Assembly (NCBI RefSeq): GCF_041260155.1 | Contig: NC_091933.1 | Location: forward strand, 6,361,501-6,425,500 | Direction: 5' to 3' | DNA from: Ptychodera flava | Lineage: Eukaryota > Hemichordata > Enteropneusta > Ptychoderidae | DNA length: 64,000 bases | Position numbers and translations under genes: made by a program | Part shown: piece by piece, positions 1 to 64,000 of the stretch | Layout of the letters: each line of letters begins with the position of its first letter | Numbering within the stretch: position 1 is the first letter of the stretch | Notes under the pieces: generated by a model | The model's input: only the letters and a program-made list of their open reading frames with translations | Database searches by the model: none | Told to the model about the DNA's origin: nothing

Positions 1-1164
1 ATGATGTTTTGTTCAGGTGGAAAATTCAAAGTATAGTATTGCTAAGAAGCCAAAGTTCACCAAGGGAAAAGACATTTTTCCTTAACTTTTCATAGAGTTT
101 ATCAGATTTAAATGTGTTGATAAGATGGGGCATATTAGTATGCAGTAGGCAATGAGATTGGAGACTTTGCACAATAAACTTACAAGTAATAATGCAACAA
201 CTTGTGTATACTTTTGTCATTTACTGTTTTGGAATCGTCATTGCAGTTGAGGCCCTGTATTCAATTCCCTCCAACTGCTGATGAGCTGTCCGAAAATAGT
301 TACATAACTTTCCAAACAAGACTCCAATTAAAATTTCCACTTTCTAAGGAGTTTTTGAAAAAAGCTCTGCTCGCTTCCCATCACCAAGTGTAGATGTCAC
401 AGAAATCCTAAAATTATAGTTTGAAATTGTCAATTACGATAAGTTATTTCCTCCTGCATGATAACGAAAACAGAGAAGAGAGAATTTTCTGAAGGAGGTA
501 GCGATAGCTTGAAGGACAAATCCAAACACTATAGAGGGCGCTCCATAAGCTCCGGTGAAGAATACTGCATACTAGTTACAAGTGCTGAAAATATATTTCG
601 TCTAGATTTTGAATGTTGCATATCCGACTGAAAGTTTTTCCATGTTTTGAAATAAAAGTTAGAACGTCACTCTGGCATTTCTAGTCACGTTAACGATAAT
701 TCCTTTGATGAAGCGTGACCAAATTTTTTATACCAAAATGGTAGAGGGAAGATCACGGCCAGTTTTTTACACAGCTTTAACAATGGAGCCTGGGTATAGC
801 GGTGAGGCGGACCATGCGAAACCGTTCTTTAGTATGGTGTTGGTTTGGTTTGCTGCTAGAAAAAGCAATTCACATTCAGTTTTCTTTGCAAGAAAACGGA
901 GATAGACGCAAACACACACCAAAAATTTTGATTACAGTTACCAGAATGGCGGGGAGATGAAATGAAAGGCAGGACAAAAGTTACAACTTTCAACCATTTT
1001 CAAACATTTTAATTTTCTCTCAACATCACATGCAATATATTATATTATACCACACTTAGAACTTCCTGATTTGATAGAAATATACTCTAATTTACAAATG
1101 AATAGAGAATCATAAGAAACAATGGAAAAATTATGAAAACAAATTATCAAACTCAAAGGTATAT

Positions 1165-1198
<34 letters not shown>

Positions 1199-3021
1199 AT
1201 AATATATATATATATATATATACCCCCCCCCCCCCGGTATGTATGTATGTATGCATGTGTGTACGTATGTATACTTTTCAAAAGTTATGGCTACTGTCTC
1301 CTAATTTCAGTCCTGCTGACACTGATTTGCATAAATATTAGAACGTAATTTATGTAATACTGATCAAAGGACTAGACTCTGCTATTTTCTTACGGCTCGG
1401 ATGAAAATGTTGCACTGTAGCGCAAGTCGTTTATCTGTTGCTTGCTATCTATTTGTCTATCTCTACCACAAGAGGTCGCTTCACAGTTTTATCTTGTGCA
1501 TCCACTTTCCGATAGTTGCATAGTGAATGTCGAAAAGCCTCAAGGTAGTACTGTCACTTTTATCGATTTTGTGATTATGATTGCTGCATTTTTGGGGTTC
1601 GGTGTTTACGTGTCAACTTGATATAGCGCCCCCACTAGACCTTGAAGGTGGAATGCATTCTTTTCTGTACGGACAGGAACGCGGTGAACGCTCTACTTAT
1701 GGAAACATTACCCTTGGCTGGAGTGAGAACGTTTACGGAGACATCATCTTTCGCGATCTTTTGTGTTTGACTATGTGATAGCCTCTCTACATATGCGATT
1801 TAATTCTGTAATAAAAACAGTACTTTGCAAATCTTTTCTTTGAAACTGAAGAATTGTACGCACAAGACCGCCGAGAAGTCTCTTTTTGGTGATGTCACTC
1901 CAACATGGCATAGAAATTTCAAACTTGTTAGTCTCGTGAGACTACTTGGCAAAAGGAAATACTTCGCAAACTTTACATCCAATAAATCAATAGTTTCAGG
2001 CGATAATTCAAACAAAAGCACACGCTTAACCTTACTTGAAATGACAAATAATAATGTTTGTGTCCGAAACTTTAAAAAGTGTGACATAAATCTGAAGTTA
2101 ATACTGATGTTAAGTTTCAATTTTTAATTTTAATCTTAATTAAGCTCAGTTGCCTGAAGATATAAATGTTTATGAGGTTTACAGTTTGGTGTCAAAAACC
2201 CGCATTGACGGATATTGAATTTGACGTTAACAGGAAAATGAGACGGAAATATTCAAATTTGTAACGAGTTTGGTCATTTGAAAATTGTGAAAACATTGAT
2301 GGAAAGACAAAGGCCGGATTTTAGAAAATGCCTGGAAAATTAAACTGACGAGATATAAAATTTGGCAAAGCATACTCCAAAATGATTTTAAACGAAGTAA
2401 AAATAATTAATAATACTGAAATATGTAATTTTGATGTTACTGTGTAGAAATTGCTATGTTGAGATTATGGGTAATTGGGAAATTAATATTATATGCATAC
2501 TTAGTCATTTTGCATAATCAATGAAAAACAATCGGAAATGAAATACATATCTTATGAGTGCAATTGAGTTATATGGTCTAGCAAGCATTGCATTCACAAC
2601 TATAAGGCCAAAAACGTTGCGTTTCCATTAATCAAAGCAACACCTTATCCTTCAATCGGCCGACTCTGAGCAAGCATCTTGATCGCGCAAAGCCCGCTCA
2701 ATGAATTGACTTGTGCCGAAGTTACTTTTCCTGTGGTCCTTGACCATGAAAAAGGTAATGAAATTAAAGACTTTCCGCGCAACCTTTCCCAAATCTGGAA
2801 ATAATATCACAGGGAAAGAGCATTCACAAATATATCAGGTACGGAAACTGAATTGGCGGCGCAATTCTGAAGGCCTTTTGCAACATTTCATGGACAAACG
2901 AGCAGGAGTGAGGTGCTGTTTTACAAGATAAGAATATATGTTCTGACTTGGGCTAGCATTCCCGTGAGATGGCTGCCTGATTTGACATCATAGAATCTGC
3001 GAAACTATACTCTGTCGGTGT
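1..3021. other. Intergenic, no gene seen
   Basis: Only short open frames without recognisable domains or coherent splice sites. The one notable feature is the TA/poly-C/TATG simple repeat near 1.2 kb, listed separately. Confidence 0.6.
1159..1256. repeat. Compound (TA)n - poly-C - (TATG)n microsatellite
   Basis: An alternating TA run with interruptions is followed by about 15 C residues and then a short TATG run. No coding value. Confidence 0.9.
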
Positions 3022-3027
3022 TTTATT
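3022..3027 (-). promoter_or_regulatory. Polyadenylation signal AATAAA
   Basis: A canonical AATAAA on the minus strand lies about 55 bases past the stop codon of the PDZ scaffold gene, a sensible position for a short 3' UTR. Confidence 0.5.
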
Positions 3028-3081
3028 CCTGATGTTGGAATATGGAATGTATTGTGTACGTTTTGTGTTATATTTGAAATA

Positions 3082-4095
3082 TCACCAGAGCCTCCAGTCA
3101 GAATTGGCCTCGTCCGTAATGTTAGGACGTATGACTGGAGAGTCGTCCAGAGACATTTTGTTTTTCATGGCCGTCGACAGAGCGTTTGAAAGAGCGTTTC
3201 TGTCGGCACTGTCGCCGAGTTTCATATCGACGTCCACGTCGCGTAGATGTTGAAGCTGTTGCATCGTTTCACGATGAGACTTCGGAAGACTTCGTGTTTG
3301 TCCGTCGTTGGCCGGCAGGTTCAACACCTTGCCGTCGACGCTGCTGTAGTTATCGATGGAAGTATCGTAGAGAGGGATGACGGGTGATACGTCTCTCCTC
3401 CTCGAGTGAGGCGTGCTGAGCATGTTCATTTTGGATTCAATCGGCACCGCCAGCGATTTATCACCCTCTTCTTTCGGCGAGAACAATCCAAAGTTAATTC
3501 CGTCCAGAGAGTTGTCCGGCAGATGTCCGGCAGCATGTGCGTTGAATAGATTCTTGACGTGTACTTTACTACTGGAGCGTCTCATCAAGACATTATCACC
3601 GTGGAATTTTGATGGTATCACGGCCTCCTTTGACGGAGAGTCCAAATTACGACCCACTGTACCCTGCTGTAGCCTTCGTAGCTTTTCGTCACGAAGCCGC
3701 ATCGCACGTTCCGGAGTCATCATACCTTCCATGCTGTTGGGCGTATCGTTTTCTACCGAGCTTCCAGATGTATTCTCTCTACTGGTTCGGTCGTGATGTT
3801 CCGCGGTTTGGTCAATCCTCGGCTCCCGTTCTGTCTGAGTGAGAACTGTTGTTAGGATGTTTCCTGAGGTTTGCCGGTTTCTCTCCAACGCCGGGTGATC
3901 CGGTGGTGGTAGAGGGGTGGAGCTGGATATAGGGGGAGTTGACTGAAGTTCCTGCTCGAGTGCCGCTAAGTTTTCTTGGTGGCTCTGCCCTGCTCGAAGT
4001 GGCGTGGTCGGTCTTGACAACAACTGCCTGTCCGGCTGTGATTTCGGCGGTGAGCTGTGACGTCGAGTAACTGACAAAATAATTATTATAATAAC

Positions 4096-4130
<35 letters not shown>

Positions 4131-4143
4131 ATATCATCATCAT

Positions 4144-4191
<48 letters not shown>

Positions 4192-7100
4192 GTGTTCAGT
4201 ATAAGAATCGCAGAGTTTCGCAGGTAGTGATGGGAGTTCTACCCGGTATCCCCTCCCCCTCAGGTAGCTTTTTCAACCACCGTTTCTCAGCCGCAGCGTA
4301 GAGTTACTCAGTATTATATTTCCTATTGCCGGGGGTTTAAAGGACCTTTTTGATAATAGGTACACCTTGCAGATAACGCCCGTATTTAAATCCTGAGTTA
4401 AGCATTACACACCTCTCCGTGGAGAATGCTGGTTCCCTCCTTGGTTGCTGGGCATCCCGCTGTTAGGATTGCCGGTTTGCTGACCACGGGGGCTGCTTAT
4501 TGAAGTGGATCGCTTTGATTTACCTTTCAGATAGAAGCAAACAAAAGGCGAGTTTTTAGAGGGTTTTGAACCGAAGGCCAGTGAGTTCAGATCAGGACCT
4601 ACATTTCATTTTGATCATTTCACTCCGTACGTCATATTCTTACACACGAACCGAGTACATTTTAAGACACGTTTTCAATATAAAAAGAATCTCGTTGACT
4701 GCATGTCAAACAAAACCAGCAAAGAGGTTAATGAATATTACAGCTTTGAGACATTCCCGAAGCTCATTTTAGGCATATTTATTTGTAATGAAAATTGCTC
4801 ATACTTGCAATAACTGACCGTTTTCATCAAAGTCATTTTAACACAAGATCGTCACTCGTTTTGGCGAGTGCGTTTCGGAACCATACAAAATAATTGTGGG
4901 TGAAATGCACCGCGAGCTGGCGCTATTGCTGACTAGTCCGTTGAAATCGGCAGCACATACCTGGTGGCCTGACGACAAACCTGACCACGTTAGATGCAGT
5001 CACCAGATTAACAATCTGGAGGTGAGTGAGATTCCGAACAACGACGTCATTGACCTTGAATAAAAGATATGAAACATACATACAAAGAATGTTTTACTGA
5101 CCGACATTAGAAAATGGACGAATTAATTAAAACATCAATAACACATCCTTTGAACGTAATTAATTTCTTTGTAGGTTTCACTTAACGACTTATTCAACCG
5201 GCCTTGATCGGTTTCGCCAGTACATCACGAGCCGGTCACGTGCATGCGAATAAAATCATGTCTTTCGTGACTTTGCTATATAGGTCTTGCAGATATTTTA
5301 TTTAGTTCAGTCGTGTACACAGGCTATGGTTACCACCTTTGTAGGGTTGTCTTCTCTACTGTTCCAAACAAATTCCCTTGTTCTTACTGTGCATGTTTGT
5401 AATTACCTTTGATATTCTCTGGCCTCGTTTTAGCCCTGCTCTGAGTGCTGGAGAAAGTGGGTCAACGCTAGCCACCGTCACCTCCATATTGTAGTCTGAT
5501 CCCCTGGTTAGAAGATAAGTCAAATATTTTAATCTACAACCGCCTTATTCATTCCTTGTTGACGTTTGCGTTTGCTTCCGGGTCTCTCATAAAGATTGAA
5601 AGCACTATGTATTCAAATTATTCTTTCATTTTACGATAATAACCAGCTTGCCCCAGGGCACATATGTAAGTGAATACGTACCCACACAAGCAGATGACTT
5701 TGCTGAGTAAATATGAATATGTCTAAGTGCTTACCCTCTTATACTACAACCAAGCCATCCATCTTCGTCTGCCACCACTGTGATACTCTTCTCCGGATTA
5801 CTGGGAGACCTAACGCCTGGCTCATCGTGTTGTCTTGGTGACAGGACGGGCACTTGTGCACTGACACCCGGCATCTGTCCAAGCTGGGCAACGTACACAG
5901 TCAGTTTCTGAGAAGACTTTAGCGCCACCACCGCCTCAGCGTGAGTGATGTTTTTGAAAGCTGTGTCATTGACTTTCAGAATCCTTTCCCCAGCTTTGAG
6001 ACCCTGTATAAATACAAATAAAAAACACAGGGGTTAGTTTGCCAGTTTTTTATAGATAAATCAATATACATAATTGTGCGATCCCTATACCAGCTGCTGC
6101 ATCTGACCTGTGTTTGATCTGTCTTCGGCAAAAATAAACATTATCGCTACAGGGGGATCGACGCTCTCTCATTAATTTTCACCGCGAGAGAGAAACAAAA
6201 CCTCTCCTTATTATATGGAAATTATGTACCCAAATTGTAAAATAATTGAGAAACCTTCGTTCGACTCTGAAAACAGCACTTTCACAAACAATGAGGTTCC
6301 AACTGTTTGTATATATGATCTATTTAGTGCAATTGGTTGTTCAATTCCAAACATATCGAAATGCCTAGAGTACCATAGGTCAACAAAGCTTGCGGATGTT
6401 GATAACTGAATGCCATTCTGGGCTACAATTCGTTTGTCAGCAATAACATCGTATACTGCACACAGTTCTCTGTATTTGCAAATATAATACCTTGTGTAGC
6501 AACCTACCGTAGGGTAGAAGAAAGAGAAAACATACTTGTTTTCTTGAGCAAAAATAAAAATATTACGTTCAAGCTATTTGTCCCTTTATGTTTTCCTATA
6601 GACCGCTGCTCTCCTTTGAAACTAATGCATTGGTTTATCATATAAATCATTCGATACTTTCAACGTTTGTGATTGTTCCGATTCGGGATGATGTCTGAAA
6701 TTCGAGCGAACCACAGACCGTGAAAGTGAAAATGATTCTGTTTCTATGCTGTTGCTAAACAGTACGTACATGCGAGGTAGCTATTCATATGCCACCTGAT
6801 ATGAGTGTGGAGTGTTTGTGGCGAAATGTGAACTCAGTGCGTATCTATAACACTCACCCTCAAATGTGATATTTTTCTTGCTTCCAAAGAAATAGTATAA
6901 ATCAAATATTATTCCTGCCATATTGTCAAGTATACAAATATCATTGAAACAGAAACGCGATTCAGACGCGCTCTTTTGTCCGTTTCAGCATTACACCGGA
7001 AACCCGCAACAGACGGTTTTGCCCCGTCGAGATTGAATTCAGCAGTGCGATGTCGTTTGTGTTGGGGAAATGCACCTACTATAGAAATTTGATGAATGGA

Positions 7101-8930
7101 ACTGCTCTATCAAAACACTGATCCATTTCCTAGGGTCCTCTAATGCGTGATTGACGTTAATTTTTGTAATAAAAATATGTACAATTGGATGCAGATGTTG
7201 GACATTGGAGATTGGAATAGCGGAATCAACATTAGCGTGGTGATTTATTAATACGGCACGTGATAATAGAAATAATCCGCTATGTGTGTCGACGAGATCG
7301 AATCCACAAAATTAATACTTCTTTATTCATCACTCATCTAAATCATTCAAAATTTAATAGTTTTAATGGAGATGAATTTAACATAATATCATTATAAATG
7401 TTCTATTTACCGATGAGAGTCTCTCCTCGAGCAGCGAAGGAAAAGCGGGACTATTTTTATCACATATTTTCTACTGATAAGTGTTCGTGGTGGATATTCT
7501 ATTCAGCCGGTGATCGTCATGATATGACGTCACATAATGTGTGATATCAGCCAGGAATATAATTGACATGTAAGAACGACGTACACTGAACATAAAGACA
7601 ATAGCAATAGCAAAATTGTACCGATATAAAACCGCATCGGTGTGAAAGATCCAATACATATTTTAAAAGTGCCATTTATTTGTCATTTACATTCGCATTT
7701 CACTGGTGGCACACGACTTGCTGTCTTCCTGTAAACAAGTTATGCTATTTTTGTATAATTGTCTTTTGTCCTATTTTGAGGTTGTACGTATTTGAGGACG
7801 CAGAAATAGTGGTATGTTTACTGTTTGATGAGTTTTACGATCATCAGGCCGACTGAAAAATGGTTGTTAACCGTTACTGTGTATTTTAGATTCGTGTTAC
7901 CCCTAATATATAATTTAATTGGTTTACTTGTTTGTGTCAAGGTGAAAAGGCATGCTACTGTTCACAGCAGACCTAAATGAATTGTTCCTTATTATTTCAT
8001 ACTAAAAGTGAAAATACCCAACATTGCATGTGCCGTCGGGTCACAGTACAGAGAGTCATTTTTCTTCTTTCTGTGGGCATTTCAACCTCCAAATGCTGTA
8101 TAACACCATGCCCATTCTTTCTACGCACGCACAGGTAATACCTATTACACGTTGGCGGATCAAGTTCTGTTATTCCTGTTCCGCTACTTCAAACTACAAC
8201 CAAGATTTAATCAGTGGAAATCTAGGACGTTCAAAAATTACCTTCTTTTCGGCTTGGCTTCCAGGTCCACTTGTGAGATGAATATCCCGGTTCTGAGGTC
8301 AACTCCTCCGCGTATGGAAAATCCTAAACTGACGCCGTTTTTATGTTCTAGTTTTACTTTCTTGATGTTAATATCCCTTGCCGACACGGCATTAGCCGAG
8401 TCAGCGCCTTCATTCTCCGATGACCGGGTCGCAGACGAGAGTGTTTCCAGGCTCTGATGGGAGCTCTTGGTCCGTTTTCTCTCCTTCTTTTCTTTCTTCT
8501 TACTTTCCTTGTCGTCTTTCTTAGGGGTTCTTTTTCCTTTCTTCTCGGAGCGGGAGGGACTTTTTCCGAGCAGAGAAATGTTTACACCTTCCCCCTGCTT
8601 TGTTGGAGTTCTCGCGTTTGATGTGTCGAGAGTCTGCGAGGTTTCCTCGACCAGGTCGTGCAGGACCCGCGCGCCGTGGATGCCGAAGTGGAGACTGCAT
8701 AGCTGTTGAAAGTCTGATTTCAAATGATCTGGAATGGCCAAGTAGAGCTCCCTCAACAGGGAAAGCTTCTCGGGACTGTTGAGTATGATCTGCAGCTCTC
8801 TGCAAAACGTTAACACTGAGTGGTCCTCACGGAACTTACCCATTGCAACTTTCATCATTTCGCATTCTCGCTGGGTAAGCAAGGCTTGTGCCCTCGTCTG
8901 CAGTCTGTTTCCCCTGAATTCTAACGACAT
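3082..8930 (-). CDS. Harmonin/whirlin-type scaffold protein (HHD, PDZ1, PDZ2)
   Basis: Coding exons read on the minus strand: 8930-8242, 6003-5735, 5503-5407, 5054-4961, 4523-4413, 4070-3082 (stop TGA at 3084-3082). Exons 2 to 6 join in phase at GT-AG sites. The start ATG at 8930 opens a helical harmonin-homology-like domain (about residues 9-83, with SPEKLSLLRELYLAIPDHL), then a Lys-rich linker (about 110-165). PDZ1 follows with carboxylate loop SLGFSIRGG and GLKAGERILKVND. PDZ2 has WLGCSIRGG, RAGLKRGQRISKVND and LTHLQIVNLVTASN. The remaining ~365 residues are polar and apparently disordered, ending DWRLW; no third PDZ or second HHD was seen. Such proteins (harmonin, whirlin, PDZD7) organise tip-link and ankle-link complexes in hair-cell stereocilia and microvilli. 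Oddity: exon 1 ends with two bases of a codon but the next exon starts in phase 0, so a small exon in the 2.2-kb first intron is probably missing. The orthologue within the group is not resolved. Confidence 0.8.
4098..4191. repeat. (ATC)n microsatellite in an intron of the PDZ gene
   Basis: A nearly pure ATC run just upstream of the last coding exon. It reads as poly-Met on the minus strand, but the acceptor TTTTGTCAG ending at 4071 places it in the intron, so the Met run is not part of the protein. Confidence 0.9.
6004..8241 (-). other. Large first intron of the PDZ gene
   Basis: A 2.2-kb intron splitting PDZ1. The flanking exon phases disagree by one base, so a microexon is expected here, but I could not find one convincingly. 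No repeat or RNA gene recognised. Confidence 0.5.
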
Positions 8931-11900
8931 TTCGGTACCCGCTCGATCTCATAGAAAGGAATGAAATCTTGAAACCGAAAACAAATGTAGCGAGATTGGT
9001 AATGTACTCAGATGTTATATCCAATGCGAAAGTGATGCGGGCGTTATTGCATTCTGGTTTCCATGGCAACAGCGTTGCTGCGATTACTGTAGGGGCCTTG
9101 GAGGAAGTCCAGAGTCGCTTACAAGGAGACTCTGCAGACTTAAATATCTACAAAAGCAGCGGGCATCGTGTCTGAACACGATTCTGCTAATGCAGCTATG
9201 TCTTGATCCATTGAAGTGCACAAGTCCCCCGCAACGCTTTCTTTTGACAGGTACACGGCTTGGAGGTCACTTAAAACACACTTGAGTTCTTGGGTTCATA
9301 GGTCGTGGTCCATTCACTGTGTTTTTTCACTTTCTAAAAAGGCTAGTCACCCTGTGAAATGAACCAAACAAAGTTAAGGCTTAGGATAATATTACATGTC
9401 ATTGAAACACATTGGATCACGTAGCAGTAATAATATGCCATGGTAATAACGCTACAAACATCTGTCAACAGTACCGAAGTAGGGTGATTTAATGTTTTAT
9501 GCGATTTCTGCACAATGATTGCAAATCTAAAGGAGGCTAATTCCTTATCAAGCCGTCCATGATACATGTCATATTTAACTCAAGCCGCCTAGCTACGTAA
9601 AACTGCAAAAAACAAACAAACAAAAACCAACAAAATTTATTCCTGAGTTGTGAACAGTGGTACACTCACATGGACTATTAATCTGAGCTTGATTTCACAT
9701 AGTTTTGAAGAATACTCCACACATAATACACCCTGTGCCGTGACTGACGCAAACAACGAAACAAAAAGCGACTACATGTATGTATGCAGAGTGTATACAA
9801 ATGCACTATGTGATGGTATTCAAGGTCTAGATATGACGTCATTCCTTTGGCGGTAGATTTGGCGAAGTATTTGTAGTATAGCTCTTTCTTGTCAGCAAAC
9901 GCCATACTATTAAATGAAGTATACTTTATGCGCATCATCGGTTCTCGTTCACTTGCAAGACCAGGTAATAATGCTAGTTTGTACCGTAAAACCTTGGTTT
10001 TTGGATAAAAAATGTGCTGCGATTACACTTGTTTTTTGTTTCAAGGTGGTTTTCCCTTGAAGGTTAACGATGCTGACTGTCATGCAAGCGATTGATTGCT
10101 TGCTGTTAAAGTATAACGAGTCTGTTTGCATATTTGATATTTTCATTGGACATATCTCTTATTGGCTTTGTCACGCTTCATTTAAATCCTACTGATAAGT
10201 TACATCGATGCCATTAAAATTCAAACGAAGCCTGTCAGATATTCATGTTTTTAAAAAAGTGATTAAATTTGATAATTAAGTTATCTTTCCGATGAGAGAA
10301 TCCCACATCCCCTTTCCAAACTTTTCAGACGACAACAACATCCTTCCTGTTGTAATTAAATTCTGTTGCGATACTGAAATTAAATCAATAATGACAATAC
10401 TTAGACATATGTCGTGTTTTCGATAAATTAATTTACGACTGTTCTACATTTGCTTCGTATTGATGTAGGTCTACACGAAATTCACCTTTGTTTCTTGTAC
10501 ATATTGTCATTCTGGCTGGTGAATGCAATTCCCCTTCATTCCTGCTATATTTCAATGACATAAGCTGCAGTTTTTTGGTGACCGGGGCACTAAAATACCC
10601 ATGCTTTGCTCAGTGATTATCCTGTAGTATTCGGACGGTGTAACGCAGAACAAAATCCTCTCTGATTAATTTCTATCACCATGACCATTGTCTCTGCCTC
10701 ATTAAATCATTCTGTCCACACGACAGAGTGTATTGTCTTCTGTATTCCATTCACAGAGTTGGCCGATACAGGGAAGCAAAATTATAATGAACGGTATTTT
10801 TATATTTTGATCACCGTTGTCATACGTTTATTTCAATTACCTCTTCACTTTCGAAATATTGCTGGAGCAATGTTAGTATTATCTTAATTGATCCAACATA
10901 AAAAGCGACACAAGATTTACTCTAGTATTGGACTGGTGATTCGGTACGATATTGAGAAAGCACAAATTTTGCCTATCGAAACAAGCTACCTCGCAAGCAG
11001 GGAACAATCCCTTTGGTATCTGAACACAAAACACGATGTTGTGTGAAATAACTAAAAAACACTATTAGACTTAGTTTAAACATATTCACATAAAGTGACA
11101 GTGTAATGCCCGTGTAACTTTCTCCCTCCTATTTAATTACATACCGCGAAAATTAACAACCTTCATAAATGTCAATTCAAGTGTGATAGGGATTTGATAA
11201 AGCTCACTTTTCCTAGACAGATTTCTACTTAGTACAACATGCACGTGAAGGGGACAGCCAATTTGAAGGTCAAATACTGATATTCCAATGCGTTGAACAA
11301 TACATTAAATATTTACATATTTCTCGAATAGTATTTGTAAGCATATGGTGGCTTTCAAATACAATGACTCTCTCACACTGGTATGTCATGTGGCGACGCA
11401 AAATTCAAGATTTATGGAAGCTTCGAAGTCACGTGACTCCAATATCGCACTAAATTATTTAAAATCGTGGCCAATCAATCGATTGCACCTGGGAAACGGT
11501 TTCCGCAAAGGTTTCCTCCATCACGTGACTCAGATCTCGTATTTCAACACTACTTATGTACAGGTCAATGCTAACAATTATGTGGCGCCTCAAACTCTGC
11601 ACGCAAAACATTTCACTTTAATTTTGTTTCTCTACTGGAAACTTCCTGAGCCTATGTATAACACTATTAATATCCGGGTGACTTCTTAATTGGATTTGTT
11701 CCCTTCATTAGTGAAGAAATAATTAAAACAACATAAGCTACGCCCGCGTGGCTAGGTCTTCTATCCTATCGGCAATGTCACTGCACGCTTTCCGTTGCTG
11801 ACGGTAGTGAAAATGGACGAAGGGAAATCTAACAAGGATATTAAGCATATTTATACCCTTATTTTCAATGTCACAATTATTTTCAGTGTAACAGACTTTC

Positions 11901-13674
11901 CGAGGTCATGGATAATTTCTGAGTTTCATAGGGGATTTAAGCAGTTTAGCCGCCAGCGTATTTCATGATATTGACATTTTGTAATTAACTCAGTTTTCTT
12001 ATTTCCTACGTATTTCTATTGACTTCTAGTTCAAGTATATCACGTCAATGGATACAAAAAAGAATGTTGTTGCTGTGGTATTGACAAATATGTGAATATA
12101 TTACTGATGTCTTAAAGAGCTACACGGGATTTTTCAGTTTAAATTTATATGATTTCATATCTGTTCGGAGCTTACCTCATAATTAAAACTATTTAGCATA
12201 GAAATTGCTAACGAAAATTTCCAATTTGAATAGATATGCAAGCAGCGCAGACCTAAAAAAAAGTTTTAGCTCCTGCATGAGATAAATTCTATGAGAGTTG
12301 TGGACATAACAATCCGTAAAAATTCCTCTACCAGTCGATATTGTCGATATGGCATTGTCAGACGCTTGACAGAGCGATATCGTGGAAAGCTAACTCTCGC
12401 GATAGTCGTCATTGCACTGGGCAGTATTCTTTAAAAATACACACAGCGGTGTTTGCTATAAATACCACTGCCATGTTCCTGTCTATGGAACACACGAGCT
12501 GTCATGCAAATTGAAATTGCAGCCCCGATTGCCTTACCGGCGACTGCGGCGGCCAGTTTCAGTGCTACAGTCTCGGGGCGGGTGTTTACGCCGTCCTGGT
12601 TGTTGTTGGGCGTAACGACTTTTACTGCAAAAGTGTGTCCCTACATGTTGAGTCACCCGTTCTGCAAAAACACGGCCGTGAAATATTGATTTAATTCGCC
12701 TATTTTGTCTGCTTACATTCAAACATAAGGGTGGAGACCGTGCTTTCACTGCTGACTGCAACTCCCATACACCGTATAACCACCTGTCATTCGGCAAATA
12801 CACAGCAAATTATATCGTTACTTTACCTCTCTGGGCCGGCAATGTCCCCGGCCACTGGTCTCTTAAAACAGCCCGTTCAATTCAGAATCACTCTGCTCGT
12901 GTACGTACGTACACACTATACCGGTATCTCTGTGCCCTCAACAATGGAAATTTAAAAGGACAACATAATAGAGAGTTTCAATAGATAATTTGCATAAACG
13001 GTTAACGTAGTACTATGGCTTAACGCCAGGAATACCAGGGTGCAGATGATTTTTCTTGGAGGCAGAGGTTTGCCAGGGATTTTCGAACCATCCGAACTCA
13101 GTGGCGTAATTTTTCTGCAGTGTCACCATTTCTGCAGTTGCGATTTGGTGTAAAACACAGTTTTGCCAAATAAAATGCGATAGCATACTCACACACATGT
13201 ATGGAAATCCCACTCGTCTCCTGTGTTCTGTTACGGCCCCAACGTATTACATCCGGGTAACTCTTACTTTCAGTTTACGTGTCAGTGAAAGCAAGAGTGA
13301 TTGGCCATTAATAATAACAGCCGCAAAGGCCCGTCCTATTGGTCGGTTATATTTATTCATTCCCACCGAGCCCAGCCACCTGTTGCATCGGCGACAAAGT
13401 AAAGCCTCGACCATAGAGGGACTGTGCCTCGACGCAGCGAGCTGCCACGCCTAGTGTGTGTTTACCAAAAGACTAGAAAATTGTTAGTTGCAAGGCACGA
13501 GCAGTGTAGCGCCGAATGTCACGGGAGTCACGTATAGCGAAGAACGCCTCCCAAATATGTACGATGATAAAACAAATAATACAGAAATAATAGGGCGTTG
13601 TGTAGTTCCGTACTTTCCGGTGATCAAATTTGCAGGTACACCTATGTTCATGGTCAATGAATCTATCATACACT
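8931..13674. other. Intergenic, no gene seen
   Basis: Upstream region of the PDZ scaffold gene. Open frames are short, overlap on both strands and show no domain. No long simple repeat or clear terminal-inverted-repeat element noticed. Confidence 0.5.
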
Positions 13675-14326
13675 CAGTGTGATAGTTTTCGGACGACCTC
13701 AGTTTTCGGACATTTAATGACATGCTGTTCGTTGTCCTCACTTCGCTCTGTATTGATAGCATTTTACAAGTCATGTTACCGAATATTAAGTCGGGTAACG
13801 CTGCTGTCCCGTTTTTAATTGTCTTTTTTATCGGTAGAAGCTATTTCGGGCGCTACAAACTTGGCGAAGTTAACACACTGTACGATACAAGGTGTCGAAA
13901 GCAACACACAGAGACAGCCCATGTCCGATATTGTAGCACCATACACGTCGAAATATAGTTGCGTCGTCCATGGATTGAACGTGACTAATTTATCACGAAA
14001 TTTTTACAAACAGTTTTCTAAACACATCGAAATTGAAAATCGAGGGTTTGAAGTTTTAAAATATCAATGTTTAGCCCCTATAATCACATTCCAAATACGG
14101 CGTCCGATTACTGCGATACCAGTCCGATTACTACGCACTCAGTATAGAGTCATCAATGCAATTTGGCAACTTTGATCCCCTAAATACCACTTCCGTCCTG
14201 TTAACAGTTTGAGGATAAACACAATAAAGTTTCGAAGGGTATGGTAACAAGATTTCGTAGTGCTCGTCATTTAAAAAACGGCTCTGGGCGAAATTCACTA
14301 CCCTGTCCGAAAACTGTCACACACTG
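13675..14326. mobile_element. Candidate MITE with inverted ends (TTTTCGGAC termini)
   Basis: The left end CAGTGTGATAGTTTTCGGAC and the right end, whose reverse complement is CAGTGTGTGACAGTTTTCGG, match over about 20 bases with a two-base offset. The motif AGTTTTCGGAC recurs just inside the left end. No target-site duplication was convincing, so the boundaries and class are uncertain. No coding capacity is apparent. Confidence 0.4.
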
Positions 14327-14940
14327 CAGAGTGTAGAGTCTGCTTTATTCACAATCAACGTTACCTTACACTCAAAAGGTTTACATCGCATTGTAGCGAC
14401 AAACACAGAATATAAGCCAACCGGTTGTCTTCACCGTAAAGCAACGTTAGTTCATGGAGTGATTATTTGAAAACACAGGCAACACAGTGTCACGCTACTT
14501 TCGAACCAAACAAACAACGGATAACCCGATATCGACATTGTTCTCATTGCGCACGATAAAAGTATGAATGAACTTGATTTTATTTACTGAGAATTAGTTT
14601 TCCTGCTCCAATACTTAAGTCTTACATGCTGCCATCCGGTAAAGAATTAAAAACCCTATTTGATATCGCGTAACCGGGTACTACGTAATATCTGAGCCGC
14701 CGTGGTTTTAATTTTGATGGCCTTCTCTCTCGCCAAGTACAGAGCATTAGGCACTTAACGTAGAGACATTGGATGGATCTAACGCCTGGAATAATTTATA
14801 CACGATGATGATTTTGGTAGTGAGTGATAACAAGTAAGACGAAGATAATAGCGATGATAACAATGCAATGATAGAATGATACATGGTCTGTCCTTGACAT
14901 TCACACCATCACTACCACTGACATCGGCATTATCACTACA

Positions 14941-14982
<42 letters not shown>

Positions 14983-15004
14983 TTTATGATGATGATGATG
15001 ATCA

Positions 15005-15079
<75 letters not shown>

Positions 15080-15102
15080 CGACGACGAAAATGATGGTGA
15101 TA

Positions 15103-15152
<50 letters not shown>
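14941..15152. repeat. Compound (ATG)n/(CTG)n trinucleotide repeat
   Basis: Two ATG-type runs flank a central CTG/TGC run of about 45 bases, with short interruptions. All frames stay open through it, giving false poly-Met, poly-Ser, poly-His and poly-Gln frames. There is no splice or domain context that would make it coding. Confidence 0.9.
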
Positions 15153-15689
15153 AATAATGATGAGTGTAAACAAACAATCACCAAATGCTCACCAGCGGCT
15201 GTATGACAGCTCGTCCTACAGCAGGTTGATAGAGGACAACCCATTGATATTGAGAATTCGAAAAGGAGAGATGACTGAACGAAATAGAGACAAGACAAAC
15301 ACATCCTGAAGATATCCATATCTGACATTTGAAAACTGGCAACTGTGGCCTGCAATCAAGGAGTCACGCCATTTATAGGGTGAGGACACCTTAGAAAGGC
15401 AATAGACAGGGTCGCCCTCGTCCTGAAATAGACTTCAAGAAATGAATGAGAATAAAGAGTGCCTATACAATCTCCTTTTTAACCTAAGATTGATTTCATG
15501 ACTGTCCTGTCCCTTGTAAATGAGAAAATCGATAAGTAATGGCGACTTCATTGATAAAACAACTGGTGTCTATCTATAGTCAAACATGTAAAATTCATTT
15601 ATGATCAAACATCCGTAAGCATGCTTCCATGCTTTGCTTGCCCGTCACTGTTTTCCCCAAACAAAAATATAGGATAATGACCTAATTGA

Positions 15690-16860
<1,171 letters not shown>

Positions 16861-17062
16861 AAATGACAGGAGAGGGACTAACAAAACTTGACACACTGTC
16901 CCCAGCTGGCCTAAATATTCGCCCAAAATTTACATAGCCTTCAATAGCGCCCCCACATACCAGCTTTTGAGTATTTAAAGGGACCCCACTGGACTTCAGC
17001 GCGCCAATTTCCAGCTCTCGGCGTCGGTCCAGACAGTTTTGACCGTACTCACTGCCTCCAGG

Positions 17063-17257
17063 TTAGTCACTCTCCTGTCATTTATGTACATTTACAGATT
17101 TTCAGATACTTGTAACTCCACATTGCTCGTTTTCCTATTCAATTCAACCATTGTAATTTTTTAGTCTCTCTCCTGTCATTTATGTACATTTACAGATTTT
17201 CAGATACTTGTAACTCCACATTGCTCGCTTTCCTGTACAATTCAACCATTGTAATTG
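17063..17257 (+). repeat. Two tandem copies of a 98-bp unit
   Basis: Units start at 17063 and 17161, each beginning TTAGTC, and are nearly identical. They lie between the Penelope-like coding remnant and the first hammerhead-like motif. I read them as part of a pseudo-LTR; that is an inference from position. Confidence 0.75.
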
Positions 17258-17282
17258 TTATGTTCGTACTTTCTATTGTAGA

Positions 17283-17326
17283 AAACACCTGAAGAAGCTC
17301 TAAATTTAGAGCGAAACGTTGTGTTT
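17283..17326 (+). ncRNA. Hammerhead-ribozyme-like motif (plus strand)
   Basis: Core strand CTGAAGA (17289-17295), helix II GCTCTA/TAGAGC with loop AATT, then GAAAC (17313-17317). Helix III is a minimal AC/GT pair in ACGTT, and helix I pairs AAACAC (17283-17288) with GTGTTT (17321-17326) over six base pairs. The expected cleavage is after the T at 17320. One extra A (17296) sits between the core and helix II, so activity is uncertain. Minimal hammerheads with tiny helix III are known from Penelope-like elements, matching the element next door. Confidence 0.65.
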
Positions 17327-17387
17327 GAGGTATAATAAATACGTTTGGAACCTAACAACCAGGTGTGGTAGTGTGTCAACCCAAGTT

Positions 17388-17497
<110 letters not shown>

Positions 17498-17566
17498 TGA
17501 GAAAAACGTTGAAAAGAGGCACGGTGACAGTCTGGTTATTTTGTCTAGACTGAGATGTATTTCTTG

Positions 17567-17608
17567 CGTACGACGTTTCGCTCTATAGCTAGAGCTTCTT
17601 CAGGTACA
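17567..17608 (-). ncRNA. Hammerhead-ribozyme-like motif (minus strand)
   Basis: On the minus strand: core CTGAAGA (17603-17597), helix II arms GCTCTA and TAGAGC around GCTA, GAAAC (17579-17575), then ACGTC with C as the predicted cleavage base. Helix I pairs TGTAC (17608-17604) with GTACG (17571-17567), the last pair being a wobble. Helix I differs in sequence from the plus-strand copy yet still pairs, which argues for real structure. The same extra A sits before helix II. Confidence 0.65.
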
Positions 17609-17967
17609 TCTAAAGAGAGTGATGAAATCTACAGATCTCCGATGCTTGTAAATTACAAGATTACAGTGAAAATTGTTCCTTTGAGCGTACACAGAAGTTA
17701 GATTAATTTTTTTGAAACCGTCAAGTCAATAAACAAGATGATAAATTTCGCAAACAACTTGAAACCCCCCTGGATACATAAACTCCCGAGGCTGTCACAC
17801 TACAACAAACACAAGGATTTTTGTAAAGTTCTCGATTCGAGTCGCACAGGGCAGATATGATTATTGTCCCAGTTTGTTCAAAAGGTCCGTTCATCTACTC
17901 GAATTGAAAAAGTCACACTTGTAGATTGTGGTCTGATCTGAGTCGTGACTAGCTTGTCATGTCGGAC

Positions 17968-18207
17968 CGTTTTAAAGTTCAATCCAAAGTCATAGTCCCT
18001 ACAAAGAAACTGTTCCTAAATGTACAAAGGCGGATCCCGGAGTGGTCAGTGTTCAGGGCAGCCAAAGCCTCTCAGGTATTGATTAAGCTTACAGTAGAAA
18101 CGCTCTGTGCAGATTCTGTGGGCGAAACTTTACATCCACTAATGCATGTTTCTATCTTTGTGCTCATCATAATGTGTCCATCCAAATCATTATACTTTCC
18201 TTATCGT
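17968..18207 (+). repeat. Direct repeat, left copy (240 bp)
   Basis: Begins CGTTTTAAAGTTCAATCC and ends TACTTTCCTTATCGT. It matches 19492-19730 in the same orientation with only a few differences. Confidence 0.85.
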
Positions 18208-19491
18208 GAGTGAGTCGTGGGCAATGAGGGGGGTCGATGGAAATCAAGAAGATTCAAATTCTGGTGATGAAAGAATGTGAAAATCTTGTTTGATTTGTTA
18301 GTATATTTATTTATGTTATTTATTACAGGGAATTTCCGGTGCATTTTTCCTCAGTTTTAAATTTCATTTAACGGAATTCTTTTCTTTATTAATGTGAATT
18401 TTACAGCAAATTTGTGATTTACTTTTGTGTTTTGCAAAATATTGTATAATTTGATCTCTGACAGGAAATTTCAATCACGTTATATTCTGTTTTAAATTGA
18501 ATTTAACATAAATGTTTTTCTTTATTTTGTTATTGACATCAATTCAGCTCAGATTTTCATTTGAATTCCAATAAAATTAATCAGATCATATAAGATTGAT
18601 TCATTGTTTGTATGTTACATGTGTGTGAAATATATGTAAGTGTTATATAAATGATCGCCATGAAGAACGGGAATCCATGATTGACAATGGCTCATTTCAT
18701 TCTTTGGAAATTTGTGGAACTTTGATAGCATTAAACAATAACATTAAAGGGGCAATTTTCAATTTTCTGGTTTTTGCATTAGTTGATGTCCATATATAAT
18801 GTTTATGTGATTTAAGTCATCTGTTCTTTGAAATTTGTGCAGTCAGTCAGTTTGCTAAAAAAAGATAAAGCTGATAAGAACCTCCCTCTTTTAACTAGCC
18901 ACATCTGTATGTCATCTATATTCAAACTTAAACTCAAACTTAATTCTCTAGTCTCCCTTCATCATTAGCATGGTATTGTAGGATGCAAATAGTACTCAGT
19001 AAATGCACATTGTAAAATGACCAAATTTCCTTAGTGGATATGGAGGAAAGATCCACAACAGGATATTTCTGACCTGCCTGCGCAATTTAATGAAATGATA
19101 TAAGTGTTTTTCAAGAATTCACTCCTGCCCGAGAAAAATTCAATTGATTCTATATTGTTGAATTGCTTTTATGATAATTCATATAGCACATTGAAAGTCT
19201 TCAACAAAGAATCAATGGCATTCAAGGAAAAAAGGAAAGCTATAGCAAAATTCTGGTCGTTTTGAAAAGTGCATAAAGGTGCATAAAGATGTACATAAAG
19301 CAGTAAATTTATGCAACTTTAATAGGGTGCATAAAGATGATTAATTGTGGTGAGCCATTATACCTATTTAAGGGCTTGCATAAAGGTGTTTACAGGTGTA
19401 GCTTTATGCTGCATAAAGGTGATTAATGAAGAACTTTAATATCCTTTATGTCACCTTTATGCAATGCATAAATCTGGATTTTCGTCTTGTG
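18208..19491. other. Spacer between the direct repeats
   Basis: 1.28 kb without coding capacity. Its last 230 bases are rich in a degenerate GCATAAAGGTG motif in both orientations (from about 19263). Nothing identifies it as a known element. Confidence 0.5.
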
Positions 19492-19730
19492 CGTTTTAAA
19501 GTTCAATCCAAAGTCATAGTCCCTACAAAGAAACTGTTCCTAAATGTAAAAAGGCGGATCCCGGAGTAGTCAGTGTTCAGGGCAGCCAAAGCCTCCCAGC
19601 AGTGATTTAGCTTACAGTAGAAACGCTCTGTGCAGATTCTGTGGGCGAAACTTTACATCCACTAATGCATGTTTCTGTCTTTGTGCTCATCATAATCTGT
19701 CCATCCAAATCAATATACTTTCCTTATCGT
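19492..19730 (+). repeat. Direct repeat, right copy (239 bp)
   Basis: Same sequence as 17968-18207, about 95% identical by eye. The pair could be a small segmental duplication or the terminal repeats of a short non-coding element. No TG...CA ends, priming site or coding region supports an LTR reading. Confidence 0.85.
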
Positions 19731-20509
19731 TTTGTTTTCATCTACTGTATTACGTGGTACCCGGCAGCGGTCACGTCCGCATGCAGAACGAACGGTCAGG
19801 GATGTTTAAAAAGTGAGTCGCTGAGGGCGCTTATACTCGGAAATGAAGAAGACTCAAAGAAATGAGGACAATGCTATGGCAGAATGTTTTGGAGGAATAG
19901 AGAGTGGGAATAAGGCAGTCATATAACAACATAACTGTGGTAGATCAACTCCATTATTTACGGGCTCAATACACCTTCGACAACATTGCCATTGTCCCTC
20001 CCCCACCCAATTCACAAAAAATCTTTTTCGCGTTCTCAGTCTTGCACCTGAAGTACACTGGTTATTGTAATATGAACTTCGGTGACATGCAGCGAGTTAA
20101 CTTTGTAGTTTAGCTTATGATGAATCGAAGGTGCTTGACTTCGTAATAGATTGTAAAAAATAGTAAATTTTTTACACGAAAGCACTCCCGCCAATATTAA
20201 TCCTACCGTTTCCTATAACCAAATAACGATGCAACACATTTACACAAACACAGAGTTTATTAATAAATTAGTCATTACTATATAGCCACATTCAGTATTT
20301 TTCGAATTGTATTCATAAAATGAATGTCTGCAAAAATAACATTTTCAAATATTTTAACTGTAAAATTTAATTCAGATAAGAAAGCCCTCAACTGGGAAAT
20401 CAATGCATTATTGCAGCTTGAGCTGCATGGACATCTGAAGTAGTGATGATGGCTATGCCAACGAAAATTGCAAAATGGTAGCTGCGGTTTTGAATAGTCC
20501 CTCACTGTC

Positions 20510-20707
20510 CTTTCTTCCGAGATATCTGTACGTGCTGTTTTGGGACATAGTACCCTTTCCAACGGGCGATCCAACAGTCTCGCCTTCTGGACCCCGATGG
20601 CTGTGAGAAGTGAAGAAGGACTTGCCAGGGAGTCCGGAAGCGACGACAGCAAGAAATTTGCTCTTGTCCACGTGTGTTCTTACTGACAGCGGCGAGCTCG
20701 ACCTTGA
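20510..20707 (-). CDS. Possible terminal exon of the sulfotransferase gene
   Basis: The preceding exon ends in phase 0. A candidate acceptor AATCAAG just before 20707 opens a phase-0 frame starting VELAAVSKNTRGQEQ and ending RKKGQ before a stop. Two other frames stay open across the same bases, one reading SKFLAVVASGLPGKSFF, and the acceptor lacks a good pyrimidine tract. The exon and its frame are therefore tentative. Confidence 0.25.
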
Positions 20708-21672
20708 TTATTAGATTCAGTGTCAGCGAAGACACAGGGTCCAGAAAGCGAAACTACGGATCCATGAGCACAACGTCTAAGTTACGTAGATTTACAATAT
20801 AAGCTTATATGGAGATTTGCTCATCGGTTTAGAACAGTTTATTGACAAATCGTCACCATCATCACCGCAAAACCAATGGCTACACTGGGAAGTCGAAATG
20901 TAATGAGCTGAAAACTTGAAACTTGAAAACTTTGTCGTTTCCACAAATGCGCTCGGCGCTCGATTTAAACAGGGTTTATGTATCTATACAGGAAAAAAAT
21001 CACAGTTTAGAAATTAGAGTCTAACCCTACAATTACATTAAACGTCGTAAAACTCACTGGAAGTCCTCGCTCTGACATTTGTTGCTCGATGATTGCACAG
21101 TAATTCGCAAGATTTGGCAACTATAACACTTTAAAAAGTTAAACAAATTCATTTTGTTTTCCTGAACGAAAAAAGCGGCAAGCGGTTGGATGGGTTGTTC
21201 GCATTCAGTATATCAAGCGATATGTAAACTCATTTCAGTGCTTGTTAAACGTTGAAACATCAAATGAAAAGTGTGCTGGACGAATATCAGCGGCCCGTGC
21301 CACAAGTACCCGGATGTAAACTGACATCTGATATGACATAGTCTTCATCTGAATACCTGGCTTCACTCGTGACCTATTTAGATAAGACAGAGACATATGA
21401 CCACTGGAATATGTGTAGAAAACTCATGAGTTCAGTATGATTTTAGTTGACGACGTCGTTGATATGGTGTTCATCTCTTTTTTTTTTTTATTTGCATGTA
21501 CAAAGACAGCTTTGTTGCTTCGCGTGTTTTGTTGTTTTCATTTATTCATCTAAAGATTCATTGATCATAGTGGTAACAAATTAATCCGAGCATATTGCAC
21601 AAGGGAATGCGATTGAGTGTCAACATCAAGTCACCCATAATAGCTGTAATACTGAAATATGAAATACACTAC

Positions 21673-24600
21673 CTGTACGTTACTCTTTGACGTGTCGATT
21701 TCGAACATCGCGCTATATTTTCCTCTATGCGCCATAGTCTTTGGATGTTCCAAAAGCCCTTCGTCACCGATGCCGACGTACACATCTAGCGCCCTCATCG
21801 GCCACCCGAACCACCAAGAGTATTCACGATAGGTTACTTTCAGACAAGTAGCGCCCAACTCCTCGACGAGTGGCTTCTGTATGTGTTTCGTGCTTAGATC
21901 TGTGAAGAAGTTTAAGTTTATGCTAAGATGAGAAAATGATTATGGTAACATAAAAGTAAACAGATTCGTCAATATGACATCAAATCAATTGCAGCAACCA
22001 TTATCATTTAACAAGTAAATCACCAGGTCCACCCCCCCCCCCCCCCAAAAAAAAATCACACAGACAAACAAAATCGATAGTGCAATCTCGTCACCCGTCA
22101 AGATTGAACTAATATGAGGTGTATGTAAATATCTTAGAGAAAAGGCTAAACACATTCCGGCAGGAGAGCCTTTTAGGGTAAACATGGAAAATGTATTTCT
22201 TGATGTTTAGCAAAGAAATATTAAAATTATGATCGGCCGTCCTTTAAAGGTTGTGTGATAATTGGATGATAACACTGCATCCATTGCGTTCAGAGAGCAT
22301 ATAGTTTAGCGTTGTTTAGAGCAAATTTGCACTGTGGCGACGTCGACGTCAAACTACAGAGTATTATAGCCGAAGTGCAAGACGTGCTCCTGCAGGTGAC
22401 GCCTTGGAAAATTAAAAACGTTTACGCCTGACACTCATTCACCGGTCAGATTTTGATTTGAAATGTTTGCTTTTAAAAATCTGTTCTCAGTTTAACTTCC
22501 AATAACCTATTTTCAGCAATTTGCATCGTGTTTGGTGGAAGTTCAGATCATAATTTCGTCGTAGGATTTTAGCATGTCCAAACTTTCGTTTAAGAGAGTT
22601 GGTCTTTAAGGTCAAATGCAGGGAGTTCGTTTTCCATACGCCTGCTCCAATTGTCCATGTTCCCTAACTCTGCCAAATGCTGCGATCACTTTTTAAGTAA
22701 CAATCTTGGCATTAAAATACATAAGCGGTGGTTGACTAACGAACATCGGACACTGGAGTCTCCGTAGGATACGTTGAAAGAGGGGTTTCCACAAAATTGG
22801 AATCGGTTTTCCCTAACCTATTGAACTCCATTTGAACCGGTACAAGCTGGGGACATTGTTTACAAACATTTCGCGTTACAGCGCCGCCTTGTTGAAACAT
22901 GGAATCTTTGACAGACAGCTGTACGTATTACCGTAATATGCAAATCCACCAAACGTGTAATACTGACCAAACATGGAAGGCCTGATAAAATTCATGATGA
23001 TGTCATTGCTAGCCAGGTTGCAGCTGCTGATGTGCAGCGTGCTCGGGAGGCTATCTCTGATTGGGCAATTATCACTATTTACAGCAACTTAGGGAGTCTA
23101 TTTGTATTATTCAATTATAACGGTAAGATTCAGCCATCCCATTGGGTATTAGCTTCTGAGACGCTGCGCATCAGCCCGGTTGCAGGCTCAGGGTCTGCTG
23201 ACATTGAAGAGGAGGTGGTTTTCACGCACAAAGCTGGTATAGGCATTGCAGTGATCACCGCTGATGTACATGTGACTTGTAAGACCCGTATTATGGATTC
23301 CCCGCACCTTGGACTTGATCTCCAGTAAAACTAAATCCACAATTTAAAGACGTGACCATGCTGTCGCTGGTAATTGAAATGTCGAATAATTTCTATGGTA
23401 GCAAGTGTCCAGGAAACGTTTCAATAATTACAAAAAGCCAGGCGTGTACACTTACATTTTTTGCCAGGACCCGTCGGCTTCACCTCAAACTCTCCAGGCC
23501 CAATGACTTTGTATGCTATGTCAGTCTCGAACGAAAACCATGCTGCAACGTGTTTGCAGTAAAGCCGTCCATCTTTGATGTAAGTTCCCTGTCGTGACAA
23601 GTAATCTATGGTTTCTTTCCGGAGAGAGTTAAATCGTTCGCAATCTTCCGTCACCGATTTCTTTAGCGCTCTGAAAAGATTGAGCTCCTTCTCGAAGCCA
23701 TCGCCGTAGTCGTGGATCTTCCTCCACAAAGTCCGGTTGAACCTTTCGTACAATCTGACGTCGGCGCTGTTCCATCGGTAGATTTTGGCTCGGGAGTCCG
23801 ACGTCAGAGTTTCGTGTTTGTCGCTTACCCTCCTGGCAAGGTAGAGAATGTCTTCCATTTTCCAACAGAGAAGCCTCTTTAGTAGAATCAACGACTCGTC
23901 GTAATACTCGTTGACTATGACCAGGTCGATTTCCCTCTCCATTTGATCGATGTAGCGGTCGACGACATCCTTCTTGTCGTGGTAGACATGATGTAAACCA
24001 AAGTGCCATGTCTGACTGTTTCTAGTGATGGCCCAAGCCAGCGAGCCGCTGGGCATTCGCTGTCGGTAATGGCCCGGGTCCGACAGAAACATTCCGAAGT
24101 CGCCATTTTTATCGTTCATGTACTTTTTCGAAATGTCGAAAAAGTTGAAGACCGAGCGGAAATTACTCGCAGGGTCCCGCACAATTGACACAAACATTGT
24201 TTCGATTGACTTCGGGTGACTTTCGATGGAACCCCTGTTGACTTGAAGCATATTCACCTGGTTTGGCAGCAAAACGCCGTTGCGTTTATGGATGCTCATA
24301 GTCTTTTTGTTGCCGGTGTCCTGCAAAGCGCTCGGGTGGTTAACACCGTCCAGGTGGAAGAAGTTCATAAGGCCGCTGTAAGCTTCAGAGTTGTGGAAGG
24401 CAATTTCTCTTTTCAGTGTGTATCCATACTTCCTGCCGGCCCTGTGTAACAACGTCACCAGGGTAGTGCTCCCAGTCTTCCGGTTGAAAAGGTACGCTAC
24501 GTCGTAGCTACCGAAACACGTTGAGTTTGACGACGTCTCCGATAACGCCCGTTTCAGACCCGGAAAACTGCTTCTTTGAAGAAAATATACGAAATATTAG

Positions 24601-25058
24601 TTAGCATAGTTACATAGGACCATTTCGCCCCTAATCGTAATCGCAAAACAACCCATGAGCTACCCAATTAAAATCGAAAAATTGGCTAGTTGGTACTTTG
24701 TGCGATTTGTATCGAAACTGACGTCATCATGTGGTCATACCAAATGTATAGTACCGTGAATACATAGCACAAATACTTGGAGAAATGACGTGAGCTGTTA
24801 GTATCACAATGCCGGTACGATTTCATCGGCAAATAATGTAACCTATTTCGCTAATAGAAGATCATTATTAGTGTGGCATGAGTTTTATGGGAAATAAAAT
24901 TTACGCCACCAACTAACGTTACTGCATTCAGCAAAACGGTTTACCTACCTGAATTCAGCGGCTTGGAAGACGGCTGAGATGTTGGGGTAACTTAGCGTGC
25001 TGTACACATAGGAAGCGATATAAAAGAGCGACAGACAGCCTGTGACACCGAAAAATAT
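21673..25058 (-). CDS. Galactose-3-O-sulfotransferase family enzyme, 5' incomplete
   Basis: Exons read on the minus strand: 25058-24949, 24573-23456, 21899-21673, all joined in phase. The first seen exon encodes a signal anchor (IFFGVTGCLSLFYIASYVY), so this is a type II Golgi membrane protein; the initiating exon was not found. Exon 2 carries the 5'-phosphosulfate-binding motif (LFNRKTGSTTLVTLLHRAG) and the 3'-phosphate-binding motif (FVSIVRDPASNFRSVFNFF). It also has the family block VNEYYDESLILLKRLLCW, close to mammalian GAL3ST enzymes, which transfer sulfate from PAPS to the 3-OH of galactose on glycolipids and glycans. A perfect GTAAGT donor at 23455 ends exon 2. The next exon adds about 76 residues (YREYSWWFGWPMRALDVYVG) that I do not recognise and vertebrate Gal3STs lack; it may be a lineage-specific module. 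The 3' end is uncertain. Confidence 0.8.
22976..23328 (+). other. Unassigned open frame inside a sulfotransferase intron
   Basis: An open frame of just over 100 residues on the strand opposite the sulfotransferase, with protein-like composition (VAAADVQRAREAISDWA). No domain, start context or splice partner recognised. It could be a fossil exon, a transposon relic or chance. Confidence 0.2.
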
Positions 25059-28000
25059 CTGCAAGAAATGGCAAAACTGGTGAGGGAAATATCTGGTTAA
25101 ATCATCGTTAAATGTTGAAATAAATATGAACGTGCTGGCTGTTTTGTCATAGTTGTTAATGTTCTTAACGGTGCACTCCCAACACAGGAAAATAAAACAA
25201 ACAATGATTTAACATCTTACATCGGAAAATTGCGATAATAACAGTGATTGTCAATATTGCAGAAAGCCTTCGACCAATCAATTCACAGTCCGTAAAAGAA
25301 TTGCTCTCGGATGAAATTAAATCACATTATTGAAGGGTGATATCTGAATATGAACTTAATAGCCCCCGTCGTAAAGCTCATTTTATCAGATCAATGATTT
25401 GCGCTTCTAAGAACCATCTTAAAGTTTCGATGTGACGTCAAGATTGCCCCTCGCTATGTTTCTATCGTGGATAACATACATGTACGAATAAAGCAGTTGG
25501 ACCATTCAACTTCCTTATTTTTCATGATGTAGTTTTTAACCGTTGCATTCAACAGATAAAGCTACTGTGGCTTTCGGGTCCGTCCGGTAACCCTTCATCA
25601 GCATGAATGACAGTGGCTGGACAATTGGCATCAGTCGCCAGGTTCGTAATACTTGTAATTTGATGAAATTGTCCGCTTTTATACAGACTCGTTTGGTCGA
25701 TGTAGTTTCAGTGTTTAAGGCCTATACATGTAACATATTCAGTACAGTGTAATCGAAGTCAAAAACCCCATTTTATCTCCATGTCGATCGTTGATGGGGC
25801 GACAACATCGACTGTGAGCTGAGATGAGATAGGGCCCCTCTTTTGTCTCGCAAAAAAAACTATTCATAGCTGCCGCAGATAAATGAGTGTATCACGTCTT
25901 ACTTGTATTTCATTAAATTATTCTTTTTTAATTAAATTATGAAACGCAACCTAAATGCCGTTTCTATAAATAGTCACGCGATGCAAATGCACGGAAGTGT
26001 TAATATGAACTTTAAAATAACATCTGGAGACCAAGAATTGACCTCTTCAAAGCGTAGTCTAAATTTATTCAGAGATGAATTAATATTAATTAAGTATAGT
26101 TGTAGCACAAAGATAGCTTTGGTACAATTTTATTTTTAACTCAAAATATAGAAAGGACGACGAATGTGGGAGGTCACACAAAGTCAGAAAGGAGGGGGAG
26201 TGATTTGAAGTGCCGTGCGTAGCAGAACATCGACACCGAAAAGGAATATTGACCTGAAAATTATAATATGGAAAAATAACGGAACCCTGTTGTCTTGTTT
26301 TTATTGAAAGGCCGTAATGTTCAAATAGAAAGTGATTTTTACAAGTTCAGTTGCAAGCTAGTGCTATAGGTGAGTTTACCACTTGCCGCTCATCAACCTT
26401 ACGAACTCCATACTTATGTAACAACGTTCGGCAACTTGGACGCTCAAGATGCATTCATCAAATTTCCCTTGTCATTCAGCGTACGTAGTAATGCTTTGCG
26501 GGCAACATACAATAAATACCCTGATAACGTGGCGCGAAGGTTCTCTTAGCACTTTGGTCCTTCGCACACTCTTTTTATGTGTTTTTCGGGAAGCATGCTT
26601 ATTATTTTATAAACATTGTACTTGCAGTGTTCAAGAGTATCCGTCCGTGTGTGGTGGGCACGCAGTTGCAGTGCACTGCTGCGTTCATATTTTGGTTGGA
26701 CAACCCTCCCCGGTCAGCTGCTTCTACGTGTATGGCGTGTGCCACTTCAGTCAACTTTAGTGGTTGTCTAGCTCGTTGAGTACGTCCATGCGGTATGTAC
26801 ACGCCATAACCCAAAATCGATACCACCTATTGTGGAAACTTAAAAATTGCGGATTCGATTTTTTGCTTACAACAAAGGACTTAAGAAAACCAGTTATAAC
26901 CGTACTAATAAACGGCCGAGATGGTCTTTACACAATTCAAAATAAATTGTTATCTGACACAACCCCATAACCATAGAAGGACAAACGGAGTTTCTCGGTC
27001 AATTGAAAATTGAGACCATGTCAATTTCTTAAGTATTATTCATGTTTTCAATACAAATAACGTTTGATGCGATACATTGCAACATGTCATGCTACATATA
27101 GAAAAGTATATATTGAAATTATTGTAGCTGTTTTACTGGATTCATCAGAAGAAAATAGCGACGACCAGTGTTCAAAATCGTATGGACGATAGTATTTCAA
27201 GGCAGTCACTGACATCAACAACGAAGCGAGACGACTGTATACCGTCATGATACCACCACCATACATGACATCACCAAACTGGAAATTATCAATTCTCAGT
27301 TATTTATTTTTGACATTGCAATCGTCATACCTGATACACAGGAAATATTGCATGAACGTGATCAGCAAACACATACATTCATAGCATGGGGAAATAACGT
27401 ACGGGACTTCAGAGAAACCGCATGGTCGGTTTACACTTCATCGCTTTCCGAGTTCGCAGGATGCCTATAAATAGCGCTCAGATCTTTTCGTTTGCTCACG
27501 GTCACTCCACAGAGTTAGCCCTCGTCCTTAGATGACATGCATCACTACAGTTCCCTGAAAATAGCATGTCAGCGTGTAGTAATAGTTCAACAGTGTATCA
27601 TTCATGGAGTGTTTGCTTGTAGGCCTACACGTATTCATGGCTGGGTTAATCCTACCTTTCGGTTGGCCAGAGATCTGTTCCTGTTCGCTGTTAGCATCCT
27701 CGTACTTTTTAGATCTTCGACAGCTTCCAGAAAGTCGTCAGTGGACTAGTAGCCTTGCATTGACAGGGGGGAAGGGCAGCCGATACCTAAACATACCGAA
27801 GTAACAAATCATAGCGTTATCAATTCTGTTGAAGAATTTTAATTTGCCGCGATGCACGTTGGCAGCGCAGTGGTCGCAGAGATGGATCAATATTAATGCC
27901 ACCGTTATCTGTTTACGTAATAAGGTGAGCCATCTGCTACGGCACAAAGAGACACCATATCGTTTGTCAGTGACACTCTTTTGTCTTTGGAGCTGAGTTA

Positions 28001-31000
28001 AATGAATGTTAGGAGTTCGATACCTGGTAAGGTTGTAAGTGTGAATTCAGCTAGGAATAAACTTACTAGTACATGATGGTACAAGCTGAGGCCTCGTTAT
28101 GCACTCCAGTAACCGTTACTTGTCAACATTGCCAAATGATGGCCGATAAAGGCCACTTTTGATCGATATCCATCGCTTATTTATTAACTCCTTAAAATTT
28201 TGAGTGTGTCAAGTACTAGACTTTCACTTTTCCTATTGGGAAGATTAGCAGCCCTACGTAAGTACGGATTCACACGGTAAAAAGCTGTTGAAACAAAGAC
28301 TCTTGCAATGGACCAAAGCTCTTTAAATTATCACGTGAATTATCTGCCAAACCGAAGAAACCTGCATCTCAGGACAGTGCGTATTGGCACAAGACTACCG
28401 CTCTGATGACCCCTCCATGACCTTACACCTTTTTTTTTTATTTTCGTTGATACAAACGTCATGAAAGTCTGTCACGGCCGACAATATTTGTAGAATATTG
28501 CCGGTAGCCAGCTTATTTTCAAGGCAAATCTTGCAATTTTTCCAGCTGGAAAATATTTCTTTTGAATACCACGTACCACAACTAAACATAGGTCTACTTG
28601 CGGCTGAAGGACAAGGTTAATCTCTGCATTTCATTATTTATAGTGTTAGGTGCATCTTGGACACACGTCATACAAGCGTCGCTTGCCCTTATGGAGGGTC
28701 AATGATCAAAGTCGGTCTTCAGGACTATAACGAGTAGAATGTGTCTCGTGGACAGATGTTCGGACTTTCGAAGTTTTACAATTCTTTCCTAATCTACCAC
28801 TTGTCGGGGCTCATTTTAAAGTTCTTGGTGAAAGAAAAATTTTCACCGTCTTAGTTTTTCGGAAATCGAAAATTATATTTTTCTCTATAGAGTTTATACA
28901 GGGATTGCGGTCATTTTGAATTTCAAATATCGGTAAATTTTGGGTAATTTGTTTCTCTAGTACCAAAATTTGCACGATGACCCCAGATTTTTATTCTTGC
29001 TTTGGTAAGAAAATGATTCAAAGTTTCATAAAGGAAAATTTGAGTAAAAGTTTAAGTCTTTCACTTTCGAGGCGCATACTACCTTAAGCGATGTGACGTT
29101 TCATCAAGACATCCATTGATGAATGGTCCTCGCGATATACATTACTAAAATTCCCCCTTTCCTATATTGGCCGGTTGACACTCTTTGTTGACGAGGAATG
29201 GGTAATTTGATCTCTAGAACGGGTAGTCGGGAGGCGTCCCCAATGCAACGTGGACCAGTTGCCCCGTTCTGAGATAAATACTGCCCTGTCTTATATTTTA
29301 TTCATCACTCAATAAAACAGAATTCTTAATTTAATTTTTCAAAGTCTGATAATATGAGAATGCGTACATTACCAAACAACTTGAAAACTTTATAATCATA
29401 ATGGACCTACACAGGGCTATCGTCAAAACTAAAAGACAGTGGACTTACCCTAGCGATCATAAGATGCACCCTTATCCTACTATTCCTTGGGACCTGCCTC
29501 TAAATTAGTCGCACACTCTATAGATGAAATCACGTGTTCGATTACTTCCGCGGTCAGTCTAGACGTGACTCTTTAATTTAATAAATGGCACTGAATAAGC
29601 TAGGAAATGTTACTACTGAGTAGTACGGTGGCAGTTTAGTAAATTGAGGCACAAATTTTAGGCAAAACATAAAGTTGCCATTATCCCGTTATGTGCAATG
29701 GGAAACGAGAAACGAGTCTACGGAATATTTTTGTAATGGAGCTACTCAATATCGTGGAATACTTTTGAAAGGCTTGTTCGGCACAGCTTCATATTACCGA
29801 TGTTTTCAACACATTGTTTTGTCAGGTTTTGAATAGCCTAGTATTCAGAAATGCTCCATTGCTGTACCTGTCGCGAAATTTGGCGATCAAAGTCATCGCC
29901 ATGGTGCACCAACGTTAATCGATTTGAACATGTCGTTCGAGAGAATCATTTGAAATACATGCATTACCAATTCTGCACTTATCTTGGCCGTCCGCAGTGG
30001 TGACGCAAGGTCGCTGTCATCGGTCGACACCAGACTGACAGATTCCGTATACAGTGCTACTTGTCTCTGACTGTAAGGGCCTGTGCGCTAACTATACGTG
30101 CTTCATTGTTGGAATGGGCGGAGTATTGTCAGTGCATGAGTGTGTGTTTTTATATGAGGAATCTGTGAATATAAACAACAGGTGCCTAACACTGATAATA
30201 TGTTGCATCATTATTTTCTCGATTCGCTACGGGTCAGTCCCAGGTCACTTCATCTTTCGCGTTTGTGGCAAGTATTGCTGCAGACAAAACTGGAGACAGG
30301 GACCTCATTGTTGGCAGCTGTTATGTTGTCTGTAGTTCATACAGTTCTTTATATTTAGCCGACAGAATAATCTGTAAGCTTGTTCAACAGGTGTGCCAAT
30401 AACATGACGGCATTATGTCTTCTGATGGGTTGAAGTTCAACCAAAGCCGCAATATGCCGGATTTAATTACGATGGACATGGGATTAGAATTGCGACATCT
30501 CATAGCATCTACATTATGTAAAAATTGAAAATTAGGGGGGACAATTGAATGTCGTTTATTGTCGGATAAAAACTATGTCTTCAATATTTTAGTTTTATCC
30601 AGGTTTCACAAAAAAGTTCCTACCCGACAAATCGATTTAGATTCTGGAAGAATTAAAGTATTGTGTCAATTCGAAATATGAAAGAGCAATGCGGGAGTTT
30701 TTTTTTCAAACGCACTGTTACTGCGAAGACGCAGTTTTCACACCAGAAAGTGACCCTTGTTGTACCAAAGAATTATATCTTGATAACGTGACTTGTCATA
30801 AACCAGATAGCAAACTGACTGTGTTTTGAGGGAATGTGTGCTGGGGCACCCCCTTTCTAAATGTGTCGGCGGAAAACCAAAGAAATAAGGTTATTTTCAT
30901 TCCATTATGTTAGAAATGACCTGATAAATACAAAGTATTGAAAATATATTTTAATAATCTTGTGGTCAAATAAAAAGTATTTAAAATATCTTTTAATAAT

Positions 31001-32300
31001 CTTGTGGTCAATTTCTTGATGATGGGACTAATTGCACTCAACCCTATATAAGCTTACAGAGGCGAGGTGCAATAAGACGCCTAGCAACAAAATGCTTTGA
31101 ACGTTCGCTGAAATGCCCTTGCAAGGACATTTACGTTACAATTTCAATCGAAAACAAAAGGCTGTGACACTCCGTAATCCTCTTCCAGACTAGTACAAAC
31201 TTGATCCCTGGGATCAAGTCCCTGGCCTTTTAAGCGTTCTACGTTATAGTCAAGAATAAAATCAGGTAACAACAAAACGCAATTTACCAACCCGTATTTC
31301 CTTGTGAAATTCAAAATGGCCGCTATACCGCTTATTGACTACATGAGTAAAATATTCCAGTTTTCACTTTTGACAATAACAAGCGGTAGAAACTCAATTT
31401 GCTCCAAAGACTTCAAAATGATTCTAAACAAGCAGCCGACAGGCAGGACAACGGTGCCCAGTTGCACTTCACCTCTACGCATGCGCGAGATCTTAGTCCC
31501 AGTTTGCACAAATTGACACCCGTTCTTCTCTCCGTTTTTTGGATACACTCAACCCAACGGTAGCAGGAGCTTGGTCGTTTCATATTTTAATCAGCAGTAA
31601 ACGGACAAGGCCACTTCAATCTGTTTTGATCGAAGTTTGTCGCCAGTCTCCTTTTTTTAATCCACGGCTACACGGACTTCATCTAAAAGCTAATCGATGA
31701 ACTTGCTCTGACAATTTCAATACGAAATTTATGACTTGGTTCTGCTCTATGTGAATCCCAAGGTCTTAGAATAGGAATGTGTCTTCGTATGGCAATTGTC
31801 TCCAGTAAGTTCCATCAAAGTCAGATGCCATTTACAAAATGGCATTCACTTGGTCCACAATAAGCCCTCATCAAGAGGGAGAAACTTCCAGAGTGAGAAG
31901 GCCCCGATAGTCCTATGGGCCAGAACCGAAACCTTCCCTCCGTCCCCGATGAAATTTAAACTGATAAGGGTTTTCAGAAAGCTTATCTATTCTCCGATAT
32001 GATTTAATCAGATTGTCTGCAATCATACCAATAGTGTATGAAAATCCGTAGTGGGTGTGTCACGAAGAGCAGTTGTCATGGCAAGCGTGACGTTATTTTA
32101 GGTGAGCTTGTACAATGAAAACATTGTATCCCGAAAAGAAGCTCGCATAGATAAAATTCAAAAGCCCAGAGTTACTTATTTATCAGCTTTTTATTGGTGA
32201 CGACGGGCGAATGTCAAAACTCTTGTCGTGACGATCGCCTTAACTTTACTAAAACGTGATCCGTCCAGGGATTCTGCAAATTGGTCACCGGATAATGTTT
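25059..32300. other. Large intergenic region, no gene seen
   Basis: About 7 kb with short, overlapping open frames and no domain. It should hold the missing first exon(s) of the sulfotransferase gene. Also present: a dispersed repeat copy at 28.75-29.10 kb, a 45-bp near-tandem duplication at 30.93-31.02 kb, and a short palindrome (CTTGATCCC/GGGATCAAG) at about 31.2 kb. Confidence 0.5.
28750..29095 (+). repeat. Dispersed repeat family, copy 1
   Basis: Homologous, with many substitutions, to the reverse complement of about 50360-50690. Shared blocks include ACCAAAATTTGC, CATTTTGAATTTCAAA and TCTTTCACTTTCGAG. The right end reads CATACTACC followed by TTAA, which suggests but does not prove a TTAA target duplication. 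Non-coding. Confidence 0.6.
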
Positions 32301-32575
32301 TAAGGGCCGTTCACATAGCCAAAAAAGACTAGGCCCTTGTCCTAGCCAGGTTCGTGGCCGACCAAAAAAACAGGTGTGAACGGTTTTGGCCGGCCACTGT
32401 CCGGACAATTCTGTCCTAGTCGAGAGGGGTGGTTTGTGGCCGACCCAGGTCTCTGGCGAGCAGTAAACAGCGTATGTGAACGCGTTTTGTCCGACTCAGG
32501 TCCCAGTTGACGCCCTGTGTAGTTGATATGTAGTATAGTCTTTGACCTATTCGACAATTCAGTATCATTTTAGAC

Positions 32576-33363
32576 ATGGCGAGTCCCCGGCGGTGGCAGT
32601 CCCCAGGTTGGTGGGTACCCATGCTTGTTACCCAAGTTTGAAAAGTACCCCCTTTCCTAGAATATTTCTGAGAAAAACACCCCCTATTTGTGGCAAATCT
32701 GGGAGAAATTAGCTGTAAAAAACATACCCTTATTTTCGAAATCTAGGAGGTTAGTATGTTGACTTCCAGGGTTGACCCTGGAGGTTGACTTTGTATACAT
32801 GTTTTTCATTTTCTTTGTGAGTGAGACTAGACCAGATTTAGTGTCCTAGGGAAAGGACTACCCCTAATCTCGGAGGTTACTCTGAAAAAGTACCCTTTTT
32901 CTCGATTTCACGGACCTAGAATCCCCGAGATGACTGAAGAAAAACACCCCCTTTCCGTGAATTTGGTAACGCGCATGGGTACCCACCAACCCGGGGACTG
33001 CCACCACCGGGGGCGAGTCGAGGAGTCAACTGGGCTACGGAAGAAATCAAGTGTCTTTAGTTAGGCATTTGGAACGAAGATATGGTGAAAAATCTGATGG
33101 ACGGCACGTCGAGGGATCGAATCGCGTACAATATCATCTCACAGCATTTGTCAGAGCATGGGTTTGATCGTAGCCCAGATCAATGCAAACGTAAGATGAA
33201 ACATTTGAAGTCCGAATTCAAAAAAGTTTCTGATAATAATAGGACAAGCGGTCGGGGAAGAAAGACCTGTATGTTTTACGAAGAACTTAGCCAGATTATG
33301 GGCAGCAGACCTGCAGTAAATCCCGCTGCAGGCTCGGTTGTGGACAGTTGCAGTTTAGGCTAG
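32576..33363 (+). pseudogene. Myb/SANT-like protein of the Harbinger element, disrupted
   Basis: The ATG at 32576 is followed within three bases by an inserted 426-bp transposon. The frame resumes at 33019 as RGVNWATEEIKCL, has a TAG at 33058-33060, and continues LGIWNEDMVKNLMDG and SPDQCKRKMKHLKSEFKKV to a stop at 33363. The Trp-bounded three-helix pattern and the GRGRKTCMFYEEL tail fit the Myb/SANT-like (trihelix, MADF-like) DNA-binding proteins of Harbinger transposons. With an internal stop, an insertion at its start codon and a second insertion just at its end, it is non-functional here. Confidence 0.65.
32586..33011 (+). mobile_element. 426-bp MITE with 8-bp target duplication (hAT-like)
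   Basis: Terminal inverted repeats of about 40 bases start CCCGGCGGTGGCAGTCCCC (left) and CCCGGTGGTGGCAGTCCCC (right, reverse complement) and run into GGTTGGTGGGTACCCATGC with very few differences. Flanks 32578-32585 and 33012-33019 are both GGCGAGTC, an exact 8-bp duplication, as hAT transposons make. Non-coding. It landed on the start codon of the Myb/SANT gene. Confidence 0.85.
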
Positions 33364-33543
33364 ACGGTTAGGGACTGGTCAGTTTCTTCGGCCTGGGGGG
33401 GCGATGGATTATTTTTTGCCGACGTCAAAAAGTGGCTGACCCCCCTATTCCAAATTTTGAAAACAGGGTGACCCCCCTATTCCAAATTTCTAAAACAGGG
33501 TGACCCCCCCCCGGGCGCGACAAAGGTAAAACAAAAGATGGAC

Positions 33544-33548
<5 letters not shown>

Positions 33549-33636
<88 letters not shown>
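33549..33636. repeat. (TA)n microsatellite inside the 1.4-kb transposon
   Basis: About 88 bases of pure alternating AT near the left end of the element. Confidence 0.9.
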
Positions 33637-33638
<2 letters not shown>

Positions 33639-34344
33639 CATTTTACATATATTTATATTTTAAATAGTCATTCTATGTTTTAGTGAAATTGTTGACATGT
33701 CAGTTGTAAGATAGGAATTTCAAAGTGTCAATCTTAAAGTTTAAATACAGTACATTTGAATGAGCTGTATTTTGAATGAGCTGTGAATGTATTTCACACT
33801 TTCTCTGCTTAACCAGATTAGATGTCCTGAACTGTTGTACAGAAATGGATGTCAATCATTAATATCAAAGAGGAAAAAGCAGTGAATCAAAAACTTTGAT
33901 GGGTGTTAAGACTTGCCAAGCATCCAATTAAATCTACTGAGGAGCCATAGAGAGCTTTTTTAGCCAAATCTGATGTGTACAGTGTGTGAGAGGACCTTTT
34001 CTTGTGTAACATTGAAACCATAAAAGTACAGCTAATAATGACAAAAACTGCCTTTTTTAACTGTTATTTTGTTCATAAAAAAGCATCTTTCTACAGAAAA
34101 CCTATGAAACAAAGGAAAATAATTGCATCAATGAGAAGGAAAGATATCTTGTCATTTTTCTATCTCTAAAATAAGTCACTGTATCAAATATATATTGTGA
34201 AATATTTGTGCATGTTGCTTTCTCATACTGAATTCTCACAGACTGAACAGAAAAGTATCAGGAATTTGTCATCCTTTTCATATGAAATGCAGATTTCATA
34301 ATGGTACACTTTCACTTAGCAAACATCAAGATATCTCTGAAAGT

Positions 34345-34610
34345 ATGGCGCCCGAAGGGCGCGCCAAAAAATTATGAAACATCCTCATATCTCTGATATA
34401 TATGCCTTGTATATTAAAGTCATGCACCTGAAGGGCATGCTGAAAGATGTATGATATATTCAAGTAATGAGCTTGAAGAGCACGCTGAAAAATATTGAAC
34501 ATACAGATATCTCTGATGTATGTATGCTTGATATGTTAAAGTTGGGCGTGCTGAAAAATATGACTGATTATTAAAGTTACGCGCCCGAAGGGCGCGCCGA
34601 AAAATACAAC
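34345..34610 (+). repeat. Degenerate tandem units with GCGCCCGAAGGGCGCGCC palindrome
   Basis: Four to five units each carry a GC-rich hairpin core followed by AAAAAT(A). The outer units keep GCGCCCGAAGGGCGCGCC exactly (about 34350 and 34582) and the inner ones have decayed to CACCTGAAGGGCATGC and similar. They lie in the right half of the 1.4-kb transposon. Confidence 0.7.
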
Positions 34611-34960
34611 TGAATGATGAATTTTGTGGCTGACACTAGCATTTTAGGCAATGATGAGCCTGTGTCAAAATTCAAAAACACACTGACCCCCCCTATTGGG
34701 CATTTCAAAAACATGGTGATCCCCCCTATCACCAAAGTCAAAAACAGGGTGACCCCCCATGAATCCACCGGCCCCCCCAGGCTGAAGAAACTGACCAGTC
34801 CCTTAGCTAGACGCTACCAATGATCTAGGACAGCGTTGACGCAATGATCTAGGACAGCGTTGAACGTAATGTGAACGCAGACAAAAGATTAGCTTATCTT
34901 CTCACATTCTGCCGGATTAGTTCTGGCCGGCCCTGGGCCTAGATGTGAACCCCATATTAC

Positions 34961-37900
34961 ACTAGTTACTTAAGTCTATTTACAATGTGCTATTATCTAC
35001 TAGTAATATCTAATTTTTCCACCACAACACCTGAGATAATATGTACAATGCTCCAAAGTATTAAAGCGATAATGATACCAAATATCTTCTGACAAAACGA
35101 CTGATACATTATGAAAACTCAAAAACGAATATCTCTACATGTAGGTAATGTATGGATATGACTCAAATACAACACAGAGTACATATTACATGTACACATT
35201 TATCACAAAGTCTCGATCTCATGCATCAGTATCATTAACTGAAGTTCTACCAGCTATCTGTCTCTGATTGATGCTACCTTTTCAGATTTATCAAAAATTG
35301 TAGCAGCAAGCAGTAATGTTTGCATGTGTAAGCTTACTCACAGTTGTTTAGTCGTCGAGTCCGATTTGATGCAACGTCACCGGTCAACGTCTCAGTAGAT
35401 CTTGTTCTTGGTCCAGGTTTAATGCAACAATCTTTTGAAGCTCTGCCGGGTAGAGTTAGACTTGGTTCAAGTGTGGGATTTGTGAATGTTTTAATGGGGT
35501 GAACGCGATGATTTGTGTTCTGTTTTCATGTGAAACGCGATGAATGGGGTGAACGCGATGAGTGGGGTGAAGGCGATGAGTGGGGTGAAGGCGATGAGTG
35601 GAGTGAGGTGGGTGCTCTGTACAGGGAAGTTTCAACTAGCTCACAACTGCGCAGACTCAAAGGAAACGTGTTCAATCGCTAGGAAAACCTGGCCGAAGCT
35701 GCCAAATTCCGAATAGGTTTGTACGAAAGAGGAGAGACACAAGAGAAACTACTACAAATGATTTTATTTTTCAAGTGTAGGGTAGAGTTTGTCAGTAGGA
35801 CGTTAGTAGTATTGGTGTTTAGTTTTAGTTCCCCCTTTTCTGATGCGTGATATCGGTCGTTTTCGCTGTTTTCATGTTTCGTGCAGTTGGTACCATGATA
35901 TGTGACGCAAATGTTGGTTCCACTGACCTCTTCATATCTCAAAATAAAACTATAGATAACTGCAATCGATAACTAAATCAGACAATCAAACAACCAAATC
36001 CTCCTGCATCGAGGTGTCAGAGAAGAGCATAGCGAACAGCGGGCAAAAAATTCTTCTCTCAAATTTAAAGAAACCGCTGAAAAGCCAATCAAAGTCAGCT
36101 CCCTATGAAGACAAAATCACATCTTTCTCCTCTCTCTCCAAAACCAACAACTTTTTTCAAGGCTATGACAGAAAATTATCTGTCACACCAAACAGAGTGT
36201 CAACCATTACTTGACACAGCAATCATGGATAAACAACAAAGATGTGAAACACTATCTCAGCCTCTTTCAACAAACCTTTAAACGCTTGGAATATAAGTAC
36301 TAAGAAAAGGCTTGAAATTTATCCCAACTTCAAAAAGGGGTCAAGTTTGATTTCAGAAATCCCCGAAACGACATAAAGTGTGAGAACCATTGCAAGCAAT
36401 TGAAAAATCGAAAGCCTGGTTTCCTTATAGAGCACATGGCATACATCAAATTAAACCATACTATATACGGTATTGAACCAAGCGACGTATTAAGAGACCA
36501 CAGTGCTCATTATAAGACGTTAAGGCAAATCATAAAGAGAACCATTATATAACTCAAGTGAAAGAAATCGAGTGATGAGTTTGATACATAACTTGATTAA
36601 GCGGCTTATCACTTCTGTATTTTACCGCCATATTGTTAACAGCTAACACAAAACCGGGTGAGTGTGGGTAACAGGTCATGAGTTGGGATCCAATGGAGAC
36701 ATTACAGAATTTTCATGTACTGCAGTTGTTTTTATTTTAATTTGTTATTGCATATTTAGTTCTCATCGTGTTCCAACATTGATACTCATTGACGATAAAA
36801 AACAAAATCGAAGACACCTGTCATCCATGTTCCTGTTTCCATTTTCAAATGATTCCATAGATGTCACAGATCACCGGTACACTATCAAACACAGAAAAAT
36901 TATATAAGTGAACTGCTATAAAGTGAAGTCTTCGTTTCACATCTAGCCACTCCGGTCCCGTGTCCTGCCTTGGCCAGTTGCCTGTTGGGAAGTCATCATT
37001 TAACCCACTCTGCTGGTCAAGAGCTTATTATGCCCATAATACGTATTCTTTCAGCCGCTCAATCACCTTTGATTTCATACAGGAATAAAAAAAAAACTGA
37101 ATAAAGAGTAAAACCTACGTTTGATAATTTGATAATAGGTTGAAGAGTTCTCAGACTGACTGACTGAAAATTCACAATCTTACAAGTAAAGACCAACAAT
37201 TCTGATATTTGTCCATCACTCTTTTGAACCATGAAACCGCTGATCAGTGGAACTGACTTCATGTAGTAACACAAATATGGTGTTCTGTAAAATTATTCAA
37301 TAGAGATCCAGTTTGGCTACTATGAGGTATAAAAAAACACATTCTACAGCTGGCATTTGATGATTATCATTGTCCTCCCTGACAAGTAGAGGGTGAAATT
37401 GCACCATTCAATAACAACGACAGAGACAATGACGATGACAAAGTCAAACTACTGACAGTAATTGTATGGCCGACTCTTACGTCACCTGCAGTGTCATTCC
37501 AAGGACTTGGGTTAATATCAGTGTCGACGTAAGGATAAAAAAAACTAAATCCTTCAGCTTATCCAACAGATCTGAGGAAAGACATCCGAAAATAAAGAAG
37601 AAATCTGCATTCACTTTATACTCGGCAAATATCTTTTTTCCCCAGAAAGTTATGCATTTTTCGGTGTTTTCAACTCCTATCAACAAAGGAACGATTGTTG
37701 ACCTGTAATATTTATTCACTCCTTATTTCAACGTAATCTGATGGTTTTTTTGACAATGCACATTTTCAATGTAAGTCAATGGGTTCAGTTTTGTGCAATT
37801 TTATCATCGGACTGATCGATGATGTGATCCATACACTGTACCACCATCCGGCGGATGTGTACAAGTTTTCTCATCCACCATTCGTTTTGACATTGACCTT

Positions 37901-39444
37901 TGACATCGTCATTGTACCAATGGCATCTGTGGCATGACATGTAATATACCAATATAAAGTTCGTACAGTAATGGTAACTCTCTGTATTTGAATTTTATCT
38001 GTACCTTTGTCGAAAGCTGAGATATCCACAAATTTGCTGAGAATGTCCTTATTGAGTTATTCCGCCGTGGTGAGACAGGTCACGGGCAGGTGTGCACACA
38101 GTCATATGAGGCAGAGAAATGTACGAACGCCACCGAAGACTGTGAATGACATATGCCACAAGAATAGAGGAGTACAATAATCAGTTACAAAGTTACCAAA
38201 AATAATTATACCGACGCTCGACCAACACTGTACTAAAGCTAGCCCAAAATTTCATGATGCCGTGCGTGTCATAAAGTAGGTCAAGTTTGTTAGCCCAGTT
38301 TGGCATTCAGTTGGTTTCGCGTGCGCGTGTTTTGTGTTAAACCACATAAAAACCCAAATTACTAGTCAATTGCTGGTACTATTGAACAGTTTTAGACAAA
38401 CTTGAAACTTTTTCCTCTAAGAATGTTTATATACTCAGAGGCTTTACTCGCTGCATATTCCGTATTATTCGTTTAAACCAATATCGAGAGAGAGTCTAGC
38501 GTAGCAGCACTTTATATTTGCCGTCGTGTGTATTTGCAGTTGCGATCGATGCAGTGCACTGCGTTTCAAACACGAAATACACTCTCTCGCCTCTATTTTA
38601 GAACATAATTCATGTTTCACTTACTTTTTAAAGCTAGTCTAGTCCAGTCAGACATAAAGTAACAAAACGACGTAAATACGGCTTGCTAGCACGATCTGTC
38701 CAAATTTCGACTACCTGCTCGGCCCGATGCATCTGTAGACTTCAGATCGGTGCTAGCTGCGTCAAACGATATTGGTCGGTTTTACAGAACGCGAAAACGT
38801 GGCTAGTTCTGACTCCAAAATCCGCAACGGGAAGGCAATCTTAGGAATAGGGGACGCTCAGTCTGAGGAGACCCACTCGCAATTTAGTTTTTTTGCGATT
38901 TTGCGTAGCGTGAATACTATTTTTCCAAATTTATACTTTTTCGTCAACCCTTATGTTAATAATGCTTTCAAAAATCAGCATGACTAATTTTTTGGCAAAT
39001 TTTGTTCAGCAAATTATCTTTTCAGTGAGTGCGCGTGTGACCACCCCCTCACAAGATGTCGTACGATCCTGGTCATGGTACAACACATAATCGAATAGCT
39101 TAGAAATTGATACTCTTTTGTGTTATCTTTTGTTCTTTTGTTCCCAGGGGTTGTTTACATAAATCTGGGTCACAGTAAAAATGATGACCCACTCAAATTC
39201 AGAACACTTCAAATGAACAACGCCGCCAACGCCCAAACTTTAGGGGTTGCGGTAATTGACCTCAATCACTACGAGCAAACTACACCGAAATTTGTTCAAT
39301 ATTCTTTCCTTGAAACGTGCAAGGAACTCAACGAGAAAACACTGATTTATTATTCCACAGGAAACTTAATTATCTGGTTTCAATTTTAATGTTGTTATTT
39401 TACAATAAAATGGAACAAAATGACGTTATGTTTTGCTGTTGCTG
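34961..39444. other. Intergenic, no gene seen
   Basis: Short open frames only. Holds the 18-bp minisatellite at 35.5 kb and otherwise no recognisable element. A stretch at 36.0-36.5 kb has long weak open frames of protein-like composition but matches nothing I know. Confidence 0.5.
35543..35604 (+). repeat. 18-bp minisatellite
   Basis: About three to four copies of a unit close to GGGGTGAAGGCGATGAGT, with a related isolated copy upstream near 35496. Confidence 0.8.
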
Positions 39445-39447
39445 TTA

Positions 39448-39824
39448 GGGGCGACGTCAAAAGATCGATGTTTGAAAAAAAACTTAATTGCTTAAGTTTG
39501 GGGGTTGGGGTTTTTAGCCAAATTAATTTCTGTGCAGTCAAAAACGATTTAACGTCTATTTGGCAAATTTTGCGATGTCAAGGCTGTTTTTTGTATGCTA
39601 AAACCGATCCAGCCACCCGTATTTTTGTTACTTTATAATGGTTTTCAATTTTTATTAAATTCAATGGTACATTGGCACGTCGTTTGAAAGAATTAGTACA
39701 GGGTATGAGTCCGCAATGTTTTTCAATTTTAGGTCAGTTAAGTTAGAAGGGGGGGATGGGGGGTCTGAGGCCAAACTTAAGCAATTAAATTAGATTTATT
39801 ATATTGAACTTTTGATGTTGCCCC
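39448..39824. mobile_element. 377-bp MITE with TTA target duplication
   Basis: Left end GGGGCGACGTCAAAAGATCG and right end, reverse complement GGGGCAACATCAAAAGTTCA, form an inverted pair that picks up again at CTTAATTGCTTAAGTTTGG/CCAAACTTAAGCAATTAA. The flanks 39445-39447 and 39825-39827 are both TTA. A three-base TWA duplication with GG-starting termini fits PIF-Harbinger-type MITEs. Non-coding. Confidence 0.65.
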
Positions 39825-39827
39825 TTA

Positions 39828-39828
<1 letters not shown>

Positions 39829-39877
<49 letters not shown>
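39829..39877 (+). repeat. (TTG)n microsatellite
   Basis: About 16 TTG units directly following the right flank of the MITE. Confidence 0.9.
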
Positions 39878-39879
<2 letters not shown>

Positions 39880-42526
39880 CAAACCATAATGATTTCCTTG
39901 AATATTTGGCTTCCATTGCAGAGGACTTACCGCTAAGCTATCGAGTGCAGTCCCTAATGTTACTCTCCTTCCTTGAAAGTGTGTAACATTCGACCCTTTA
40001 CAAACGAATTCTTAGCGGACGGGGGAACGTGCAGGCTGGTATTGTTCTTTTTTTTGCGTGAGCGGGTGGTGAAATTTCATTATCAGGGCATTGCGAAAAG
40101 CTCCACGGCTGGACTAGAAGTATGAGTCGGTTGTCCTTAGGGGTTTGTCAGTAGGATGGGTAAACGCATGTCTTGGAAACAAAGTAATAAAATTACGTAA
40201 AGATAAAAGAAAAAATGAAAAAATGAGAAAAAAGATAAATACAATATGAATTTAATCATGGATGATACGGCATTTCCCGCAGGAAAGGCGAGTAATAAAT
40301 TATTTATTTATTAATATATATCTAAACACTTCCTTTCTTTCTTCCTTGTAATGATTTAGGCCTACATTTCACCTTTCATTGTTCCGGATTCCTGTGTGCT
40401 GGTCAACAATACATCGTAAACTATAAGATGGCAATATTGCAATACAATTACACAGGGATATCAAAGGTATCTATACGACATACGCCGCTTATAATTACAA
40501 ATGTTATGAACAAGGAGGTCTCTTCACCCGAACTCTGTCAACGACGTGGTCCTCCCTCGACAACCGTGATTCACTGACAACCTGTGAGAGATAAACAAAC
40601 AGATAACCGTTGAAGTGATTCATGGGTTTCCAATCTCTGATGTAATCACAAACAATATCTGATCTAATGACAATATATTTCAAGTAAGTTTTTGAATATA
40701 TATATGAATGGATAATGCTATGCCAGAACACAGTCGTGCGTTTCGACTTTGTTCCGGTATTTGATGTTTGACAAATAACATGATATTAAAATGATATTTC
40801 CCGAAGATTTAATGTAATTTGTTACACAGGGAAACAACGGAGATATTTTGAATCGTAAATGTAAAAAAGAACTTGCGAATTCATTAAATGTTTAGTAGAA
40901 AATGGACGAATTATGCAGAGATTTCCCCTACACGTAATCCCACGGAAATTCGCATAGTGATGGACGTACTTTGAATAAATAAACAAATAGATAAATAGCT
41001 TGTTGCTTGTTATTACTGCGAGAATAAGATAAATATTATCTTATGGAGTGATCTCGAATTAAAGAGTTTGGCAGCAAAGTAAATAGCAGAGGAAGAAAAC
41101 AATTCTAAGACGAGAAACGCGATAATATTTGAATTAATTGTTCGATGAGTTGAGTTGAATTGTTTTTATTGTTTAAATTTATTCGGGTAAATTACTATCC
41201 GGTACACTGTCTAGAAGTCTACCACTGGATTATCCAATCATCATTTGGCAAAGTTCAGAGGTAACAAACTCTTTACAAACAAATGTGTTCACAAGCTGTA
41301 TCATGGCAGGGGGAACCTGGGGCGGGGGAGGCAAACTTTTCTCACAACAGGGCCGGGTAATCTATTGTTTGACTTAATCATTTAACTCAATGGACAACTT
41401 CAAAGACCCTAGCTGACGGAAAGCGTCTGAAAGTCGAATTCTATCGGGTTTTTGGGGGGTTGCTGATGACCTGGGCAAAAAATGGCAAACCTGAAGAGTA
41501 CAGTGGGAAGATTTTAATAGCTGGAGGATAAATCGTGGAGTTTCAGTTTCAGTTTTGAAAAGAGGAAGAAGAGATTACTGGTTTGGAGTGAGGATACGGA
41601 AAATAAGTGAGTGGAGGGGATATTCAAATCGTCGCCTGGGAGTAGTTAGGAAGAACACTTTCCCTCTTCCTACCTCTTCAAAATAGTACTTTTGTCCAAA
41701 ATACGTAGAATAGCATGTTTGCATCTAAAAAGCTTGTTAAGAACCACATGAGGATGAGTTAAGGTGAGGTTGCACATAGCGCTGCGTATTTTGCTCAAAA
41801 TAACCTTTTTGCAAGTTTCATGCAATTCCATTAATTTGTTAACCCAAAGATTAAAATATCGGCTGGGTTCACCTTTAAGCATAACAAGCAGTTGTAAGCT
41901 GTTTGACAAAGAATTGTTAATTTATGCTAAATTCTTTATTAAAGGATTGAGTTGATTCAGTACACATGGTTCTGAACACCACCCCTGGTTACAATTTCTT
42001 AAAATTGGCTGCTTGGTTGCCCCTAATATTGGATCGGCGTTTACACGCATGACCATGTAGTCAGGTGACTAGTAGGGAAGTCACGCTATCGCATTGAGGT
42101 CAAATATTTGGTCACCTTTCAAGCTCTCGCATCAATGGACCCTAGAGGGATTCTAGGTAGGATTGACGGCTATTGATTCATACACTCATCTAAAACACTA
42201 TGAAATACGTTTCATTTCTTCATGTTTTAAACAGTTCTGTGTAATCCAATTGCCAGGGATGTGTGTTCAGGTATGATTATAATCGGTGTTGATTAACACA
42301 CGCACTGTATCCGTGACATGGCTACGTGTGAATCTATGTGCTCTAAATTTCTCTAAAATAGCCAGCGATGAAAATAGGTTAGTAAAATCCGTCATTTTCC
42401 TATGAGAAAGGCAATGTTAACATGATCTTACACCAATAGCGCAGTATAGTGTGCTCTTTACATTACTTTCGGTTTGATGTTGTCGGTCATTCGTGTTCCG
42501 TCAAATATTAAGCTTATGGTTAATAT
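39878..42526. other. Upstream region of the ARM-like/NHR gene
   Basis: No coding exon, RNA gene or clear element seen. It should contain the promoter of the gene starting at 42527, but no convincing TATA or initiator could be singled out by eye. Confidence 0.45.
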
Positions 42527-45500
42527 ATGAAGTTCATCGACCCCTATCGAGGACTCACGGACGATTATTCCAATGAACAAGGGGTAGTAATGAAATTATT
42601 GGGACAAAAACGCCACGATTTATTATTTTCAGCGGCGTTGCAAACATTCCAGGACGTTGATTCCAGCAACGGGAACGCTCCGCCGCTGATCGCTGATGTG
42701 CAGAAATGGCTGTCACCAGGAAAAACAATGGAGGTAGGGAATTCCCCGTTCATCGTGACGTCACTCCCATCTAACCGCCCCGTATCCAGTATGTAGGGAT
42801 TTATACAAACTAGGGTTTTGCAATGAAGTTTGGCCTGAAAACGAATGTTATTCGAAATACTGCTACATTTTTTGTAAATTTACGGCTCACAGAAACACCA
42901 TTCACTAAATCTACAAATATTCTAATCTGCGGTAAACGTAGTTTCTGTGAAGTCAAATTGTTGTCACTTTTCCCTACAGAGAAGATGGAGTTTGGTTTCG
43001 TCGTCTTTGAACATCCTTCATAACCTTGTTAAATCGAAAGCAAACCACAAGTACTTCGATAATCCAGAGACCAAACGAGTTTTGCATTTCTACAAAGGCT
43101 CGGACAATCTTGAGCGAAGCTTTCCTGCGTGTCTGACTCTGGGCTATGTCGTCGACAAAGAGAAAGAAGTTGACTTGATTAACGATGAAAATGGTACGCC
43201 TGTATCGAGATTGTAAACTAGTCCCATGATGGCTGTGTGATATACTTGTGCGCCATGCGGCATGCGATGTACAGAATACAAGATTTCAAATTCATAATTT
43301 ATCATACGATTGTGAGCTTGATTTGAAAAAAAAACCGCCAGGAACTTTTACATTATCAAAAAAGCCATCGAGATTAGACTTTTTTCCAAATTGTATGCAT
43401 GCCAAGCTGTTAATTTGATTTCACTTTCTGGACCACTCAGATCAGATAGATGTGTATATAATCTACAAATAACTAAGAGAAGTAAACAGCTGCCGTTTTA
43501 ACATACTTGTCATTAGGAATTGTTATTAAGCAACAGCCTCGTAGGCTCTATCTCGAGAATATCTTACCGCACGTTTTCTTTGTATTATTTACAGGTGCAA
43601 TCCAAAATATAGCTGGATGGCTGCAGAAATGCTTGCAAGAAGGACCACAGACCTATAGTATCGGAGAACTGGTGGAGGGATTGGACAACTTGTCAAGTCA
43701 TCCACAAAACAAGGAAAATGTAAGCCGTGTTTTCCTTTACATTTGCGTATCCGCAGTGTTTGCATTCCACGTCAAATATAACCGTTTACTGTTCACCCGT
43801 TTTCTATGCTTAATTGATTGTCTTAATATCAAAATGACTGTAAAAGACTGATTATAACATTAAAATTAAAAAAAATGATCGAAATGGGATATACTAAAAG
43901 GTACATAATTTTTTTGAACAGAGCTTACCTATGTGGAGTGAATCAAGTTTCCAGTTTACTTGTTGACACGTCAGCATGCGAAGCACTATCTGTGACACAT
44001 GACGTCATAACAATGCCCTGTTTCAACATGTTTCTATATATCAGATAATGAGCACAGTTGTACCAATCTTGTTTGAACTCCTGGAGAAGTCTGAAAAATC
44101 GGAAAATGACGTACTTCAGCGTTTCCTTAGCAAGTTGGATCTCTATAGTGACGACCAGACAGCTGCACCAGGAAAGGAAGACACAATGAACTTGGATGGA
44201 ACCTCAGACACAAGTGAGATGAGTTTACTTTACCCGCTGACAAAACCCCAGAATTTTCTCATTGTCCATATTTAGTTCGCTGATACGGTGACATATAAAC
44301 TCTTATTGATATCTTCAGCCTTATTATAGTCTATTCATTCTCTGATGTCCTATGTGAAAACTAGCCAAGTTGCGAATTCTGCTGTGATTACTCTATTCTA
44401 TATCGTTTTAAAAATAATCTCCCCTGACACGCCACGATATCCTTGATCTCTATAAGGAGTTAGAACAACAATTAAAAACATAGAACTCTGAGTATGAAAG
44501 TATATAAATCTGGTATATTTAGTTTGCAAACTTTCAACAGTTTGATTTCGGTTGCGTTAAAACACAAGTGTCGAATGAAATATTTCTACTCATACTAAAC
44601 TCAGGCGTCTGTGTTTAACTTTAGTTGCCTATGTTTACTCATTTGCTGTGTCAGGCTTTCACTTTGGTCACGGAATCAGGTTGTCCGATATATCACTAGG
44701 TATAGGCTTATGCTATGTCGTCGGCTGGCATTCTAATCGGACATGTAATTACAGAAAACTTTACTGACCAAGAAAAATAGCGCAATATCAGCAACTTGTA
44801 TACAACATGTTTTAATTAAAACTGATGAGATCCCCTTTCAGCGTGCGAAGACAAGAATGTGATGGAAACATGCGCGTTTGTTGAGACTCTTGTCGGCAGC
44901 CTTGCTGAAATGAAGGCCGAAGAAGCTAAGGACGTGCTTGATGCAATAAATGTGGCAATACATGAAACCGCCAGGGAAAAGAGGAAGGTCATCGCGGAAA
45001 CTATAGGTGGCGCTGATCATGGTCTAGGTTAGTATCTTTACCGACATATCGTGCTTTTATAATAATCATTTCGAAATTGAATGTAAAATTTACAGCAATG
45101 CGCAAAGATGATCATAATGGATGAAATTCATTTATTAACAAGAAGAGTAAAATAATTTATGCATGTATATTGAATGTATTTTCTCGCTTAACAGTTATAA
45201 TCGTTATATCCACAAATATCAAACACCTAATATTATTGGCAAGATCGGACCGTCGTAGAATCACTTCAAAGTAACAGAGGCTACTTCTGAATTTATGGCC
45301 ACGTGAAGGATTAATCAACATGTACTGCTATAAAATAAATGTTTGCGATTTAATTTTTTATGTTTTTTTTTTTTGTTTTTCCAGAAATCCTAATGAACTT
45401 AGCGTTTAATTTCTATGGTAACGGTGATGACGATCTGTACCTTGACGACCTGAGGTGGGAAAACTTAAACTCCGTGAACGCTGTCTTTTGGAACTGTGCA

Positions 45501-47362
45501 GATGCCAGTCTTCAATTTGCCTCTGCCGCAGGGGATGCTGGGTATGTTAAGTTTCTACTTAATATCTGCCAACAGCATCACAGCAACTTGAAAGACAAGG
45601 TAAGATATCCTCTAGCCAGTCCTGTGACAATTCCCAATTAAATTGATCACTCTAAATAACATAACCGGTTCTTACAGCTGTACCAGTTATTAGCTGCATA
45701 CACAATACTGGCTTGCCCTTCCGACCATACTGTACTCCCAAACAGAATACTCAGACAAATCTCCCTATATTTTAATATACCAAAAAAATTCGGCGAAAAT
45801 GTAGCCAACAGATAATATCGAGGGAAAACTATAAAATGTGTGGTTAACCTGTATTGTCTTTAGTTTTTCTCTCGCATGTTTGTACACAGGTTTATTTGTT
45901 TATCTAAATTGTCATTCCCTAAGCATACTGCAATTACATTTCAAGATCCATACCTTGCAGTTTTTGAATGACAACAACTTACAGCCCACTTTCCATAACC
46001 TTACCACAGACAAATATAGACTGTCTATGTTTGTCTGTGACCTTACCAACACATTGAATAGTGGCACAACGAATCGTGCATAAGATTTATATTCAAGTTT
46101 CGTAAATCAAGTAGTTCCTAGGGCGAGAAATTCCGACTTTAATTCTTCCGAAATTTAATTTTAGATGTATGGCTATCTCAGCAATGGACTGTTCTAGAGC
46201 ATCTGCCATCGATTATTGATATATGAATTTGCATAATTTTGATCGCACGTTGTGATAGTAAACATTTCTAGAAAAGTAATGATGATGAATATATTGTGAT
46301 GCAGTATCTGAAAGTGCAATCTAGGAGATAAGTTCGGTTCTCATGTTCAATTCATTGTCACGTCACTTTCCTATTTAAAGTTCTTGGCTGTTGCTGATCT
46401 GATTTGCGAGTACTTTGGAAATCCACCGGTCAGTGCGGAGTCAGTGCCGGACAAAAGTGAACAACCTACATCGCCGGAAGTGGTCGAGGATCAACCAGAA
46501 AATGTTTCAGTGGCTGACGAAGAAGTCGTGAGTACTTTAAAATTGTTAAATTGTTATTTTTTGTCAGATTCTCGCTGTTCGCATACCATCTTATAGAATT
46601 ATGTAAATTTTAGAATATCGTATTCCGTCCATTATATTATTTTCAATTTATGTGAGTCAGGAAGTGACATAGAGAGTGTGGACATCGAGAACGTACAGCA
46701 GCGATTTCTTAAAGCGTGGGAGTATGTTTCCCTTCTTCCATAGGAAACCTCTGAAGACAAAGACGTGATACGTTTTGTAGCAGCTGGCGAACGGGCCGGG
46801 CTGAAGGATAGTGGACGTGTAGCGTACAGGATCGACTCCGAGTACGTAACGGCCGTCAACAAGGCAGTCTTCGTAACCGATAAACCTCTCGGGACGGGCA
46901 GGCCTTTCGAAATCAAGATCGACAAGATGGATACCGAAAGATTGAGGGAATCGCTTGAATTTGGTATGTAGTAAACTCGAAATGGCGAAACTTAGAACAA
47001 GCTCCCTCCCTCCCTCCATCAATCCATCCATCCATCCATCCATCCATCCATCCATCCATCCATGTGCACGCATGCATGCGCACGCATGCACACGCATGCG
47101 CATCTACCAAGCTACGTAGCTTCCTACATACATACATACATACATACATACATACATACATACATACATACATACATACAAACATATCGACTATTGATGT
47201 ACAATAAGTTTCCGTACATACATGCATGCATACATACATACATACATACATACATACATACATACATACATACATACATACATACATACATACATACATA
47301 CATACATACATACATACATACATACATACATACATACATACATACATACATACATACATACA

Positions 47363-47394
<32 letters not shown>

Positions 47395-49663
47395 CATACA
47401 TACACACATACATACATACATACATACAGACAGACAGACAGACGGACGGACAGACAGACAAAAATACAGACACACATACATACAGACATACAAAGTTAAC
47501 ATTAACTCTATGAGTTTCCATTTAACCCATGATAGGTGTCACTATGTACAAGGAGTTTCCTGATGACGTCGTATATCACGGCCAGGGCTATGGAGAAGGC
47601 TCTGGCTTTTGGTTTCTCAGGTAGGAATAAAAGAGTAGACCAGTGAAAATTTGATATCAAGCCCGAAGTGTGCGACTTGCATGATCATGTAATTTTAATG
47701 GCTGCTCAGAAGTGCTGTTAATGAAATTAAAGAGAGTGAGATTTTCAAGAACATTATTTCATCGTTTAGAGAATTTATACTGTAGGTCATAGCGAAAACC
47801 AATGAAAAGGTATATGTTGGTTGATACATTTTTATTGATGAAAAAAATGCTTCAATTGATAAAGACATGTGCACACAAAAATGTAATTTCGGGCTGACTT
47901 GATCAATTCCATTTGGTATTTTATAGTACCCAGATAAGTATTAATGTTAGTCAAGTCTTTCTCCTGTCGAGTTTATTTGTCCCACGACCAGTCTGACCAT
48001 ACAAGTGATTTAGTATTTGCTGGTCCGTTGCTACCGTTGGAATGGTGAAGGAATGTGGCGGTCCCTGAACGCATACAATTTAACTTTCTCACTGTCCATC
48101 CAATCATAAGCATTTGATCAAACAAATAACCCACTTGCAACAAAATCAGTGATACCAAGTTTGCTAGTCAGATATTCATCTTCTATAAATAAAAAGTTCA
48201 TGCTGTGATCACTTTCTAGGAATTCTGATTTCGTGAAGGATTTCACATTCACTGGAGGCCAGTACGGGTTTAATCTGGATAGGATATCTGAAGGTGATCG
48301 CATCGCAGTCATTCGACTTCCAAATAAAACCCTTCACTATTACTACAACGGTACAGACCAGGGCATCGCTTTCAGGAACATCCCAGAAGGTATACCGTTC
48401 AATTTATAAAAGTGTCAAGGGGTACCCTGAGGCATATTTTATTTATATTATAAGCAATTCTCCTTTTAATCCACCTAGGTTTCAATAACGTGTATGCAAC
48501 ATAAAATACGAGTCAACTATTACTTCAATCTTACTTTATGACAGGCGGTACCGAAAATTCAACATCATATGAGTGGTTTATGATGGCGACAAAACTGACT
48601 TCTCAGGACTATTTTCCAGTAGGTTTACGTATATATAAAGTGACCTAACGGTCAGAAGACCATTCTCATTTCTTTTATATCGGCGTTAGCACAAGGCTTT
48701 TCAAAAAATCGAGATATTTATGTCAACAAACGAATGTACTGAAAATGTTTAATCAATATTGTGAACTTGGAGTGAAGGCCCTCCATTTGTTAGTCTTTTT
48801 AAATCTTTGATCAACTCCTGCCACAGGTGTGTACCCTCTGGTCGCTGTTACCGGCAAATGTCTGCAAGTCTCTGTCGTCGACAAGCCATCCAAAATTGAT
48901 CTGCCTGCTGAAATGTCAGAAGACACAGAAACAGAATACTTAGAACCTGTCGGTAAATGATTTTCCATGCATTTCCATCACCTACGTCACTAACATATGT
49001 AACATAACTCGCCCGATCACATATCTAATTCGCTAGGATACATCACGCTGTACTTAGTGAACCGGGCACCTGAAGGCAAATTGCAAACACACAAACAGGC
49101 AGGCCAGCAAAAGATTGGACAAACGAAGCTTTACCTAATGAAATTAAGCAAATAGCTGAAAAATATATATTAAGTTGATTAACTGACGCTCACAAAAGTG
49201 GAGGAAAGGATTATGTAAAATAATGTTAGCATTACAAATAGAAACTTGGCTATTCAGTGTACCTCGACAAACATCCTAAAGATGGCAAACGATATATTTG
49301 GAAAATACGAACCCGAAGCGGTTATGACGATTTGGAACAACGTAGAGTTCAACGTCATTCTGATTGCTTTTTGTAGAAAGCTTCAAGTTTACTACGGGGC
49401 TGAAGGGTACAGAAGATTTTGGACGTCTGAGATCACCATGGGGGAAAGATTTCCTGGACGAGTCGCGGCACCCGGACGAAACCCGTCTCCTTGACTCACA
49501 CATTGATCGTGATGGTATGTAGATTTTTAGTGATGGTGTCGTGATGTTGAGGGTACAGACGTATTCAACTTTTGCTGCTTTTACAGACATGTTAATTGTC
49601 AGAGTGGAATGTATTGATGACGAGACGGTTGAGGTGGCTTACTTCAGAACGCCCTTCAACTAA
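42527..49663 (+). CDS. ARM-like helical protein with C-terminal Neuralized homology repeat
   Basis: Thirteen exons, all in phase at GT-AG sites: 42527-42733, 42980-43193, 43595-43719, 44045-44213, 44842-45027, 45385-45599, 46381-46527, 46744-46963, 47536-47620, 48220-48389, 48827-48952, 49377-49514, 49587-49663. They give 692 residues. The ATG at 42527 has an in-frame stop two codons upstream. Residues 1 to about 400 look all-helical and armadillo-like (GAIQNIAGWLQKCLQ, ELVEGLDNLSSHPQNKEN, VVPILFELLEKSEK). An acidic linker (about 388-425) leads to a Neuralized homology repeat, about 430-615: GRPFEIKIDKMDTERLRESL, LEFGVTMYKEFPDDV, FNLDRISEGDRIAVIRLPNK, YYYNGTDQGIAFRNIPEG, YPLVAVTGKCLQVSVVD. 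NHR domains bind protein partners in Neuralized ubiquitin ligases; no RING finger is present, so I infer an adaptor. A 77-residue tail ends EVAYFRTPFN. The family is not one I can name. Confidence 0.85.
46992..47490 (+). repeat. Long tetranucleotide array, (CATC)n, (CATA)n, (CAGA)n
   Basis: Nearly 500 bases of CCTC, CATC, CATA and CAGA runs with short breaks, wholly within the intron between exons 8 and 9 of the ARM-like/NHR gene. The long His/Tyr or Cys/Met/Tyr/Val open frames here are artefacts of the repeat. Confidence 0.95.
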
Positions 49664-49850
49664 AATAGTTAGGTATCGGGTAAACAGATTTGTTTTATCC
49701 AGCTTTACCCCTTTTTATCTGCATAACACTGATGATAGTTTCCTTCTCCAAAATGTGTTTTGACTTAAAATGCAACCGTCTGCCGTCGTCGTAGACTTAT
49801 TTTTTGCAAAACCTATAAAAGCTTATAAATGTGCCATCGGATATTGATCA

Positions 49851-49856
49851 TTAAAA
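49851..49856 (+). promoter_or_regulatory. Possible polyadenylation signal ATTAAA
   Basis: The variant hexamer ATTAAA lies about 190 bases past the stop codon of the ARM-like/NHR gene, on its strand. It is the nearest plausible signal. Confidence 0.35.
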
Positions 49857-51316
49857 GCGCGTCCTTTGAGTATCATTCTTGTCTCATTCATTATTGTCAA
49901 TGCACCTCGCCCTAGACTTGGTGGCATGAGTAGTATGTTAGCTTTATCTCAACTTGCTAAAATGATCGGTCGTAATCAAACTTGAGGACGCCAGGTAAAT
50001 AGTCCATGTCTGCGGATTTAATGCGCCATACAAACTAAGTAAAGGGAAAAAAGAGGGGAACATACAAAGTTGGGCGGGACAATAAACTAAGGCTGAATCG
50101 TTAGTCAATAAACAGTTTCAGCTACTTTTGCTTTAAATGATTCAACAGAAGAATCGATCTGATATAAAGTCGGCCAACCTATTTTTATACATAGAAGAAT
50201 TCCTTTAGAACAACTGAATCACCCTAGAATTTCTAGCAGTCCCCGGGTGGCTACGCATCTACTGATGATCTCTATCGAGCAGTAAGATGCCACATCTCAA
50301 GCCAAAATATTGTAAAACTTGGCAACGAAAGCTCACTGAACCGGGCTACTCAAGGATGAATGTAGTGTGCGACTCGAAAGTGAAAGAGTTTTGCTCAAAT
50401 TAACCTCAAGGAAACTTTAAGCCATTCTCTTTCAAAATCGGGAATAAAAATTAGGGGTCAGCGCGCAAATTTTGGTACTACAGGAACAAATCACCCAACA
50501 TTTACAGATGTTTGAAATTCAGAATGGTCGCCATCCCAGTGTTAACTCGTTGAAGAAAAATACAATTTTAAATTTTCAAAAAACTAAGAGGTGAAAAATT
50601 TAAAATGAGACAGCACAAGTGGTGGACCAGAAAAGTATTGGAAAAAATTGAGCGTTCGAATATCAGTACCTAAGGCGTATTTTAGCTTATAATGTTGAGA
50701 ACAGGATAAGGCCACATTGTGTAGCCAAAAGGGGCCGTTTTCAGAGCCTTGTCCAACGCTTCCTTGTCGAGTATACTCCTTATACTACAGTGACTGGTCA
50801 TTTTTCCTGACAGTGTCGGTGGCTTCTTGTTTGACAACATTTCTATAAATGTCTCTGTGTTTTCATAACCGGAACAAAAGTGATCCCCTCCCCAGTAATA
50901 TTTCTCAAGATGACCCTATTGCATCGAAACTGAGATCCATTGCAAGGATAGCGATTTGAATATACGTGCATTCAAACACAATTATTATAAACTGCCTTCT
51001 CATTTGATGAGTGTGCAGTGAATCTACAGGTACAAATAGCTTATCAAAGAACACAATTGGTCTGGTGTTTCTTTGGTTTGTTGTTTTTTTAACAACGAAG
51101 TCGCTAAACGAACACTCGTTAGGCTAATTTATAAAATAAATTACCCCCTCACCCTACTTACTCTTTCCTCGGTGGTTACAATAATCGGTTCCCTGTGATG
51201 CCTTTCATTATAGAAACTTCATCTGGATAATACGGACCTTATAAGTATTAGCATCTTCAATTTTTTCTAAATTCTTGCCAAAATGACGTAGAAAAGTAAA
51301 ACTCTTAGGCCTAACT
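49857..51316. other. Gap between the NHR and cGLR genes
   Basis: 1.5 kb without coding exons. Contains a minus-strand copy of a dispersed repeat (listed) and the presumed promoter, and perhaps a 5' UTR exon, of the cGAS-like gene. Confidence 0.5.
50360..50690 (-). repeat. Dispersed repeat family, copy 2
   Basis: In reverse complement it aligns along most of its length with 28750-29095, sharing ACCAAAATTTGC, ATTCTGAATTTCAAA and TCTTTCACTTTCGAG blocks but diverged, so these are old copies. Confidence 0.6.
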
Positions 51317-53608
51317 ATGTTTGCTGTTCCGTTTGCTTTCTCTCAAGGGAGGCGAGTCCTTGATCTTCAATCTAAACAATCAGAGACGATGGAGGGCAAG
51401 ATTGCTGCAGAAAAACGCTTCACACAAGGACGCGCAAGTGAGGCGGACTTACTGATGCAGATGAGGGAAGCAATCGGTTTTGCCTCGTTGCTAAGCAACC
51501 CTATGATGAGGATCGACCCCATATCTAAAGAAGCAGTCGTAGCGATACAGAATTACGTCAGCATGCATGGTCTCACTTTGAGTGCATTTGAAACCAGCAA
51601 TGTCGTTCCGAAGGAACCGAATAAGCTGACTGGTCGGTTGGCTGATGTATTCACGTTTGTTCTGAAACCGTGCTTTGATAATCTGAACCGTGTTGACGGG
51701 TATGTGTGGACAGGAAGTACCAGCGAGGGGTTCGCCATCACAGACCACAGTGCACGCTCTGAGCGGTACTTGAACGACGAGATGGATTTGATGATACCTG
51801 TTGCCATGGTTACTGAAGCTTTGCATGGCACGCTTGACGAGAAAGTAACTGATGACGTGAGCAAGGTAGTCGCTGGACTCAGCGGTAATGATGGCGATGG
51901 AGGCAGAGGTGATCTCGAACATCAAAACACGTGTTCAGAATTGCTTGTCAGCGAGCTTGAACGAGTTGGTCTTTCTGAAGGCACGAAAGACGATCCGCCG
52001 CTACAGTGGGTCAAAACTTCCCTGCCAGGCTACGTACACATTCAGATACGAAAAACCAAGGAGCAAAACTTTACTGAAAAATTCATCAATGGTCTGTGTA
52101 TCACCATCACGCCTGACGGAGACACTGAGAATAAAATTTACTATCTCTCCAGATCAAAACTACTGAAGGTCCAGGAAGATTACGTACGTTCACGTATACC
52201 AGCTGTTCAAGTAGAAATTGACACAAACTACGAGCAACATGGAGGATTTCGCGGTAGAGTAGAACTCTTACAACAAGGACCAGTTCAAACCTTGAGTGTC
52301 TTCTATACGACAAAATCATTACAGGGTATGATAGCGATTTGTTTATTTCGTTTTTCAGACTACCTTGTTTGGAATAAATCATTTTAATTTTCTTGGTCAC
52401 TATGGGTTTTGATATCAATGAGAACGTGATTTAAAACTGAACAATGAGGCCTCGATTATTACTTATCTCAGTTTTTTTGTTGGTCTAATGTAAGATTTAA
52501 AGCTGTAGCCTTAATGTTTGACCATAATAGAATGCTTTTATACTGTATTGAGCACTGTTCTCTCTGTACGATAATAGGGTACCATGAATACAAGAAAGTT
52601 AACATACATATGAAATAAATGTAATGATTTGCCTGTATCAAGACTTTGAAATAGCCAATTTTATTGTTCTATTATTTTCAGCGGGCTTAAGTTCAACAAC
52701 AGCAGAGTTTGAACAAACTGTTGATGGTGCCCTGGCCCTGGTCTGCAAAGAATGGCCGTCCATATCTATGAAGTGGGAAACACGTGATCGCAAATGGCCA
52801 ACCGATGATGTCGTCCGCACAATTATGGAGGCAGGCTGCCACATTGTTCCGAAATCATATCCAGGGGAAGGCGGTGATGATTGTCTGCAGTGGAGACTCT
52901 CTTTCTCCCTGGCCGAAAGAACTCTGGCTCACACGTTCACAGAGAAACAGAGGATGTTCTACCTCGTTGTGAAGAAGCTATGGCGGACTTTCCTGAAGGT
53001 AGCATTACAAGTTTATTTTGTATGCAACTTCAATGGAAAACTTGTAACACAAAATGTTCCATTTAACGTAGGCTTTCAGCGTTGAACAACGAAGGCAAAG
53101 AAAAGTCTCAAAAGTAAATGATTGTTAATGGTTTTAATATTGATAGTTATTACCAAGCAAAATGTCTAGTTGTGTCACTTGGGATTAAATCATTCTACCG
53201 TGGGAGGTAATGATTTTGTCTCATTGTATAAAGCGATATCGTTAAACGCAACTTATGCAAGTTGTAGTTCAAGTACTTCGACCATGTGTTCTCTTCCAGG
53301 AACCAAAGGTACTCTCCTCTTACCACATGAAGACGACCATGTTCTGGGTTAGCGAACGAACACCCACTGACCAATGGGAGGAGTCCAACCTTGGAGACCG
53401 ATACATGGATTATTTCGATCGACTGATACGGTTTTTGGAGCAAGGAAACGTGCCGAATTTCTTCCTGCCTGAAAACAATATGCTGAGTCACATTTCGAAG
53501 AGCGAGATTGAAGAATCGCTCAAGAAAGTCAGAGATGTCCGCAGAAAGCCGCTGTTTTACATGAAAGATCTGTGTGTACCTACAAGCATGTTTAATGTGC
53601 GACATTAG
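51317..53608 (+). CDS. Mab-21/cGAS-like nucleotidyltransferase (cGLR candidate)
   Basis: Exons 51317-52325, 52682-52998 and 53300-53608 join in phase to give 544 residues. The nucleotidyltransferase core shows WTGSTSEGF (G133, S134), then DEMDLMIPV with acidic residues E155 and D157, then TVDGALAL with D351. These match cGAS GS, E225, D227 and D319, so the metal-binding triad looks complete. The helical half has the Mab-21 signatures EAGCHIVPKS, WRLSFSLAERTLAH, EKQRMFYLVVKKLWR, SYHMKTTMFWVSE and GNVPNFFLPENNML. In animals this family makes cyclic or linear nucleotide second messengers after sensing nucleic acid and signals through STING, while some members are inactive developmental proteins. 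The intact triad favours an enzyme; the trigger and product cannot be read. M1 may not be the real start: a pyrimidine-rich TGCTTTCTCTCAAG precedes codon 11 and could be an acceptor, and M25 is an alternative. The gene follows the ARM-like/NHR gene on the same strand. Confidence 0.85.
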
Positions 53609-53803
53609 TTTAAAATTGCAAAATAGCGGGTCGTGGTGATATTCTGAATTATTTCTCGTGGCGAGAAAAAACCTTATCTCTAATTTCGCTTGTGTGCGTT
53701 CAGAATTGTCTCATGCTTAATATTAATTACATGAAAATCTGTTTTGTTGCAGCATTTAGATTCATGCGTTGTAAGGGATTCAAAATCTTTAAAGTGCCTC
53801 TTA

Positions 53804-54117
53804 AATTGTCTCTTTGTAAGTGTCTATTGTAAAGTCAATAATATGCGAACAACTGTACAAGGTAGAAGGGATTCCAAATCTTGAAAGTATTGTATGTAAT
53901 GCAATTAACCATGAATCAACTTTATAATATCTGCCAAATCAATGAGATGTAACGTTTCATCTTGTACATAGGTATTCAGACACGGTATCGAAGTACTTGA
54001 GTATTCTAGTGCTCATATGTGAAATATATCTGGTCACTTCATTGATACTATCTTCCATTTTTTAAAGTGTCTCTTTGTAACTGTCTCTTGTAAATTCAAT
54101 AATATGCGAACAACTGT
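53804..54117 (+). repeat. Diverged direct repeat pair past the cGLR stop
   Basis: 53804-53857 and 54064-54117 share TGTCTCTTTGTAA and CAATAATATGCGAACAACTG in the same order, 260 bases apart. This is a small local duplication, probably in the 3' UTR or just beyond. Confidence 0.7.
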
Positions 54118-54274
54118 AGAAGTTGTGTAACACCAATGATCTCTGTAGCATACAGAACCTGTGCAAACATTGCTGTAACTGTACTCGTATAGAGTTTGAG
54201 AAACCTTTTCATCACAAAACTTCATCACAGTGCTTAATTTCAGTTTTGTAAAAATACAAGTTTGACACTGTGAT

Positions 54275-54304
54275 CATGGAGCTAGATGCATTTCTAGCTC
54301 CATG
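54275..54304. other. Perfect 12-bp hairpin
   Basis: CATGGAGCTAGA and TCTAGCTCCATG flank a six-base loop TGCATT. Possibly an RNA structure in the cGLR 3' UTR, or chance. It is too short for a typical microRNA precursor. Confidence 0.5.
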
Positions 54305-55499
54305 CTATGATGTACAAGAACATCATGGCCATATTTTTTTAAAACAACTCTCAAGATGGGTGGGGCAAATTGAAGTGAACAAACAAAAAATACATCATTA
54401 TTTAGCAAACTAACATCTCAACCTACTGTCCCGCGCCCTTGTTGCTCTTTTGTTTTCAATGTTTTCACATTTTTCACACCGACTAGTGTGCCCTCTTGTT
54501 TACATCCTGTCCATTCACCTAAAGAGCCCGTTCTCAAGTAATTTCTCATACTCCTATAGAGAACCTCACTATATACAGTGCTCTTTCCTGAACCGTCTGA
54601 GCTGGGTTAGTCCACCTTTTCCCGTTTTCTACATTTTATGTATCCATTTACAGTATTGATTTTCCAGTCAATTATCAATCAGTCTTGTGTTTGCTTTCTC
54701 TATCAATCTATTTTACTTTTTTCATACAAAGTCTTTTTACCGCTGAGTTGTTCCACTCCTTGATTTGTATGCCTCTGTGCTTATTCACCAACGGGACGTC
54801 TGCGTTTCTGTATTTTAATTCATTACTTTTAACTGTATTAGATAATATTATTCACTGTTTCTTGGTTTTACTCATTTTTGTAGTTTTTGCGATTGCATAT
54901 GGTTTTATGTGGGGCATTTAGTGTAGAGATATAGGTCGCCGATAATTACCAGTGACGCTGAAAGAAACTCACAGTTTTTAATCAACACAATTATAGGTTA
55001 ACTACATTTCAACCAATGACATTACAGAGAAGCACGCTGCATTAATGTGCGTGGTCATTAAAGGGATAGACAAAGCATGATAGGAAATCTGGTACATGTA
55101 GTAATCAGAATTTACCTTCAGAATTATAACAAAGTAATAGTCGCGCCAGCGGCTTACTGACTAAGCATGCGCTTATTCATAATATACTATGCGAGTAACC
55201 GGAAGTGTACCCTTCTTTCACGGGCGCCGCCATGTTTTTTTTTTTTGAGTACTCGTAAATAAACAAAAACGAAACAAATTACTATTATTTAACATGCCTT
55301 TTATAAAATATACCTCTTTTATTAGCCAGTAAACGTTATTATGCACATTGTCGCTGATACAAAATATCGTTAATATATATAAAGCCCGGGGGGGTAACTC
55401 CATAGCTAATAGTACGGGGGGGCTCCGCACGAACATGGAAACCCAAACTGTTGTGATACCAGTTTTGAGCAAAAAAACCTACCCTTTCTGATACCTAGT

Positions 55500-55618
55500 T
55501 GTGGAAACGCAGCTATCTCTTGGCGGGGTAGCGTGAGTTGCTATGTGAGTGGCGGGGTTGACCTTTGACCCGCATAGCAACTCACGCCACCCCGCCAACA
55601 GATAGCTGCGTTTCCACA
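55500..55618. mobile_element. 119-bp hairpin MITE nested in the left arm
   Basis: TGTGGAAACGCAGCTATCT at the left and AGATAGCTGCGTTTCCACA at the right continue through TGGCGGGGT and AGCAACTCACG blocks to a near-complete palindrome. The right arm of the host transposon lacks it, so it was gained after the arms formed or lost from one arm. Confidence 0.65.
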
Positions 55619-55648
55619 GCTATCTGATACGGTGGACGAAAACGACAA

Positions 55649-55750
55649 TCGCCGCGCTGTGTTAAAAAAATGACCGCGCTGTGTTAAAAAAAGCGCTGCG
55701 CTGTGTTAAAAGCGCTGCGCTGTGTTAGAAAAATGTCCGCGCTCTGTAAA
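55649..55750 (-). repeat. Subterminal array, left arm
   Basis: Five to six copies of a roughly 20-bp unit built on CCGCGCTGTGTTAAAAAAA, the reverse complement of the right-arm array. Confidence 0.85.
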
Positions 55751-57852
55751 TATATGTATTGTACTTCAGAGGTAAAAGGGGGAGGAACTTTTTCCATTCA
55801 AAAACTTCTACTGAAAGCGGCAGTCTTAAATCCCTGGTTGTTGCATTGGTGGTTGTTGACATTGTCTGATTATGTGAATGTCGTGCATTCTCCTTTGCAT
55901 TCATCAATTTGCTCAGAGATAAAGTTGATAAAAAACCTGCATATAAAACAGCAAATTTCTTGAGACGCGAGGAAACCAAAGTGCTAACTGCAAGCAATCC
56001 GAAGTGATTTTTCTGCAAATTGTTAAGGCTGAGCTATTCTCAAATCAACACACTGTGTGACATTGACCTGCATGTTGAAGCATCTACACATGAACATCTC
56101 ACTTGTGAAACTCGCGCAAAATCTCCACTGGCCAAGCATGCCAGCAATTTTAAAAAATCACTGGCCCTAAACCGCTCTCAGGGGGCCTAGAACATTTTAT
56201 TAAAAAAATAGAAAACACACCACTTCAACATCCTAACATCAAACTTTTTTGTGCCTTTTAAGTTATTGAAAGGAAAGCAAATGATGATGAAAAGTTTGGG
56301 CAACTGATCTCAGTGCCAAAAACATATGAAATCAGTGAAAGGTTAAACACAAACACATAAACGTTTGTATTTCTTAAAACAGCTTTCACAACAAATATTT
56401 CTAACATTGAGAAAATGAGCACAAGCTCGGCTTGAATTTGAAATATGTCCCAATATGAAAAAGGTAAGCGTCCAGAACTCCGATCAGGGATGGATAATGT
56501 TTGGCACTAAACACAGGATCACACGCAAATCCAGTCACAATAGTTGACTCTTTCAAAAATGATTCTGGCTTCTCTCCTCTTTGAGGGAAGATGACTATCA
56601 TCAAATCCAAGAAAGGGAATACAAAAAATATGGGCAAGTGATGAAGAGAAAAATACTGAAGTGTCGAAACTCGCGTTAAAAGATGAATCACAAAAATTTA
56701 ATCTTTACAGGCGACCAAGGCAAATGGCCATCAAGTTCAAATTACAATGAAGGTGCAATTTTGCACATTGTTTAAATATCGGACATTTACTTTCTAGTTT
56801 CGAAGTTTAGCAGTTTAAACACTGTCGATTCACCGGTGTCTCGCAATGTATTCCACACGAAATAAATGCAATGATCCTTTTATTCACCATATCGTAATAT
56901 TAAACAAACTTGGTAGAGCCGATGTGTGGAGTTGCCCTCATTTTTCCTTATATCCAACTCTTATTTTTATATTACGATACCATACTTGTCAGATTGCGGG
57001 TAAATATTTGATGTAAATCTGGGATTTCACTATACCTTACAGATCTGGCCTGCTGTCTGGCCGAGTCCGATTTCCGTAGTCCGACTCTAACTTAAATTAT
57101 ACGAGCCTGCACGATTTGTCTAAAACTGTGGGTAAATATCCTATATTGGCGATTTCACCAACTCACATATAATATATGACCAAACAATTCTAATGTCGAT
57201 ATTGTGTTGTCTAGTAGCTAAATGTCCGATGTCATATAAAAGTGCAATGTTGCGGTGTCCTGGAAATCCATTTTACCTCGACATATGCTAAACAACTCTT
57301 TTATGGCCACAAGGAGGTCACGAACCGAAAGCAAATGGGGAGCGTATTGAATAGCCACTACTCTCGCGAGAAAAGGTGGGGTAAGGTCTTTCGCCTGGAT
57401 GCAGTACCGATCAGTCTGTTCACTTTTTATTTGCGAATTTCACGTTTTGCAAACCTCTTGAAAGAATAAATTTCGTATCGCTGAATAATTAGGACACCCT
57501 GGTCTGTTACAGCCCAAACTTTGGTAAAGAATATCTGACATACCGTTACAATAAGGAAGAGTATGAACGAATACCATCTCATTTTAAAGAGAGGTAGAAT
57601 ATATCGCGTCTCAAGAAATTTGCTGTTTCATATGAACTTGTTAAAGGTGCAGATTTTTTATCAACTTTATCTCTGAGCAAATTGAAGAATGCAAAAGAGA
57701 ATGCACAACATTCACATAATCAGACAATGTCAACTACCACAATGCAACAACCAGGGATTTAAGACTGCCCCTTTTAGTGGAAGTTTTGAATGGAAAAAGT
57801 CCCTCCCCCTTCTTCCTGAAGTACAATACATATGTTTATAGAGATTTTTCTA

Positions 57853-58013
57853 ACACAGCGCGGCGATTTTTACACAGCGCGGACATTTTTTTAACACAGC
57901 GCGGCGATTTTAACACAGCGCGGCGCTGATTTTTAACACAGCGCGGACATTTTTTTAACAGAGCGCGGCGCTTTTAACACAGCGCGGCGCTTTTTTAACA
58001 CAGCGCGGCGATT
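57853..58013 (+). repeat. Subterminal array, right arm
   Basis: Seven to eight copies of a unit TTAACACAGCGCGGCGATTT with C/G-type variants (GCGGACA, GCGGCGCT). Arrays of short motifs near the ends are where transposases of hAT-like elements commonly bind. Confidence 0.85.
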
Positions 58014-58344
58014 GTCGTTTTCGTCCACCGTAATCTGATACCATACAATACCATACGTATACAGATACGACTCACTCGCCTTGCGTACCAGGGGTACCAA
58101 CAGTCAAACCGACAGATCGGAAATATTGATGGTAGATCTGGGATGTAGATACATGGGTTTCCAGTGTTGACAGCATGATTTTTTAACAAATGTCAGTTTG
58201 TGTTTAAAACCGGACCCTTTCTCATACCAACACCTCGTGAAAAGTATACCCTTTCTGATACCAAACAGTGCAAAAAAACGACCCCTTTCGCGCGGACCCT
58301 CCCCGTATAGCCATCTATGGGAGTTATCCCCCCGGGATATAAAG

Positions 58345-59881
58345 GGAGAAAACTGTCGTGCATATGAACGGGAGCATACGCAAAGAATGCTGGGATTGAA
58401 TTATAGAAGAGCGCCCCCTGTGTCAATAATTAGATTCAAAAATTGCCAGTTTTTAGACGGAACGCTATAGTTTTCAGCTTGCAAGTGGAAGGTGGGCAGT
58501 GCGGTTACCATTGCAATGATAATGATTGCATAATACGTCCCTTGTTTATCGCAATAGGCTGTTATCATTGTAAAAATTGCCAATTTTTGTCCAAAATTTT
58601 ACACGCTACAGAAAATCTATACCTGCCCTGCTGCAGGGTTTGACGTCGTGTACGTACGTGAACTGCTTTCATCATAGGGAAACTGGGCATACCGGTAGTT
58701 GTCATATAAACGTTTATGAAGTAACAATTACAGTTTATCATGAATCAATACAAATAACATTGCCAATCTTTAATAACCCTGGCGCGACACCAAGGGCTGA
58801 GCCCTATATAATATTATGAATAAATTCAAGTACGAAGCAAATAGTTGTTAAAACGTTTAAATGTTAACACAGTCCGCACAAATAAATCATAGTAGATGCA
58901 CAGTGATAAGTGTCCAAAAATATGTATTTTCGGAGAAAGTTCAGCCATCGCCTGCATATAGATTCTCATGACCATACTTCAAACTGCAGAAAGGTCTCAG
59001 TCGAGCAAAGTTTGTAGGTCATGTGCATAAGTGTTTGTAGAATTATATCAGCTGTTATAATTATAAAAAAATCCCTGAATTTCCGAAACAACGATACACA
59101 TGATAAACAACTGATAAACCTGTGTCTAAAAATGTAATACAATACTACAAATATAATACAGACGGGAAGTTTTCCACACCTTGTCCCTATTAAAGTTACT
59201 TAAACGTCAATATAGAGTTTTCCTAGTCACCCTCGTTCTCGTAAGCAATAGCACCAAATAGGCAACCTACCACAGCAGTCGTTGCTCACCGAGTAGTGCG
59301 TCTCAAGTCTTGGTTAGTTACAGTTCCTTCCTCTTCATCAGCTGGACTATGCATCTGGTTAATCACAGGATCAGCTTCTTCTGGTTAAACTCTACTGCCA
59401 ATCCTTGTTGCATCATTTGTCCTGCAGACGTCCAGATCACACACTAACTGGAGTGGCCAATCAACAACATAGCCACTGCCTATATGGATCTTCTATCCTC
59501 TTGTGCCGCATTTTCTATGACTCATTTGAGGAAACATTACGATTGGGCAAGAAATAATTTCATGTTTAACATTCAAATTGAGTTGTGAGACAAAACTGAT
59601 CAAGATTGGGAGTCATATAAAACGATGCTATTAATTTTAAGGTCGACTACAGCAATGCGATTGAAGGAAAAGTGTTTACTGTTGAGTCGAGGAACAAGTT
59701 AATATTGATTGAAATATTACTTTGTGAGAGAAAATCAACATATGGGTTTCTTGGCTTAAGAGTTTTTCTATATTTTGAAAATTGTGGAGAGATTCTGTCG
59801 TTGGATATGATGCTTTGAGCATAACACAGGCGCCGAGTTTAAAATTCACAGAGTAACTTGACCTTTTTATAGTCATATATA
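58345..59881. other. Intergenic, no gene seen
   Basis: Short open frames without domains. Two copies of AAAAATTGCCA(G/A)TTTTT lie about 135 bases apart at 58438 and 58573, too little to define an element. Confidence 0.5.
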
Positions 59882-60815
59882 GCATGACGGACACAGAACT
59901 TCAACAGCTCAGAGGGATATACTATGACCAAGAAATTGGTTTGGAAAGTATTGAAAGCCTGTATCGGCAATCGAAGATTGACTCAAAGTGACACGTCACA
60001 AGGTAAATGTAGACTGACATATACATTACACAGGCCTACTCGATGTAGTACAATCTGTTGTAAAGTTTTCGTAACAAAGATGGATTAATAGCAAGCACAC
60101 TTAGTAGAGTTGCAGACCTTCGCAAGAGACAACGGAGGAGTCAAATATCTACTAACATCGATTGACATCCCAAGTAAATGTGCCTGGGTCGTGCCTATCA
60201 AGTCAAAAACTGGAGACGACACTATCCAGGCATTAAATAGTATTCTGCAGTCCCGCCGCCCAGAAAAATTTCAGACAGACGAAGGGCACAAATTTACATA
60301 CATTCACATACGCAAAAGAACATTCGTTGATTTCATATGTACAGTCAGAGGAAGGCCACCTTCGCTGAAAAAAAAACAGTACAACAGCGCTGTACACCGT
60401 GCCATGAAATTGAATCCACAAGATATGATGCTCCCAAACGACCACCTCGCTTTTCAAACCCTCTACGGACACAAACTCGTGAGTTCAGCATAGGTGAAAC
60501 AGTGCGAATATGGACGTTCAAGGGCAAAAGGTACTTGCAAAACTGGACTGAAGAGATATTCGTGATCACCAGTATTGTCTAAGCAGTGTCGCCAGTACAT
60601 GCTGAAAGACTTGCAGGATGAAGAAATCTTATTTGTTCACGTTCTATGAAGATGAATACAAAGTGTGAAATCGGACCTGATGCAGGTTATCGAGTCGACA
60701 AAATACTTAAGACTGAGAAAGTGGGGAAATAGTAATATTACTTGATTAAACGGAAAGGTTATCCCGGTAGTGGTTTCAAGTCATGGGAACTTAAGCAAAT
60801 TGTCATAGCACCGGC
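59882..60815 (+). mobile_element. Polinton-type integrase fossil
   Basis: The remains start with MTDTELQQLRGIYYDQEIG, followed by the retroviral-type integrase core (QTFARDNGGVKYLLTSID, then CAWVVPIKSKTGDD and EKFQTDEGH). They end with a chromodomain-like tail (GYRVDKILKTEKV, then LIKRKGYPGSGFKSWE). This order is that of the integrases carried by Polinton/Maverick elements and their relatives. No other Polinton gene or terminal repeat was found nearby. The copy is broken in several places and looks old. Confidence 0.7.
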
Positions 60816-63800
60816 GTAAGTGTCCCTGAATTTCCCACAAAGTTCTTACAAAGTATCTACGAAGTTCCTACGTAAGTTTTTTTCAAGTCATTCAAGGACT
60901 TACGTATCTCCGATGCGATCTGATAAGGGTAATTCATCAGGATGCCTTTCCATTCCTGTGGAACTATCTGAAAGTTCCTTCACATATTCACTTCGATTAT
61001 GCAATATAAACCAAGGAGCTATTTCACTGAAAAATTCCACCCTTTTCACTCCAAAATATTTCTATCAACTCAAAAAGATAAAGTTTATCCAAAACTGTAG
61101 GCATCCCCATAATGAGAGTCCAAATTCCAAAATCGGAACCTCATACTCGGTCCTCGGCAGTTCCCTTTCCAGCAAGGTTCCCGATTGTAGATGATAAAAT
61201 GCACAGCTTCAGACTTTTAAACCTTATGTTTTATTTTGACAAGGTTCAACCCCAGTGACAAAATATTGAAGTGTTTAATACAGCGCAAACTGCATCCAGA
61301 ACGTTTAACAAGTTTGTAAATATTTTTGAGCCATGTGGGCCTCTGTATCTTGAATTTATGATGGACATAACTTGTACTCGGCGTCCACGAAATCTCGAAA
61401 GCGAATGCTTCCGGCTCATCAAAAGAGCCACATGTATTTCTGCTAATCGTAGGCCTCCTAATAGCACAATCATGTTCATATGTAAAAGGTTCGATAGACT
61501 TAAGACGTGGAATCTTATTATCATGACAAACCTGATGCAGGGCAGTTACTGTATTTCTCACTAACTTCACTACAGCGGCAACCACAATAGCCTACAGATA
61601 TTATCAAAGATGCATCCAATCCTGATAATTCTTTATCTAGCATTTCTGCCTGGTTCACGTCGACGTGCTTCGATCTAAATATGGTCAGCAAGTCAAATAT
61701 TGAGTCAAAGACCATATCATCTTGTATTTTGTTTTCATTAAAGTCCCCACAACTGCAGTTTTCCGTAAATACTACGAATATCTTACGAGCCTTGTCTATC
61801 TTAGATCTTATATAAGAGTCTTCTTAAATCTTAAATCGAAATTTAATGACAAAAAATGTTTTTCCCCTTAGGTATATTCCACTACTATCACCATGCGCTT
61901 CAAAACCGTTGATCATTCGGATGGTTACATTGAATAGCAAGTGCTGCATATCGGCGCGGCTATTAGCTTATGGGACAAATTAATATGACACTGAACACCG
62001 GCAAGGGAATTATCGTTTCATCCGCGGTCTTTGCTGCTATTCAGATAGTGCCAGTCCTGACCGCTTTAACTCCAATTCCTGAAGAAGTCATAAAAATCGA
62101 TGTAGTACAAAGGAGGACAGGGGTGGCGATAAAAAAAGAGAATGGTATAAGCACCTATTTATTTTCATTTTATTTTATTCGTAGTAGGAGCAATGAGCTT
62201 TCACCAGTTACAGCCCCCATAAGAATAACAGTCTACAAAACAAAACATTGCAAACAAAACAAGACAAAACACAAAACAAAACAAGAACAGTGTTATTTTA
62301 ATTTATGTTTTTGTAGTCCTTAATGAATATGAACTCCATTCTGTTGTTATAAGATAACATATTTAACGTAGTAAATCATTTAAAGTATCACAATGAGAAC
62401 ATTATATTATTTTTGTCACAGTTCTTTTTCCTTTTTTGTCTTGTAACATTCACATCCCCTTTTCACGTAGTGTCCAGAGAATCAAATTCTTGAATTCGAC
62501 GTGACCGCTGATGTAAATACACAGAACGAACTGAAAGTTATACAAGATATCAATGTAATTCGTCATTTATTATGCATATTGAGAGAAAATATATTCAAAA
62601 TGACGTGTTCTCTGTATAATATCATTCAGTTATAAGTAACTATAAAAGTAGGGTTCTTCTCTGATCTTTTCGTTATTTCAATTTATTCTAGTTGATAAGT
62701 CACAGGAGCTGTCCTTAGCCTGGAGAATACATATATTGTAATGATTCCTTGCTTTACTGTTTAGCTTCAGAACAGCACCACTGAAAATACAAATGCATGA
62801 AGAATTAAGTTCGCTGGCAATAAAAGGAGTACTCAAAGTAATATGCCGACCACTAGTTAAATTCATTACGCACTTTTGTTTGACGTAATATCTGCCGCAA
62901 CAATTTACTCTCATTAAGATGTTATTGTGTTTTGTTTATTGGCTATTTCGGTATGTTCTTTGTCAAATATGTCTGGACAAGACGAAGGAATACACAAAAC
63001 CAGAAGTCTTGCAAATATCTTACTTTGGTGTTGTCCGTTTGATCTCTTCATCTATGAAATACATAGAGTTCAGAAGGGAACCCATTCCAAAACACAAACT
63101 TGTTATGACATTAAATCAGTATGACAGATGACTATGCGGTTAATTGTATAGAGTTTTCGCTGGAATGATAACTTAGGTGTAAAAAGAACGTAGATTGTGA
63201 AAACACATTTTGATGTTCTTGGACAAAGGCATGTCATAGAGGTAAAGTTGCAAATTCACAACCATTAATTTGTCTTTATGAAATAGTATACTTGAATTGA
63301 AACCCTGAGGCTGAAAATTTATGGAGAACTAATATATAATGGCTTATAAAAGTTTTGAAAGATACGAATTTTGAACCGACTACTGAGGCTACTGTCAAGC
63401 ACGATAACATTTAAAATCATAGTATGGAAAAATCTCATGAATGTGAAAGCATTCTGAAAACTTCTTCGTGTAAAGGCAAATTAGAAAAGTATGTGGCTCA
63501 ATAATAGGATCATAACTTAGGTTCTATCACAATTTAAAACTGCCTCAATAAATGGTACTAAGCTTATGAGGTTAACGGGAAATAGCGACCACCTTTGGTT
63601 TCAGTCGCGCTCCGCGCCTCGGACTTTTACATGACTGAGACCCCAAAACTGGCCACCATTTCCCTTTAACCTCCAAGCACTCGTACTAAAACGAATTTGT
63701 ACTGCCAATTTGGCGAGTTTTGGACGACAGTTTCCAACAAACTGTCTTTCTCGATAAGGCTTCACGTCTTACAGAAGTTACGTAACCCTTGTTATCACGA

Positions 63801-64000
63801 ACAATGCAGAGTCACAAGAAAAATCGAAGACTAATACAGTTGGACACATGTGATTCATTTATTCATGAATAAACTAATAAACATTTGCTGGTTGGACAAT
63901 ACACTTGCGTCATAACGCGTGATTTGGTACTTGTAATTATTCACATTGCAGGTGCAACTAAATCATTCAATTTGCGCTACGACCGTGTCACCATTATAAT
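60816..64000. other. Intergenic, no gene seen
   Basis: No exon, RNA gene or clear element. A low-complexity AAAAC-rich run lies at about 62240-62287. The open frames here are short and unsupported. Confidence 0.5.

Follow-up and report, generated by a model that had tools for sequence, protein, structure and literature searches.

A three-exon gene and its surroundings

The window, i.e., the whole stretch of 64,000 nucleotides of Ptychodera flava DNA that was analysed, carries on its forward strand a three-exon gene (Table 1) whose exons are joined in frame via GT-AG introns (donors GTATGA and GTAGCA, acceptors TTTCAG and TTCCAG) to give a protein of 544 amino acids followed by a stop codon. 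The GC content of the exons (0.45-0.50) differs from that of the introns (0.30-0.34). Exon 1 lies within a stop-to-stop open reading frame of 366 codons; random DNA of 64 kb and equal GC content is expected to contain 2.4e-7 of these over all six frames. M25, with A at -3 and G at +4, is an alternative possible start. The initial annotation had proposed a three-exon gene with G133-S134, E155, D157, and D351, and all of these residues were found exactly at those positions.

Table 1. Positions of the gene, its parts, and the residues discussed, counted from the first nucleotide of the window
Feature	Position	Strand	Remarks
Exon 1: N-terminal extension, candidate activation loop, acid pair, acidic insert	51317..52325	+	open frame, canonical donor
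Codons T132-G133-S134	51710..51718	+	correspond to human cGAS T211-G212-S213
Codons E155-M156-D157	51779..51787	+	acids correspond to human cGAS E225, D227
Acidic insert, residues 163-212	51803..51952	+	50 aa, pI 4.23, GC 0.50; gap in 6/6 aligned relatives
Intron 1	52326..52681	+	356 nt, GC 0.301
Exon 2	52682..52998	+	PF03281 3.1e-12 with exon 2 alone
Third acid D351, exon 2	52723-52725	+	pocket alignment
W-R-L-S-F-S block with R408/S410/S412/E415, exon 2	52894-52917	+	pocket alignment
K434, exon 2	52972-52974	+	pocket alignment
Intron 2	52999..53299	+	301 nt, GC 0.342
Exon 3: Mab-21 C-terminal helical domain, stop codon	53300..53608	+	PF20266 6.9e-19 with exon 3 alone
S449-Y450...K453, exon 3	53318-53332	+	pocket alignment

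An innate-immune gene cluster is not claimed for the window, because only a sulfotransferase exceeded the cut-off among ten selected open frames compared with Pfam; this is a 391-aa frame on the reverse strand (23424-24596) that matches galactose-3-O-sulfotransferase (PF06990, 1.8e-36). Another reverse-strand frame (8241-8948, 236 aa) has no Pfam match above the cut-off; it shows a weak similarity to harmonin in the PDB (residues 191-227, E 0.0067) and presumably resembles an exon of a harmonin/whirlin-type PDZ protein. Roughly 2 kb 3' of the gene lies a 2.4-kb element (55628-58032) that looks like a DNA transposon. It has long inverted termini, of which the outer 42 nt are 100% complementary, further arms that reach to about 55970/57604 and contain GC-rich GCGCTGTGTTAAAA repeats, and ATCTGA on both outer flanks, a possible 6-bp target duplication. 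The element is adjoined by a 55-nt inverted repeat (55496-55622), the arms of which are 91% complementary and 17 nt apart. A 133-aa forward-strand frame (60092-60490) matches the integrase core (PF00665, 3.2e-5) below the curated cut-off and is perhaps a transposon remnant, and long tetranucleotide arrays of TCCA and TACA are present at 47003-47492.

Superfamily membership and the nucleotide pocket

By its profile matches, the window protein is a member of the Mab-21/cGAS superfamily. Both Pfam families concerned, namely, Mab-21 (PF03281, 1.3e-13, 51.9 bits) and Mab-21_C (PF20266, 4.1e-18, 65.8 bits), exceed their curated cut-offs (24.1 in each case), in agreement with the Mab-21 signatures described in the initial annotation, and exon 2 alone aligns to positions 120-194 of PF03281. 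In the PDB, 51 distinct sequences were matched, the best being the cGAS-like receptor (cGLR) 8gjy (7.3e-19), MB21D2 (7.3e-18, with a C-lobe match of 67.5 bits), MAB21L1 (2.3e-10), and cGAS (from 1.6e-8), and the best-matching stretches all fall inside residues 347-531. A six-member profile scored 116.9 bits in hmmsearch over residues 348-520. No other Mab-21 segment rose above the hmmsearch inclusion threshold among the 1642 ORFs of the window. PADLOC and NCBIfam yielded nothing, even with E allowed up to 1, and Rfam gave nothing at the gathering score. A collection of viral contigs yielded no homologue, and none of 33 pattern matches in a non-eukaryotic collection of genome contigs was confirmed as one. 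Single-sequence AlphaFold2 models reached a mean pLDDT of 34.3 for the whole protein and 39.1 for residues 97-336.

The pocket was compared at 13 metal- and nucleotide-contact positions of cGAS in a MAFFT E-INS-i alignment of seven sequences. Two of these, S213 and S435 of human cGAS, are assumed by us to be contact positions. The roles of the other 11 are taken from the available text of PMC5699495 and PMC4897736, where E225, D227, and D319 are given as the catalytic acids of cGAS and Y436 and R376 as its base site (PMC5699495), while E383, K414, and K439 place the donor, and T211, R376, S378, and S380 read the acceptor guanine (PMC4897736). The window protein has the human cGAS residue at every one of the 13 (T132, S134, E155, D157, D351, R408, S410, S412, E415, K434, S449, Y450, and K453) vs 64 of the 279 other aligned positions (Fisher p 1.3e-8, a descriptive value, since the test assumes independent columns and the positions had been selected for their function). 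Across the same columns, the controls match human cGAS at 13/13 (mouse cGAS), 11/13 (8gjy and 8gjw, the latter two being animal cGLRs named 'cGAS-like receptor 1'), 7/13 (MB21D2), and 5/13 (MAB21L1). When the comparison is confined to the nine positions in exons 2 and 3, where the alignment is secure, the window protein and mouse cGAS retain 9/9, 8gjy and 8gjw 8/9 each, MB21D2 6/9, and MAB21L1 4/9.

Three other h[DE]h matches, E300, E316, and E345, were considered as the third acid and rejected, because the exon-2 alignment sets D351 at human D319. The complete catalytic set claimed in the initial annotation is well supported and extends beyond the three acids to the entire set of pocket positions. 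Its remark that catalytic residues have been lost among Mab-21 relatives likewise holds for MAB21L1 (5eog), which shares the fold family and the C-lobe donor residues E, K, Y, and K with the window protein, but has Q169 as the third acid and lacks GS and the guanine contacts. The triad is complete in 8gjy and 8gjw. As the guanine-reading set is retained in the window protein, a guanine-containing product is predicted.

Activation loop, acid spacing, and acidic insert

As given in the available text of Li et al. (preprint PMC9980059), cGLRs are recognised by h[QT]GS, followed after 8-20 residues by [DE]h[DE]h and after a further 50-90 residues by h[DE]h, with homology over the C-terminal helix bundle and the N-terminal NTase core, a predicted structure like that of cGAS, and production of a nucleotide second messenger upon stimulation by a ligand. 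The window protein has W131-T132-G133-S134, then 20 residues (the upper limit), then E-M-D-L, and it has homology over the C-terminal helix bundle. The third step deviates, with an X of 191 and V350-D351 followed by G352, and the strict published pattern has 0 matches in the window protein. Counted in the same way, X is 89 in human cGAS, 91 in mouse cGAS, 97 in 8gjw, 102 in 8gjy, and 114-116 in MB21D2; the printed bound is thus loose, since four of the five complete-triad relatives exceed it, and 191 is still well outside all of them. The window protein is classed as a Mab-21/cGAS-superfamily protein and as a strong candidate for a cGLR, short of a proven one.

The first two steps (h[QT]GS-X8..20-[DE]h[DE]h) occur once in the window protein and in none of the other ORFs of the window (1642 in six frames, at least 25 aa). 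When the exon-1 protein is shuffled, the motif arises in 596 of 200,000 cases, and a stricter form with the GSxxE glutamate in 107 of 300,000; relaxing GS to G[S/G] makes chance matches common (26,044/200,000, or 5,814/300,000 with GxxE). Exon 1 itself was not recovered by four sequence comparisons: phmmer against the PDB gave no match; hhalign against four relatives gave a probability of 0.1 for the segment (99.6 for the whole core, with the alignment starting only at D351); a six-member HMM did not recognise it, its score for residues 97-345 being equalled or exceeded by 226 of 1000 shuffles; and four exon 1 fragments gave only a sub-threshold YycH match in Pfam (best E 0.031). The assignment of GS and the E/D pair therefore rests on the motif, and the one profile that does match exon 1 includes the window protein itself. 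With MAFFT default and L-INS-i settings, the acid pair was aligned with cGAS and 8gjy and the GS was shifted; L-INS-i also misplaced the acid pair of MB21D2 itself, and E-INS-i aligned both motifs. A putative homology over the N-terminal NTase core finds some support in the motif and in the match of exon 2 to PF03281, although exon 1 by itself went unrecognised.

Between GS and E155, 20 residues were counted in the alignment, not about 16 as in the initial annotation. This gap is also 20 in MB21D2 (22 if its pair is D-M-D), in contrast to 11 in human and mouse cGAS, 8gjy, and 8gjw. The second and third acids, D157 and D351, are separated by 193 residues, vs 91 to 118 in the six relatives (human cGAS 91, mouse cGAS 93, MAB21L1 93, 8gjw 99, 8gjy 104, MB21D2 116-118). 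Within this interval, 65 residues face gaps in all six relatives, and 50 of these form one block, the acidic insert, which only the window protein possesses among the seven aligned sequences. The D/G-rich insert previously placed near residue 195 was found as a run at residues 190-199, although its extent was redefined, the run being part of this larger block.

That the insert is a missed intron is judged unlikely. Residues 165-232 (51809-52012), a region wider than the insert, have an in-frame mean codon log-odds of 0.267, above the maximum of 217 non-coding windows (-0.059); two other frames, one forward (0.123) and one reverse (0.173), also exceed this maximum, and of the six coding blocks that were left out, one (-0.091) falls under it. 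The insert region contains 23 GT-AG pairs (at least 60 nt apart, length divisible by three), and at least eight of these leave the frame open.

A candidate cyclic dinucleotide synthase and its alternatives

The reading preferred in this study, with a probability of roughly two in three, is that the gene product is a cGAS-like nucleotidyltransferase competent for catalysis, i.e., a cGLR, which would make a guanine-containing cyclic dinucleotide. By analogy with cGAS, we infer its activity, product, ligand class, and putative immune role as follows. A ligand may dock in the groove behind the spine helix, reordering the long GS loop (residues 133-154), upon which two metal ions would be coordinated by E155, D157, and D351. 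The donor NTP would stack on Y450 and be held by E415, K434, K453, and S134/S449, and the acceptor guanine would be read by T132, R408, S410, and S412. A guanine-containing cyclic dinucleotide of the cGAMP type would then be released and presumably sensed by STING.

The nature of the ligand is approached through the surface of the protein. The Zn-ribbon thumb of human cGAS, which we take to comprise H390, C396, C397, and C404 (span H390 to C405), has no counterpart, as the window protein shows F, a gap, a gap, and E in these columns, and for the lack of this ribbon it is not classed as cGAS. At K384, K407, and K411, which we assume to be the DNA-contact positions of human cGAS, the window protein has R416, R427, and L, respectively. 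Its pI is 5.79 as a whole and 6.25 for the core (residues 97-530) without the 50-residue insert. The C-lobe is neutral (7.16), as in MB21D2 (7.17), and unlike the basic C-lobe of human cGAS (9.00); the stretches compared in 8gjy and 8gjw, which have the shorter loop and no such insert, also have higher pI values (8.27 and 9.19). Overall identity to human and mouse cGAS is 24-26%.

These features bear on the alternative that survives best, namely, that the protein is an active nucleic-acid-sensing cGLR, as most characterised cGLRs are, with dsRNA as its likeliest ligand. In the available text of Li et al. (PMC9980059), a panel of 15 cGLRs includes seven that are specific for dsRNA and two for dsDNA, which speaks for this alternative, as do the two arginines at human K384 and K407. 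However, the same text places nucleic-acid-sensing cGLRs at a pI above 8.5 and proposes non-nucleic-acid ligands for acidic ones. By this rule the window protein is no obvious DNA or RNA sensor, and the leucine at the K411 position and the absent Zn ribbon argue in the same direction. DNA or RNA is thus the less probable ligand class, and a nucleic-acid sensor is considered rather unlikely.

An improbable alternative is that the protein serves as an immune or signalling partner of other proteins (e.g., a scaffold or kinase activator) and makes no nucleotide messenger. This alternative stays alive because of a precedent in shrimp, where three Mab21 proteins activate IKKepsilon and cGAMP was not detected, as far as the available text of PMC12928593 reports. 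The neutral C-lobe, the acidic insert, and the unusual acid spacing would suit such a role, but the retention of every donor, acceptor, and metal contact would be unexpected for a scaffold.

Relationships within the superfamily bear on a third and still more doubtful alternative, that of a developmental or housekeeping protein of the MB21D2 or MAB21 type with a nucleotide pocket and no turnover. The tree comprised seven sequences, and 7lt2 (Tribolium), pig cGAS, other cGAS entries, and the MiD49/51 chains were left out. The window protein pairs with MB21D2, with UFBoot values of 86 and 89 in the full alignment and 70 for the C-lobe. In AU tests, pairing with 8gjy was rejected in the full alignment (0.040), pairings with cGAS (0.050) and MAB21L1 (0.062) were borderline, and that with 8gjw was not rejected (0.117); none of the four alternative pairings was rejected with the C-lobe (0.055-0.179), so that seven of the eight values over both alignments are not below 0.05. 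The pairing is to be regarded as a lean rather than a placement, because both proteins have long branches. As for a position among inactive Mab-21 developmental proteins, which the initial annotation would have counted against an enzyme, the window protein does not group with the developmental MAB21L1 but stands beside the orphan MB21D2, with modest support from seven sequences. Human MB21D2 (7lt1) shares with it the 20-residue activation loop, the neutral C-lobe, and the lack of a Zn ribbon. In the available text of Slavik et al. (PMC8410604), hMB21D2 has a neutral surface, misaligned catalytic residues, and no detected activity, and is nonetheless called competent for synthesis. On the other side, MB21D2 has GG for GS and no acidic insert, and it departs from cGAS at 6 of the 13 contacts, and MAB21L1 at 8, vs none in the window protein. 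The window protein and MB21D2 are only 21% identical on shared columns; the former is therefore no obvious orthologue of the latter and is not classed as one.

It is very improbable that the gene model is wrong (exon 1 coming from another gene, or the insert being partly intron) and the triad an artefact of joining: exon 1 alone went unrecognised and frame-length GT-AG pairs do span the insert region, but the motif precedes D351 in the expected order, the frame is kept through two introns, the insert is exon-like in GC content, the codon log-odds there exceed those of all non-coding windows, and the triad would survive the loss of part of the insert.

Within the preferred reading of a competent cGLR, a more specific and rather improbable proposal is that of an active enzyme belonging to the MB21D2 branch, in which the long loop and neutral C-lobe of MB21D2 would be combined with a complete cGAS ATP/GTP pocket. 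Gating would fall to the acidic insert, peculiar to this protein and placed right behind the metal-binding strand, such that a non-nucleic-acid ligand would lead to a cGAMP-type messenger. If true, such an enzyme could help to work out what human MB21D2 does.

The gene is a further member of the large, already described cGLR family, with unusual features, rather than a new kind. Another cGLR with an intact triad is not surprising, because more than 3,000 animal cGLRs have been published, according to the available text of Li et al. (PMC9980059). The usefulness of the window protein lies in the combination of a cGAS-identical pocket with an MB21D2-like loop, an acidic insert, and no basic C-lobe, which predicts a guanine-containing cyclic dinucleotide made in response to a trigger other than DNA or RNA. 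If this is right, the protein would help to separate the roles of the conserved enzyme core and the variable sensing surface, and would give the human orphan MB21D2 a catalytically active counterpart for comparison.
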